Shown: positions 1 through 47,296 of the stretch, piece after piece
Layout of the letters: each line of letters begins with the position of its first letter
How positions within the stretch are numbered: the first letter of the stretch is position 1
Assembly (NCBI GenBank): GCA_021789155.1
Contig: JAJYJW010000004.1
Span: 1-47,296, forward strand
DNA: 47,296 nucleotides
Direction: 5' to 3'
Origin: Microcaldota archaeon
Lineage (GTDB): Archaea; Micrarchaeota; Micrarchaeia; Micrarchaeales; CABMGC01
Position numbers and translations under genes: made by a program
The notes under the pieces: model-generated
Told to the model about the DNA's origin: nothing
What the model saw: only the letters and a program-made list of their open reading frames with translations
Databases searched by the model: none

Positions 1-50
1 ACTTAACAAAATGAATTCTGATTATTTAATACTTCTCTATAAAAAGCAAG

Positions 51-125
51 TGGGCCCAGTGAGATTTGAACTCACGACCTTCCGATTATCAGTCGGATGC
101 TCCAACCATGCTAAGCTATGAGCCC
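51..125 (-). tRNA. tRNA-Ile (anticodon GAT)
   Basis: On the minus strand this folds as a complete cloverleaf. The acceptor stem is GGGCTCA with TGGGCCC, the discriminator base is A, and the anticodon arm is CCGACTGATAATCGG, giving anticodon GAT. The T arm contains GTTCAAATC. No CCA is encoded and there is no intron. It decodes AUC/AUU isoleucine codons. Confidence 0.95.
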
Positions 126-169
126 ATGAAGTATACTTAACTCAGAATTATTATTAAACAGATATGGTA

Positions 170-1063
170 CTAAGGTGCAGAATAACCCGATTCCCATGTG
201 CTCCTGAAAGAGACTGGATATGTACTCAGATAAGTAGCGGCGTTGTTGTTTCCAGAATAGTCCTTTGCGTCGCCATTTAGCGGCCACCATCCAACCAGAT
301 TGTTCAGTTTCACTGGTGCACCTCCTAGTCCTTCGTTGTATAACGCGGTTATCTCACTCTGGGCAAGAGAAGTATTGTAAACCTGAATATTCGAGATGTA
401 TCCTTCAAAAGGAGTTGCACCATTTATGCTGCCAATGTATATTTGAGATGCATCGTACGTAATTTGTGGCGTAGTTCCTACGGTATTTACCGACGCGCCA
501 TCCACATACAAATTAATTGTGTTCGCAGTCAATGAGTACGTTCCCACAACAAAGACCCACGTGTTGAAAAATTGCGATGACGTTGTGTACGCACTCAAAT
601 CCGCAACACCAGTTCCTATTCTAAAAATAGGTTGCGTTGGCCCCCAGCCCCATAGCAACTCGTAGCCATAATTCGAATATGTGGTGCCTCTAGAAGCAAA
701 TACGACCTGGTCAAGAGATGTTGCAGCAGCAGTAGGACGTACCCATGCACTAACAGTAATTGATGATGGCTCAAGCAATTTTGTTGGGGTTACTTGCAAT
801 GCTCCTCTCCCAGTACCATCAAAATACGCGGCATATTGGGGCAGTTCGCCATTGCATATTCCCTGAGTATTGATGAACGACGTTGTTCCAGGACCGTTGG
901 GCCTGAAGACGTGGCATGCGCCGGGGGGCGCTTTTGGAGTGAATGTTGACGAGTTGAAAATGCCTAGTTGAAAGAGTGCTCCGAGAACTACTGCAATGAT
1001 TAGAATTGCCCATCCGTAGGTCATGAGATATTCCATCGCGGACTGGAGCAACATTTTATGCAT
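170..1063 (-). CDS. Pilin-like class III signal peptide protein with LamG-like domain (copy A)
   Basis: This 297-aa protein is probably displayed on the cell surface. The N-terminus carries a class III (archaeal pilin-like) signal, with QSAMEYL followed by one hydrophobic segment of about 20 residues, and then an almost invariant stretch containing PKAPPGACHVFRPNGPG and CNGELPQY up to about residue 77. The centre has LamG/concanavalin-like strands: AWVRP, LYVDG, IYIGS, then EITALYNEG. The C-terminus is the conserved LVGWWPLNGDAKDYSGNNN block ending in ESGYSAP. Four paralogues lie in this window at 12.9, 13.8, 26.6 and 27.5 kb. ATG codons exist at 1063 and 1054; the longer form is given. Binding to a sugar or a host surface is inferred from LamG and was not observed. 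Confidence 0.85.
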   Translation of the reverse strand: MHKMLLQSAMEYLMTYGWAILIIAVVLGALFQLGIFNSSTFTPKAPPGACHVFRPNGPGTTSFINTQGICNGELPQYAAYFDGTGRGALQVTPTKLLEPSSITVSAWVRPTAAATSLDQVVFASRGTTYSNYGYELLWGWGPTQPIFRIGTGVADLSAYTTSSQFFNTWVFVVGTYSLTANTINLYVDGASVNTVGTTPQITYDASQIYIGSINGATPFEGYISNIQVYNTSLAQSEITALYNEGLGGAPVKLNNLVGWWPLNGDAKDYSGNNNAATYLSTYPVSFRSTWESGYSAP

Positions 1064-1151
1064 GCAACCGCTTTAGATATACAAACAACCTATTTTAACT
1101 TTTCCAAATGGCACATTTTTATTAGTTGACTTTCATGTTATAGCGAATTGC

Positions 1152-1514
1152 ATGGACCAGATACTTCCATATGTGTTCCTAGTTGTAGGTGTAGGGATAA
1201 TACTATTTTCATTCTTAACTGCATACGGACTTTATCAGCAGCTGGGAACGAATCAGCAGCAGATAACTACCCCAACATTCACTGCATCAAATGGAACGCT
1301 TAATGAGTCTATTTCTTCGGCAGTATCCTCACTTACTACGACCATGAGCAACATAATAAAAGCAGACACGAATATAGGGCTTGAAATTGTAATCATGTTC
1401 CTCTTTGTGAACATAGGATACAAGCTAGCAAGCATAGGGATAAACATGGACAAGGCAAATAGGGAGGTGCAGGCCGAGCCTACACGAAAGAAGGAATCAT
1501 CCAACGCCTATTAA
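1152..1514 (+). CDS. Small two-TM membrane protein, unknown
   Basis: This is a 120-aa protein that I do not recognise. It has a hydrophobic segment near residues 6-28, a Thr/Ser/Asn-rich extracytoplasmic-looking middle (about 32-75), a second hydrophobic segment (about 75-95) and a basic, charged C-terminal tail. It runs convergently into the SMR-like pair and overlaps the 3' end of the downstream one by about 18 bases. The ATG has no clear ribosome site. Confidence 0.7.
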   Translation: MDQILPYVFLVVGVGIILFSFLTAYGLYQQLGTNQQQITTPTFTASNGTLNESISSAVSSLTTTMSNIIKADTNIGLEIVIMFLFVNIGYKLASIGINMDKANREVQAEPTRKKESSNAY

Positions 1515-1826
1515 TCCTATACCTATTGTTATAACAGATATTCCTGCTATTTTCACCATAGGCATTGGCTCTTTCAATACGAAATACGCCAATATCGTGG
1601 CAAAGATGTAGCTTAACCCCACAAGTCCGTACACCCAGCTTAATCTTTCCCTGCTTAACACAAAGAAGTACATTATTGTGGATATGCCATATGCAACAAG
1701 ACCCACTGCCAAGAATAGCAAAAGCAAATTGTTGTTTGAATTAAGGCCCATTTTGAAGAAAAGCTGCCCGGCTGCGCCCAATACGTTGCTTACTACGATC
1801 AGCCCTAAGAAATCTCTTTTCGCCAT
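1497..1826 (-). CDS. SMR/EamA-like small transporter, second of a pair
   Basis: This 109-aa protein has four predicted membrane helices. The pattern is that of the DMT superfamily (EmrE/EamA half-size units): GAAGQLFFKMGL in helix 1, SWVYGLVGLSYIFATI in helix 3, FVLKEPM just before helix 4, and a Gly-rich last helix. The start is the ATG at 1826, four bases after the stop of the neighbouring paralogue, with GGCGTGAT upstream. An in-frame upstream extension overlaps the neighbour and is rejected. The tandem arrangement suggests a heterodimeric small exporter. The substrate is unknown. Confidence 0.82.
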   Translation of the reverse strand: MAKRDFLGLIVVSNVLGAAGQLFFKMGLNSNNNLLLLFLAVGLVAYGISTIMYFFVLSRERLSWVYGLVGLSYIFATILAYFVLKEPMPMVKIAGISVITIGIGLIGVG

Positions 1827-1830
1827 GCCA

Positions 1831-2193
1831 TCACGCCGCTTGTGCCACCAGGAATATTCCAAGCATTACAAGAATCACCCCTGCTGCTATGGGTGCTGTT
1901 ATTTTCTCCTTGAATGCATAATGCGATATTGCCAGGGTGAACACGAAAGACAATGAGAACGTGGGATATATGATTGAAAGGTCTGCCATCTTCAAAGCGA
2001 AGATATACGCTATGAAGCTGATGAAGTAAACAGCCAAGCCCGCGATAACCGTCTTCTTGGTTAGCACGCTCATTATGCCCTTTGCGTTGAATTCGAACTT
2101 GTGCAAACCCTTCTTGTAAAGGAACTGCGCTATTGCTGCGAGAAGCGCAGCAACTGCAGTAACTCCTATTGCGTAAACTATAGTAGTACTCAT
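1831..2193 (-). CDS. SMR/EamA-like small transporter, first of a pair
   Basis: This 120-aa protein has four predicted membrane helices and resembles one EamA/SMR unit: FLYKKGLHKF after helix 1, ALKMADLSIIYPTFSLSFV in helix 3 and AFKEKIT before helix 4. It is followed within four bases by its shorter paralogue, so the two are probably co-translated and may dimerise, as known paired SMR proteins do. It is divergent from a small membrane protein and topA. A palindromic TATA element at 2222-2231 lies about 33 bases from its ATG. Confidence 0.83.
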   Translation of the reverse strand: MSTTIVYAIGVTAVAALLAAIAQFLYKKGLHKFEFNAKGIMSVLTKKTVIAGLAVYFISFIAYIFALKMADLSIIYPTFSLSFVFTLAISHYAFKEKITAPIAAGVILVMLGIFLVAQAA

Positions 2194-2221
2194 TGAAACA
2201 CGCAGAATAGGATTGCAAAAT

Positions 2222-2231
2222 CTTTATAAAC
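2222..2231. promoter_or_regulatory. Palindromic TATA box between divergent genes
   Basis: The element CTTTATAAAC contains the self-complementary core TTTATAAA. It lies about 33-37 bases from both the minus-strand transporter ATG (2193) and the plus-strand ATG (2263). One box could therefore position TBP for transcription in either direction. No second TATA-like element is evident in the 69-base gap. Confidence 0.55.
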
Positions 2232-2262
2232 CTACTATAGACCAATATATGAAGGGGTAAAA

Positions 2263-2520
2263 ATGCCTACTAGTGTTAAAGCAGGAACGAATGCGGAACA
2301 GATCACCATAGTGCTCGCAGTATTGGTCATAGCGCTTAGCATAATCTCATTGGTTATCTTCGTGTACTACCAGACGAGCAACGTATACTACTTCACAATG
2401 CCTCTTGCTATAATAATCGGCATATACATGGCATATACATTATACAATGCCGAGAATAGGTCTATTGATAGCAGCGCCAGTATGACTGGCAATAGACGCA
2501 GCAGGAGAAGCAGAAAGTAG
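2263..2520 (+). CDS. Small two-TM membrane protein upstream of topA
   Basis: This 85-aa protein is not recognised. It has two hydrophobic segments (about residues 14-36 and 42-62) and a C-terminus rich in Arg/Ser. The ribosome site GAAGGGG lies 5 bases before the ATG. It ends 8 bases before topA, so the two are probably co-transcribed from the TATA box at 2222. A role in topoisomerase biology cannot be inferred from the sequence. Confidence 0.75.
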   Translation: MPTSVKAGTNAEQITIVLAVLVIALSIISLVIFVYYQTSNVYYFTMPLAIIIGIYMAYTLYNAENRSIDSSASMTGNRRSRRSRK

Positions 2521-2528
2521 CTGTTCCT

Positions 2529-4772
2529 ATGGACAAGTTGATAGTAGCTGAAAAGCCAAGCGTGGCATCACGTATAGCTACGTCTCTTGGAGATAAGAAT
2601 TTAAGGCGATTGTCATCGAATGGGGTCAACTATTTCGAAATAGACAACGCTGATGGAAAGGTATTCGTAGTGGCTGCGGCAGGCCACCTGTTTACCATAG
2701 CACAGAAAAGCAAGGAAAGGAAATTCCCGGTGTTCGATGTTGAGTGGATTGAATCGTATAAGGCAAGCGAGAGCGCTGCGTTTACGAAAAAATATCTCGA
2801 TACCATATTGGAAATAGGAAGCAACTGCTCTGTTTTCATAAACGCGTGCGACTATGACGTAGAAGGTTCGGTTATAGGCACGAACATTATAAAATACGTA
2901 ATAAACAAGGACGTCAACAAGGGCATAGGAAAGCAGGAAGTAAAACGAATGCTGTTCTCTACAACCACGAAAGAAGATTTACTCAAATCTTTCAATGGAC
3001 TTAAACCTTACGATATCGAGACGTTCGAAGCTGGAGAAGCAAGGCACACCCTTGACTGGATGTGGGGCATAAACATGAGCAGAGCTCTGATGCGCTCGCT
3101 GATAATCAACGGAGTAAGGAAAGTGATAAGCATAGGTAGGGTACAAGGTCCGGCGCTTTCCGTACTAGTACAAAGGGAAAACGAAATAAAAGCATTCATA
3201 TCGAAGCCATTCTGGCAAATCTTCATAACAGTAAAGGGAGTAGAATTCAACAACGTGAAGGGAGAGATATTCGAGAAACAGAATGCTGAGAATTCCTTTT
3301 CTGCGACGCAAGATAATGCAATTGTGTCTAAGATAAACAGAAAAGAGGGCAAGGTATATCCGTATCCTCCATTCGATCTCACCTCATTGCAGATAGAGGC
3401 AAGCAGATCAATGAGAATTGACCCTTCGAGAACGTTGGCTATAGCGCAATCGCTTTACGAAAAAGCTTACATCTCGTATCCTAGAACCTCATCGCAGAAA
3501 CTGCCAGCAAGTCTTGAATTACCGAAAATAATCAATGACCTAGCGCAAAATCCGGTTTATTCATCAAGCGCCAACTTTTTGATCAGCAAGAAGATGTTCA
3601 AACCAATGGAAGGCAAAAAGGAGGATGAAGCACACCCTGCCATTCACCCTACCGGAGTTCTTGCGAAGGGCTTGAATGCAGAAGAAGAGAAAATATACGA
3701 CTTGATAACTTGCAGATTCCTCGCATGCTTTGCCAATGCTGCATCTACGGAAACAACGCGAGTAATACTCAATTCTGGTGGAGAGGAATATGCTGCTAGC
3801 GGCACGGTGTACACCGAACGAGGATGGATGGATATTTACAAGAGATACATAGATAAGGAAAACAAGGAAATGCCGCAATTCACTGAGGGTGCATCGGAAA
3901 AAATAGATGATAAGCAACTGAAAGAGGGGAAGACCAAGCCTCCGGCGCGTTTCTCAAAGGCAAGCCTCATATCACTGCTAGAAAAAAGAAACCTCGGAAC
4001 AAAGGCAACACGCGCAGAAGTAATCGATACGTTATTCAAACGAGGTTATGCTGATGGTGTGCAAATCGAAACCACGGAATTCGGTCTCAGCGTTTACGAA
4101 ACCCTGCATACGTACTGTCCTGACATATTAGATGCCGATCTCACAAGGCAACTTGAAGATGACATGGAAAAGATAACCAAAAGGCAGAAGAGCGAACAGG
4201 AAGTGATAGAAGAAGGAAAAACGATAATTGTTAAACTGATTTCTAAATTCACAGAGAACGAGAAAGAAATAGGAAAGGAGCTCATAAAGGGACTGAAGTT
4301 GAGTAACGCGCAGAGCGCTCTTGGGAAATGCATAAAATGCGGAGAAGGCATGCTGGTCATAAAACGTTCGCGCTTCGGAAAGTTCTTCGTTGCATGTAAC
4401 GCATGGCCAAAATGCAATGCTACGTATCCGCTTCCCCAAAACGCGAAGATACTTCCTACAGATAAGATTTGCGAGAAATGCCATACTCCATTCGTAAAGG
4501 TCATAAGGCGTGGAAAGCGCCCATTCAATATGTGCCTTGACCCTAACTGCGAAACCAAGAGCGCATGGAGGGCGAAGATAGAAGCCAAAAAGGCGGAAAA
4601 AGGAGAACAGCAAACAGAAGAAAGTAAACCTACTTCAACAGAAGCTGCGCAAGCTCCTGGCGCTCCGATGGAGATACACAAGAAAATAGTAGTAAAGCCG
4701 AAAAGAAAGAAACCGGCTAAAGAGAAAAGCGTGAAGACGAAACAGAAGCGTGAAAGAAAATCCAAGAAGTGA
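2529..4772 (+). CDS. topA: DNA topoisomerase I (type IA, archaeal)
   Basis: This 747-aa type IA topoisomerase relaxes negatively supercoiled DNA through a covalent 5'-phosphotyrosine intermediate. The TOPRIM domain begins with LIVAEKPSVA (glutamate E8) and carries the acidic cluster ACDYDVEG (D108, D110, E112). The catalytic tyrosine is expected at Y317 in ISYPRTSS. Two C-terminal zinc fingers start at C601 (CIKCGEG, then CNAWPKC) and C648 (CEKCH, then CLDPNC), followed by a Lys-rich tail. There is no helicase domain, so this is not reverse gyrase. It overlaps or abuts the trmI-like gene. Confidence 0.96.
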   Translation: MDKLIVAEKPSVASRIATSLGDKNLRRLSSNGVNYFEIDNADGKVFVVAAAGHLFTIAQKSKERKFPVFDVEWIESYKASESAAFTKKYLDTILEIGSNCSVFINACDYDVEGSVIGTNIIKYVINKDVNKGIGKQEVKRMLFSTTTKEDLLKSFNGLKPYDIETFEAGEARHTLDWMWGINMSRALMRSLIINGVRKVISIGRVQGPALSVLVQRENEIKAFISKPFWQIFITVKGVEFNNVKGEIFEKQNAENSFSATQDNAIVSKINRKEGKVYPYPPFDLTSLQIEASRSMRIDPSRTLAIAQSLYEKAYISYPRTSSQKLPASLELPKIINDLAQNPVYSSSANFLISKKMFKPMEGKKEDEAHPAIHPTGVLAKGLNAEEEKIYDLITCRFLACFANAASTETTRVILNSGGEEYAASGTVYTERGWMDIYKRYIDKENKEMPQFTEGASEKIDDKQLKEGKTKPPARFSKASLISLLEKRNLGTKATRAEVIDTLFKRGYADGVQIETTEFGLSVYETLHTYCPDILDADLTRQLEDDMEKITKRQKSEQEVIEEGKTIIVKLISKFTENEKEIGKELIKGLKLSNAQSALGKCIKCGEGMLVIKRSRFGKFFVACNAWPKCNATYPLPQNAKILPTDKICEKCHTPFVKVIRRGKRPFNMCLDPNCETKSAWRAKIEAKKAEKGEQQTEESKPTSTEAAQAPGAPMEIHKKIVVKPKRKKPAKEKSVKTKQKRERKSKK

Positions 4773-4776
4773 ATAC

Positions 4777-5358
4777 ATGTTCATATATCCTAGAATGTAC
4801 AGGAAGATGAAGCGCGGTCCGCAGGTTATTCTTCCCAAGGACATAGGCATAATAATCGCGTATTCTGGAATAGGGAAGGATAGCACATGCATAGATTCCG
4901 GCACAGGGAGCGGATGGCTTGCATGCTCTCTTGCACGAATAGCGAAGAAAGTATACTCATACGAGATACGGGAAGACTTCGCCAAAATAGCGGAAAAGAA
5001 CAAATTTCTGTTAGGTTTGGACAATCTCGAGATCAAAGTAGCTGACGTCACTAAAGGAGTAAAAGAGAAAGACGTGGACCTTTTCGTGATAGACATGCCG
5101 AATGCGGAAAAGGCATTGAAGGTCGCGAAGAAAGCATTGCTTCCAGATGCAACCGTAGTGGGGTACATGCCAAACATGGAACAGGTTAGTAAGTTCTCCA
5201 AAAAGGCGGAGTCATTGGGCTTCTACGACACGCACTGCATAGAGGTAATAGTCAGAGATATGCTTGTAAGGCCTGAGGGCATGCGACCTTCCACAAAAGG
5301 CATATGGCATACTGCATACTTGTTCTTTGCGCGCAATAGCTCAGCGCAAAAAGGTTAA
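4777..5358 (+). CDS. trmI: TrmI-like tRNA (adenine-N1)-methyltransferase
   Basis: This class I SAM methyltransferase resembles archaeal TrmI/Gcd14, which methylates A58 (and in some archaea A57) of tRNA. Visible signatures are RGPQVILPKD, the SAM-binding DSGTGSGWLA, YEIREDFA, the catalytic-region VIDMPN and the family-specific ending MRPSTKGIWHTAYLFFAR. It is shorter than usual (about 195-200 aa against about 250) because the N-terminal beta-barrel is nearly absent. The ATG at 4777, four bases after the topA stop with GTGAA before it, is preferred. A GTG at 4750 inside topA would add nine residues. Confidence 0.83.
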   Translation: MFIYPRMYRKMKRGPQVILPKDIGIIIAYSGIGKDSTCIDSGTGSGWLACSLARIAKKVYSYEIREDFAKIAEKNKFLLGLDNLEIKVADVTKGVKEKDVDLFVIDMPNAEKALKVAKKALLPDATVVGYMPNMEQVSKFSKKAESLGFYDTHCIEVIVRDMLVRPEGMRPSTKGIWHTAYLFFARNSSAQKG

Positions 5359-5425
5359 TCATACGCAATGCAGATAGTTTATATTAAACAGTTCGCATAA
5401 TGCTTTCTAACCTATAGGGAATGCC

Positions 5426-6277
5426 ATGCTGCAAAACAAGGAGCACAAAACCGTGAATTTTTATTCTGAAACTATAGAGTTCATAAAAGCAATGAGAACG
5501 GAGAAAGAGCAGCAGGAAAAAGAGAATACAGAAACAAAGAAAGAGAGCGATGATCCGGTTTATTCCACATTCTTCGAAAAAGCGTATGATAAGTATGCCA
5601 AATATGTGGGGGTAATGCTGGATGAGTTGAACTCAGAAAAAGAGTACACAGGATATTCAGTATTTGATGACGATCCTTTGTCCTACTCGTTCAACGTACT
5701 GCTTTGCATGATGGACGAAGTTACTGGTAATGTTGAAAACCCACCTGCAGGTCTACCCCTGGATACCTGTCGAAAAATGTTCGATTACTTTGGCGACGCT
5801 GCAAGACATAGTGAATCGCAAATACGTGCGTTCTATAGATTTTTAAACTTGCTTGGAGAAACAAAGATTTCAGATGATTTCACAGAAAAGATGACGTCAT
5901 ATCTTAATTACATGCTTAATGGAGTGTATTTAAGTGCCAAGGACAGGCTCACAAGCATGGATAACGGAGAGCTTGCCTGGGATGACAGATTAGCCGCGAT
6001 ATTGGAAAATACCGTATTGAATTTGCAGGCAACGAAAAACTTGCTATCGAAAAGGAAAGAACGAGATACCGGAGAATTGAACGCAAATGATCTGAATGAT
6101 ATCACTCTCACTTTGCTTATATCGATCAACATTGAATTCGCGATATACGAAAAGCTGGTTGCAAGAACATTGCAGGATAGTTCAGATGCATTGGTTTCGC
6201 CAAAAACAAACGAAGGAGAAGACAAAAACCTCCCAAATAAAACAAACTGGGAGGATAGAAACTTCATTTATTTATGA
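5426..6277 (+). CDS. Predicted helical cytoplasmic protein, unknown
   Basis: This 283-aa protein is not recognised. It has no signal peptide or membrane segment, is rich in Glu/Lys/Asn, and looks largely helical with a charged linker at about residues 24-42. A TATA-like GTTTATATTA about 45 bases upstream suggests its own promoter. Base composition is more AT-rich than in the topA/trmI genes before it, like the coiled-coil genes at 35-38.5 kb. It converges on the membrane protein gene at 6.3 kb with almost no gap. Confidence 0.75.
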   Translation: MLQNKEHKTVNFYSETIEFIKAMRTEKEQQEKENTETKKESDDPVYSTFFEKAYDKYAKYVGVMLDELNSEKEYTGYSVFDDDPLSYSFNVLLCMMDEVTGNVENPPAGLPLDTCRKMFDYFGDAARHSESQIRAFYRFLNLLGETKISDDFTEKMTSYLNYMLNGVYLSAKDRLTSMDNGELAWDDRLAAILENTVLNLQATKNLLSKRKERDTGELNANDLNDITLTLLISINIEFAIYEKLVARTLQDSSDALVSPKTNEGEDKNLPNKTNWEDRNFIYL

Positions 6278-6279
6278 GA

Positions 6280-6894
6280 TTACGCCATAAGGTGCTCTAT
6301 TGCCGCTGGCGCTCCGGTAATTGCAGATGCTAGCGCTGCTATTGCCATGAAAATGCACAAAGCCACGAATATCGCCTTTGCGTACCTCATGCCAGATAAC
6401 TTTTTCCCTGAGAGGAGCATATCCAAATACCTGCTTGCTGGCAGCATCGTTATGCCCACCATTCCAAATGCTACGTATATTATCAGGAGCATTATCGGAT
6501 ATGTGGTCATTCCGAGCATGTAACCCACTATTCCATAGAATATCGACATTGCACCTATTAGCGCGCTGAACAGGCCTGCAGGTTCTGTCTTCATTCCCTT
6601 GTAAAGAGCATATCCTATTGCAGCCAAGCTAAACCCGAACAATGGATACATATCATAGAACAGTATGTTGTAATTGCCTGGGAGAGGCCACACGAACTGA
6701 CCGTAAAGACCGCTAAGTATGCCATAAATGCCGAGTACGAACAGAACCATGCCCACGCTTGGAAGTGTTGCTTTCAACAAAGGCAATTTGCTGTGGTATT
6801 TGTATATTTTGTAAAGAGCGTACAGACCTATTACTCCAACAAATGACATAACGAAAAGCTGTGCTGTTAGGAAATCTACGAATTGCATCGTCAC
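6280..6894 (-). CDS. Six-TM membrane protein resembling DUF981
   Basis: This 204-aa protein has about six hydrophobic helices. The segment WPLPGNYNILFYDMYPLFGFS after the second helix pair recalls the archaeal DUF981 family as I remember it; this is not verified. Function is unknown. Two start codons are possible: GTG at 6894 with GTGAT three bases upstream, or ATG at 6888. It is divergent from the TFB gene. Confidence 0.72.
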   Translation of the reverse strand: MTMQFVDFLTAQLFVMSFVGVIGLYALYKIYKYHSKLPLLKATLPSVGMVLFVLGIYGILSGLYGQFVWPLPGNYNILFYDMYPLFGFSLAAIGYALYKGMKTEPAGLFSALIGAMSIFYGIVGYMLGMTTYPIMLLIIYVAFGMVGITMLPASRYLDMLLSGKKLSGMRYAKAIFVALCIFMAIAALASAITGAPAAIEHLMA

Positions 6895-7078
6895 GTTATC
6901 ACTAACTTTAATGAAACCTTATAAAATATAAGCGTTTGAATTCAGCTTGGAATAAGTCAGCGCAATAGAAAGCTTTAAATATCTTATTATACATTTATTT
7001 AGTACTGATTTTAAGTAAGATTTAAAAGATTAACTGGTGTTTTTCAGACGAAACAGAGTTTATGTTCAATGTGATATA

Positions 7079-8137
7079 ATGGCAGAAAAAAAGAGACAAT
7101 CAAAAAGCAAGCCATCGAAGCCAAAAGCAAGTAGATCAGCAGTCGAAAGCCCAAGCCATGAGTTTGCTGCGCCTACGGAACGCGAACAACGCGAAGCTAC
7201 GGTAGAACGACAGGATAGACGTGCTACTGACATAATGAAGAGGTGCACTAGCTGCGGAAGCATGGATCTCATATTCGACAGCGAAAAAGGAGAACTGGTG
7301 TGCAACAACTGCGGTCTGGTTATAGAAGAGAACGTTGCTGATACTGGCCCAGAATGGCGTGCATTCGATTCGGACCAACGCAATTCAAGAGCAAGAACCG
7401 GAGCACCTATAAAGTACATGAAGCCAAACAAGGGACTTGTCACCGAAATAGACATGTATAATAGAGACATTAGGGGAGCGAGGCTACCTTCAAAGAGGCA
7501 AGCACAGCTTTACCGTATGAGAAAATGGCACAAGAGGGCAAGCATAGCGAGCTCAAGCGAGAGAAACTACCTAATAGCATTGCCAGAACTCAACAGAGTA
7601 GCAAGCTATCTTGGACTTCCTGACAATATCAGGGAAAGCGCGGCATTGCTCTATAGGCAGTGTGTCAAGAACAACCTCATAAGAGGCAGACCTATCGAGA
7701 CTGTGGTAAATGCGGCACTTTATGCAACGTGCAGAAATGCAGGCATGCCAAGAACACTTGACGAAATAGCGCAGATATCTGGAGTTCCGAAGAAGGAAAT
7801 AGGGAGAGCATACAGAGTAATATCTCACGAACTAGGACTCAAGATACCATTGACTGACCCTGCAAGCTACGTACCTAGATACATAGCGTCGTTGAAGCTA
7901 AGCGGAGAAGCACAGGAACGTGCCGTACTCCTGCTCAAGCAGGCAATGAAGAAAGGATTGGTTAGCGGAAGGAGCCCAACCGGGGTCAGCGCGGCTGCAG
8001 TTTACATTGCTGGAGCGCTTGTCGGGGAACGCAGAACCCAGAAGGAAGTTGCTGATGTAGCTGGAGTTACTGAAGTAACCATAAGAAACAGGTACAGGGA
8101 GCTCAAGGAAGAATTGAATCTTGACGTAAACCTCTAA
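7079..8137 (+). CDS. tfb: Transcription initiation factor IIB
   Basis: This 352-aa TFB bridges TBP-bound DNA and RNA polymerase. An N-terminal basic extension of about 50 residues precedes the zinc ribbon (CTSCGS and CNNCGL; C56, C59, C75, C78). The B-reader/linker region follows with GPEWRAFD, then two cyclin-like repeats: one from about residue 150 (RNYLIALPELNRVASYLGLP), one from about 245 (DPASYVPRYIASLKL), ending with a helix-turn-helix that would read the BRE (TQKEVADVAGVTEVTIRNRYREL). The ATG at 7079 has GTGAT three bases upstream; the reading frame stays open 14 codons further up. The long Lys/Ser-rich N-terminus is unusual. Confidence 0.97.
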   Translation: MAEKKRQSKSKPSKPKASRSAVESPSHEFAAPTEREQREATVERQDRRATDIMKRCTSCGSMDLIFDSEKGELVCNNCGLVIEENVADTGPEWRAFDSDQRNSRARTGAPIKYMKPNKGLVTEIDMYNRDIRGARLPSKRQAQLYRMRKWHKRASIASSSERNYLIALPELNRVASYLGLPDNIRESAALLYRQCVKNNLIRGRPIETVVNAALYATCRNAGMPRTLDEIAQISGVPKKEIGRAYRVISHELGLKIPLTDPASYVPRYIASLKLSGEAQERAVLLLKQAMKKGLVSGRSPTGVSAAAVYIAGALVGERRTQKEVADVAGVTEVTIRNRYRELKEELNLDVNL

Positions 8138-8158
8138 GGTTTTCTCTTGATCCTAGAA

Positions 8159-8548
8159 ATGATGAGCCAGCCCACATTTGGGCTGGCTTTTATGCTACTT
8201 TTCTATTCAATACAAAGCACAAGCATCAACAACACCTACGCCCTACAGCTGCTCAACGAGTCGCAATCCTACGTTGATGCGATAAACCAAAGCGGATACC
8301 TGCTGTTCTACCCTAATCTTACCAAAGCATATAACGATCTGAATATGTCCAGGAATTATCTGAACAATAGCATAAACTCTTCAATATACTATGCAAACCT
8401 GGCTAAAAGCGACGCCAATTCAGAGTATTCAAAGATCAGCCAGTATAAACAAAATTCGTTTTACGCGATGCTAATATTCACTGTGGCATCAGGTCTTGTG
8501 CTTTATGCAGTCATGCAAAAGGTAAAGAAAGGCAAAATGCGCAAATAA
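8159..8548 (+). CDS. Small exported, membrane-anchored protein, unknown
   Basis: This roughly 129-aa orphan has a hydrophobic N-terminus (FGLAFMLLFYSIQ) like a signal peptide, an Asn/Ser/Tyr-rich exterior with several N-x-S/T sequons, and a C-terminal hydrophobic helix (about residues 100-120) with a Lys/Arg-rich tail. This suggests a C-terminally anchored surface protein. The start is uncertain: ATG at 8159, 8162 or 8192. Only the first two keep the signal-like helix. The hairpin behind tfb lies inside the first codons. Confidence 0.6.
   Translation: MMSQPTFGLAFMLLFYSIQSTSINNTYALQLLNESQSYVDAINQSGYLLFYPNLTKAYNDLNMSRNYLNNSINSSIYYANLAKSDANSEYSKISQYKQNSFYAMLIFTVASGLVLYAVMQKVKKGKMRK
8165..8190 (+). 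terminator. Perfect hairpin plus T-run after tfb
   Basis: AGCCAGCCC and GGGCTGGCT form a perfect 9-bp stem with a 6-base loop, followed by TTTT. It starts 27 bases after the tfb stop. It resembles an intrinsic terminator but overlaps the start of the next ORF, so it could instead cover that gene's initiation region. Confidence 0.5.
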
Positions 8549-8657
8549 CCTGCAAAACAAGATTTTTACTATTTTTCATTATACGTTAATCGTTTCCTTA
8601 ATGATGATGAAATCACGTTAATATGTAAAAATTTCGCAATTTATACATCGTGAGCTC

Positions 8658-10685
8658 ATGGAAACGCTTAAGACGGTTAAAGTCGTGCTTGACGAAGCAG
8701 GCATGGAAAAGCTCGTAGTTGATCAGCTTAAGAAAGACCAAATGGCAATATTAAAGGAGATAGTCGTAAACTCTCTTGACTCTTTTGCGAATTCACCGAC
8801 TAATACACACAATACTGATAACAAAATAACCATAACGATAAGCGACAATTCAATAACATTCGAGGACAATGGGCCGGGAATGTTGCCTGAATTTTTCAGC
8901 GAGAATAGCGATAATGGATTCAGGAACATGGGTTATGATTTCCATAAAAACGCCGCAGAAGGCACCATAGGGGGGTTTGGCATGGGTAGGTTCAGCCTGT
9001 TTGCCCCAATAGCGCACAAAATTTACGGATCGGTCAAGTATGATGGATGGGTCGAAATAATAAGCTCATCTAAAAATGAAAACGATAAAATAGAAACTAC
9101 CCGCGTAGAATGGCGAAAAATAAACGAATTTACGCCACATGCAGTTCAAGACGATCTTGCGGTAACAGGAACGAAAATCATTTTACATTTCAATGATGGC
9201 GTAAAAAGCGACTTACTCGAAATGCATTCAGTCGTTACCTATCTAGACAATGTATTATACGATCCGAAAGTAGAGATATTGGTAAAAAACCCGAAAGTGA
9301 GCATGCACGTAAATGGCGCTAAGGTTGAAAGTCCTGTAACCACATCATGCGTCTTTGAAGTTGACAACAGAAACAGATGGATACCCGAGATTCCTAACGA
9401 TCGTGTAAAAATACATGCAGAATTTGAAAGCGGAACCTCCTTTGAAAAGACAAGCAACTTTATCATAAGGGATAGCATAGGTTTATTCTTCAACGGAGTT
9501 CGCGTATGCAGCCTTACCCAATATGACGTACCATTTAGCGGCATACTCAACCTCACCTCCGCAAGCATAAATGGCAACGTGCTTAACTCATACACGCTTC
9601 TCGAACCGCAGAGAAATTCAGTGAAGCTCGACAAAAAAGAATTGCTAAAGATATATGCAAAGGATGCTCTACTACCAGTATTGAAGACAATGCAGAAATC
9701 AACCAGACTAAACAGCCAAGTGGAGAATTTCCTTCATGAAAGCGGTTTATGCGACTCTGAACCCTTAGATGCTTTAGCGCTTGAATTTGCGGAAGTGCTG
9801 TCTTTTGATGGAGTGTCATTGCGCGAGCTATTAGATCTTGAAAGATGTGGTGAATCAAATGGCGATCGACGCAAGCTAGTTTATACTGACGTATATTCAC
9901 ACATATCAGACGAAGATTCAGCAAACTACAGGATAGTCAAACTAGATGGTGAAGGAATCAAAATTGCAAAGGCGCTTGGAATACGTTTCCTTGAAGATGT
10001 CAGAAAGGAGGACATGCCAATAACAAGGATATATGCCCCTAGATTAGGCAGCGTTGAAAACAAAATGGTGGAGTACGCTGCGGGCTATTTCAGCAATAGC
10101 CTGATCCCGTCGCTATTCTATGGCAAGTATATGCTCAACGACAAGCTCGACGTTGAAATGCGCAACTTCGCCACCTTTGCGCTTAATAAGCTTGCCTTAA
10201 TACCTGTATTTAGCAGCGCCAGGGAAGAGTTCGACAAACAGAAAATCAAAGCAGAATCGCAGTACGTCACTCTTGCAACAGTCAACGAGATAAAGGCAAA
10301 TGTAGATATAGTACAGAGCAGCGTGGACATTAGAGCTACATATGAAATAAATTTCGGAATGTTTGAGTACCAAGGCAACAAGAACGACAAAGTAGTTGCA
10401 CTGTCAATACTGCAAAACATCTTATTCAATAGTTCAAGCAACGTAATCGGATCCATAATTCTGAGAAGTGCGCTAAGCGAGGTTGAACCTATAGTTGTTC
10501 ACGAGTTTGCGCACGTAATTTCAAATACAATTCATACCGAATCGCATGGGGAAGTATGGGGCACGGCATATACCAATTTATTGATGTTGCTGAAGAGAAG
10601 CGAAAACATGACCGAATCGGAACGCGAAGAGATTAAAAGCAGGATGAGAACAATAAGGCTAACGCATGATCCTGATGATCTGTAA
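8658..10685 (+). CDS. GHKL ATPase fused to a zincin-like metallopeptidase motif
   Basis: This 675-aa protein has an N-terminal GHKL (Hsp90/MutL/MORC-type) ATP-binding domain. The N-box is KEIVVNSLDS (E34, N38, D41), the G1 box is EDNGPGM (D70-G74) and the G2 box is GGFGMGRFS (105-113). The middle is unassigned. Near the C-terminus it has VVHEFAHVIS (H615, E616, H619) followed by SHGEVWG (H630). HExxH with a later HGxxW resembles SprT/minigluzincin zinc sites. The ATG is preceded by GTGAGCTC. It is a single gene convergent with aIF6. I recognise no named family. The likely picture is an ATP-driven conformational switch coupled to a protease or metal site; that is inference. Confidence 0.8.
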   Translation: METLKTVKVVLDEAGMEKLVVDQLKKDQMAILKEIVVNSLDSFANSPTNTHNTDNKITITISDNSITFEDNGPGMLPEFFSENSDNGFRNMGYDFHKNAAEGTIGGFGMGRFSLFAPIAHKIYGSVKYDGWVEIISSSKNENDKIETTRVEWRKINEFTPHAVQDDLAVTGTKIILHFNDGVKSDLLEMHSVVTYLDNVLYDPKVEILVKNPKVSMHVNGAKVESPVTTSCVFEVDNRNRWIPEIPNDRVKIHAEFESGTSFEKTSNFIIRDSIGLFFNGVRVCSLTQYDVPFSGILNLTSASINGNVLNSYTLLEPQRNSVKLDKKELLKIYAKDALLPVLKTMQKSTRLNSQVENFLHESGLCDSEPLDALALEFAEVLSFDGVSLRELLDLERCGESNGDRRKLVYTDVYSHISDEDSANYRIVKLDGEGIKIAKALGIRFLEDVRKEDMPITRIYAPRLGSVENKMVEYAAGYFSNSLIPSLFYGKYMLNDKLDVEMRNFATFALNKLALIPVFSSAREEFDKQKIKAESQYVTLATVNEIKANVDIVQSSVDIRATYEINFGMFEYQGNKNDKVVALSILQNILFNSSSNVIGSIILRSALSEVEPIVVHEFAHVISNTIHTESHGEVWGTAYTNLLMLLKRSENMTESEREEIKSRMRTIRLTHDPDDL

Positions 10686-11354
10686 TCACACTAGATTCAG
10701 GCTTTCCTCTATTCGTGATGCTTCGAAACCCGTAGTGTCGTAGCCGACCGCAAGACCATGCGAATTTGCTATGGTGCACAACCCTATGCTCACTGCACCC
10801 ATATTTGCAGTGCTTTGATCGCCGCTCATGTTGAGCATGCTTTCCAGATTGTCCTTTTCCTCGTCATCTATCCGGTTGTTGAACACTATGCCTTTGTTGG
10901 TAAGTATGTTATTTGCGCCTACTGTTTTGAAACCCCCTATCTGAGTCTTGACTACTTCAACGCCAAGGATGTCTTGTATTGTTTTCACTTCCTTGCTTGA
11001 ATATTCTGGATTTATTACCGCAAGCTTGTCGTTAACAAGGATGTTGTTTCGCAGCGCGTTGAGATCCGTCTTCATGACCTCTATCTGCACTTCCGAGCCC
11101 AATGCTGCCCTTATGGCTTCGATTTCATCCCTATACGCGAGCTCCGGAACCAACATACCATTAGAATTTGCTGCGATGTACATGCCAGTAAGATACGAAC
11201 TGCAAATGTTCGTATTGGACAATTTTACTTTGAGTTCTTTTTCCAAAGAAGTTTTCGCCTTGCTGCTTACTACGTCTGCGGCTAACGCGTACTTTTCGGT
11301 TGCTATGCAAAATGCACCAATGAAGCTATTGCCGTTTATTGCCAGTTTGAGCAT
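10686..11354 (-). CDS. eif6: Translation initiation factor aIF6
   Basis: This 222-aa IF6 binds the large ribosomal subunit and prevents premature joining with the small subunit. Family features include a start with GNSFIGAFCIATEKYALA, the internal pseudo-repeats with NSNGMLVPE and TNKGIVFN, and the final NSHGLAVGYDTTGFEASRIEE. The length is typical. It is the last gene of the S19e-PDCD5-L39e-L31e-aIF6 operon, 9 bases after L31e, with GGTAA directly before the ATG. Confidence 0.96.
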   Translation of the reverse strand: MLKLAINGNSFIGAFCIATEKYALAADVVSSKAKTSLEKELKVKLSNTNICSSYLTGMYIAANSNGMLVPELAYRDEIEAIRAALGSEVQIEVMKTDLNALRNNILVNDKLAVINPEYSSKEVKTIQDILGVEVVKTQIGGFKTVGANNILTNKGIVFNNRIDDEEKDNLESMLNMSGDQSTANMGAVSIGLCTIANSHGLAVGYDTTGFEASRIEESLNLV

Positions 11355-11363
11355 ATTTACCAG

Positions 11364-11816
11364 TTATTCCTTATCCGCAGGCTTTGCTTCTTCTGCAGAC
11401 TTCTCTTTCTTGCTGCTTCTCTTCTTCTTTGGCTTTTCTTCAGTTGATTGCTGCTCTACCATAGGAAGCTTTTCGTCCTTCTTCTCTACTGCAGGCAACT
11501 TCGCCCCCTTTGCAGCTGCAGGCACACTGATTTTCTGCTCTCCCTTCTTTGCTGCGTTTTCAGAGTAAGGGTGAACTACTGTAGCACTTCCAGATTCGCC
11601 AAGAACAACACGCAGTTTTATCGGCTTAACCGAATTTGCCAAGTGCCTGAACAATTCAGTGTTCAGTTCCCCGCTTAGCCTTATGCTGCCTATTTCTGCC
11701 TTCGTATTGCGTGCTACCTCCTCTCTTACCAAGTTAGCCGCAACTTTCCTCCTTCGGGTTTCATGTATTCCTCGCAGCCTCTTCGCGAGATTTAGGGTAA
11801 TAAGCTTTTCAGCCAT
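11364..11816 (-). CDS. rpl31e: Ribosomal protein L31e with long Lys/Glu tail
   Basis: Residues 1-80 of this 150-aa protein are an L31e domain of the large subunit, near the exit tunnel. Visible features are ITLNLAKRLRGIHETRRRKVAANLVREEVARN-like helices and the strand IKLRVVLGE, written here in pieces of the same region. Most archaeal L31e proteins are about 80-100 aa. The extra 60 residues are Lys/Glu/Ala/Pro-rich, look disordered and end in KKRSSKKEKSAEEAKPADKE. It starts four bases after the L39e stop. Confidence 0.93.
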   Translation of the reverse strand: MAEKLITLNLAKRLRGIHETRRRKVAANLVREEVARNTKAEIGSIRLSGELNTELFRHLANSVKPIKLRVVLGESGSATVVHPYSENAAKKGEQKISVPAAAKGAKLPAVEKKDEKLPMVEQQSTEEKPKKKRSSKKEKSAEEAKPADKE

Positions 11817-11820
11817 GTGA

Positions 11821-11979
11821 TCATTCCTCTGCGTTTATCCTCTTATGGCGCCAGTCCCTTTGGAACTTGTTAAACTGCTTCTTCCTGTGCGTTCGTACCA
11901 TTGCCAATACCGGCATCCTCCTATTCCTCTTGAGCATCTTTCCAAGCGTTTGCTTCTTTTTCACTGTTTTCTTTGACAT
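11821..11979 (-). CDS. rpl39e: Ribosomal protein L39e
   Basis: This 52-aa basic protein lines the ribosomal exit tunnel. The reading begins MSKKTVKKKQTLGKMLKRNR, continues RMPVLAMVRTHRKK and ends with FQRDWRHKRINAEE. The NRRMPVLAMVRT and RDWRHKRI segments match the L39e pattern (NRRVPxWVMxKT, RHWRR). It lies between the PDCD5-like and L31e genes, the usual archaeal order L39e-L31e-aIF6. Confidence 0.95.
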   Translation of the reverse strand: MSKKTVKKKQTLGKMLKRNRRMPVLAMVRTHRKKQFNKFQRDWRHKRINAEE

Positions 11980-11991
11980 AAAACAACCTAT

Positions 11992-12300
11992 TCATTTGTG
12001 CCTAAACTCAATATTTGGTTTCGGCCTTGATGAAAGCTTTGCAAGTATTTCCTTTACTTGCGCATCAGTCATCTTACTCATTATATTATTACCTTGCACC
12101 ATTGCAATGAGTATGTTAACAAATTTATCATAAACATCTGGATGAGCACGCAAAACGTTGACCATGCGTTCCATCGCTTCGGGAGTAAGATATCTGCGGA
12201 GAAGCTGCATTTTTTGCAATTCTACCTGCCTTTGCTGTTCCCTTCGCTTCCTTACTTCTTCCTCGTTTCCCTGCGCATCATACGCCTGCTCATCACTCAT
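11992..12300 (-). CDS. PDCD5/TFAR19-related DNA-binding protein
   Basis: This roughly 102-aa protein belongs to the PDCD5 family, small helical proteins widespread in archaea and linked to nucleic acid binding or ribosome-associated roles. Features are a charged N-terminal helix rich in Arg/Gln/Glu (EEVRKRREQQRQVELQK) followed by the hallmark LLRRYLTPEAMERMVNVL and the final SRPKPNIEFRHK. The ATG at 12300 has GGTG nine bases upstream; a GTG at 12309 is also possible. It sits in an operon between S19e and L39e, as in many archaea. Confidence 0.93.
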   Translation of the reverse strand: MSDEQAYDAQGNEEEVRKRREQQRQVELQKMQLLRRYLTPEAMERMVNVLRAHPDVYDKFVNILIAMVQGNNIMSKMTDAQVKEILAKLSSRPKPNIEFRHK

Positions 12301-12316
12301 CTCTTGCACCGCAACA

Positions 12317-12727
12317 TTACTTATTCAATTCATTGCTTATCTTGTCTACGAAGGACCTTCCTTCGCTCGTCATAATCCTGCCTTCCTTCGTCTTCTTTAC
12401 GAAATTGAGCTTTTCAAGTGCATCGAATGCGTCTTTGATTATGCTTCCTCCGCCAACTATATGGTGGTGCCTGTGGGTTACGTGACCTTTCTTCGTTCCG
12501 TACTTTGTTCTCAGTTTGGATATTCCTATAGGCCCGTTTACGTATACCTGCCTAAGTACTGATGCGCATCTGAAATACCAGAAATCTGGACTGCTCGGAA
12601 CTCGTTCCTTGCCCGCACCCGTTTTCACAAAAGGAACATATGCCGGCTGTGGCACTTCCTTTTCCTTGAGCTTTGCAGCTATAGTCGCTACCAGAACGTC
12701 ACTTTTTGCCTCAAATGCATTAGCCAT
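12317..12727 (-). CDS. rps19e: Ribosomal protein S19e
   Basis: This 136-aa winged-helix small-subunit protein shows the S19e hallmarks PDFWYFRCASVLRQVYVNGP, IGISKLRTKYG and a basic wing KGHVTHRHHHIVGGGSIIKD. The length is normal. It is the first gene of the five-gene minus-strand translation operon. AT-rich TATA-like elements (TTTTTAAAAG and TTAAATATAA on the minus strand) lie within 45 bases upstream, so the leader is very short. Confidence 0.96.
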   Translation of the reverse strand: MANAFEAKSDVLVATIAAKLKEKEVPQPAYVPFVKTGAGKERVPSSPDFWYFRCASVLRQVYVNGPIGISKLRTKYGTKKGHVTHRHHHIVGGGSIIKDAFDALEKLNFVKKTKEGRIMTSEGRSFVDKISNELNK

Positions 12728-12878
12728 ATAAACACTACCTTTATATTTAACAAGACAACCTTTTAAAAAGGAAGCCTAAGCTTCTAAGCACATGAATTTG
12801 GCAGTGTTAAATATATATTACTACCGCCTAGCAGGTTATTTAGGCAAGATGCCAATTTATAAGCGCATATTATGAAAT

Positions 12879-13793
12879 ATGTCTGATAAGATGCGCTTGA
12901 GGCTCCAGTCCGCAATGGAATACCTGATGACCTACGGGTGGGCGATATTGATCATAGCCGTAGTATTAGGTGCGTTATTCCAACTCGGCATTTTCAACGC
13001 TTCTACTTTCACGCCGAAGGCTCCGCCTGGTGCATGCCATGTTTTCAGACCGAACGGCCCGGGAACAACCTCATTCATCAACTTGCAGGGGATTTGCAAC
13101 GGCGAACTGCCTCAGTATGTTGGCGTATTTTCTGGATCAAGTTACATTAAGATTCCAGCTTCAACTTCTTTGTCAAGCCCGTTTGCCAACGGAAAAATAA
13201 CTATAACAGTATGGATTAACGTAAACCAGTTTACCACAGCATCGGTATTGGATTATGGAAGCGTTCAAGGCGGCGCCTATTGCACACCTGCATACATAAG
13301 CATTTACAACAAACAGATATTGGGCGGTATCCAACAGCAAAACATCGGGGATTTCTCTCCTGCAGCTCCGATAGGCACAATATCGTTGCAAAACTGGTAT
13401 TTCGCTTCATTCAACCTTACTACCGGAGTAGGGGGAAGTACAGGTTCTGATGGATCCCTTAATTCTGCACCTTCCGCTCTGACGCTGGATGCACAATCCA
13501 ACATAGGCCCGTTGTTCATAGGATCGGGAGTATGCGGAACAACGAATCCTACAGCAAACCCGTTTTATGGCAAGATAGCCAACGTGCAGATTTACAACAC
13601 CACTTTATCTTCAAATGAGATAGTTGGACTTTACAATGAGGGGATAGGCGGGGCGCCTGTAAAACTCAGCAATCTCGTTGGTTGGTGGCCGCTGAACGGC
13701 GATGCGAAGGACTATTCCGGAAACAATAACAACGGAGTTCCAACTGCAGTATCTTTTACAAGCAGCTGGGAATCGGGTTATTCTGCACCGTGA
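12879..13793 (+). CDS. Pilin-like LamG surface protein (copy B)
   Basis: This 304-aa member of the five-copy family has a class III-type N-terminus (LQSAMEYLMTYGWAIL), a constant region to CNGELPQYVGVF and a variable LamG-like core. That core contains YIKIPAS, ITVWINV, ASFNLTTG, LFIGSG, IANVQIYNTTLSSNEIVGLYNEG and a pair of Cys codons near GVCG. It ends with the constant LVGWWPLNGDAKDYSGNNNN block and WESGYSAP. Copy C follows only 7 bases after its stop, so they form one operon. A TATA-like AATTTATAAG at 12854-12863 would place +1 near 12884, which would favour the ATG at 12891; another TATA-like element at about 12806-12819 fits the ATG at 12879. Confidence 0.85.
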   Translation: MSDKMRLRLQSAMEYLMTYGWAILIIAVVLGALFQLGIFNASTFTPKAPPGACHVFRPNGPGTTSFINLQGICNGELPQYVGVFSGSSYIKIPASTSLSSPFANGKITITVWINVNQFTTASVLDYGSVQGGAYCTPAYISIYNKQILGGIQQQNIGDFSPAAPIGTISLQNWYFASFNLTTGVGGSTGSDGSLNSAPSALTLDAQSNIGPLFIGSGVCGTTNPTANPFYGKIANVQIYNTTLSSNEIVGLYNEGIGGAPVKLSNLVGWWPLNGDAKDYSGNNNNGVPTAVSFTSSWESGYSAP

Positions 13794-13800
13794 TGATAAT

Positions 13801-14661
13801 ATGAAATTCAAGCTTCAAAGCGCAATGGAATATCTCATGACCTACGGGTGGGCGATACTCATCATCGCGGTTGTTTTGGGTGCGTTATTCCAACTCGGCA
13901 TTTTCAACGCTTCGACTTTTAGTCCTAAGGCACCTCCAGGGGCATGCCAGGTATTTCGACCGAATGGCCCAGGTACGACTTCATTCATCAATCTTGAGGG
14001 AGTATGCAACGGCGAACTTCCCCAATACGTTGGAGTATTCAACGGGCAAACGAGCAACATATCATTTAGTCAGACGAGCGGATTTCCGCAGACTACTCAG
14101 AAGGATATTTCTGCTTTTGCGTGGATTCGTGAGAATCCCGGAGCGCCAAGCTATCCAGACATATTCGCCATAGGATATGGGCAGATAAACACGTATTCCG
14201 TTTCGACAAACGTATACGAACCTAGGATGTGCACGGCAAATGGTTGCTGGCAGGATCCGAGTCTTCAATATTCTGCAAACCAATGGGTAATGATAGGCTT
14301 TACTTACAATTCGACTACCCATGTTGCGGTAAGTTACATGAACGGCGTTGCTGGAACTCCGCAATCTTTGGCTACCCCTAACCCTCAAGCAACTTACGCT
14401 TTTATCGGAGGTGGATCGGTATACTTTTTCAGCGGATACCTGGCAAACATCCAGTGGTATAACGTTTCTCTTACGGCCAATGAGGTGAAAGCGTTATACA
14501 ACGAGGGGATAGGCGGGGCGCCAGTAGTATTACGCAGTATACAAGGATGGTGGCCTTTGAATGGCGATGCGAAGGACTATTCTGGCAACAATAATCACGG
14601 CAAGGTAATACGCGCGGTTAGCTTTACCAGTAGCTGGGAATCTAGTTACTCTGCGCCTTGA
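13801..14661 (+). CDS. Pilin-like LamG surface protein (copy C)
   Basis: This 286-aa member of the family begins MKFKLQSAMEYLMTYGW. The ATG at 13801 follows GTGATGATAAT; the longer frame upstream lies inside copy B and is rejected. The variable core includes ISAFAWIRENPG, WVMIGFTYNS, YMNGVAGTP, AFIGGGSVYFFSGYLANIQWYNVSL and NEVKALYNEG. Cysteines in MCTANGC suggest a disulphide. The constant C-terminal block is PLNGDAKDYSGNNNHG, ending SSYSAP. Several DNA stretches at both ends are identical to copy B. Confidence 0.85.
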   Translation: MKFKLQSAMEYLMTYGWAILIIAVVLGALFQLGIFNASTFSPKAPPGACQVFRPNGPGTTSFINLEGVCNGELPQYVGVFNGQTSNISFSQTSGFPQTTQKDISAFAWIRENPGAPSYPDIFAIGYGQINTYSVSTNVYEPRMCTANGCWQDPSLQYSANQWVMIGFTYNSTTHVAVSYMNGVAGTPQSLATPNPQATYAFIGGGSVYFFSGYLANIQWYNVSLTANEVKALYNEGIGGAPVVLRSIQGWWPLNGDAKDYSGNNNHGKVIRAVSFTSSWESSYSAP

Positions 14662-15297
14662 TTACTTCTTTATTGCTTTGAGAAAGTCACGTAAGCTAGT
14701 GAAACTATAATCAGGTTTTGCGCGCTTAATCAATTCACACGGGTCTACTCCGCCGCATACGCTGCATGAAGTTATCCCAGCAAATTTTGCAGTTAAAACG
14801 TCAGTTGCCATGTCCCCGATGTAAATGCTTCTCTTCTTGCTCTTCTTTAATTCCCTAACTATCAGATTAAGGCCTGTAGGGTTTGGCTTGAAATAACCAA
14901 GAGCTCCAGCGCATACCACTATGTCAAAATACTCTTGCATGCCAAGCATCTTGAGTTCTTTGAAAACCCTGCTTTGCTTGCCGTCGCTCAATAATGCTAT
15001 TGTCTTCTTCCGTTTTTTAAGATATTCGAGGACCATCTTTGAATCAACCCTTGGCTTAGGGCGTATGAAGTGCGCGTAGATCTCATAGAAGAAATCCACA
15101 AATCTCGATATTGACGAGCTTTTGCTGATGTTGACCCTCTTGAAGCTCCTGTTGTATTCCTTCTTGTGATTTAGAACGTATTCTATGTTGTATCTTTTTT
15201 TGAAGAAATGCGTGAATTTGACGAGGAAAGTGCTCGTGCTCAACGTTCCGTCCCAATCGAAAATAAATAGGTCGTAGTCTCTGGTAAGCCGGTCCAT
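14662..15297 (-). CDS. HAD-superfamily hydrolase
   Basis: This roughly 211-aa phosphatase-like protein has the four HAD motifs: FDWDGT (D14, D16), LLSDGK, the Lys of FKPNPTG and GDMATDVLTA. The cap region is helical and basic. It resembles phosphoglycolate phosphatase-like HAD enzymes, but the substrate cannot be read from the sequence. The start MDRLTRDYD (ATG at 15297) places the first motif normally; an upstream in-frame extension rich in Tyr/Leu is less likely. It converges on copy C with no gap. Confidence 0.85.
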   Translation of the reverse strand: MDRLTRDYDLFIFDWDGTLSTSTFLVKFTHFFKKRYNIEYVLNHKKEYNRSFKRVNISKSSSISRFVDFFYEIYAHFIRPKPRVDSKMVLEYLKKRKKTIALLSDGKQSRVFKELKMLGMQEYFDIVVCAGALGYFKPNPTGLNLIVRELKKSKKRSIYIGDMATDVLTAKFAGITSCSVCGGVDPCELIKRAKPDYSFTSLRDFLKAIKK

Positions 15298-15360
15298 GCT
15301 TCTTATTTTGAAGGAAAGACTTAAGTAATAATAGTAGTCGAAGAGCATCAAACTCGCAAG

Positions 15361-15370
15361 CTATATTATT
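15361..15370 (+). promoter_or_regulatory. TATA box for C/D box sRNA and exo5-like gene
   Basis: CTATATTATT is centred about 28 bases before the C box at 15394. With the usual archaeal spacing of 26-27 bases, transcription would start at about 15391-15393, immediately before the C box. Confidence 0.55.
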
Positions 15371-15390
15371 CTTTTCTGCGCTAAGGATAG

Positions 15391-15451
15391 GTAGTGATGA
15401 CAGAGGTAATCGCTGAGCCTCGGCTATGATGAGTGATAGGCGGTCTGATAT
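15391..15451 (+). ncRNA. C/D box sRNA (predicted 2'-O-methylation guide)
   Basis: All four boxes are perfect and correctly spaced. C is GTGATGA (15394-15400), followed by a 12-base guide CAGAGGTAATCG, then D' CTGA (15413-15416). After a 9-base spacer comes C' ATGATGA (15426-15432), a 12-base guide GTGATAGGCGGT and D CTGA (15445-15448). Flanks GTA and TAT can extend the kink-turn stem. Such RNAs bind L7Ae, Nop5 and fibrillarin and methylate the target base paired to the fifth guide base before D or D'. The start codon of the nuclease gene lies 18 bases after the D box. Confidence 0.85.
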
Positions 15452-15466
15452 TTTGGTGGAATTGTT

Positions 15467-16354
15467 ATGAATAGTGCTCTGATAAGGTTGAACAAGCGAG
15501 GAATACTCGCAACGGACATAGCAGAGCAATTCTGGTGCGAGCGCCAGATGGAATATGGGTATCTTTATGGAAAGGAAAGAACGCAGTATATGAAAACTGG
15601 TTCAAACATACACAAAAAACTTGAAGAAAAGGTGCGCGTGGAAGTTGATGCTACCCCTCTAAACTATGCCGACTTCTTATGTAAGGAATCATACGAGAAC
15701 TACATGTCCTTGCTCAGCCTAACGGAAAAAGGCGTCGGTAGGGAAATAAAGATTTATGGGTCTGTCAACGGATACAGGTTATCTGGGAAAATAGACGAAT
15801 TGAAAATGCTAGATGGGAAGACTACTGTTGTAGAGGTAAAAACCAAGGCTAGGAATGGAAGTTTGCGAAGCGGTTCGAGTTCCTCTGGAGTAAGCAACTC
15901 ATCGATGCGGAGGCACAAAGTGCAGTTGATGCTGTACAAGAAGATGCTAGACGATGTAAAATCTGGTGCGTATTCGTTTGATAATTTCAAGAAGATATAC
16001 GGAATAGAGAAAATGACGCTCACCGATCAGTTTACAAAACAGCTGCAAATGCTCAACATTGAAGAGAAGTTTATTAATCTTGATTCATCTTATGAACTAA
16101 TGTTTAATGAGCTGAAATTGCTTCCAGAGATAAGCAATGAAATGGAACTAAGGTATATCGATCAGCATAGCGGCGAAGTATTCAGTAGCACTACATTGAC
16201 TTACGACAAGGAGGAGATGGACAAGGATTTGGGTTTTGTCCTGGAATACTGGAACGGTGGCAGAGAAGCGCTACCTGTGCCTGAAAGCGAAAAATGGAAG
16301 TGTAACTTCTGCAGATTTTTCGGCAAAGAGTGCAAAGTGTGGTACAATGTTTGA
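15467..16354 (+). CDS. Exo5/Cas4-like Fe-S PD-(D/E)XK nuclease
   Basis: This 295-aa protein has a RecB-family nuclease core: SGKIDEL (D110), VVEVKTK (E123, K125) and the helix RRHKVQLMLYKK with Q153. One N-terminal Cys (C24 in FWCERQ) and three C-terminal Cys (C279, C282, C289) have the spacing that holds a 4Fe-4S cluster in Exo5 and Cas4. The probable role is single-strand DNA exonuclease activity in repair or replication. No cas genes or CRISPR array are present, so an Exo5-like housekeeping role is preferred. GGTGGAA precedes the ATG. It overlaps alaS by 8 bases. Confidence 0.85.
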   Translation: MNSALIRLNKRGILATDIAEQFWCERQMEYGYLYGKERTQYMKTGSNIHKKLEEKVRVEVDATPLNYADFLCKESYENYMSLLSLTEKGVGREIKIYGSVNGYRLSGKIDELKMLDGKTTVVEVKTKARNGSLRSGSSSSGVSNSSMRRHKVQLMLYKKMLDDVKSGAYSFDNFKKIYGIEKMTLTDQFTKQLQMLNIEEKFINLDSSYELMFNELKLLPEISNEMELRYIDQHSGEVFSSTTLTYDKEEMDKDLGFVLEYWNGGREALPVPESEKWKCNFCRFFGKECKVWYNV

Positions 16355-19022
16355 TGAAATAATCAAGAAAGGATTGAACAAAGAATCGCTGAGGGAGGAG
16401 TTCAGCAAGGATTACAAAAATTATTATTTCGTGAAGCTATTTGACGATTACAAGTTCAAGAGACAGCATTGCGGCAAGTGCGGAAAGTATTTTTGGAGCA
16501 TAACAAGCAGAGATCTATGTGGAGATCACGAGGAATATTCTTTTTTCAAAGATCAAATAAACGATGCAAACTACGTCAACCTCTGGAGCAAGGTCTCAAA
16601 GTTTTTCAAGGACAACGGTCACACAGTAATGCAACGCTATCCTGTAGTGAGCAGATGGCGCCAAGACTTATATTTCAACATAGCCAGCATAGTAGACTTC
16701 CAGAGAATAGAGAACGGGGCAATGAGTTTTGAATATCCTGCGAACCCTCTAATAGTTCCCCAGATGTGCCTACGTTTCAACGACATAGAAAACGTTGGGG
16801 TTACGAGCAGGCACTTCACGTGCTTCATGATGCTCGGACAGCATTCGTTCAATTGGCCAAAGGACGGATATTGGCGGGATAAAACGATGGAGCTTAACTT
16901 CAAGCTTCTCACAGAGGTTATAGGCGTAAAGAAAGAAGACATAGTTTACCACGAAGACGTTTGGGCTATGGGCGACTTTTCAGAATTCGGCCCATCTTTG
17001 GAAAGCTTTGCGAACGGCCTAGAACTTACAAACAACGTATTTACGCAATTCCAGTATTCGAACAATGATATCAAAGAATTAGAAGGGATGGTAGTTGACG
17101 TCGGAATTGGATTCGAAAGATTATTATGGTTCCTCAAGGGCTACGATAGCTCTTATCGTTCGGTCTTCGATGGCGTAATAAAGAAATTAGAAAACAAGAT
17201 CCACATCGATCTGGACAACAAGAGTTTTTACGAATTCTCCAAAATGACCAGCATGATAGATCTCACTGAAGGCAATTCCGCAAGAGAAAAGGAAATGCAA
17301 ATAGTGAAGAAGTTAGGAATAAGCGATAATGAATTCGCTGAAATAAACAGGATAAAAGCATTTTACGCCATACTCGACCATACGCGCACGTTACTGTTCG
17401 CGATATCTGATGGAGCACTTCCTTCTAACATGGGTGGAGGATACAATCTGAGGATACTCCTTAGAAGAGCGTTTGACTTCATAGACAGATACGAATTCGG
17501 ATTCACTCTCGAGGAAGCCGCACAACTCATGGCGGAGGAGCTTGAGCCGATGTTTCCAGAATTAAAAGCATCACAGGGCATTTTCTCGAAGGTAATATCT
17601 ATCGAAAGAGAACGATACGTTAAAAGCAGAGAGGTAGCGAAGAAAGTCCTTTCGAGCGCTTTGGGCAAAGCGAAAACCTTGATGCCGAAAGATCTTAGAA
17701 CAATGTACGAAAGCTATGGCATAACTCCGGAAATGATAGAAGATTACGTAGGTTCCAATAAGCTGAGCATAGAGCTACCGGCGAACCTATACGAGAACAT
17801 GATAATCGGGGATTTCAAAGAAAAGGAGAAAACAAACAAGATTCCGATAAACTTGCCGCAGCTACCAAAAACCGAACAGTTGTATTATGATTTCGCGCTT
17901 GAATCACAATCCAAAGTTTTGTTTGTAAAAGACAAATACGTGGTGCTGGACAAAACCCCATTTTATCCCGAAGGTGGAGGCCAGCTAGCGGATCTCGGAA
18001 CAATATCTGGAATAGAAGTCGCAGACGTACAAAAAGCTGGCGACATAGCAGTGCACGTGATGAGCGAAAGTGTTTCCACACTTCCAGAATTTGCAATAGG
18101 TTCAGTCGTAGAATGCAAAGTCGACAGAGAAAGGAGGGAAAGATTGATGGTTCATCATTCGTCTACTCATCTCATAAACGCATGCTCAAGGGAGATTCTT
18201 GGTAAGCACGTATGGCAAGAAGGCACGCTTAAAGATTTCGACAAAGCCAGAATAGACATAACCCATTATGAGAAGCTGTCCAATGACGAAGTCAAAAGCA
18301 TAGAGAATCTTGCAAACACTTATGTGTCAAATGGAATAATCATCGAAGTCAACTATATCGATAGAAGTGACGCAGAAGCCAAGTACGGATTTGGCATATA
18401 TCAAGGGCATGGGGTTCCTTCGAAAGTACTGAGAATAGTAACAATTAAAACAAAGGACGGAAAACTCGTTGATGCCGAAGCATGTGGCGGCATACATCTG
18501 GTCGACAGGGAAAACAAGATAGGCATAATAAAGGTAATAGGTTCCTCAAGAGTGCATGACGGAGTAAACAGGTTGGAATTTTGCGCAGGGCGTGCCGCCT
18601 TGGATTACTTCCAAAAGGAAGACGAAGAACTCTCAAAAGTTGCGGTAACGCTTAACGTAGAAAAGTTCGAATCGTCTAATGCAGTTTCTAAAGGAAGAAA
18701 TGACTACAGCGAGCTGTACAAAAAGCTGGAAATGTACAAAGATGCAATTTCGGATAAAATAGCACCTTCATTCGGCAACAGCGATTCTATAGATTTGGAT
18801 ATGGGCAGAGCTCCGCGCGAAATGATGCGCGCGTTGGCAGAAGGAATAATAAAAACAAACGGCAAATCGGTGGTTATATTGCACAACGTTTTCAACGATG
18901 CGTTATGCATGTGCGGAACCGAGTCTGGAAAGAGCGCCGTGGAAACGATTCGCGGCAAGTATCAGGCGAAATTCAAGGGAGGGGGATCTGCGAAGATAGC
19001 TGAGGGTAAACTGGAAAAGTAG
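16347..19022 (+). CDS. alaS: Alanyl-tRNA synthetase (archaeal type)
   Basis: This 891-aa enzyme charges tRNA-Ala. The archaeal N-terminal extension carries CGKCGKYFW with a further CGDH. Next are the class II core (RWRQDLYFNIASI, FTCFMMLGQHSF, VGIGFERLLW) and GGGYNLRILLRR. The editing domain has HHSSTHLIN and CGGIHL, the zinc ligands that clear Ser/Gly mischarging. The C-terminal part is a DHHA1-like module (GRAPREMMRALAEG). The ATG at 16347 overlaps the nuclease stop. A longer frame from 16236 is only a shadow. Confidence 0.96.
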   Translation: MFDEIIKKGLNKESLREEFSKDYKNYYFVKLFDDYKFKRQHCGKCGKYFWSITSRDLCGDHEEYSFFKDQINDANYVNLWSKVSKFFKDNGHTVMQRYPVVSRWRQDLYFNIASIVDFQRIENGAMSFEYPANPLIVPQMCLRFNDIENVGVTSRHFTCFMMLGQHSFNWPKDGYWRDKTMELNFKLLTEVIGVKKEDIVYHEDVWAMGDFSEFGPSLESFANGLELTNNVFTQFQYSNNDIKELEGMVVDVGIGFERLLWFLKGYDSSYRSVFDGVIKKLENKIHIDLDNKSFYEFSKMTSMIDLTEGNSAREKEMQIVKKLGISDNEFAEINRIKAFYAILDHTRTLLFAISDGALPSNMGGGYNLRILLRRAFDFIDRYEFGFTLEEAAQLMAEELEPMFPELKASQGIFSKVISIERERYVKSREVAKKVLSSALGKAKTLMPKDLRTMYESYGITPEMIEDYVGSNKLSIELPANLYENMIIGDFKEKEKTNKIPINLPQLPKTEQLYYDFALESQSKVLFVKDKYVVLDKTPFYPEGGGQLADLGTISGIEVADVQKAGDIAVHVMSESVSTLPEFAIGSVVECKVDRERRERLMVHHSSTHLINACSREILGKHVWQEGTLKDFDKARIDITHYEKLSNDEVKSIENLANTYVSNGIIIEVNYIDRSDAEAKYGFGIYQGHGVPSKVLRIVTIKTKDGKLVDAEACGGIHLVDRENKIGIIKVIGSSRVHDGVNRLEFCAGRAALDYFQKEDEELSKVAVTLNVEKFESSNAVSKGRNDYSELYKKLEMYKDAISDKIAPSFGNSDSIDLDMGRAPREMMRALAEGIIKTNGKSVVILHNVFNDALCMCGTESGKSAVETIRGKYQAKFKGGGSAKIAEGKLEK

Positions 19023-19027
19023 ATTTT

Positions 19028-19531
19028 ATGGTCGACATATACAACGTATTCATTTATCCGATAATATACGTATTGCCGGCATACGTAGCAAATGCAGTGC
19101 CAGTATTATTCGGAGGCAAGGGCTCGAGACCAATAGACGGCGGTAGACTGCTTTTTGGGAAACCTATACTTGGAAAGAACAAGACAATAAGAGGTTTCAT
19201 GTCTGGAGTTCTCCTCGGCACTTTTACCGGATTCATTATATCCTTCTTCTTCCCTTACATGCTCTTCATAGGCATAACCGAGAGCATTGGAACGCATCTA
19301 GGAGACATGGCAGGAAGCTTCATTAAAAGAAGAATGGGCAAGAGCTCTGGGGATAGCTTCGCGTTTTTCGACCAATATCTGTTCTTCCTTTTCGCAATAG
19401 CGTTATCATACCCGCTTGGGCACCTTCCAGAAGGCTATGGGATGCTATTCGCATTCATACTTACGGGATTCATGCACGTGATGGGCAACAGATTCGCATA
19501 CTTAATACATATAAAGTCAGTGCCTTGGTAA
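19028..19531 (+). CDS. carS: CDP-archaeol synthase
   Basis: This 167-aa membrane enzyme (CarS, formerly DUF46) transfers CMP from CTP to the unsaturated diether lipid, making CDP-archaeol for polar lipid synthesis. Typical features are PAYVANAVPVLFGG, PIDGGRLLFGKPILGKNKT and the cytidylyltransferase-like signature GTHLGDMAGSFIKRRMGKSS followed by a DQ pair. About five hydrophobic helices are present. It begins five bases after alaS, so it is probably in the same operon. Confidence 0.95.
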   Translation: MVDIYNVFIYPIIYVLPAYVANAVPVLFGGKGSRPIDGGRLLFGKPILGKNKTIRGFMSGVLLGTFTGFIISFFFPYMLFIGITESIGTHLGDMAGSFIKRRMGKSSGDSFAFFDQYLFFLFAIALSYPLGHLPEGYGMLFAFILTGFMHVMGNRFAYLIHIKSVPW

Positions 19532-19544
19532 AACGCATGCGTTA

Positions 19545-20981
19545 TCACGCATGCCATATCCACGGCAACGCGTTTATTACCAAAGCGAGTATTGCAATGC
19601 TTCCAAGCAAACGCAGATTCTTCTTGCTCATCACGGATCCATAAATCCTGAAGCCGTCAAATCCAGGTATTGGAAGAAGATTCACTACCGCTATCAGGAA
19701 GCTTAAAAGAAATGAGAGCGCCGCAACAGAATACGCGAAATAACCTGTTCCAGAAAGAATTCCCTGCTTTGGAAAGCTTTGTTCATTCACGTAAACCCCT
19801 ATTTTCCCGGCTGCATTTGATATCAACGAGAAAGTTCCCTTGTTTGTCACGACACTAATATTGTTGAACGGCTTGTCCAGACCCGCTACACCTACAAAGC
19901 TGCTTATGTTGCTTATCTTAACGCCTTGCCATTCCAAGATTGTAGATCCTACGGGTATGGTATTGTACGCTGGGGAGTTAGCCTCAACGGCAGTTACAAC
20001 TACGCTTTGAGTCATTATGCTTGGGATTACGTACAGCGCGAAAAACATCATGACAACGAAGAACAGCATTGCAGTAAGCATGTTTGCCGAAACGCCTGCT
20101 ATGAATATTCTGTTGCTAAGATCCTTCTTCAGCTTCTTCACTTTTTTCTCCTCTGGTTCTACGAATGCGCCTATAGGTATTAATCCGAAAACCAAAAGTC
20201 CGACCCTCTTTATTTTTATCCTTGCTACCCTGGCAAGAATGCCATGCGAGAATTCATGCACTACTAGAATAAGGGCCAATGCTATCACCCCTGCGGCCAA
20301 AGGTATGTTTATGCCGGGGATTATCGGTGCCACTCCGGGCGCTTGCGATGCTATAATACCGTAATTTGGAGTGCTCTGGACTGCGCTTGCGGCGAATGCA
20401 GCTATTGAATATAGTATGCTCCACGAACTGTAAACCAACGTTGCTGCAATGAACCCCGCGAACCCTCCAATTACTGCTATCGCAGTCAATGCATATGCTG
20501 CGATGTTTATGCCGGTTGCCTGCTGTCCTGAAACGCTTCCGGAGCTTGTCTGTGGCAGGTTTATGAAACTGAACGCAAGGTAAGAAAACGGAAGCATTAT
20601 GTAAAGAACGAAAAGTATAGACACTATTCCGATGATTACCGTCTTCTTAGATATATTTTTGAAAAAGTATTTTGCGACCGCGCCGAATCCTATTACCATT
20701 CCCCAGTCAGCTAACGCGTTCCACAGCTTTGGATGCGAATCCGCTATTTTGTATATTGTAGATATGCCTTTCTTGCTGCTTAGCAAGTATGCGCCGAACA
20801 TGCTTTCTGCATTGATGCTTCTCGCAGTGTATTTGCTCAACGCATACAAGACCAATATAGTAAGCGATGCTTTCCACAGATAGCTTATTCCAGAGTAAAG
20901 CAATGCGCCAATCACCATTAGCGACACCGCCATTATCGCAACGAGAGCCACGTTTTTCGCAGAGAATGCACGCTTATCCAT
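19545..20981 (-). CDS. Site-2 protease-like M50 metalloprotease
   Basis: This roughly 478-aa polytopic membrane protease has the zinc site VVHEFSHG (H243, E244, H247, counted from one codon upstream) and the third ligand in NLLPIPGFDG (D443). Between them lies a PDZ-like domain (AVEANSPAYNTIPVGSTILEWQG). The N-terminal third contains extra hydrophobic helices. It would cleave membrane-bound substrates within the bilayer. The substrate is unknown. The ATG at 20981 is preceded by GATGATTT; a TTG one codon earlier is possible. Confidence 0.92.
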   Translation of the reverse strand: MDKRAFSAKNVALVAIMAVSLMVIGALLYSGISYLWKASLTILVLYALSKYTARSINAESMFGAYLLSSKKGISTIYKIADSHPKLWNALADWGMVIGFGAVAKYFFKNISKKTVIIGIVSILFVLYIMLPFSYLAFSFINLPQTSSGSVSGQQATGINIAAYALTAIAVIGGFAGFIAATLVYSSWSILYSIAAFAASAVQSTPNYGIIASQAPGVAPIIPGINIPLAAGVIALALILVVHEFSHGILARVARIKIKRVGLLVFGLIPIGAFVEPEEKKVKKLKKDLSNRIFIAGVSANMLTAMLFFVVMMFFALYVIPSIMTQSVVVTAVEANSPAYNTIPVGSTILEWQGVKISNISSFVGVAGLDKPFNNISVVTNKGTFSLISNAAGKIGVYVNEQSFPKQGILSGTGYFAYSVAALSFLLSFLIAVVNLLPIPGFDGFRIYGSVMSKKNLRLLGSIAILALVINALPWIWHA

Positions 20982-21086
20982 CAAATCATCTTAGTATGAC
21001 AAGACAAGAAATAAAAAAGACCCATGTTAATGCTTTGAATGCAAGCTTTATTTATTGTTGCAATTGAAACTAATATTGGTGTTTGA

Positions 21087-21572
21087 TTGGATACCTGTGA
21101 AGTTTGTGGCAAATCATCGGAAAAGCTTTACCTTACTAGAATAGAAGAAGCGAACCTTTGGTTGTGCGCAGAATGCTCAAGGGGAAAGAAGATCCTTGCG
21201 TCGAACACGGATCAGAATAATGCTAAAACAACGCATAGGAATGCAGGCAATACGCAAGAGGTGCAAGAAGACATAGTAGAGCACTATGGGCAGATAATAA
21301 GAAAAGCGCGAGAAAAAATGGGACTTGAGCTCAAGGTTCTAGCGGAAAAAATAAACGAGAAAGAAAGCAATTTAGTAAGGATAGAAAAGGAAAGCACATT
21401 GCCGAGCGAGACTACAAGGATGAAGTTGGAGAAAGAGCTTGGGATAAAGCTTACCACCAAAGTCGTGCAGGATAATTCTGAAGTTAGCATTAAGCGAAGC
21501 GAACCAATAACGTTGTGGGATGCCGCTTTTAAGAAGGAAAACGATAAAGATGACGTTGATGGGGAGAACTGA
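21087..21572 (+). CDS. MBF1-like transcription cofactor
   Basis: This 161-aa protein has an N-terminal zinc ribbon (C4, C7, C27, C30) and a central cro-type HTH (IIRKAREKMGLELKVLAEKI through LVRIEKESTLP). The C-terminus is Lys/Asp/Glu-rich. This is the archaeal multiprotein bridging factor 1 layout. The start is a TTG supported by GGTG five bases upstream; no ATG is available before the first Cys pair. A TATA-like CTTTATTTATT lies about 40 bases upstream. FEN-1 follows with no gap. Confidence 0.9.
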   Translation: MDTCEVCGKSSEKLYLTRIEEANLWLCAECSRGKKILASNTDQNNAKTTHRNAGNTQEVQEDIVEHYGQIIRKAREKMGLELKVLAEKINEKESNLVRIEKESTLPSETTRMKLEKELGIKLTTKVVQDNSEVSIKRSEPITLWDAAFKKENDKDDVDGEN

Positions 21573-22631
21573 ATGGCCGTTGCGTTAGGTAGTGTAGTTG
21601 CTCCCGTAAAGCGCACTATATCTATCAACGACCTTTCTGGAAAGATAGTTGCAATAGATGCTTACAACACCCTGTACCAATTCTTGTCTATAATAAGACA
21701 GCCGGATGGAACGCCCCTCATGGACGCTAATGGCAATGTAACCAGCCATCTGTCTGGAATCTTTTACAGAACGCAGAATTTGATCGCTGCTGGAGTTAAG
21801 CCAATATTCGTATTCGATGGTCTTCCGCATAGGCTTAAATCGAAGACCATAGCTGCAAGAATGTCGCATAGGCAAGCAGCATACGAAAGTTGGCAGAAGG
21901 CAAAGGAAAACGGCGACCTTGAAGAAGCGAGAACCAAGGCGATGGCAAGCTCGCGCGTTAACAAAAGCATAGTCGAATCGGGAAAGGAGCTTATGAAGCT
22001 TATGGGAATACAGATAGTGCAAGCTCCAGGAGAAGGAGAAGCCCAGGCATCGCGCATGGTATCTGAAGGTTTTGCATACTCAGTTGCAAGCCAGGATTAT
22101 GACGTATTCCTCTTCGGTGCCAACGTAGTTACACGAAATCTTACCATAAGCGGAAGAAGAAAACTTCCCGGAAAAAACGTATTTGTAAACGTGCAACCTG
22201 AACTGGTACTTCTTGACGAACTTCTTTCGTCGTTGCAAATCAGCAGGAAGAAACTTGTATGGATGGGCATGCTAATGGGAACGGATTTTAACGAGGGGAT
22301 AAACAAAGTAGGACCAAAAACCGCGCTCAAGATTGTGAAAAACGTCGAGACTTTGGAAGACCTTGTTGCATATGTTAAGACAAAGTACAGCGTAGATATG
22401 TCAGATTTCGCGAACGAAGTGCAGGAGATATTCTTAAAGCCGGAAACTGTTCAGATAGATTTCCAGAAATTGCAAAATGCAATGGACGATTCGAAACCTG
22501 ACGTTGACGGAATAGTGAAATTCATGTGTGATTTGCATGGCTTTTCGAGGGAAAGGATAGAAAAGTTCGCTGAATCCATATCCAAAGCTTCATCTTCAAA
22601 TGCGCAGAAAGGAATAAATAATTGGATGTAA
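21573..22631 (+). CDS. fen: Flap endonuclease 1
   Basis: This 352-aa structure-specific nuclease removes 5' flaps during Okazaki fragment maturation and repair. The N domain has VAIDAYNTLYQFLS and FVFDGLPHRLK. The I domain has APGEGEAQAS with SVASQDYDVFLFGA, the acidic metal ligands. The H2TH-like region is MGTDFNEGINKVGPKTALKI. The C-terminus QKGINNWM fits a PCNA-interacting PIP box. The residue after Met is not the usual Gly, and a few extra residues precede the typical start. The ATG touches the MBF1 stop codon. Confidence 0.96.
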   Translation: MAVALGSVVAPVKRTISINDLSGKIVAIDAYNTLYQFLSIIRQPDGTPLMDANGNVTSHLSGIFYRTQNLIAAGVKPIFVFDGLPHRLKSKTIAARMSHRQAAYESWQKAKENGDLEEARTKAMASSRVNKSIVESGKELMKLMGIQIVQAPGEGEAQASRMVSEGFAYSVASQDYDVFLFGANVVTRNLTISGRRKLPGKNVFVNVQPELVLLDELLSSLQISRKKLVWMGMLMGTDFNEGINKVGPKTALKIVKNVETLEDLVAYVKTKYSVDMSDFANEVQEIFLKPETVQIDFQKLQNAMDDSKPDVDGIVKFMCDLHGFSRERIEKFAESISKASSSNAQKGINNWM

Positions 22632-22650
22632 AAAGGTAAATTTGGTAAGC

Positions 22651-23187
22651 ATGGGAAAAAAGAAGCCGAGCAAGAGTGGCAGTAGCGAGCGCATTCCATC
22701 AAATGATTTTAAATGGAGCGATAGTGATCTGCTAAGAATGTTCGGATCTATTTTTAGGGAACTGCAGATAGATCCTGACGAGATTGAACGAGGTTCTCCG
22801 ATAATCTACGGTTTCAATCTTAAATTTGGAGAAGACGGAAAACCCATGCTTGAACGATTTGGAAACGTGCAGGAGTCTCCAGCAGGAGCAAGGTTAACAG
22901 ATGAGAGAGAGCCGCTTGTTGATGTAATAGACAACGGGAAAGAGATAACCGTAATTGCTGAGTTGCCTGGAGTGAGGAAAGACGACATAACTGTAAAGGT
23001 TGCTGGGAACATACTCAAGATATCCGCAAAGGGATATGAACAGTCAAGGAATTATTTCAAGCGGGTGCACCTCCCTTCGGAAGTTGAGAAGAAAAGCATA
23101 GTTGCGAAGTATACCAATGGAATAATAGAAATAAGAATGGAAAAATTAAAGGGGGGCGACGACGAACGCGAAATAAAAATTGAATGA
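22651..23187 (+). CDS. Small heat shock protein, Hsp20/alpha-crystallin
   Basis: This roughly 178-aa chaperone has a charged N-terminal arm of about 80 residues followed by an alpha-crystallin domain: PLVDVIDNGKEITVIAELPG, VRKDDITVKVAGNILKISA, the positively charged strand YFKRVHLP, and TNGIIEIRMEK. It would hold unfolded proteins in oligomers. The ATG at 22651 follows GGTAAGC; a TTG three codons upstream is less likely. It lies 19 bases after fen and before the tiny basic gene. Confidence 0.93.
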   Translation: MGKKKPSKSGSSERIPSNDFKWSDSDLLRMFGSIFRELQIDPDEIERGSPIIYGFNLKFGEDGKPMLERFGNVQESPAGARLTDEREPLVDVIDNGKEITVIAELPGVRKDDITVKVAGNILKISAKGYEQSRNYFKRVHLPSEVEKKSIVAKYTNGIIEIRMEKLKGGDDEREIKIE

Positions 23188-23202
23188 TGCTGAGTGATAA
23201 AA

Positions 23203-23343
23203 ATGCAAAAAAATGTAAAAAAGAAGACTAGAAAAGTTGGAAAGGCATATAGAAAAGTAAAGAAGACGAGCAGGCTCAAGAAGGCAGCAAAGAAAGCGGC
23301 AAAGAGAACCGTAAAGAAGTCAAAAAGCAAAGCAAGAAGATAG
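23203..23343 (+). CDS. 46-aa lysine/arginine-rich protein
   Basis: The frame begins with ATG five bases after GTGAT, 15 bases after the hsp20 stop, and encodes 46 residues of which about half are Lys or Arg. It includes the segments YRKVKKTSRLKKAAKKAAKR and KKSKSKARR. The AAKKAA pattern resembles histone H1 tails and small nucleoid-associated peptides. Very strong basic bias, a good ribosome site and operon position support a real gene. Nucleic acid binding is an inference. Confidence 0.72.
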   Translation: MQKNVKKKTRKVGKAYRKVKKTSRLKKAAKKAAKRTVKKSKSKARR

Positions 23344-23354
23344 ATGCATTTAAG

Positions 23355-23378
23355 GCGCACGTCCACTCAGATGTGCGC
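23355..23378. terminator. Weak hairpin after the basic-peptide gene
   Basis: GCGCAC and GTGCGC form a 6-bp stem with a 12-base loop, 11 bases after the stop at 23343. No T-run follows immediately, so termination is only a possibility. Confidence 0.3.
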
Positions 23379-23483
23379 TATGATGTATTTAAATATTTTG
23401 GGCAGAAAACGATTCTGCAATTTAGTATTTAAAGCCCCGCAAATAAACAAATTTACCAATTAATTCAGTGAACATCTGGTTCT

Positions 23484-24035
23484 ATGAGATTTGTAAACGG
23501 TATTGTAATAGCATTGATGCTCTTTATAATTTCATCAACGCAATTCGCATACGCAACAAGCACTCAGGCGCATAACACCCAATATTACGGATTATTGAAC
23601 AGCATAGGGAGTTACATCGAACGCGTATTCAATAGCATAACATCATATTTCGCCACCACGAATACGCACTATTCGAGGGCAGACGCCATAATGCAGAATT
23701 CGACTCAACCAGACAACATTACTATACTAGTCAAAGTGAATTCGGCCGGAAATGACAAAAACTTCAGATATCTGGGGATAGCCTTCAACAAGGACATAGG
23801 CAACGATTGGTGGAATAACAGGAACTACAGCTGCAACATAATAGTATCTGGCTTAGACGAAGGTAAGAACATAACCTGCGCAAACGTGGATGCAAGCTCG
23901 TTCGCATTTATAGACGCAAAGCTATCGGATATTAACGAATCATGGAACGTAACCTTGTATGCAAAATACGGGAAGCAAAGCATGTCTAAAACATGCAATC
24001 TAAATCTTAGCAAGCCGTGCATACTTTCGAAATAG
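23484..24035 (+). CDS. Secreted protein, unknown
   Basis: This 183-aa orphan begins with a signal peptide (about residues 1-25, hydrophobic IVIALMLFIISS, likely cut after AYA). The mature part has several N-x-S/T sequons and four Cys in the C-terminal half (CNII, ITCA, KTCN, KPCI) that could form two disulphides. It is predicted to be extracellular. A TATA-like GTATTTAAAG lies about 55 bases upstream. No family is recognised. Confidence 0.72.
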   Translation: MRFVNGIVIALMLFIISSTQFAYATSTQAHNTQYYGLLNSIGSYIERVFNSITSYFATTNTHYSRADAIMQNSTQPDNITILVKVNSAGNDKNFRYLGIAFNKDIGNDWWNNRNYSCNIIVSGLDEGKNITCANVDASSFAFIDAKLSDINESWNVTLYAKYGKQSMSKTCNLNLSKPCILSK

Positions 24036-24041
24036 CACTCT

Positions 24042-24053
24042 GTTTTTATATAC
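24042..24053 (+). promoter_or_regulatory. TATA box for asnS
   Basis: GTTTTTATATAC is centred about 35 bases before the asnS ATG (24083), giving an expected leader of about 9 bases that includes GTGAAAGC. Confidence 0.5.
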
Positions 24054-24082
24054 TTTAACAGGCATATACCAGTAGTGAAAGC

Positions 24083-25363
24083 ATGCATGTTTCTGATGTC
24101 GGTTCAAACGTAGGAAAGGAAGTTGAACTACGCGGATGGGTATACAGGAAAAGGAGCAGCGGCAGCATATTCTTCATAGTACTGAGGGACAGCACTGGAA
24201 TAATACAAATGTCTGCTAAAAAAGGAGTTACTGCTGATGAAAGCTGGAAAGCGGTGGGAGATGCGAACATAGAAGCAAGCATCATAGTTAACGGAACGGT
24301 GAAGGAGGAAAAGCGCGCGCCTACCGGATTCGAGCTAGAGATTAAAACGATGAAATTGGTGGGGAATGCGGAGCCATACCCAATAACAGAATATCAAAGC
24401 CCAGAATTGCTGCTAGATAACAGGCATTTGTGGCTGCGCAGCAGGAAAATGACTGACATAATGCGTTTCCGCGCAATGGTATTCAAGTACTTCAGGGATT
24501 ACTTCTTTGAGAATCAGTTCTGGGAGGTTACGCCGCCTTTGATCACAAAAGCCGGAGGAGAAAGCGGAGCGGATATGTTCGCTCTCGATTACTTCGGGGA
24601 AAAAGCCTATCTTACGCAATCGTCTCAGTTGTATTTGGAAGTAGAGATCAGCGCGCTCGAGAAGGTTTATTGCCTTGTGCCATCTTACAGGGCAGAAAAA
24701 TCTAGAACAATAAAGCATCTTGCGGAGTATTGGCACCTCGAAGTAGAGGCTGCGTATTACTCAAACAAAGACAACATGGATCTGCAGGAGGATCTTCTGT
24801 CGTATCTCTGTGGAAAGATAGTAAAAGAGCAAACCCCTCTGCTTGAGAGTCTGGGTGTAGATAAGAAGAGGCTAGAGGCGATAAAACCTCCTTTCAAAAG
24901 GTTGACTTATTCGCAAGCGCTTGAGGAATTAAACAAGAAAGGCGTGAAGAAGGAATGGCTTGACGATCTTGGAGTTGAGGACGAGCGCATGCTGACTGCG
25001 GAAGAGAAGAAACCTATGTTCATTTACAAATGGCCGCTTAAGATAAAGTCGTTTTACATGCGTGCAGACCCTGACGACCCTGAATTCGCACTCAATTCGG
25101 ATCTTCAGGCACCACAAGGACACGGCGAGATAATAGGAGGAAGCGAAAGGATATGGGATTACAACGAACTGAAATCGAGAATTAAGGAAATGGGATTAAG
25201 CGAGAAAAATTACGAATGGTACACCGACTTGAGGAAGTACGGTTCTGTTCCGCATAGCGGATTTGGCCTTGGAACCGAAAGAGTGATAAAGTGGCTATTG
25301 GATTTGGACCATATACGCGATGCCATACCCTTCCCGAGAATGATAAACAGGATATATCCTTGA
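24083..25363 (+). CDS. asnS: Asparaginyl-tRNA synthetase
   Basis: This 426-aa class IIb synthetase has an N-terminal OB-fold anticodon domain (VELRGWVYRKRSSGSIFFIVLRD). The core starts with RHLWLRSRKM, then motif 2 YRAEKSRTIKHLAEYWHLE and motif 3 GFGLGTERVIKWLL, ending PFPRMINRIYP. RHLWLRS and the motif 2 sequence fit AsnRS better than AspRS, although the two subfamilies are close. The insertion at about residues 230-300 has unusual Lys/Glu-rich content. It is followed 9 bases later by a membrane protein gene. Confidence 0.9.
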   Translation: MHVSDVGSNVGKEVELRGWVYRKRSSGSIFFIVLRDSTGIIQMSAKKGVTADESWKAVGDANIEASIIVNGTVKEEKRAPTGFELEIKTMKLVGNAEPYPITEYQSPELLLDNRHLWLRSRKMTDIMRFRAMVFKYFRDYFFENQFWEVTPPLITKAGGESGADMFALDYFGEKAYLTQSSQLYLEVEISALEKVYCLVPSYRAEKSRTIKHLAEYWHLEVEAAYYSNKDNMDLQEDLLSYLCGKIVKEQTPLLESLGVDKKRLEAIKPPFKRLTYSQALEELNKKGVKKEWLDDLGVEDERMLTAEEKKPMFIYKWPLKIKSFYMRADPDDPEFALNSDLQAPQGHGEIIGGSERIWDYNELKSRIKEMGLSEKNYEWYTDLRKYGSVPHSGFGLGTERVIKWLLDLDHIRDAIPFPRMINRIYP

Positions 25364-25372
25364 TGTGCTGAG

Positions 25373-25963
25373 ATGATACTAGAAATCCTCATATTGCTAT
25401 TCGATTTCGGAATATCAATTTGGAATGCATATGCTAGCGGGTATAACATAGGCATGCTCAAAAAACAAGGAAGCTATTCGGATCTGATGATGGCCGGATC
25501 GTATGCAGGTCTAGGCTTGGCATTCGCTGGAATGACGTATGTTGTAGCATACGTGCTTGCATATTTCGGCTACTACATGGGCTACGTTTCCTATTCCACT
25601 TACATATTCACCGCAAGCCTGGATTTTCTGGTATTCGGACTTATGATAATAGGGTTCGGCTTGGTCGTGACCATACAATCAATAGCAGTCGCAATAAAGA
25701 AGAGAAGCCTTGGCAGTATATTCATAGCATTATACAACACTGCTGCTGAAATATTTGACATAGCCATGTATGCAGAGAGCTTCAAATCGTCAGTAGCTGC
25801 TGTCAACGGAAACAGAGAAGGAGAACGCTCTGGCACAGAAATCCTGATAGTCGCGGTACTAATCTCGTTCATAATAGTCCATGCTGCATACAAGCACGGA
25901 TTGGCGAAGAGCGGCTACGTACAAAGCAGAGGAATTAAAGACCTTTATGGAGAAAGTATTTAA
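25373..25963 (+). CDS. Polytopic membrane protein, paralogue 1
   Basis: This 196-aa protein has about five hydrophobic helices. It shares its layout with the next gene: an N-terminal helix, a Tyr/Gly stretch ending YNIGMLKKQ, then MTYVVAYVLAYF, the strongly shared FLVFGLMIIGFGL, an Ala/Phe-rich helix with EIFDI, and a last helix before a basic tail. I do not recognise the family. It probably shares a transcript with asnS. Confidence 0.75.
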   Translation: MILEILILLFDFGISIWNAYASGYNIGMLKKQGSYSDLMMAGSYAGLGLAFAGMTYVVAYVLAYFGYYMGYVSYSTYIFTASLDFLVFGLMIIGFGLVVTIQSIAVAIKKRSLGSIFIALYNTAAEIFDIAMYAESFKSSVAAVNGNREGERSGTEILIVAVLISFIIVHAAYKHGLAKSGYVQSRGIKDLYGESI

Positions 25964-25989
25964 AATGCGGAATTTCATTGTGTGATAAG

Positions 25990-26595
25990 ATGTTACTCTC
26001 TTCTCTAATACTCGTCTTTCAGATAATTGTGAATTTTGTTTTTGCCATATTTGGAGCTTACTATTGTGGATTGAATATAGGTGCTGCAAGGAAGAATAAG
26101 ATTAAACCTGGCATAAGTACGGCATTATCTTATGTCTCTCTCGGAATGTCTTTCTTCATCATGGCATACGTTATTGCAACTGTAATATCATATATGCTGT
26201 TCTACCTTAACTATATACCCTATGCCTCGTTCGTATTCGCAACGAGTTTTTCATTCCTCGTTTTCGGACTGATGATAATAACTTTTGGTCTTCCCCTCGC
26301 AATCAACGCAGTATTAGTGTATAAAGAGCATAAGAACGTATCAACAGCATTCGGTGCTTTCATATCTGTTGCTTTCGAGGTACTGAACATCTATAAATAC
26401 GTGCAAGGGTTCAAAGATGCACGCTCTGCATTAAAGATGAGCAATGAATGGGGCAGCAAATACGGGATAGAAATTATAATTTCTGCGTTTCTTGCGGCGT
26501 TTGTATTGATATATGTCAATTATAAGAGAGGCATAAACGATGCACTTGATGGACGCCTAGCTCAAGGTAAACAAAATGTTCAGGGAGGAGTATAA
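25990..26595 (+). CDS. Polytopic membrane protein, paralogue 2
   Basis: This roughly 201-aa membrane protein is a diverged copy of the previous gene. Corresponding positions include GLNIGAARKN, MAYVIATVISYM, FLVFGLMIITFGL, AFEVLNIYKYVQGFK and the terminal helix. The ATG at 25990 has GTGAT three bases upstream; an upstream TTG is rejected. Its last 16 bases overlap the 3' end of convergent LamG copy D. Confidence 0.75.
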   Translation: MLLSSLILVFQIIVNFVFAIFGAYYCGLNIGAARKNKIKPGISTALSYVSLGMSFFIMAYVIATVISYMLFYLNYIPYASFVFATSFSFLVFGLMIITFGLPLAINAVLVYKEHKNVSTAFGAFISVAFEVLNIYKYVQGFKDARSALKMSNEWGSKYGIEIIISAFLAAFVLIYVNYKRGINDALDGRLAQGKQNVQGGV

Positions 26596-27464
26596 TCCGA
26601 TGCCCAATTATTTGTAAATGATATGCTAGTTGGAACTCCGTTGTTATTGTTTCCAGAGTAGTCCTTCGCATCCCCATTCAGAGGCCACCACCCTACAAGA
26701 TTATTGAGCTGAACTGGTGCACCGCCAATGCCTTCATTATACAATGCGCTTATCTCGTTCGCGGATAAAGACGCATTGTAGAATTGCAGGTTAGACATGT
26801 ATGTTCTTACGTTGCCCGCATTCCTGAACACGTAGAAACTACCCACTCCAGAATAGGTTATGCCTCCAGCAGTAGTGGAAGATATGTATTTGCCATTGAA
26901 GTATGCTGAAACTAAATTGCCATCGAATGTAGCCACGAAATGGCTCCAACTGCCTGCTTTGTATGTGCCAGTACCTATGTTCTCGTAGTGCTCTATTCCT
27001 GCGTTCCCTACGGTTATTCCAGGCGTTGCAGGATCAGGGGCGTACCCAAGAAGAACCTGATAACCTTGAACATAGCTCGAATATACGCCAATTGCTCCAG
27101 GGTACCCTCCACCAGATACCATACTTGTTTGATAAAACCAAAGACTTATGGTAAATTTAGAAGGTTCAAGTGCTGCTATTGGGGTTACGGTTATTGCTGC
27201 AGAAGTAGATGTTGCCTCCATTACGTATTGGGGAAGTTCGCCATTGCAAATTCCTTCTAAGTTCAAGAACGACGTTGTATATGGACCGTTTGGCCTAAAT
27301 ACCTGACATGAACCTGGAGGCGCCTTAGGTGTAAATGTAGATGCGTTGAAGATTCCGAGCTGAAACAAAGCGCCCAATACTACAGCAATGATCAATATCG
27401 CCCAGCCATAGGTCATCAGGTATTCCATCGCGGACTGAAGCTTGTTTCTTTCCCTAGCCATCAT
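26580..27464 (-). CDS. Pilin-like LamG surface protein (copy D)
   Basis: This 294-aa protein is the second gene of a minus-strand pair with copy E, 24 bases behind it. It has the constant N-terminus LQSAMEYLMTYGWAIL, then PKAPPGSCQVFRPNGPY. The LamG-like core has FTISLWFYQT, GSWSHFVATFDGNLVSAYF, NGKYISST and MSNLQFYNASLSANEISALYNEG. The constant C-terminal block is WWPLNGDAKDYSGNNNNG, but the end is ASDYTPP instead of ESGYSAP, making it the most diverged copy. Confidence 0.85.
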   Translation of the reverse strand: MMARERNKLQSAMEYLMTYGWAILIIAVVLGALFQLGIFNASTFTPKAPPGSCQVFRPNGPYTTSFLNLEGICNGELPQYVMEATSTSAAITVTPIAALEPSKFTISLWFYQTSMVSGGGYPGAIGVYSSYVQGYQVLLGYAPDPATPGITVGNAGIEHYENIGTGTYKAGSWSHFVATFDGNLVSAYFNGKYISSTTAGGITYSGVGSFYVFRNAGNVRTYMSNLQFYNASLSANEISALYNEGIGGAPVQLNNLVGWWPLNGDAKDYSGNNNNGVPTSISFTNNWASDYTPP

Positions 27465-27488
27465 TCACACTTTTTGCATCAAAATATA

Positions 27489-28358
27489 TTAAGGTGCGGA
27501 ATAACCCGATTCCCAGTTACTCGTAAATGTTATGCCTGATGCAGCCCCGTTATAGTTATTGCCGGAATAGTCTTTCGTGTCTCCGTTTAGAGGCCACCAA
27601 CCAACGAGATTGTTGAGCTTAATTGGCGCACCTCCTATTCCTTCGTTGTGCAACGCACTTATCTCGTTTGAAGTCAATGTGGTATTGTAGAATTGTATGT
27701 TCGATATGCTGCCATCGAAGTAGTTTGTTCCTCCGCCACCTATCATGCCCGTGCTGGTGCCCTGTATTTTTGGTATGATTGCAAGAGAAGACGTGCTACA
27801 TGTAGAATCAAGGCAAACTGTTATGCCTCCGGTCCCGCCGACAAGGGAAACGACCGCGAAGTGCCATGCGTTGTCAGCAGCGTTTATTATTATAGGGTAA
27901 CCGTTCCCGCCAGAGTCGAAGTAAACGTCGCCATCGTAAACTCCCATAATCACGGTATTTGCACTTCCGCTGCCGTAGCTTAACAGGTATGGATAAACCT
28001 GCTTTTGGGTTGTTCTAAACCATGCAGTTATAGTTAGCGAATTAGTCCCTATGGGAAAATTTGATGATGGTATCGATATTGAAGTTTTTGAGGGATTGCT
28101 AAATAACGCAACATACTGCGGCAATTCCCCGTTGCAGATTCCCTGAGTATTTATAAACGAGGTAGTTCCTGGGCCGTTTGGCCTGAACACATGGCATGCG
28201 CCTGGGGGCGCCTTTGGAGTAAAGGTAGATGCGTTGAAAATTCCGAGCTGAAACAGTGCTCCGAGGACTACTGCTATTATGAGGATTGCCCACCCGTAGG
28301 TCATGAGGTATTCCATCGCGGACTGTAAAGTAAGTGATTCTTCGGAATGCTTGACCAT
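27489..28358 (-). CDS. Pilin-like LamG surface protein (copy E)
   Basis: This 289-aa protein is the first gene of the D/E pair. The N-terminus MVKHSEESLT precedes the shared LQSAMEYLMTYGW. The constant region matches copy A (FINTQGICNGELPQY). The variable LamG-like core contains LTITAWFRT, WHFAVVSLVGG, VCLDSTCSTS, a probable disulphide, and SISNIQFYNTTLTSNEISALHNEG. The ending is WWPLNGDTKDYSGNNYNG and WESGYSAP. It is divergent from the padR operon, with 137 bases between them. Confidence 0.85.
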   Translation of the reverse strand: MVKHSEESLTLQSAMEYLMTYGWAILIIAVVLGALFQLGIFNASTFTPKAPPGACHVFRPNGPGTTSFINTQGICNGELPQYVALFSNPSKTSISIPSSNFPIGTNSLTITAWFRTTQKQVYPYLLSYGSGSANTVIMGVYDGDVYFDSGGNGYPIIINAADNAWHFAVVSLVGGTGGITVCLDSTCSTSSLAIIPKIQGTSTGMIGGGGTNYFDGSISNIQFYNTTLTSNEISALHNEGIGGAPIKLNNLVGWWPLNGDTKDYSGNNYNGAASGITFTSNWESGYSAP

Positions 28359-28431
28359 ATTAACATTCTGGTTTTACAGTACAAATTTAAATCGTTATCT
28401 GGATACGCGTATCAAAGTTGCGATCAGCAAG

Positions 28432-28441
28432 CTTTTTATAC
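28432..28441 (+). promoter_or_regulatory. TATA box of the padR-ABC operon
   Basis: CTTTTTATAC would place transcription start near 28463, about 33 bases before the padR ATG. It abuts the first copy of the operator-like repeat. Confidence 0.55.
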
Positions 28442-28443
28442 TT

Positions 28444-28482
28444 ATATCGGATATTAGATATCGAATAACTGATATCGAATAA
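28444..28482 (+). promoter_or_regulatory. Three-copy operator-like repeat upstream of padR
   Basis: ATATCGGAT at 28444, ATATCGAAT at 28458 and ATATCGAAT at 28472 recur with an exact 14-base period; the last two copies extend to GATATCGAATAA. The array runs from the TATA box over the predicted start site to just before the GAGGAGGT ribosome site. PadR repressors commonly autoregulate, so this is the likely operator. Confidence 0.6.
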
Positions 28483-28495
28483 ATGAGGAGGTATT

Positions 28496-28975
28496 ATGGA
28501 TAAAGGATACAAAGACAAACTTGACGAGGCAATAGACAACGCAAATGATGCATTGGGCATGTTCGGAAAGCACATAAGCGACAAAACATGGAGGATGCGC
28601 TTGGGGCAGAGAGGATGGCTAAGACCTACAGTATTGCGAGTTTTGGAGGAAAAGCCGATGAACGGGATAGAAATAATGAATAAGATACAGGACATGAGCC
28701 ATGGATGGTGGAGGCCTAGCCCAGGTTCACTTTACCCGTTGCTGGAACAACTCGCCCAAGAGGAGATTTTGAATAAGCGTGATGATGGCAAGTATGAATT
28801 GGCCAAAGCGTACAGAATGCGCCACGAGGCAGTAAACGAAATTGACGACGTGCTGCAGAACATGGAAAGCAACGTGACGTACCTAGAGGAATTGATGCAG
28901 AGCAGTAAAGGAAAACTCACACCATACAAGACGAGGATAGAAAAAATAAACAAGAGAATTAGCAGGATAAAATAG
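28496..28975 (+). CDS. PadR-family transcriptional regulator
   Basis: This 159-aa protein has a winged HTH of the PadR type (LRPTVLRVLEEKPMNGIEIM, then WWRPSPGSLYPLLEQLAQEE and the wing around NKRDDGKYEL) and a helical C-terminal dimerisation region. The N-terminal 40 residues are an extra helical extension. GAGGAGGT is an unusually strong ribosome site for this window. It is the first gene of an operon with an ABC exporter, a common arrangement in which PadR represses and a drug-like ligand induces. Confidence 0.9.
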   Translation: MDKGYKDKLDEAIDNANDALGMFGKHISDKTWRMRLGQRGWLRPTVLRVLEEKPMNGIEIMNKIQDMSHGWWRPSPGSLYPLLEQLAQEEILNKRDDGKYELAKAYRMRHEAVNEIDDVLQNMESNVTYLEELMQSSKGKLTPYKTRIEKINKRISRIK

Positions 28976-28983
28976 GTTTTTGC

Positions 28984-29973
28984 ATGAGCGACATGATAGA
29001 AGTAAACAAGCTTAGAAGAGAGTTTGGAACCCTAAAAGCGGTCGATGGGATATCGTTCAAGGTAAAAGAAGGGGAGATATTCGGACTACTTGGACCAAAC
29101 GGTGCTGGAAAAACAACCACGATAAAGATGCTTACCACAATACTGCCCCCAACTTCGGGAAATGCGAAGGTTGCTGGATTCGACATTAAAAAAGACCAGA
29201 ATTCGGTGCGTAGAAGCATAGGAATAATATTTCAGGACCCGTCGCTTGACGAGGAATTGACTGGAAGGGAGAATCTCGAGTTTCACGCCATACTGTACAA
29301 GATGGGTGATGAACAACGTACGGAAAAGATAAATTCCGTGCTTAAATTGGTGGAACTTGAGGATAAGGCAGATGTTCTAGTCAAAAACTATTCCGGGGGC
29401 ATGAAAAGGCGTCTGGAAATAGGACGCGGATTGCTTCACGAGCCTAAAGTGCTGTTCCTCGACGAACCCACAATAGGGCTTGATCCGCAAACTCGAAGAC
29501 ACATGTGGAATTACATACAGAAGCTGAATGCGATGCACAACGTAACACTCATCCTTACAACGCATTACATCGAAGAGGCTGATTTCCTGTGCAACAGGGT
29601 GGCGTTTGTAGATCATGGAAAAATAGTCGCATTGGGAACCCCAACAGAGTTGAAGAATACGTTAGGGGGTGACGTGGTTTCGGTGAAAACCGAGAATTCT
29701 GATCTGCTTGAGAAGGGACTTTCTGGAAAAGGCTGGATTCATCATATGAAAAAGCATGACGGTTTCATCGATTTGTCGGTAAAAGAAGGAGAGAAGAAGA
29801 TACCCGAAGTGGTAATGATAGCGCAGAATGTAAATGCTGAAATCGAATCGATAAGCTTGCACAAGCCGAGCTTGGAAGACGTATTCCTGCATTACACTGG
29901 AAAGACGATACGCGAAGAGGAGGGAAGCTGGAAAGACACGATGAGGTCCAGAATAGTAAGGAGGAATAGATGA
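28984..29973 (+). CDS. ABC transporter ATP-binding protein (DrrA-like)
   Basis: This 329-aa ATPase has Walker A GPNGAGKTT, the Q-loop IFQDPSLDEELT, the signature YSGGMKRRLEIGRGLL, Walker B VLFLDEPTIGLD and the H-loop LTTHYIEEAD. The C-terminal extension of about 80 residues is the DrrA/CcmA-type domain. It powers the permease encoded next, probably for export of a hydrophobic compound. The stop overlaps the permease ATG (ATGA). Confidence 0.94.
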   Translation: MSDMIEVNKLRREFGTLKAVDGISFKVKEGEIFGLLGPNGAGKTTTIKMLTTILPPTSGNAKVAGFDIKKDQNSVRRSIGIIFQDPSLDEELTGRENLEFHAILYKMGDEQRTEKINSVLKLVELEDKADVLVKNYSGGMKRRLEIGRGLLHEPKVLFLDEPTIGLDPQTRRHMWNYIQKLNAMHNVTLILTTHYIEEADFLCNRVAFVDHGKIVALGTPTELKNTLGGDVVSVKTENSDLLEKGLSGKGWIHHMKKHDGFIDLSVKEGEKKIPEVVMIAQNVNAEIESISLHKPSLEDVFLHYTGKTIREEEGSWKDTMRSRIVRRNR

Positions 29974-30728
29974 ATATGGACACTAACGCGATATACGTGC
30001 TTTGGCTACGAGACGTAAAAAGATTTGTAAGGGCCAAATCGAGAGTGATAGGTACATTGATGTTTCCTTTATTCTTCATGGTTGGCTTCGGACTTGGTTT
30101 CAATAATCTAGTGCATATAGGGAATAGCAGTTATCTTGAATATCTTGTGCCAGGAGTGATTGGCATGTCGCTTCTGTTCACAGCAATAGCTTCCGGAACT
30201 GCAGTTCTGTGGGACAGACAGTTCGGATTTCTTAAGGAAATACTAGTCACGCCAAATTCTAGAACCGCAGTCGTGATCGGAAGAGTTGCCGGAGGTGCGA
30301 CAACTGCGGTGTTGCAAAGCATACTTGTAGTGGCGATAGCCATACCTCTAGGGTTCACCCTGAGCAGCAATGCTTCGTTGTTGATCGCAGTGCTTTTCAT
30401 GTTGCTGATAGCGACAACTTTCATAAGCCTGGGATTGATATTCGGATCAGTAATTAACGACTTCCAAGGTTTCCAGCTCATAACGAGCTTCTTTACTTTT
30501 CCGCTGTTCTTTCTTTCAAATGCCATATTCCCGATGTCTGGAATGCCAGCTATAGTTCAGTACCTATCCTATGTCAACCCATTGACTTATGGAGTAGATG
30601 GGCTGCGCGGCGCATTGACCGGAAGCGCATCTATGCCTTTGGTATTAGACGCTGCAGTATTGCTAGTTGCATCTGCGATTATGATACTGATAGCTGCGTA
30701 TGCATTTGAAAAAACAGAAGTAGGATGA
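29970..30728 (+). CDS. ABC-2 type permease
   Basis: This 252-aa membrane protein has six hydrophobic helices and the ABC-2 family pattern: LVPGVIGMSLLFTAI, RQFGFLKEILVTP, the conserved LPLFFLSNAIFPMSGMP-like region near residue 180 and YVNPLTYGVDGLRG. It partners the ATPase in the PadR-controlled exporter. Translational coupling through the ATGA overlap is likely; a second ATG lies two codons in. Confidence 0.93.
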   Translation: MNMDTNAIYVLWLRDVKRFVRAKSRVIGTLMFPLFFMVGFGLGFNNLVHIGNSSYLEYLVPGVIGMSLLFTAIASGTAVLWDRQFGFLKEILVTPNSRTAVVIGRVAGGATTAVLQSILVVAIAIPLGFTLSSNASLLIAVLFMLLIATTFISLGLIFGSVINDFQGFQLITSFFTFPLFFLSNAIFPMSGMPAIVQYLSYVNPLTYGVDGLRGALTGSASMPLVLDAAVLLVASAIMILIAAYAFEKTEVG

Positions 30729-30741
30729 ATAAAAAGAAAAT

Positions 30742-30764
30742 GGATATGCCTTCATGGCATATCC
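30742..30764. terminator. Hairpin between convergent genes
   Basis: GGATATGCC and GGCATATCC form a perfect 9-bp stem with a 5-base loop between the permease and the convergent exported-protein gene, whose stop codon lies in the loop and stem. A run of A precedes it, which reads as T on the minus strand. It could end transcription in both directions. Confidence 0.5.
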
Positions 30765-31447
30765 GAAGCTATTGCTGTTGCAAGAGTCTGTGCATCCACG
30801 TATTTACCTATAGACCAGAAGTACACTATCTCATTGCCTTTGTATCCGAATAGCGTTGCTCCTGAACCATATTGGCTCTGTGCCCCACTGTAGGAATAAG
30901 TCAACCCATTCAGAGTGGAGTTGGTTACGTTGTACATGGCAATTCCAGAATTGGTTAGCAGACTTGCATATATCTTTTGGGCTACTGGGGACTGATACAC
31001 TAGTTCTAGCACAGCCATAGGCGGGCTTGTAGATGTCGTATTTGCGCCAACTACCCATATCTCAGTCACGTTGCCGGATAATATGGACGAGTTTACGCCT
31101 TTTGCGCCCACTAAGACGGCTATTGCACCAGGATTTGTGGTCGATGTTGCATTGTAACCTGTAACAGGGCCTACCATCGCCTCGAGTTCACTCTTGCTCA
31201 GGCATGAATTACCTGCGCCGCAGTTAGCCGCAAGCAGATTCTGCAATCCGATTGACGAATTAAAAGTTGAACCGCTGCCAGACGTATTAGATGAGCCCTG
31301 TGATGGCGCGTTTTGGGATGTGCCATTACCGATAGTTGACGTTTGTGCGCCTGATGGGGTACTTGGAGAATTCATCAAAAGTACGCCTGCTGCAATAACG
31401 ACTATCACAACAACTGCTGCTACAAGAATCATAGCATTTTGTTCCAT
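30752..31447 (-). CDS. Membrane-anchored exported protein, unknown
   Basis: This 231-aa protein has one N-terminal helix (about residues 7-25, MILVAAVVVIVVIAAGVLL). A Ser/Thr/Asn/Gly/Pro-rich linker (about 26-65) leads to a globular domain with a Cys pair (ANCGAGNSC) and several sequons. It is predicted to be anchored in the membrane with the domain outside. GTGATTAC precedes the ATG. I do not recognise the domain. Confidence 0.75.
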   Translation of the reverse strand: MEQNAMILVAAVVVIVVIAAGVLLMNSPSTPSGAQTSTIGNGTSQNAPSQGSSNTSGSGSTFNSSIGLQNLLAANCGAGNSCLSKSELEAMVGPVTGYNATSTTNPGAIAVLVGAKGVNSSILSGNVTEIWVVGANTTSTSPPMAVLELVYQSPVAQKIYASLLTNSGIAMYNVTNSTLNGLTYSYSGAQSQYGSGATLFGYKGNEIVYFWSIGKYVDAQTLATAIASDMP

Positions 31448-31529
31448 GTAATCACGCTTACTTGATGTTCAAAGAATAAAAACCTATTCTTATATTATCA
31501 TTCTATCGCAGCAAACGAAGCGAGGCTAC

Positions 31530-31799
31530 TTAAAGATCTTTGTAAATCTCATTTCTATGCCCTATTTTAACAATTAATATCGCCATTTTCTGATTTCGTA
31601 TATCCAAAATCACGCTATAATCACCAACTCTAAGACTGTATAATGGAACTCCTTGAAGGTGCTTGACAAATATCAATGGATTATCCTTTATACTTTCTAC
31701 TTTTGAGATAATTCTAGACGAAATATTCTTACCTATGGCTTTGAGGTCATTCCTTGATTTTTCTGACCAAATGACTGCCAGATTAAGAAATAGTAACAA
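31530..31799 (-). CDS. RelE/ParE-like toxin, orphan and possibly 5'-truncated
   Basis: This frame of up to 89 aa has the RelE fold pattern: VIWSEKSRNDLKAI, HLQGVPLYSLRVGDYSVILDI and the ending IVKIGHRNEIY. RelE toxins cleave mRNA on the ribosome. No antitoxin gene is adjacent on either side, and there is no ATG: the only start is a TTG 7 bases after the 3' end of tRNA-Ser. The normal start would lie just before VIWS. It may be a remnant or be expressed by read-through. Confidence 0.65.
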   Translation of the reverse strand: MLLFLNLAVIWSEKSRNDLKAIGKNISSRIISKVESIKDNPLIFVKHLQGVPLYSLRVGDYSVILDIRNQKMAILIVKIGHRNEIYKDL

Positions 31800-31805
31800 T
31801 TAGTT

Positions 31806-31926
31806 CGCCAGGATAGGGATTTGAACCCTAAATCCCGTAAGGGAACCGGTTTGCTTGTTTCGCATCATCTAATCAGCTCTTGAGATAACTCAAGACCGGC
31901 GCGTTACCAGATTCCGCCATCCTGGC
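31806..31926 (-). tRNA. tRNA-Ser (anticodon TGA) with intron
   Basis: The acceptor stem is GCCAGGA with TCCTGGC, and the discriminator G is typical of tRNA-Ser. The anticodon stem is CCGGT with ACCGG, loop CTTGAG plus A, giving TGA. A long variable arm (TCCC TTAC GGGA) and T arm TAGGG TTCAAAT CCCTA complete the fold. A 37-base intron (31852-31888) lies after position 37, the canonical archaeal site. Its first ten bases contain CTCAAG, complementary to the exon CTTGAG. Confidence 0.9.
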
Positions 31927-31983
31927 ATAGATTATCCTTATGCCTTTTGCTGTTTTTATAGTTTTGCCCGTGAGAGCAGGCGA

Positions 31984-33522
31984 TTAGCCTGCAGTCACGT
32001 TCATCTGGGCGTGGGCGCCCTCTTCTCCAACAATTCTTATGCTGTATGCGCCACCCTGGGCGAATGCCAGGATCATGTGTCCTTGCGCAGTATCCAAGCT
32101 TCCTGAGAATGTCAGCTCAACTGTCTGCCCAGCACTCATGTTCATTCCCCTTGCGTTGTCTGCAAAGTCTTCACTTGCAGAGGGTATGGACAGCGTGCCG
32201 TTAGCTCCTATCTGTATAGTGAGCATGCGCAGAGAAGATTGCTGTTCCTGCAGATGGCTTTGGTATTCCTGCATTTGCTGTTTTGCGTGTGCAATTGCTT
32301 CCTGGACGTTGAATGTGTTGCACGCGCTTGTGTTTATGCTTATGTTTACATTCCCGAATTGATGTGAATTGAATTCGGATATGTCAGAGGAGTGCACTTC
32401 CTGTCCGCTTGAGGAAGTTACATTGCCGTGCTGTTCGCCATCCGAGCTATTCGATGAATTTTCTGTTTGGTTCGCATGCTGTCTGTCTCCAGATGTTACC
32501 GTAGCATTTGCGCTTTGGTTCGAGCTTTGGTTGAACCCACCGGTTACGTTTAGTGAAGTGTTAACCCCAACGTGCACGTCCCCAGATTGGTCAAATTTCT
32601 CCTGCTCTACAATTCTCCTATGACTTGACTCGTTCCTTATGGTGCTGTTGATAGACAATATGCTCGCATTAATCTCGCTTATTGTGGATGCGTTGAAGCA
32701 AGCGTTATCCTCTATCATGTGGTTCTTCAGCTCGCCGAGAACTTTTGCTTGCGCCATTGCAAGAGCAGTGTTATTCGATTTCGTTGAGAAGTTGCCGAAT
32801 ATGAGCATGCCCTTTATCAGTGCGCTTGTATTCTCGTTGTTCTTAACGAACACTTTTATAGTAGTTGAATTGTTCGCTGTAGATATCGTCGCGTTTACTA
32901 TTGAAATGTTTGCCTTTACCGAATCCAGCGCATCGTGCTCTCTTACAGTCAGCCTTTGCCTTTCCTGGGTTGCGTTGGCATTACCTGCGCTTCCAAGCAC
33001 TACTCCCCTTAATGAAGGAACAAGCACGAATATGGTTGCATTATTTGTGAAAATGCTCGCCACAGTTGGATTCAGCTCCAGAAGTATGCTGCTTGAATTG
33101 TTCAATGCAGATGATTCGACGCTAGTCTGCACGCGGCCGCTCGGTATTGTTAGGCTGTATACAGTGTTGTTTATTGTTATTGTACCGCTGGTTACGTTAA
33201 ACCTCACGAGATCTATTGCACTGCCATTAGGTAAAGATACGGTGCCTAGAAGCTGGCTAAAGTTAACCAGAGAAAGAAGATCTAGAACACCAGTATTTGG
33301 CACGTTGAACCATCCTGCCCCTTTGTTTGCATGAACCTCTATTCCAGAATAGGTTATGTTCAATGCGGTGGTTCCTGCAGGAACCTGCGGTGGGTCAGTA
33401 AGCCTTATTCCAACGTTTATGTTTCCGGTGTTTGCTGAGCTTGTCCCAGTAAACATTAATGCAATGCCTAGTATTACCAATATCGCTACTGCAATACCTG
33501 CATTCCTTAGATTATTATCCAT
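31984..33522 (-). CDS. DUF4382-like, sequon-rich surface protein
   Basis: This 512-aa protein has one N-terminal membrane helix (about residues 9-25) and then a DUF4382-like domain: INVGIRLTDPP, TALNITYSGIEVHA, WFNVPN, LDLLSL and a final strand IFVLVPSLRG. The following approximately 300 residues are rich in Asn, Ser, Thr, Gln and His, with dozens of N-x-S/T sequons and a low-complexity stretch at about 310-385. This points to a heavily glycosylated cell-surface protein. It lies 57 bases after the tRNA-Ser gene on the opposite side of the tRNA promoter. Confidence 0.78.
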   Translation of the reverse strand: MDNNLRNAGIAVAILVILGIALMFTGTSSANTGNINVGIRLTDPPQVPAGTTALNITYSGIEVHANKGAGWFNVPNTGVLDLLSLVNFSQLLGTVSLPNGSAIDLVRFNVTSGTITINNTVYSLTIPSGRVQTSVESSALNNSSSILLELNPTVASIFTNNATIFVLVPSLRGVVLGSAGNANATQERQRLTVREHDALDSVKANISIVNATISTANNSTTIKVFVKNNENTSALIKGMLIFGNFSTKSNNTALAMAQAKVLGELKNHMIEDNACFNASTISEINASILSINSTIRNESSHRRIVEQEKFDQSGDVHVGVNTSLNVTGGFNQSSNQSANATVTSGDRQHANQTENSSNSSDGEQHGNVTSSSGQEVHSSDISEFNSHQFGNVNISINTSACNTFNVQEAIAHAKQQMQEYQSHLQEQQSSLRMLTIQIGANGTLSIPSASEDFADNARGMNMSAGQTVELTFSGSLDTAQGHMILAFAQGGAYSIRIVGEEGAHAQMNVTAG

Positions 33523-33576
33523 AACATTCCCTTAATCCAATACTTCACAGCAAAAACTTAAAGCACTTTGTACTTG

Positions 33577-35304
33577 CTATTTTATCGCACTGAGGAATTT
33601 CTTCATGGAAAACGTATTGATAATTGAAGATTTTTCCAGCCAACCCCTTCTGGCAGTACCTATCCCGTACTTCATGAAATCCATGTGAAACTGCCTGTGC
33701 GAATCCGTATTTATGGCAAACTTAACCTTGTATTTGCGTGCCTTGAATATGTTCTCATCGTTGAGGTCAAGTCTCGATGGGAACGCGTTGATTTCGAGCG
33801 CAACGTTATTTGCTTCTGCTGCCTCGAACACCTTATCTAAATCTATCGCTATGGGCTCTCTTTCGTTTATCAGCCTTGCAGTTGGATGCGCCAATATGTT
33901 CACGTAACCGCTTTCTATAGCGGTTATGACCCTTTTTGTCATTTCCTCCTTGGGCATTTCCAGATTATTGTGTATTGAGCATAAGGTATAATCCATCATG
34001 TCCATTGTCTTATCTAAAAGGTCAAGTGAGCCGTCTTTCAGTATGTCTATTTCTCCGCTTTTCAGCACCTTTATCTTTCCTTCGAGCTCGTCGTTTACTT
34101 TGTCAATCTCGGAGAAGTACTGCGCGAACTGCTCATCGTTCATGCCCCTTGCCTGCCTTTCGCTCTTCGAATGATCAGTCATTCCCATATACTCGTAACC
34201 GAGCTTAGCTGCGTGGGTCGCCATTTCTATAATCTTATCAGCACCATCTGTGTATTTGCTGTGCAGGTGCAGGTCTGCGGTTATGTCCTTTCTTTCCACC
34301 AGCTTGGGAAGTTTTCCCTGCTGCGCTAGCTCCACTTCGCCGTGAGCTTCCCTCATTTCGGGTTCTACGTACTGTAGCCCTAGAGCATTGTATATTTCTT
34401 CCTCTGTTTCGCTTGCAAGGTTCTTGCCTTCTTTTCCTGAAAGCTGGTACTCGTTGAGGCTATATCCCTTTTTAACGGCTATTTTCCTTACTTCAACTCC
34501 GTGGTTCTTGCTTCCTGTGAAATACTGCAATGCTGCCCCGAAGCTGCTTTTCTTTATTACCCTGAAATCGCAGCTCAATCCAGCAGTTAGCCTAACTGAT
34601 ACTTTCGTAGGCCCACTCACTATCACGCTTTCCACTTCTTCCATTTTGGTAAGAAATCTTGTAAGATCTGGATTCTCTTCTGCCACAATAAGAATATCTA
34701 GATCTCCTACTGTCTCACGCCATCTTCTTGACGAACCTGCCAAAGCGACGTTCTCCGCAAGACCTGAGCCTCGTATTTTCTTGATTATCGATTCTGCTAT
34801 CGGGAGAGCATCGCCCAGTGGCATACGTTTCTCCGAATTCTCCATGAATTGCATGCCTTTTGCGAGTTCAGCCTCGCTCTTCTCTCCAAAACCCTTCAAT
34901 TCTCGTATCTTATGCGAATCCAACGCCGCTTTAAGCGAATTGACGTCTTTTATTCCCAATTCTTTGTATAATGTAAACGCGCGCTTTGCGCCGAAGTTTG
35001 GTATTTTCATGAGGTTTTCGAAGTCTATGGGATATTTTTCCTTGAGGTCTTCGAATTTCTCCATCTTTCCAGTAGTCAATAATTCCTGTATAGACTTCGC
35101 TATGCCCTGCCCTACACCTTGCAATTCCAAAAGTGCGGATATTCCCCCTTTCTTGAATATTTCTTCTACTTCTTCCTGCATCGTTCCTATGGTCAGTGCT
35201 GCCTTCCTGTAGGCGCGTATCTCAAAAAAGCGGTCCTTGCGCTCATCAAGCTCGAGCATGTACGCTATCTGTTCAAGCATGCTCGCTATTTGCTTGTTGT
35301 GCAT
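33577..35304 (-). CDS. polX: DNA polymerase X with PHP domain
   Basis: This 575-aa protein has the bacterial/archaeal PolX layout. An 8-kDa-type HhH region (LQGVGQGIAKSI and IPNFGAKRAFTLY) precedes the nucleotidyltransferase core GSSRRWRETVGDLDIL (D201, D203) with a later Asp in CDFRVI. From about residue 340 comes a PHP domain with DLHLHSKYTDG, GMTDHSKS, GEIDIL, LAHPT and NTDSH. The polymerase fills short gaps in base-excision repair. The PHP part supplies 3' exonuclease or AP-processing activity. The length is standard. Confidence 0.95.
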   Translation of the reverse strand: MHNKQIASMLEQIAYMLELDERKDRFFEIRAYRKAALTIGTMQEEVEEIFKKGGISALLELQGVGQGIAKSIQELLTTGKMEKFEDLKEKYPIDFENLMKIPNFGAKRAFTLYKELGIKDVNSLKAALDSHKIRELKGFGEKSEAELAKGMQFMENSEKRMPLGDALPIAESIIKKIRGSGLAENVALAGSSRRWRETVGDLDILIVAEENPDLTRFLTKMEEVESVIVSGPTKVSVRLTAGLSCDFRVIKKSSFGAALQYFTGSKNHGVEVRKIAVKKGYSLNEYQLSGKEGKNLASETEEEIYNALGLQYVEPEMREAHGEVELAQQGKLPKLVERKDITADLHLHSKYTDGADKIIEMATHAAKLGYEYMGMTDHSKSERQARGMNDEQFAQYFSEIDKVNDELEGKIKVLKSGEIDILKDGSLDLLDKTMDMMDYTLCSIHNNLEMPKEEMTKRVITAIESGYVNILAHPTARLINEREPIAIDLDKVFEAAEANNVALEINAFPSRLDLNDENIFKARKYKVKFAINTDSHRQFHMDFMKYGIGTARRGWLEKSSIINTFSMKKFLSAIK

Positions 35305-35399
35305 ATGCTATAATGCAATAGAAAAGTAGAAATACTAAACCAGTAGATAAATTTATTTAAAAGTAAGCGCGAAAAATGTTAGTAATGTTTTTCGGTGTC

Positions 35400-36131
35400 T
35401 CAATCTTTGTTGTATTTAGCAAACAAACGTTCTACTTCCTCATTTTTGCCTTCCTTTGACTTTTTATTACCATACGTTTTTTCCACGTATTTTGCAAAGT
35501 CCTGCTTGCTCATAAACTCAAACGGTAGTTCCACATCGGTATTTGATTTATATGCTGCATTTACTACCATTTTTGGGAATCTTTCATCACATTTAGCATA
35601 GTAGGCTTTTGCTTTTTGGAAAAATCTTACTTCTTCGCGTTTGTTTAAATCATCTGCTAGCGAATGAGCCACATTAAGGTGCTCTTTGGCGTAAGGATTT
35701 GTCTCGTTATATATTTTTACCTCGTGGTTCAAAATGCAGATTTCGTTTGCAACTGCATTGAAGAGAGCATCATCTAATTTCTCTTTGCTTCTTTCTAACT
35801 CCTTCTTTCCGTTATCAATCTTCTTTAGTAATTCTTTTTCCTCTTTTTCTAATTCCTTCCTATGGTGTCGCTGTCTTAACCTAGCCATATACGACGGTTT
35901 TAATGCAAGTTCTGCAGATATTTTTCTTAGCTCTTCCGAATTCGCTTGCAAGCTTTTCTTTTCATCCTTAATGTCGATTGCCTTATGGTAAAGATTCTCT
36001 AGGGTTTTTCCTTTAATCGCAATCCACTTTTCTGCAAGGTACTTCTTGAATTCTTTGAAATTTATATAGTCTTCCTCTACTAATTTCGAGTTCTTAGATT
36101 CTGCTGTTTTTTCTAAAGTTTTCTCTACCAT
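35400..36131 (-). CDS. Coiled-coil protein 3 of a three-gene cluster
   Basis: This 243-aa protein is not recognised. It has no signal or membrane helix. Heptad-like charged helices occupy about residues 50-125, interrupted by a basic patch MARLRQRHHRKELEKEEKEL. The C-terminal half carries PYAKEHLNVAHSLADDLN and MSKQDFAKYVEKTYGNKK. Base composition is AT-rich relative to the flanking polX gene. Two further coiled-coil genes lie directly upstream in the same direction. Confidence 0.72.
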   Translation of the reverse strand: MVEKTLEKTAESKNSKLVEEDYINFKEFKKYLAEKWIAIKGKTLENLYHKAIDIKDEKKSLQANSEELRKISAELALKPSYMARLRQRHHRKELEKEEKELLKKIDNGKKELERSKEKLDDALFNAVANEICILNHEVKIYNETNPYAKEHLNVAHSLADDLNKREEVRFFQKAKAYYAKCDERFPKMVVNAAYKSNTDVELPFEFMSKQDFAKYVEKTYGNKKSKEGKNEEVERLFAKYNKD

Positions 36132-36256
36132 AGAATACCAATTTATTAATCCATTATAGATTTAAAAAGTAGTTACTGGATGAATGACTATTTGCTACAT
36201 GGACTATCTAGCCCAATCTCCAGCTATAGAAAGTTGAAATAAAGACGCCGCATTTT

Positions 36257-37747
36257 TTAACTACTTTGCCTAATTTTGTCAACTTTCTGCATTATTGCCT
36301 TTTTTGTTGATTCTGGAACTCCTGCTTTGTCTAGAGTCTCATTGTATATCCTATCTGTTATGGCAACTCCAAAACTACCGTATTCCTTTGCCTTTCTGTG
36401 ATATTCTACCAAATGCAGGATGTAATTTTCTACGCTGTCGTTTTTAGCATGAGTGGCATTTGTAAGACCACTAAGCACAACGCTAAATGATTCCTTTGCT
36501 CCTGCCAATTCAGCTTGCAGGGTTTTTACTTTTCCTTCTGCTGCGTGCATATCTACTTGCATTCTCTTTTTGCTTCTGAATAGTTTTGCAAGTCCTTTCT
36601 TTGCGACTTTTGGCACATTTTCGCTCATGTGTTTTAGTTCTTGCTCTGCCTTGGTTAATGCATAACTTATGTCAACATATTGCTTTCTTGCAAAATCAAG
36701 CTTATTATCTTGTTTGCGTAAACTTGCTTTGCTCGCGTTTAACGCAAAGAAATCTTTAACGGCTTGCTTCTTAATTTCATTTACTTGCTCTCTGGTAATG
36801 GCAACTTTTGGTAAGTTCTCTTTTTCTGTTGTTTTAACATCTTTAGACTCTGCGATTTTTACTCCTATTTTGTTGCTAGTACCCTCCTGAGACAAAGATG
36901 CAGGCTTCTGTTCTTTTTCCTTTGTTTTATTTACCAATTCAACTCCAGGATAGCCGAACCTGTAGTTCTTTGATAATTTACCAAGCGAGTTTTCGAACGT
37001 TTGAGAATGTATGTCTACTCCTAATTCCCTGCACATGCGCGAGAGCTCTTCGAGCAATTTCGCTTTGTGATTTTCAAATCTGCTTCTTTCGAGTACCAAG
37101 AATTTGTACTGATCAAGCAATTGCTTTAGTACGTTACTATTATCTGCGGCTTTTGAAAAAAGCTCACGAATTACTCTGCTATTTTCAATCTCAAATTCTT
37201 TTTGCAAGTCCTTCAATTCCTTTTCCAGTTTCGTCTGCTTATCGGATATGCTATTCAGAATGTCTTTCTCCGCAGAGAATATCATTTCATTTGTACCTTC
37301 TACCTGTTTATACCTCCCCGAAAGATTAGATGGATTAACAAGCGAAGAATAAAGTTCCTTGAAGCTCTCTATGGACTCATTAGCGATATCTATCTTCACC
37401 TTTATTCCCTCACGCTTGGCCGAAAGCTCGGCTTCGGTGTTTGCGAATGCATCTGAAAACTTCGGATTTATAGTTGCAATTGCAGAATTGATTTCGTTAA
37501 GCGCGTAAATTATCTGTTCAAGTTGCAATGCCACATCCACGGATTCATAGTCCGTTGAGTTAATGAAGTTTTTAACTGCAGCTTCGGCTTCCATCGCAGT
37601 TTCGATTACTTTTTCGAAATTCATTTCGTCTAAAATCCTTATTTGAGATTCGTTTAATGCTGCAAGAACCGCAGTCATTCTTAGGATACGCTCTGCTTCA
37701 TCTTCTGGATGACCTGAATTGAGTTGATTAAGATTGCTATCTGACAT
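36257..37747 (-). CDS. Coiled-coil protein 2 of a three-gene cluster
   Basis: This 496-aa, mostly helical protein is not recognised. It has long heptad stretches (about residues 90-240 and 325-440), a basic break KKGLAKLFRSKKRMQ near 385, and no membrane helix. The DNA is visibly AT-rich: a sampled 60-base stretch at 36781 has 20 G/C. A TATA-like TTTTATTTAAAAAG stands about 40 bases upstream, so the gene may have its own promoter. A scaffold or filament role is only a guess. Confidence 0.72.
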   Translation of the reverse strand: MSDSNLNQLNSGHPEDEAERILRMTAVLAALNESQIRILDEMNFEKVIETAMEAEAAVKNFINSTDYESVDVALQLEQIIYALNEINSAIATINPKFSDAFANTEAELSAKREGIKVKIDIANESIESFKELYSSLVNPSNLSGRYKQVEGTNEMIFSAEKDILNSISDKQTKLEKELKDLQKEFEIENSRVIRELFSKAADNSNVLKQLLDQYKFLVLERSRFENHKAKLLEELSRMCRELGVDIHSQTFENSLGKLSKNYRFGYPGVELVNKTKEKEQKPASLSQEGTSNKIGVKIAESKDVKTTEKENLPKVAITREQVNEIKKQAVKDFFALNASKASLRKQDNKLDFARKQYVDISYALTKAEQELKHMSENVPKVAKKGLAKLFRSKKRMQVDMHAAEGKVKTLQAELAGAKESFSVVLSGLTNATHAKNDSVENYILHLVEYHRKAKEYGSFGVAITDRIYNETLDKAGVPESTKKAIMQKVDKIRQSS

Positions 37748-37819
37748 TCACACCACGTAAGTTGCACTTTTTAAATAAAATATTGCAAAAAAAGGAAAGC
37801 ATTACAGAAAGATCAGAAA

Positions 37820-38515
37820 TTAAACCTCGTCTGATCTTTTTGCATACATTATGGATAATATCTCTTCTATGCTAAGACGTAGACTATCAAGTGTGCGCTT
37901 GTTGCTATTTAAGTATGCGCGCTTATTTGCTATGCTTTCCTGCCTCTCGACATTTACAAGATTCTCATATGCCTGCTTTTCTTTAAGTGCCTTTTCCTGT
38001 TCCTCCGTATAATGTGCGAGTTTCAATACCCTCGCTCTTTCGGCTGAAGGATGAAATAGTTTTACAAAAACTTTCTTCATCATTTTCGGCTCTTCAAACT
38101 CATTCATTCTCCTATTTATTGCAGAAAGCCTGTTTTGCAACTCTGAAATTCTCAAGTAGGTATAATGAACTGCCTCTGGATTATTTAGTACCAAATTGCG
38201 TTCTGCGTATTCCTTATCCAATTTTCCTATCTTATCTTCGAGCTGTCCTAAAACGGTCTTTATTTCAACGTATAAGTTAGTTGCATTTTTGCCGTAGTCA
38301 TTTGCTCCAGATTTAGAGTATTTTACTGCGTCAATTAGTTCTCTCTCTTCATTTACGAAAGATTTCATCAATTTGCCAAGGTTTTCGTCTTTTTCCACAA
38401 ACGAATTCATTAACTTTTCTAAATCTTGGGTGTTTTTCACCGTATTGCTTTTCTTTGAAACTGAATTTTTAACCTTTTCAAATATGGCTTCTTTTGTCAT
38501 TAGTTTTGTTTCCAT
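37820..38515 (-). CDS. Coiled-coil protein 1 of a three-gene cluster
   Basis: This roughly 231-aa protein is not recognised. The ATG at 38515 has GAGTGAAAT before it and a TATA-like TTTATATATTAAG about 45 bases upstream; the longer frame upstream is rejected. Helical throughout, it has a Lys/Ser/Asn-rich N-terminus, a heptad region at about 85-150, a basic break MMKKVFVKLFHPSAERAR and another coil. The break resembles GLAKLFRSKKRM in the next gene, suggesting distant paralogy. The composition is AT-rich. Confidence 0.72.
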   Translation of the reverse strand: METKLMTKEAIFEKVKNSVSKKSNTVKNTQDLEKLMNSFVEKDENLGKLMKSFVNEERELIDAVKYSKSGANDYGKNATNLYVEIKTVLGQLEDKIGKLDKEYAERNLVLNNPEAVHYTYLRISELQNRLSAINRRMNEFEEPKMMKKVFVKLFHPSAERARVLKLAHYTEEQEKALKEKQAYENLVNVERQESIANKRAYLNSNKRTLDSLRLSIEEILSIMYAKRSDEV

Positions 38516-38706
38516 GCATTTCACTCTTTTACGGTATTTTCCTGTTTTCTTAATATATAAATATTCACGCGATTTTGTACTGTTTTCGAACACAAAAGGC
38601 ATATTCTGCAGCAAAGAATGCGTGAAAATTCGCTATTCGTTTTTTATGGTAAAACGCGGAATTTTGCGTGTTTAATTACATGGCATTACAAAGCAATTTG
38701 CAAACT

Positions 38707-38716
38707 CTTTTTATAC
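38707..38716 (+). promoter_or_regulatory. TATA box for C/D box sRNA and histone gene
   Basis: CTTTTTATAC is centred about 26 bases before the C box at 38738. With usual archaeal spacing, transcription starts at the C box. Confidence 0.6.
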
Positions 38717-38734
38717 TTCTCTAAGCAAATAGTG

Positions 38735-38788
38735 TCAGTGATGACTAAATACCTCTGATTTGTGATGAGGATCTTGAGTGCTGATTTA
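38735..38788 (+). ncRNA. C/D box sRNA (predicted guide for tRNA-Leu(CAA) C34)
   Basis: The boxes are perfect: C GTGATGA (38738-38744), a 10-base guide CTAAATACCT, D' CTGA (38755-38758), a 3-base spacer, C' GTGATGA (38762-38768), a 12-base guide GGATCTTGAGTG and D CTGA (38781-38784). The second guide pairs over 11 bases with ACTCAAGATCC, the common anticodon loop and 3' stem of archaeal tRNA-Leu(CAA). The fifth base before D then faces C34. The histone ATG is only 5 bases after the D box. Confidence 0.88.
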
Positions 38789-38789
38789 T

Positions 38790-38996
38790 ATGGCAAGCAT
38801 ACCAAAAAACGCTATAAAAGAGCTTTTTTCGAAGAGCACCGGGCTAGCCATAACGGATGACGGTGCAGAGCTACTCGCAAACATGCTTGAAGAGGAAGCG
38901 AGGAAGATATCAAAGAGCGCTGTAGACAACGCGAAAAACGACGGAAGGAGGAAGATAACTAAGGATGACATAATACGCTGCTCATCGAAGGGATGA
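38790..38996 (+). CDS. Archaeal histone
   Basis: This 68-aa histone-fold protein forms dimers that wrap DNA. The pattern is IPKNAIKELFSKSTGLAITD (helix 1), then the long helix with LANMLEEEARKISKSAVDNA, the basic KNDGRRKITKDDI loop and a last short helix. The ATG at 38790 gives the standard length; a GTG at 38778 lies inside the sRNA and is rejected. Its mRNA leader would consist almost wholly of the C/D box RNA. The zinc protein gene follows after 3 bases. Confidence 0.93.
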   Translation: MASIPKNAIKELFSKSTGLAITDDGAELLANMLEEEARKISKSAVDNAKNDGRRKITKDDIIRCSSKG

Positions 38997-38999
38997 GCA

Positions 39000-39554
39000 A
39001 TGGGGAAACTTGCGGCTATTCACAGTTCAGATGGAAGATATTCTGCTGTTTCTTATGATGATCCTAGGTTCAAGACCATTATAGCAGAACCTACGAAGAA
39101 AGGGGCGCTCGTGTCGATGTTCGATGACAAAGGGGCACCAGTTGATCAGGCTTATTTTGAAAACAGGAAAGCGCTAGACGTGCTTGAGGAATACGCGAAG
39201 AACATGGGTTATTCTTTGGAGTTAATCGAAGGAGCTGCATATCAGCATGTGGCAGTATCTGCCCGATGCAGTAAATGCAAAGGCATTGTTGAGAGAGAAC
39301 TCGACTGCAAAGACCCTGCTAAAATAGACAGCATACCAGTAATACCGATTTATACCTGCAGGGAATGCGGGGCAAAGCATTTTTGCATAACCAAAGAGTA
39401 CATAACCAGGCTATCCGCTAGAAATGAGCCTTTATTCAGTAGCGAGGAGCTGAAGGAGAGGAACGAATCGCTTGATAAATTCGTATCAGAAATAGAGGAA
39501 TACGTAATAAGAATCTTCGCTTCCAAAAAGATTAACAGACTTGTATTTGAATGA
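39000..39554 (+). CDS. Zinc-binding protein downstream of histone, unknown
   Basis: This 184-aa protein has two cysteine sets: CSKC with LDC (C90, C93, C103) and CREC with HFC (C120, C123, C129). This suggests one or two zinc sites between an alpha/beta N-terminal half and a helical C-terminus. Co-transcription with histone and a PRC-barrel gene is likely from the 3-base and 15-base gaps. I do not recognise the family. A role in chromatin or transcription is suggested by context only. Confidence 0.75.
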   Translation: MGKLAAIHSSDGRYSAVSYDDPRFKTIIAEPTKKGALVSMFDDKGAPVDQAYFENRKALDVLEEYAKNMGYSLELIEGAAYQHVAVSARCSKCKGIVERELDCKDPAKIDSIPVIPIYTCRECGAKHFCITKEYITRLSARNEPLFSSEELKERNESLDKFVSEIEEYVIRIFASKKINRLVFE

Positions 39555-39569
39555 TACGGGGCGTTTTGC

Positions 39570-39812
39570 ATGGTAATGGACATATCGAAATTAAGAGGAA
39601 AGAAAATAATAACCACAGGGGGGAGAATTCTCGGCGATGTCAAGGAAGTTGTAATAGACGTAGATGCGAATGAGATATCGCATTTGCTAACGATAAAACT
39701 CGAGGATTTGGCAAAAACAGACAAGGTTAGGGAAGCGATAGCAAAGAACAGCATCCTTTACCAGAAAAGATTCAAAGGAATGGGAGAAACAGTAGTTGTT
39801 TCTGACAGTTAA
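39570..39812 (+). CDS. PRC-barrel domain protein
   Basis: This 80-aa protein has the PRC-barrel pattern: LRGKKIITTGGRILGDVKEV, VIDVDANEISHLLTI, and a final strand GETVVVSD. Stand-alone archaeal PRC-barrels of this size are common, and some have been linked to cell division (CdpB) in haloarchaea. Its role here is not known. ATG codons occur at residues 1 and 3. Confidence 0.88.
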   Translation: MVMDISKLRGKKIITTGGRILGDVKEVVIDVDANEISHLLTIKLEDLAKTDKVREAIAKNSILYQKRFKGMGETVVVSDS

Positions 39813-39828
39813 TCAAAAAATAAAAAAC

Positions 39829-39864
39829 TAGCGAGAGATTAATCAGTTGAAATCTCTCTCGCTA
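39829..39864. terminator. Hairpin between convergent PRC-barrel and rpoP genes
   Basis: TAGCGAGAGA and TCTCTCGCTA form a perfect 10-bp stem with a 16-base loop. The stem lies in the last codons of rpoP and 17 bases after the PRC-barrel stop, preceded by A-rich sequence. It may act as a bidirectional terminator. Confidence 0.5.
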
Positions 39865-39973
39865 TCGTAGCTCTTTCTTTCGCTAATACTCTATAACCGC
39901 AGTACTGGCAACGTATGAAACTACCAGTGAGCTGCTTCAGTTTCTTTCCGCAATGAAGACAAACATATCCCAT
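39839..39973 (-). CDS. rpoP: RNA polymerase subunit P (Rpb12-like)
   Basis: This 44-aa zinc-ribbon protein reads MGYVCLHCGKKLKQLTGSFI then RCQYCGYRVLAKERATIARE. Cysteines C5, C8, C22 and C25 and the motif RCQYCGYRVLAKER define archaeal RpoP, a subunit stabilising the RpoD-RpoL-RpoN-RpoP assembly. The position behind L37Ae fits the known exosome/L37Ae/RpoP gene order. AT-rich sequence with TTTAAA elements upstream (39974-40010) could be a separate promoter. Confidence 0.95.
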   Translation of the reverse strand: MGYVCLHCGKKLKQLTGSFIRCQYCGYRVLAKERATIAREISTD

Positions 39974-40010
39974 TTAAAGCACTTTAAAGATTATTTAAAC
40001 ATTCTTATAT

Positions 40011-40376
40011 TTACTTTTTGGCTTTTGACCTTGTCTTGAGCCATTTCGTGAACTCATCGTGTATTGTGAGTTCGCTCGTGTTTATTACCCTGAAATTCAT
40101 CGTCGCTTTGTATTCCTCTTCGTCGAGAGAAAGCAAAGGAGTGTATTCAGGCAATTCCGTATACTGCACTTCCATCCAGTGAATTGTACCTTGAAGCATG
40201 TCCTCGATTACCTTCTCGGCCATCGGGGGAGAGACGAAGCTATAGAGTATGCCATTGCACCAGTAAATAGGCATGTTGCCGTTTGGGGTCACCTTGCCGC
40301 GCAGTATCTCCACTTGTTCAAGCCTTATGACGTCGTGAACTATGAGTTTAGTGCTTGGCCTGTACTCTATATCCAA
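40011..40376 (-). CDS. Conserved-looking protein between L37Ae and rpoP, unknown
   Basis: This 121-aa protein starts with TTG behind GGTG (GGTGGTTGA), 11 bases after L37Ae. It has mixed alpha/beta character (IVHDVIRLEQVEIL, MPIYWCNGILYSFV, ATMNFRVINTSEL) and a Lys-rich C-terminus, and no membrane helix. In other archaea RpoP and the KEOPS subunit Pcc1 often follow L37Ae. I cannot assign this protein to Pcc1 with any confidence. Context suggests an RNA or transcription role. Confidence 0.72.
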   Translation of the reverse strand: MDIEYRPSTKLIVHDVIRLEQVEILRGKVTPNGNMPIYWCNGILYSFVSPPMAEKVIEDMLQGTIHWMEVQYTELPEYTPLLSLDEEEYKATMNFRVINTSELTIHDEFTKWLKTRSKAKK

Positions 40377-40387
40377 TCAACCACCGC

Positions 40388-40627
40388 TTACGCTTTCTGC
40401 ATTGAGCTTATCATCCTGTTGAATGATTCTCCTATTGGGGTTTTCAACGAATATGCGCCGCCTGCGAAAGTTGCACCGCAGTGCCTGCACTTCCATATGC
40501 CCGTGCTAATCCTCTTCACAGAAGACTTGCCACACATGTCGCAAGTGTATCTTGCTCTCTTGTCCTTCATTACAGATTGGTACCTCTTCCTGAGGCTTAC
40601 TCCGTATCTTATGCTAGCATTTGCCAA
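40388..40627 (-). CDS. rpl37ae: Ribosomal protein L37Ae
   Basis: This 79-aa large-subunit protein has a zinc ribbon with C29, C32, C47, C50 (CDMCGK, CRHCGATFAGGAY) and the typical start SIRYGVSLRKRYQSV. It starts with TTG behind GGTGAT. It belongs to the proteasome/exosome gene cluster, 19 bases after rrp42. Confidence 0.96.
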   Translation of the reverse strand: MANASIRYGVSLRKRYQSVMKDKRARYTCDMCGKSSVKRISTGIWKCRHCGATFAGGAYSLKTPIGESFNRMISSMQKA

Positions 40628-40646
40628 ATAATCACCGCTGTAATTA

Positions 40647-41423
40647 TCAATTACCTATTTTGTCTCTTAGTTCTTTAGACTTTTCGAAAGAGACGCTTAT
40701 CAGCTCTTCCAGCTCATTTTGCGTGAATGAACCCGAAAGACCCTTCTGCATGCTCCTTATGCTGTTTTCATCGTTTGAAATCGTAACCCTTGCAGACATA
40801 ACGCTTTCCTCGTTTCCTGTAGGGTCCAGAACTACTTTCCCCGCAAGCTTAGCGAATGTACATGAGGTTACTATTCCATTCAACTTTAGCTGCGTTGTCT
40901 CGCTCCTGTTCAGTTTCTCGTCTTCGTATTTTGGGATCTTCGTGTTGTTCAACGCAGCTACGGCAGCTATGTAGCTCGCATCGAAAAGATTCCCATCATA
41001 ATTGAGCACGTAAACATCTATGAATATAGACCATACCTTGTCCTTTTCTATGAACAATGATTTGAGGTCGATCATGTTCTGGGCGCGAATGCCTCTGTCT
41101 ACGACTCTTGCTAACTCTATTGCATCCTCGCCTGGAGGGCCAGGTTCGTAGTTCTTGCTTGCCAATGGGAGCAATTCCGCAGACACCATGAGATTGCCTT
41201 CATCAGGCTTGTCTTTCATTGGAGAATCTATGTCGGCTTTTATCCCCACAAGAACGGTCGTATTACCGAGTTTGACTCTTGCAGAGCCTTCTGCATTAGG
41301 TATCACTCCTTTCTCTATAGTTATCTCCCTGAAATCGAGCAAGCTCCTCCCGTCTTCCCTTGTGCCGTTCTCCATCAGCTCTAGAACGTAACTTCCTTTT
41401 ACTGCGTCTATTGTGCTTGCCAT
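40647..41423 (-). CDS. rrp42: Exosome subunit Rrp42
   Basis: This roughly 258-aa RNase PH-like protein pairs with Rrp41 in the hexameric archaeal exosome ring and is itself catalytically inactive. Family features are REDGRSLLDFREITIEKGVI, GNTTVLVGIKADI, VDRGIRAQNMID, VYVLNYDGNLFDASYIAAVA and the final strand VTISND. The ATG at 41423 is four bases after the Rrp41 stop region; a longer frame upstream overlaps rrp41 and is rejected. Confidence 0.95.
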   Translation of the reverse strand: MASTIDAVKGSYVLELMENGTREDGRSLLDFREITIEKGVIPNAEGSARVKLGNTTVLVGIKADIDSPMKDKPDEGNLMVSAELLPLASKNYEPGPPGEDAIELARVVDRGIRAQNMIDLKSLFIEKDKVWSIFIDVYVLNYDGNLFDASYIAAVAALNNTKIPKYEDEKLNRSETTQLKLNGIVTSCTFAKLAGKVVLDPTGNEESVMSARVTISNDENSIRSMQKGLSGSFTQNELEELISVSFEKSKELRDKIGN

Positions 41424-41427
41424 CCAA

Positions 41428-42177
41428 TCACTGTTTTCCTTCGTATTTAGCGGCGGAGGTTTCGTAAGGTGCTGAAAGCGCCCTGCGCTGCTCCGCAGAT
41501 ATGAACTTGCCCGCATTCTTTATGTATTCCATTCCCTTCGAGAATTGCTCTTTTGTAAGAGACCCGTCCATCTGAAGCAGAAGCACTTCGTTGCTCCTTG
41601 GTGCGATTGCTACCGGCATATCGGCATCGGAATAGTTGTCCTCTATCATATTCAGATCAAGTATTACGTCTTCGCCTACCTTTCCTACCGATACTGCATA
41701 AGGCAGGTCATACATCGGTATTCCCGAAGATGCCAATGCAACGCTAGCCGCAGTTATACCCGCAACTCTCGTGCCGCCGTCGCTTTGGAGTATTTCTATG
41801 AATATCTCTATTTCATTTCCAGGGAAGTAATCCAGCATTACTGCTTTTTCGAATACCTCTCTTGTTACTTTAGATATCTCTATTGCGCGCCTATTCTGGC
41901 CACTTCTCCCGTGTCCTTCTATAGACGAGAAAGGAGCCATGGAATACCTGCATTTTATCACTGCTTTATCCGGATCCTGCGTGTGCTTCGGCAACGCTTC
42001 CTTTGGTCCGAATACTGCAGCGAGCACTTTGTTATTGCCCCATTCCAAGTATGCTGAGCCCGCGGCGTTCTTCAGAACGTTCGCCTCTATCTTCAAAGGC
42101 CTAAGCTGATCGAACGCCCTTCCGTCGAGCCTTTTCCCTTCTTTTATAAGTTGTGGTTTTTCTCCTGATCCGCCCAT
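41428..42177 (-). CDS. rrp41: Exosome subunit Rrp41 (catalytic)
   Basis: This roughly 249-aa RNase PH-like subunit carries the phosphorolytic 3' exonuclease and tailing activity of the exosome. Key stretches are KRLDGRAFDQLRPLKIEANV, the basic RNA- and phosphate-binding region GRSGQNRRAIEIS, LQSDGGTRVAGITAASVAL and IEDNYSDADMPVAI with the acidic residues of the active site. The ATG at 42177 follows GTGAT and the Rrp4 stop by 5 bases. Confidence 0.96.
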   Translation of the reverse strand: MGGSGEKPQLIKEGKRLDGRAFDQLRPLKIEANVLKNAAGSAYLEWGNNKVLAAVFGPKEALPKHTQDPDKAVIKCRYSMAPFSSIEGHGRSGQNRRAIEISKVTREVFEKAVMLDYFPGNEIEIFIEILQSDGGTRVAGITAASVALASSGIPMYDLPYAVSVGKVGEDVILDLNMIEDNYSDADMPVAIAPRSNEVLLLQMDGSLTKEQFSKGMEYIKNAGKFISAEQRRALSAPYETSAAKYEGKQ

Positions 42178-42182
42178 GAATA

Positions 42183-42827
42183 TCACTCTTTATTTTCAGG
42201 AACGCCCTCCTGCTCGGTCTGTTCTTCAGCAGATCCCGCAGGGAACATGCTGCGAATCCTTTCTGTCAATCCAGATGTGTGCGCCTCCTTTTCTATCTTC
42301 AAAATAGCCTCGGTTGCCAATTTAATGTCTCCGCCGTGGATCCATATCCTCCCGTTCATGCCCACCATTATGTTTGCCTTAGTTCCGGAAATCAACTGCT
42401 TGAGCATTCCCTTTTCTTTGCCTATCACTCTAGGAACTTTCGAAGGTTTTATGTCCATGACCTTGCCTCCGCTCAATCTTCTTGGAGATGACAGTATCAC
42501 TACTTTCGTATCGTCTATTCCCCTTACCAGAGCTTCAACTACGTCCCCTCTTCGCAGGTTTTCCTTTGTGAACTTGGCTATTATCATTCCTTTGTAAGGT
42601 GCATTCAGATCAACGTTGTAGCTGCTCATTCTCGCTTCGTCTATTACCCCTATTACTGAATCCCCCTTCCTAGGATACCAAAGTCCTTCGAGAGGGATGA
42701 GCGACATCCTTTGCTCGTCGAACATGCCCAATACTGACGACACCGTCTTCTCTCCATCTACGAAGGAATTGTCTATCCTCAAAGGCTTTTCTGCCAGAAC
42801 TTCGCCCGGCACAACTACTCTATTCAT
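42183..42827 (-). CDS. rrp4: Exosome RNA-binding subunit Rrp4
   Basis: This 214-aa cap protein of the exosome has an N-terminal domain (VVVPGEVLAE), an S1 domain (YPRKGDSVIGVI, YKGMIIAKFT, RRGDVVEALV) and a KH-like domain (PRVIGKEKGMLKQLI, MNGRIWIHGG). The C-terminal tail is Glu-rich. It directly abuts the SBDS stop codon. Confidence 0.95.
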   Translation of the reverse strand: MNRVVVPGEVLAEKPLRIDNSFVDGEKTVSSVLGMFDEQRMSLIPLEGLWYPRKGDSVIGVIDEARMSSYNVDLNAPYKGMIIAKFTKENLRRGDVVEALVRGIDDTKVVILSSPRRLSGGKVMDIKPSKVPRVIGKEKGMLKQLISGTKANIMVGMNGRIWIHGGDIKLATEAILKIEKEAHTSGLTERIRSMFPAGSAEEQTEQEGVPENKE

Positions 42828-43520
42828 TTAAACACTCAATATTTTTGTTGCTGCAGCGCCTTTCGTAAGGGCGTTGAGCTTGTCGAAGAATGAAGCTTGC
42901 ATGCCTGCAGGGAATTCAACCTGTGCGGAAAGCGAACCATTAGAAAGCCAGGTCTCGCTCTTCAACCCAAATTGCTTTAGCAAACTATAACAACGGTTTG
43001 CAGATTCTGAAGGAATCGTAACTTCTATCTTAACTGTAGCGAATTTAATTGGTATAATAACATTTATACTCTTTACTACTGCCTCTACCTGCTCGGTCGC
43101 ATTCTTGAATGGATCTACGTGCACCCTTGCCTGCTCCATGGCGTTCTCTATTCTTTGAGGTGGATGAGGTGTGTTGGTCCTTGGGTCTATAGAGTTTCTG
43201 GATATTATCTCTATTATCTGCTTCCTTTTGTTCTGCAGCAGTTCGTTCTTCTGCTCCGTAGTCAGGGGAACGTCCCCGTTTTTCATTATTATTCCGGCTA
43301 TTTTGCTGAAATCTGTTGTACCGAATGCCTTGGCAATCTTGTCCTGGGTTTGCCTTTCTCCCTTATTGGCGTCTTTGAACACTTCTTCTACTTCTACCGC
43401 TTTCATCGGGTCCTGTATTTTCCCGGTTATGTAGTCATATGCTGCCCTAGGCTCCACGAATATCTCGAATTCGTCTCCTTGATGCTTGTACTTTGCTATT
43501 ATCTGTTTGCCAGAAGACAT
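42828..43520 (-). CDS. sdo1: SBDS-family ribosome maturation protein
   Basis: This roughly 230-aa protein is the archaeal SBDS homologue, which with EF-2 releases aIF6 from the large subunit; eif6 also lies in this window. Features are IAKYKHQGDEFEIFVEP and the FYSH domain, then TTEQKNELLQNKRKQIIEII and the conserved IDPRTNTPHPPQRIENAMEQ, and a C-terminal ferredoxin-like domain. The ATG at 43520 has GGTG seven bases upstream; a GTG three codons earlier is less likely. Confidence 0.96.
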   Translation of the reverse strand: MSSGKQIIAKYKHQGDEFEIFVEPRAAYDYITGKIQDPMKAVEVEEVFKDANKGERQTQDKIAKAFGTTDFSKIAGIIMKNGDVPLTTEQKNELLQNKRKQIIEIISRNSIDPRTNTPHPPQRIENAMEQARVHVDPFKNATEQVEAVVKSINVIIPIKFATVKIEVTIPSESANRCYSLLKQFGLKSETWLSNGSLSAQVEFPAGMQASFFDKLNALTKGAAATKILSV

Positions 43521-43529
43521 GAAGAACAC

Positions 43530-44225
43530 CTAGAGGTATTTTTCTATCTCGTTGGTGCTCAGCATTGCATACTCATTGCCGTCTTCCACATAACCGATGT
43601 CAAGATCGTCTACGGTGAGCTTGCCCTCGTTAATCTTCTTTATTATCTTCATCCCCAGGGCTATTCCGTCGTCAACGCTCATCTTGTCCTTGTACTCTTT
43701 CATCAGCACTTCGGTAGCTACCTTCTTTCCTGCACCTATCGCATCTGTTTTATATCCCAGAAACGAAGCGCCAGGTTCTATCTCGAACAAACGGGGTGCG
43801 GAGTCTATTCCGCCGAGGAGCATCGACACTGCGTATGGGCGCATGCCGCCATAAAGCGTAGCCTGCATCATATAAGATGAGATGTCCTTAGCCAATGCCT
43901 CAACCGATTTGACCTCGTTGTAAAGCAGTTTGTGGTTCTGAGAGTTGCTTCTTGCAACGCTTATCATGTGTAAGCCGTCGGCGACCATTCCGCTGTAAGT
44001 AGCGCCTATGTGCGCATCTACCCTGAACACCTTGTGTATCGTGCTTGGCACTGCCAACGGATCAATCGCATTCTTGTGCGCAACGAAAACAACTCCATTC
44101 TTCACTACCATTCCCAGAGAAGTAGCTCCCTTTCTCACTCCCTCTTTTGCATATTCTACCTGGAAAAGCCTGCCGTCAGGGTTGAACATAACTCCGCGGT
44201 CGTATGCTTGTACGTTAGGATACAT
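43530..44225 (-). CDS. psmA: Proteasome alpha subunit
   Basis: This 231-aa protein forms the outer gate rings of the 20S proteasome. The alpha-type H0 helix YDRGVMFNPDGRLFQVEYA and the following EGVRKGATSLG are diagnostic, as is the lack of an N-terminal Thr active site. GGTGAAATT precedes the ATG. It is first in the cluster psmA-SBDS-rrp4-rrp41-rrp42-L37Ae, an order conserved in many archaea. No beta subunit gene is in the window. Confidence 0.96.
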   Translation of the reverse strand: MYPNVQAYDRGVMFNPDGRLFQVEYAKEGVRKGATSLGMVVKNGVVFVAHKNAIDPLAVPSTIHKVFRVDAHIGATYSGMVADGLHMISVARSNSQNHKLLYNEVKSVEALAKDISSYMMQATLYGGMRPYAVSMLLGGIDSAPRLFEIEPGASFLGYKTDAIGAGKKVATEVLMKEYKDKMSVDDGIALGMKIIKKINEGKLTVDDLDIGYVEDGNEYAMLSTNEIEKYL

Positions 44226-44260
44226 AATTTCACCAAAAGCAATCTTCTAACCTTACATTT

Positions 44261-44271
44261 GGTATATAAAG
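44261..44271 (-). promoter_or_regulatory. TATA box of the psmA-exosome operon
   Basis: On the minus strand CTTTATATACC is centred about 41 bases before the psmA ATG. This gives a leader of about 15 bases that contains GGTGA. Confidence 0.6.
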
Positions 44272-44327
44272 ATAAAAACACTTTGGTGCAGATGCAGATG
44301 ATGCTGTAACATGCGCCATTTTAGTAA

Positions 44328-44337
44328 GGTTTATAAG
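44328..44337 (+). promoter_or_regulatory. TATA box of the secF-secD operon
   Basis: GGTTTATAAG would set transcription start near 44358, about 45 bases before the secF ATG. The leader ends in GGTTGAT just before the start codon. Confidence 0.5.
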
Positions 44338-44402
44338 AATGAAGAACTAACTTCTAAGAGTTAGACTGCTTTGATTGCTTTCTACGGTTTCACGCGGTTG
44401 AT

Positions 44403-45569
44403 ATGTCCGGCTTTCCTAATATATACAAATACAAGCACCTAGAAGTGCTAATCGCAATTCCCATAGTACTCATGCTCATAGGCATAGTTCTCGCAACTAA
44501 CGTCTCTCTGGATTCATCCCTTAGCGGCGGAATAACCATAATATTGCAGACGAACCAGAGCATAAATTCGCAGCAGCTTGCTGGTACAATCACATCGTAT
44601 TTGCACGTTGAAAGCCCGCAGATAACCTATGGCGGAGGACAAGTCCAAATAGGAATTACGAACAACCAAAGTCTTGCCAATGCGGAAACAAGCCTTCTAA
44701 GCTTGTACTCATACAGAAGCAACTATTCTACTGCTCTAGTGAATATAACAAGCGCGCAGACTGTATTGAATAGGAATGCGTCGAATTCGACTGCACAGCA
44801 GCAACTCGCAACCTACAGCTTGCTTGCAAATCAGAGCATAGCAGGCATGAACACGCAATACAAACAGGTGCTGAAATACCTTAATCCTCTGATTAACACC
44901 AGCAGTTATGCTAGCACCGTAATAACAACACATAACATAGACAACGCATCTCAGGTTGCGCAGAATCTGTACACGAATGCATCGCAAGCGTACAAGAATA
45001 AGGTAATATCGTTCCTCCACACTAAGATCAATTTCGAATCGTTCAGCTATCAGGAAGTAACCCCTACCTTGGGTACTTTCTTCCTGAAAGAGATGTGGGA
45101 CATAATCATAACCGTATTCATACTTATATCGATAATAGTATTCGTGGTGTTCAGATCCGCGATTCCCTCTATTGCGATAGTATTCGGTGCGGGCAACGAT
45201 TTGATAATAGCAGTTGGCGCAATGGCCCTGATGCATATTCCTCTAGGGTTGCCGAGCATCGGTGGCCTTCTCATGCTGATAGGTTATGCAATCGACACGG
45301 AAATGCTTACCGCAATAAGGATATTGAAGAGAAGAGAGGGAACGCCTGAGGAAAGGGCGCACGATGCGATGGCTACTGGTATAACAATGACCGGCGCAGC
45401 AATCGCCTCATTCGCAGTGCTTTTCATAGTTTCCATTATATCATATGTACCAACGTACTACCAAATTTCAGGAGTGGTTCTTGCGGGCCTGATAGGAGAC
45501 ATAATAACGACATGGTTCGGCAACACCCCGATGATACTGCTATACAAACGCAGCAAAGAGAAGATTTAG
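44403..45569 (+). CDS. secF: Protein-export protein SecF
   Basis: This 388-aa RND-type membrane protein assists Sec translocation. It has an N-terminal helix, the SecF/SecD motif SLDSSLSGGITIIL, and a large extracytoplasmic Asn/Ser/Gln-rich domain (about residues 45-215). Five C-terminal helices carry MWDIIITVFILISIIVFVVF, LPSIGGLLMLIGYAIDTEM and AIASFAVLFI. The periplasm-side domain is longer than I expect for archaeal SecF. It touches secD with no gap. Confidence 0.93.
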   Translation: MSGFPNIYKYKHLEVLIAIPIVLMLIGIVLATNVSLDSSLSGGITIILQTNQSINSQQLAGTITSYLHVESPQITYGGGQVQIGITNNQSLANAETSLLSLYSYRSNYSTALVNITSAQTVLNRNASNSTAQQQLATYSLLANQSIAGMNTQYKQVLKYLNPLINTSSYASTVITTHNIDNASQVAQNLYTNASQAYKNKVISFLHTKINFESFSYQEVTPTLGTFFLKEMWDIIITVFILISIIVFVVFRSAIPSIAIVFGAGNDLIIAVGAMALMHIPLGLPSIGGLLMLIGYAIDTEMLTAIRILKRREGTPEERAHDAMATGITMTGAAIASFAVLFIVSIISYVPTYYQISGVVLAGLIGDIITTWFGNTPMILLYKRSKEKI

Positions 45570-47186
45570 ATGGGCGCATTAGACTACTTAAAAGATAGGC
45601 GCATTTCTGGCGCGATCGCCATAATACTCATATTGGCAATACTAGATTTCAAATTCGGAGGACCTACCTTCCTTCATTTTGGGATAGAGTTTGTAGGTGG
45701 CACGCAAATACCTATATCGCTTGAACATGGGACCACGCCAACGCAGATGAGCAATATAATTAGCATAATACAGCAGAGAGTTTCGACGTTCGGCTTGAAG
45801 CAGGTAACCGTAGAGGGAGTCGGAACATCGACCATATACGTTACAGTACCCAGCGTATCCGCTTCGGAAATCAACCAGACCATAAACATAATTGAAAGCC
45901 AGGGAGTTTTTCAAGGGGTAGTTGACGGGGTGGAAGCGCTAAACGGATCGTCTATACTTAGCGGAAGCATAGGAACAGCGCCGCCAATAACATCTGGAGC
46001 GAACGTATCGTGGGCAGTTGACTTCTTCCTTACCGAACAGGGAGTGAGCAAATTCGCCAGAGTAGCGTATGGCAAGGCGTACATGCCTTTGTATATGTTC
46101 CTTGACAGACCGACTAGATCCATCTTACTACTCAATTCTTCCCTGCTCAGCGCTGCTTCTAATTACGGACTCACAAAATCCGATGCCATTCAGGCTATGC
46201 AAAATGCTCTGCTACTAGGCAACAGCACGATACCTTTGCAGCTGATAGACGGGAACAGCACGAACTGGAATGCATTGCAAACCTATTTCAACACAAGCAG
46301 GAAATACTATGGCAAAGTGATACTCGGCACTTACACGCCTAATAGCATAATAAGCGCATTGAAGGCGATGAACTATACCTTGGTAATTGAAGCTCCTGCC
46401 AACCTTACCCCGACATTCGAAACCATACAAGGAACAACGGGCAGCGTAACTCCCGCAGTCTTGTCGTGGTCTGCAGTCGGAATGCTATATGCGCCGGTGC
46501 TGCAGCCCGGGGTAACCAATGGAACCTCAGGCTCTTCTTATCAGATAACCGGAGGGGTACCTGCGAATCTTTCAGTCAACGCGAAGATAGGGGCTGCGAC
46601 AAACGAATCCAAGAAAGTCGCGAGCATTCTATCCGGAGGCGCACTGCCGGCCAAGGTTCTTGTCGGGAACCCTACGGTCATACCCGCAACACTGGGTACG
46701 CAGTTCCTGTATGCGAGCGTTCTCGCTGCGGTGTTTGCTGTGCTCGCGGTAGCGGCCATAATAGCGTTGCGATACAAGCACATGTTCCTAGTTCTCCCGA
46801 TCATAATAACTGTTTTGGGAGAGCTTTTCATAATCGTGTCTATAATAGGACTGCTTGGCACGATAGACCTGTCAGCGGTGGCAGGCATGATAGCAGTAGT
46901 CGGTACTGGGGTAGATGACCAAATAGTCATAACCGACGAAATAACGAATACGCGAGATAATTCAACGATAAAGACGAAACTGAGGAGCGCATTCTACGTC
47001 ATATGGGTTGATGCAGTTCTTCTGATAATAGCTATGCTGCCTTTGCTCTTCTCCACGAGCTTGGTAACGGTCATCGGCTTTGCCGAATCTACAATACTTG
47101 GCGCGCTTCTAGGTGTGATGATAACAAGACCTGCGTATGCCGCAATGCTGAGCCATCACTACTTCAAGGGTGAGAAGGTTGCCTAA
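45570..47186 (+). CDS. secD: Protein-export protein SecD
   Basis: This 538-aa partner of SecF has helix 1 (about 13-26), FGIEFVGGTQIPI (the conserved GGT after TM1), and the P1 head domain with IIQQRVSTFGLKQVTVEGVG. A C-terminal six-helix block contains VIPATLGTQFLYASVLAAVF, IDLSAVAGMIAVVGTGVDDQ and FSTSLVTVIGFAES. The acidic pair in TGVDDQIVITDEI lies in the conserved TM4 region. The order secF-secD forms one operon. Confidence 0.94.
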   Translation: MGALDYLKDRRISGAIAIILILAILDFKFGGPTFLHFGIEFVGGTQIPISLEHGTTPTQMSNIISIIQQRVSTFGLKQVTVEGVGTSTIYVTVPSVSASEINQTINIIESQGVFQGVVDGVEALNGSSILSGSIGTAPPITSGANVSWAVDFFLTEQGVSKFARVAYGKAYMPLYMFLDRPTRSILLLNSSLLSAASNYGLTKSDAIQAMQNALLLGNSTIPLQLIDGNSTNWNALQTYFNTSRKYYGKVILGTYTPNSIISALKAMNYTLVIEAPANLTPTFETIQGTTGSVTPAVLSWSAVGMLYAPVLQPGVTNGTSGSSYQITGGVPANLSVNAKIGAATNESKKVASILSGGALPAKVLVGNPTVIPATLGTQFLYASVLAAVFAVLAVAAIIALRYKHMFLVLPIIITVLGELFIIVSIIGLLGTIDLSAVAGMIAVVGTGVDDQIVITDEITNTRDNSTIKTKLRSAFYVIWVDAVLLIIAMLPLLFSTSLVTVIGFAESTILGALLGVMITRPAYAAMLSHHYFKGEKVA

Positions 47187-47296
47187 ACACTGCCCAAGAT
47201 GCAACGCCTCGAGCGCAGACGTTAGATTCAATGGGGAATTCTGCGAGAACTGCACCATGGAATTTCTGGCACCTAAGCTGCCTGAAAGGATAAGCA
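47179..47296 (+). CDS. Nmd3-like zinc protein, 5' part only
   Basis: A frame starts with TTG eight bases inside the end of secD, behind GGGTGAG, and runs off the window. The 39 codons read KHCPRCNASSADVRF then FCENCTMEFLAPKLPERIS. Two CxxC pairs with this spacing and the EF..P.LPERI continuation resemble the N-terminus of archaeal Nmd3, a large-subunit export/assembly homologue. The remainder lies outside the window, so the call is tentative. Confidence 0.65.
   Translation, partial: MPKHCPRCNASSADVRFNGEFCENCTMEFLAPKLPERIS

Follow-up and report, generated by a model that had tools for sequence, protein, structure and literature searches.

The window analysed here, 47,296 nucleotides of a contig from the 0.8-Mb genome of an archaeon of the Micrarchaeota, carries on its forward strand, at 8658–10685, a gene that joins a GHKL ATPase domain to a minigluzincin-type domain in one chain. 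The gene has an ATG start and one intact frame of 675 amino acids, and translation confirmed every motif named in the original prediction (N38, D70, the GGFGMG of G105–G110, HEFAH and HGEVW). It occurs in single copy in the host genome, where the only other match to the Pfam model HATPase_c_3 lies at C6:19103-19378, inside a 543-residue frame. The N-terminal domain (approximately residues 1–225; 8658–9332, +), a Bergerat-fold ATPase by Pfam, Foldseek and profile matches to TRAP1 and HtpG, holds the N box EIVVN at residues 34–38 (8757–8771, +), with N38 and with E34 at the catalytic-base position of GHKL enzymes, the G1 box DNGPG at residues 70–74 (8865–8879, +) and the G2 box GGFGMG at residues 105–110 (8970–8987, +). 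It is followed by a middle region (approximately residues 226–544; 9333–10289, +) that, by the family profile A4, resembles an Hsp90-type middle or transducer region at least in its first part, and by a C-terminal domain (approximately residues 545–647; 10290–10598, +) assigned to the SprT/WLM/minigluzincin type of zinc peptidase from a profile of 30 sequences and from predicted helices. Here, HEFAH at residues 615–619 (10500–10514, +) includes the putative metal ligands H615 and H619 together with E616, and HGEVW at residues 630–634 (10545–10559, +) provides a putative third ligand, H630, and a near-invariant aromatic position, 634. The translated chain has no cysteine beyond the peptidase motif and hence no cysteine zinc finger of the SPRTN type.

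Elsewhere in the window, five paralogous pilin-like proteins are encoded at 170–1063 (−), 12879–13793 (+), 13702–14661 (+), 26580–27464 (−) and 27489–28358 (−). Their N-terminal segments are near-identical (LQSAMEYLMTYGWAILIIAVVLGALFQLGIFN...) and their C-terminal ends are shared (GGAPVKLNNLVGWWPLNGDAKDYSGNN), while the middles are strongly variable and LamG-like by eye; the five look like a diversified adhesin set. The frame at 19545–20984 (−) encodes a membrane protein in which HEFSH is followed by NLLPIPGFDG, an arrangement that is site-2-protease-like by eye.

Of 301 related Micrarchaeota genomes searched with profiles, three have the fusion gene and one more has a distant version. The relative in G008 (protein P0006), the sole homologue among 60 relatives searched, aligns with the window protein over its full length (BLASTP 2e-21, 22% identity) and has HEYVH...HDEAF at the same place; the third carrier, G177, was found by the search of the phylum and has HEFAH...HGDDF. 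With A4, an alignment of 19 full-length sequences at 16–25% identity to the window protein, only these three Micrarchaeota members gave strong full-length matches (4e-92, 8e-83 and 2e-95), scores that are high by construction since all three are in the profile. No further genome joined, and the remaining matches in the phylum were mostly N-terminal, from other GHKL proteins lacking HExxH. In G297, two GHKL genes lie in tandem (L139, 3151–6976), and only the second carries the zinc-peptidase end. Its product, of 701 amino acids, has a degenerate G1 box and the end HEYAH...HDHMSHYSNFY, and its C-terminus matches an HMM of the plasmid and viral C-terminal domains at 8.7e-10, an arrangement that suggests a two-subunit version of the fusion. 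In the tree, the three Micrarchaeota proteins fall into a single clade (99/94) with long branches. The window gene adjoins aIF6, and no GHKL gene was found at the aIF6 loci of 24 relatives, most of which retain the gene order from S19e to aIF6. Given these loci and the patchy distribution, the Micrarchaeota gene is read as acquired, not vertically inherited. No DNA-transfer genes lie beside the Micrarchaeota copies.

Beyond the phylum, the family was reached by way of plasmids, as a plasmid search with the G008 protein led to proteins of the same layout from Deinococcus ficus and from haloarchaeal plasmids. The fusion is carried by plasmids of haloarchaea, Deinococcus and Proteobacteria. The Deinococcus query matches 188 plasmid records (89 from Acinetobacter, 50 from Pseudomonas and 21 from Xanthomonas), in which the gene is usually annotated merely as an "ATP-binding protein" and 91 of which are predicted to be conjugative, and the haloarchaeal query matches 16 plasmid records over at least 80%. 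Virus searches with the window protein or the Micrarchaeota profiles returned no member; reached through the plasmid relatives, the viral collection holds 25 loci with a relative, on contigs classed as viral and up to 479 kb in length. A very long branch of the tree leads to L064 and L065, which may represent an independent fusion.

Several candidates from these searches were set aside. Two "phage" matches from human faeces proved by eye to be bacterial HtpG. A Fibrobacteres locus with tandem GHKL genes (L020, 5860–9676), the second bearing a degenerate HELTM in place of HExxH, was excluded from the family, as were two bacterial GHKL genes (L021, 5908–8814, and L022, 5611–8547) with what is by eye a transglutaminase-like (papain-fold) domain. 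The L022 gene sits beside a second GHKL gene. L021 and L022 raise the possibility that the joining of a GHKL domain to a domain of peptidase type is a design that recurs.

Reading of 38 distinct full-length relatives (4 from Micrarchaeota, 15 from plasmids and 19 from the viral collection) showed that 37 keep both the ATPase and the metal site. The invariant columns of A4 are M1, E34, N38, D70, G72, G74, G105, G171, G306, H615, E616, H619 and H630. In A6, an alignment of the C-terminal domain of the window protein with those of 29 relatives, the H, E, H and H of the metal site are the sole invariant columns; a glycine and the aromatic position are conserved in at least 90%, with F at position 634 in at least 90% of the relatives and W in the window protein. 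The SprT-like feature of HExxH with a third histidine in HGxx(W/F) is present, and the trio singled out earlier, H615, H619 and H630, is invariant in all 30 sequences. The chance expectation is about 0.03 for a bare HExxH in a protein of the window protein's composition and about 0.0006 when another histidine is required at one set distance from it. Chance occurrence is ruled out by these low expectations and by the recurrence of the site at an unchanged position at 16–25% identity, and the combination of GHKL boxes and HExxH...H in the window gene is, judging from its sequence, not accidental. HExxH was absent from the other GHKL frames checked in the Micrarchaeota genomes matched by the same profile. 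The original prediction had counted against itself any relative that lost HExxH while keeping the rest, and 1 of the 38 is of this kind. It is L062 (viral contig, 6004–7896), which aligns to the family profile across 439 residues (1e-105) and retains the GHKL and middle regions without HExxH. Since it nests in the tree within a phage clade whose members keep the motif, it reads as one secondary loss, a natural peptidase-minus variant.

Profile searches support the original assignment of the N-terminal domain to the GHKL superfamily and refine its kinship. HATPase_c_3 matches residues 32–125 of the window protein at 2.4e-6, above the curated cut-off, and the A4 profile, searched against PDB sequences, finds TRAP1 (8.6e-10) and HtpG (1.3e-8), then MutL, topoisomerase VI B and MORC2, so that Hsp90 scores above the MutL and MORC named earlier. 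The alignments to TRAP1 and HtpG run past the N domain into the middle; the MutL and MORC chains align at the ATPase end only, and no MutL/MORC C-terminal domain was found. NCBIfam models of the Hsp90 type match weakly, and only a few of the 19 members, and an hhalign comparison of alignments A2 and A3 gave 99% probability over the N plus middle regions. Neither was an Hsp90 C-terminal dimerisation domain found, the C-terminal region matching zinc peptidases only among PDB sequences. The Pfam SprT-like model matches the whole window protein weakly at residues 606–641 (0.1) and its C-terminal domain alone at 0.011, with 16 bits against a gathering score of 25.6 (PF10263). The A6 profile has six PDB matches at E ≤10, all to SPRTN, WLM/Wss1 or archaeal minigluzincins and ranging from 0.0053 (SPRTN) through 0.0077 (proabylysin) to 1.0 (projannalysin), a result that supports the family, as A6 holds 29 relatives beside the window domain. 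A profile restricted to plasmid and viral sequences has collinear matches in P0001, P0006 and P0007, one to the GHKL part and one to the C-terminal part (the latter at 0.078, 0.0026 and 0.0056, respectively); in the decoy GHKL proteins HtpG, ParaMORC3, RIIA and topoisomerase VI B, it matched nothing at the position of HExxH. Used by itself, the C-terminal HMM scores the window protein weakly (0.16), its link to that protein running through P0006 and P0007.

The AlphaFold2 model of the window protein has a mean pLDDT of 49.9, with mostly 60–88 in the GHKL domain, about 60–77 at residues 561–640 and less than 50 in the middle. At this level of confidence, the C-terminal domain is modelled as strands, a helix (606–621) with HExxH and then H630 ahead of a helix (632–646), a predicted helix order that is the one expected of minigluzincins. 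Foldseek matches the GHKL domain to the N domains of TRAP1 and HtpG. The model of a phage relative, L063 (553 amino acids, with E483 in the place of E616), is the best of the family, reaching a pLDDT of 81.2; it matches TRAP1 at 9e-16, with RIIA proteins among its top viral folds, and its predicted secondary structure also agrees with the zincin order.

The genes beside the fusion vary, and no universal partner was found across the neighbourhoods read. On two pPT23A-like plasmids, of Pseudomonas syringae and P. cerasi, type IV secretion genes up to virB11 are followed by small genes, the fusion gene and a VirD4-type coupling protein, past which lie TrbM/KikA and a topoisomerase IA, with ssb further along in P. 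syringae. A MOBP plasmid of Photobacterium has the order ssb, topoisomerase 3, fusion gene and LPD7-domain protein, and in one phage clade an NAD-dependent DNA ligase and a phage-type terminase are encoded near the fusion gene. Two diverged Acinetobacter plasmids have an M48 peptidase gene immediately upstream (L104, 7099–7839; L105, 7111–7851), and their M48 proteins are 68% identical, compared with 38% for the GHKL proteins. The copy on the plasmid of A. baumannii ATCC 17978 bears the annotation EAE94_RS18890. Other plasmid neighbours include restriction-type, DUF262 and PAPS-reductase-like genes.

As the original prediction had it, no named family covers this architecture in Pfam, NCBIfam or PHROGs, searched with the window protein and its relatives, or in PADLOC, searched with the window protein. 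The window protein matches none of the RIIA families of PHROGs, and only phrog_6203 (unknown function), by its N-terminal part. Hsp90 proteins such as TRAP1 and HtpG share with the fusion the GHKL N domain and, judging from profile and predicted fold, some or all of the middle domain, but overall identity is 10–20% and the fusion has a zinc-peptidase domain in place of the C-terminal dimerisation domain. The DNA-protein crosslink proteases SPRTN (SprT-like) and Wss1 (WLM) share the HExxH motif with a later H(G/D)xx(F/W), and the predicted helix order; unlike them, the fusion scores below the Pfam gathering threshold, lacks a zinc finger behind its peptidase domain and is joined to a GHKL ATPase. 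The archaeal minigluzincins proabylysin and projannalysin resemble it, by profile, in their minimal HExxH scaffold, yet they are short chains of 105–112 residues without an ATPase. ParaMORC and MutL-type proteins have the N, G1 and G2 boxes in common with the fusion but no peptidase domain, and ParaMORC3 of phage PhiR44_1 lacks HExxH. RIIA and RIIA-like proteins, as in phage T4, have a GHKL N-terminal domain and are among the nearest viral folds, but HExxH occurs in none of the four full-length proteins read and their C-terminal domain is unrelated by sequence. Phage RIIA was accordingly rejected as the parent family, since it matches at the N-terminus only and its C-terminal halves lack HExxH. 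FtsH likewise combines an ATPase and an HExxH zinc protease in one chain, though with an AAA+ ring engine and a membrane anchor instead of a GHKL clamp. Finally, ArdC, encoded by plasmid R388, also ends in a metalloprotease domain of the SPRTN-like kind, but its N-terminal part is a single-stranded DNA-binding domain, not an ATPase (PMC7213743). Open-licence PMC papers yielded no description of a GHKL domain fused to a SprT/HExxH zinc protease. The domains are known; within what was searched, neither the fusion family nor its spread appears to have been described.

The evidence thus upholds the original claim that a single chain combines a GHKL ATPase with a zinc-peptidase domain of the SprT/Wss1 type, a unit kept across mobile elements and archaea. 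Our best guess, held at about even confidence from the sequences, is that the gene encodes an ATP-gated clamp protease. By its fold class, the Hsp90-like GHKL domain would bind ATP, dimerise and shut the chain as a clamp, which ATP hydrolysis, predicted solely from the conserved catalytic glutamate E34, would open again. The SprT/minigluzincin domain, taking the place of the Hsp90 dimerisation domain, would cut the polypeptide in the clamp, with zinc presumably held by H615, H619 and H630 and with E616 as the probable base, as their conservation suggests. The likeliest targets, to go by the neighbourhoods, would be proteins bound to or covalently stuck on the DNA of the carrier element, cleaved during conjugation, replication or entry; that the substrates are DNA-bound proteins is suggested by this context and remains doubtful. 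The Micrarchaeota copy would be a lone gene of this kind, gained by acquisition. More broadly, and as a tentative proposal, the fusion may represent a distinct class of energy-dependent proteases, with a GHKL clamp of the Hsp90 type instead of an AAA+ ring to feed the SprT-like zinc protease; conjugative plasmids and giant phages would use it to strip proteins from their DNA, and some archaea would have acquired it. The ATP-gated clamp protease would fit the Hsp90-like N and middle regions, the SprT-class C-terminal domain and the joint retention of both sites; the DNA context (conjugation operon, topoisomerases, ligase and terminase) is counted for DNA-bound targets, and the M48 neighbour for proteolysis. 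Against it stand the sub-gathering SprT-like score, the low mean pLDDT of the window model, L062 without HExxH, the varied neighbourhoods and the lack of DNA-transfer genes beside the Micrarchaeota copies. The precedent of ArdC also counts against it: antirestriction by this protein can dispense with its metalloprotease activity (PMC7213743), so that a peptidase fold may be conserved for some task other than proteolysis.

Alternatively, the clamp itself could be the working part, the GHKL domain being an anti-defence or DNA-clamping device of the RIIA or ParaMORC type and the zinc domain structural, DNA-contacting or self-processing. Such a role would suit the nearest viral folds, those of RIIA proteins, which are described as GHKL proteins of counter-defence whose C-terminal domains vary (PMC7824862), and the absence of HExxH from L062. 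The dispensable metalloprotease activity of ArdC (PMC7213743) speaks for it as well. Nevertheless, the metal site is the best-conserved part of the C-terminal domain, and since its four ligand and base residues are the sole invariant columns among 30 diverged sequences, a purely structural zinc domain is unlikely; the reading as a whole is unlikely too, if worth weighing. At the other extreme, a merely coincidental HExxH and HGEVW with no metal site, for which the sub-threshold Pfam score and low-confidence model might be cited, is scarcely credible, as the conservation of the site in 37 of 38 relatives effectively refutes it and the profile matches are to SPRTN and minigluzincins only.

Two other roles accept the proteolysis. 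The GHKL domain could sense an invader or damage and free promiscuous proteolysis that stops growth, as in a defence or abortive-infection effector. The distribution is patchy, some plasmid copies lie near restriction-type and DUF262 genes, and the N-terminal part weakly resembles the restriction-associated GHKL protein BbrUII; yet the window protein has no PADLOC match, one member lies within a conjugation operon and not a defence island, and the gene is frequent on large phage contigs, where a suicidal effector is less expected, all of which leaves this role quite improbable. A regulatory protease like ImmA/IrrE, in which the ATPase picks one partner (a repressor, relaxase or coupling protein) for a single cut by the zinc domain, also seems improbable. 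Zinc peptidases of this class do include single-cut regulators of mobile elements, and the fusion gene adjoins that of the coupling protein on the Pseudomonas plasmids, but the family shows no conserved partner gene, and we know of no need of Hsp90-type engines for single cuts.

With the ATP-gated clamp protease as the preferred reading, the fusion may constitute an undescribed class of ATP-driven protease, a possibility that arises as the same unnamed fusion is also found on plasmids and giant-phage contigs. It is a common unannotated gene, present in 188 plasmid records, mostly of Acinetobacter and Pseudomonas, and on 25 viral contigs, and since it lies within a conjugation operon, a part in DNA transfer could be probed directly by deleting it. 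To our knowledge, all ATP-dependent proteases are built on AAA+ engines. A conserved fusion of GHKL and zincin domains, if a true protease, would be a different engine design, and one that links Hsp90-type clamps to the proteases of DNA-protein repair.

Follow-up and report, generated by a model that had tools for sequence, protein, structure and literature searches.

A C/D box guide sRNA as the predicted leader of a histone operon across an order of Micrarchaeota

In a Micrarchaeota metagenome-assembled genome, the start codon of a short histone gene lies directly behind what looks like a complete C/D box sRNA, which raises the question of whether a single RNA can act both as the leader of a histone mRNA and as a guide for RNA modification. 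We examined this locus in the 47,296-nt stretch of DNA that carries it (the window), in the remainder of its genome and in other archaea. Judged from sequence comparison, it is highly probable that the leader of this histone operon is a C/D guide sRNA whose transcript is used either as mRNA or as sRNA. A preliminary description of the locus had listed four perfect boxes, the last ending five bases before the histone ATG, and on direct reading both the coordinates and the distance were correct (Table 1).

Table 1. Coordinates of the candidate leader sRNA and of the histone operon in the window
Feature	Position	Strand	Remarks
TATA-like promoter element TTTTTATA	38708-38715	+	-30 to -23 from the C box; offset kept in 89 leaders
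C box GTGATGA	38738-38744	+	Perfect; predicted transcription start at or beside its first base
D′ guide CTAAATACCT	38745-38754	+	10 nt; probably orphan
D′ box CTGA	38755-38758	+	Perfect; followed by a 3-nt spacer to the C′ box
C′ box GTGATGA	38762-38768	+	Perfect
D guide GGATCTTGAGTG	38769-38780	+	12 nt; pairs over 10 bp with the anticodon loop of tRNA-Leu(CAA); predicted N+5 at C34
D box CTGA	38781-38784	+	Perfect; 5 nt to the histone ATG
Histone gene	38790-38996	+	68 aa; start codon 5 nt past the D box; PF00808
Protein of unknown family	39000-39554	+	184 aa; CxxC pairs; near the histone in 29/29 relatives examined
PRC-barrel protein	39570-39812	+	Third gene of the conserved unit; 27/29 relatives

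The lengths of both guides and of the D′-C′ spacer are those of an archaeal C/D sRNA, and in relatives the D′ guide spans 8-13 nt and the spacer 3-12 nt, with the D guide at 12 nt. The full C-D′-C′-D set occurred twice in the window (at 15394 and 38738) and in none of 60 first-order Markov windows, and the pattern RTGATGAN{8,13}CTGA gave ten matches in the 796-kb genome, six of which form three tandem C/D′-C′/D pairs, versus three matches for the reversed-pattern control. The histone-leader element had no family match in Rfam at gathering score. Its anatomy and conservation support the assignment of the histone leader as a genuine C/D box sRNA. The C/D and C′/D′ motifs are of the k-turn type and end just ahead of the histone ATG, and k-turn folding of the leader is predicted from these boxes. 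Fibrillarin (7e-78), Nop5 (Nop 2e-52) and two L7Ae-family proteins are encoded in the genome, and the sRNP machinery therefore exists there. In the second family of the order (f2), the C′ box is often degenerate (TGAAGA, TGACGA or TGAGGA). The D′-C′ spacer of f2 leaders (e.g., L222-L255) is a small GC..GC stem, as in CTGA-GCAATTGC-TRTGATG, unlike that of the window's own family (f1), which is mostly 3 nt long.

The other full match in the window, at 15394-15448, is a second perfect C/D sRNA (GTGATGA, CTGA, ATGATGA, CTGA). The ATG of an Exo5/Cas4-like nuclease gene (15467-16354) follows its end by 18 nt, and this sRNA therefore looks like an mRNA leader too. Its D guide pairs over 13 nt, G-U pairs included, with the genome's own 16S rRNA around C1311, which, matched by eye, we take to be E. 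coli C1402 in the decoding centre. The third tandem C/D pair (G000:C8:1267-1315, minus strand; loci L040/L041) has a D guide that pairs over 10 nt with the genome's own 23S rRNA around position 1914.

Under the N+5 rule, the fifth guide base counted from the D box faces the nucleotide to be methylated. The fifth base of the D guide (GATCTTGAGT) would therefore face the wobble C34 of tRNA-Leu(CAA), which is its predicted methylation site. The ten middle bases of this guide pair with 5′-ACTCAAGATC-3′, a stretch confined in this genome to the antisense strand of the sRNA and to a tRNA gene of contig C25 that reads as tRNA-Leu(CAA), with acceptor GCAGGGA/TCCCTGC, anticodon loop CTCAAGA and a long variable arm. 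Across relatives, ACTCAAGAT followed by a T-arm-like GTTCRA, a tRNA-Leu-like context, was present in 91 of 96, and in 49 of 49 of the better assemblies. A scan of rRNA for D-guide targets gave none comparable to the tRNA match. These comparisons show the match between the D guide and tRNA-Leu(CAA), and 2′-O-methylation of C34 is the activity predicted from it. A guide for the wobble position of this tRNA has been reported in Pyrococcus (PMC7994747), and methylation of C34 was predicted in tRNA-Leu(CAA) of P. furiosus and went undetected in the tRNAs analysed (PMC7668247). The D′ guide is probably an orphan, since D′ guides differ among relatives and find no good rRNA target; the best 16S candidate, with nine pairs at position 825 and without two of the D′-proximal bases, was rejected.

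In the tRNA-Leu(CAA) genes of the order (L077, at G000:C25 near 18291, and L256-L285), the T loop is frequently interrupted by a short, hairpin-like insert that looks like an intron in an uncommon position; this insert reads GTTCAAT-ACA-ATTGAAC in the genome under study and is absent from three genomes of genus g3 (L272-L274). ARAGORN misses the genome's own tRNA-Leu(CAA) gene. It also misses a 121-nt Rfam tRNA match in the window (31806-31926, minus strand), probably an intron-containing or long-arm tRNA.

Conservation within the leader is concentrated on the D guide. In 89 leaders, the guide bases from -11 to -2 relative to the D box are invariant, save for -5 in two, whereas the D′ guide varies in sequence and length and its flanks vary as well, which argues for selection on the D guide. 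The exact pattern TGATGANGATCTTGAGTNCTGA was found in 106 of 301 genomes of the phylum, and its reversed control in none. A scan for the C′-guide-D pattern in 84,980 bacterial and archaeal species genomes returned at least 118 stretches, including Micrarchaeota, Thermococcus, marine thaumarchaeota (Nitrosopumilus), Thermoplasmata, Heimdallarchaeota and others. In Thermococcus, Nitrosopumilus, Thermoplasmata and Heimdallarchaeota (Asgard) contigs, the identical D-guide pattern lies away from histones. Among the 118 matches listed, 26 had a histone match in the fetched stretch, and among those listed and compared against organism names, a histone directly downstream of the sRNA was confined to Micrarchaeota. 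The occurrence of the guide pattern in so many archaeal groups therefore suggests that the guide is ancient and that its histone link is most simply explained as derived, within a single lineage.

The same observations bear on whether the conserved leader could be only a translation-initiation or DNA element that resembles a C/D sRNA by coincidence. The leader does directly precede the start codon, and TGAT of the D box might form a weak pairing with the tail of the 16S rRNA (...GATCACCTCAT). Such an element would, however, have to account for four boxes at sRNA spacing around a variable D′ guide and spacer and for a conserved match to a single tRNA anticodon loop, and it is contradicted by other archaea, in which this element occurs with no histone beside it; we consider this explanation extremely improbable.

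The linkage itself was then assessed locus by locus. At 89 of 90 loci from families f1 and f2, the histone is immediately preceded by the guide and D box, f2 genomes with a degenerate C′ box included. The same holds for 14 of 14 additional genomes, 11 of which were picked for holding the sRNA pattern and so test the histone link and not the presence of the sRNA; these 14 include G070, whose histone was absent from the initial list of histone matches. For the order as a whole, the sRNA thus immediately precedes the histone at 103 of 104 loci, from two families and about 48 genera. The preliminary description had pointed to related genomes as the place to look for C/D boxes directly upstream of histone genes, and to loss of the boxes beside a kept ORF as the outcome that would speak against it; the boxes were found, and the element kept, at every locus but one. 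At this exception (L008, in G050), a TnpB-like sequence lies directly upstream of the histone and ACG replaces the start codon, which makes an insertion or a chimeric contig likely. The genomes do not count as independent events, and the order-wide linkage may stem from one ancestral fusion. Outgroup histones that lack the sRNA were considered as the ancestral state and dropped, since many of them resemble the other, nucleosomal paralogue equally well or better and are without the adjacent 184-aa gene.

The histone ORF scored 34.6 bits against PF00808 (cut-off, 21.4) and 43.6 against a stricter NCBIfam model, below its cut-off of 50, and its closest likenesses among solved structures are HmvA and HPhA. 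A second, more canonical histone on contig C17 has no such leader; of the histone-fold genes in the genome, a single one is linked to the sRNA. The window's upstream neighbour gene was near the histone in 0 of 29 loci, and the conserved unit runs from the promoter through the sRNA, the histone and the 184-aa protein to the PRC-barrel protein. The 184-aa CxxC protein, which had no match in Pfam, NCBIfam or PDB, is an uncharacterised partner of the histone operon. A gene for exosome subunit Rrp42 (40647-41516) lies close to the operon on the opposite strand.

Archaeal TATA boxes are centred about 26-27 nt before the transcription start. In N. equitans, the distance from TATA box to start is 26-27 nt (PMC3491384). 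With the first base of the C box as the anchor of the alignment, the 89 leaders shared a TATA box, with -30 to -24 mostly A/T, -29 to -25 almost purely A/T and no G or C at all from -28 to -26; they were also A-rich at -34 to -33 and A/T-rich at -11 to -4. With the TATA box locked in this position, the C box should mark the point where transcription begins; this start, common to sRNA and histone, is a prediction from spacing and not a mapped end. The preliminary description had placed +1 at the C box from the window's TATA box, and the same offset in 89 leaders agrees with this placement. Its further proposal of one promoter for both is strengthened by the A/T-only core. In f1, a separate histone promoter would have no room, because the positions 20-35 nt ahead of the ATG are occupied by the C′ box and the guide; one promoter should thus serve the sRNA and the histone.

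How closely the two uses are packed differs between the families. In f1, the D box is 1-5 nt from the start codon in 47 of 53 loci, usually 4-5 nt, while gaps of 8-25 nt are commoner in f2. With a gap of 1-5 nt, a transcript should serve one use or the other but not both, unless it is cleaved after the D box. Shine-Dalgarno motifs were present in 15 of 28 long-gap leaders, which is not significant relative to shuffled sequences (mean, 9.9; maximum, 17). Pairing of the C- and D-box flanks into a terminal stem showed no excess over shuffles in f1 (2.15 versus 2.16) or f2 (1.72 versus 1.98), whereas in the sRNAs of other archaea it exceeded them (2.08 versus 1.72; standard deviation, 0.09); many copies elsewhere, for example in Nitrosopumilus, have such a stem, and none is detectable in this order.

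These features fit a scheme in which the TATA box, about 27 nt upstream, would fix the start at the C box, so that the histone mRNA would begin with the sRNA as its initial ~50 nt. The 5′ end of the sRNA would then be produced by transcription initiation, and the histone would be read from the same start. The D guide would lead fibrillarin, Nop5 and L7Ae to 2′-O-methylate the wobble C34 of tRNA-Leu(CAA). Each transcript would have one of two fates, translation as histone mRNA or binding of the sRNP to its leader; in the latter case, the sRNP would protect the sRNA and the RNA downstream would be trimmed away; maturation of C/D sRNAs by sRNP protection and end trimming has been proposed (PMC7994747). 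On a short-gap leader, the assembled sRNP would cover or abut the histone start codon. In a variant of the scheme, cleavage just after the D box would free both the sRNA and a near-leaderless histone mRNA. The comparisons give good support to a transcript that is predicted to be bifunctional, as guide RNA and as mRNA leader, and we infer that both products are made and that a competition or cleavage step is involved.

The preliminary description went further and suggested that binding of L7Ae, Nop5 and fibrillarin, or 3′ trimming, would compete with histone translation. Control of histone translation by L7Ae or sRNP binding or by trimming is a plausible hypothesis, and passive promoter sharing fits the data equally well: the sRNA would have settled once before the histone operon and would use its promoter, its 3′ end being trimmed from a fraction of the transcripts or left as a remnant of mRNA decay, with histone output unregulated. 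Such sharing accepts the anatomy set out above and denies only the regulatory consequence; lacking its own promoter, the sRNA would stay linked. The majority of archaeal C/D sRNAs are without promoters of their own, and their flanks can change without harm to maturation (PMC7994747); a single ancestral fusion is enough, and all the sequence data fit. We give passive sharing close to an even chance. According to PMC7994747, citing Tripp et al. 2017, 7% of C/D sRNA genes in six species overlap the 5′ end of an ORF, but the same source describes 5′ overlap as rare and as significantly lowering expression of the downstream gene. For that reason, order-wide retention with a gap of 1-5 nt in most of f1 is not obviously neutral.

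A single lineage, genus g8, separates the guide from the leader. In both of its genomes (G007 and G031; loci L023 and L214), the guide has T, not G, at the N+5 position facing C34; its tRNA-Leu(CAA) keeps C34 (L278, L279), and the C/D boxes, promoter and histone linkage are all kept. The mismatch hints at a role of the leader beyond guiding, or at a decaying guide, and in this lineage the guide may have been lost and the leader kept for another reason. Retention of the boxes despite the mismatch would suit a leader that is mainly an L7Ae-bound k-turn switch repressing histone translation, with guiding secondary or lost, and Sulfolobus L7Ae does repress mRNAs through leader k-turns (PMC5539422). 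This precedent, invoked in the preliminary description, is real but concerns mainly the mRNA of l7ae itself. Both leaders would form a k-turn beside the start codon with L7Ae available; the histone leader differs from that of l7ae in being a complete bipartite guide sRNA, in its link to a histone gene and in being a candidate for repression. We regard a mainly regulatory switch as unlikely, given that no part of the leader is better conserved than the guide, which occurs in identical form in archaea without histone linkage.

Returning to the leader as a guide sRNA, its nearest known counterpart is the Pyrococcus sRNA for C34 of tRNA-Leu(CAA), which (PMC7994747) has the same box anatomy, an anticodon-loop guide with N+5 on C34, and one active guide alongside an orphan; Thermococcus contigs also carry the D guide of the window's sRNA. 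The gene studied here differs in heading a histone operon, with a promoter locked to the C box. The 5′-overlapping sRNA/ORF pairs of PMC7994747 and of N. equitans (PMC3491384) are alike in having the sRNA at or over the ORF start, presumably on one transcript, with the start codon just past the D box; in contrast to those pairs, rare in the six species covered, one sRNA/gene pair is kept here in about 48 genera. The papers searched contained neither a histone-linked C/D sRNA nor a study on C/D sRNAs of Micrarchaeota. The order-wide fusion of one guide sRNA to one histone operon thus appears to be novel in the literature searched.

C/D sRNAs over gene starts are known, but they are described as rare and costly to the gene; here one such fusion has been retained, and ~85 nt accommodate its promoter, sRNA and start codon. 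It provides a predicted tRNA target in a group for which the literature searched held no C/D sRNA paper, and a natural test of whether guide RNAs can act as mRNA leaders and control a chromatin protein. An order-wide, obligately bifunctional RNA, which would be either histone mRNA or precursor of the tRNA-Leu(CAA) guide depending on sRNP assembly on the leader, is a possibility that we hold tentatively. If sRNP assembly does decide the fate of this RNA, the supply of histone would be coupled to sRNP capacity and to the decoding of UUG leucine codons.
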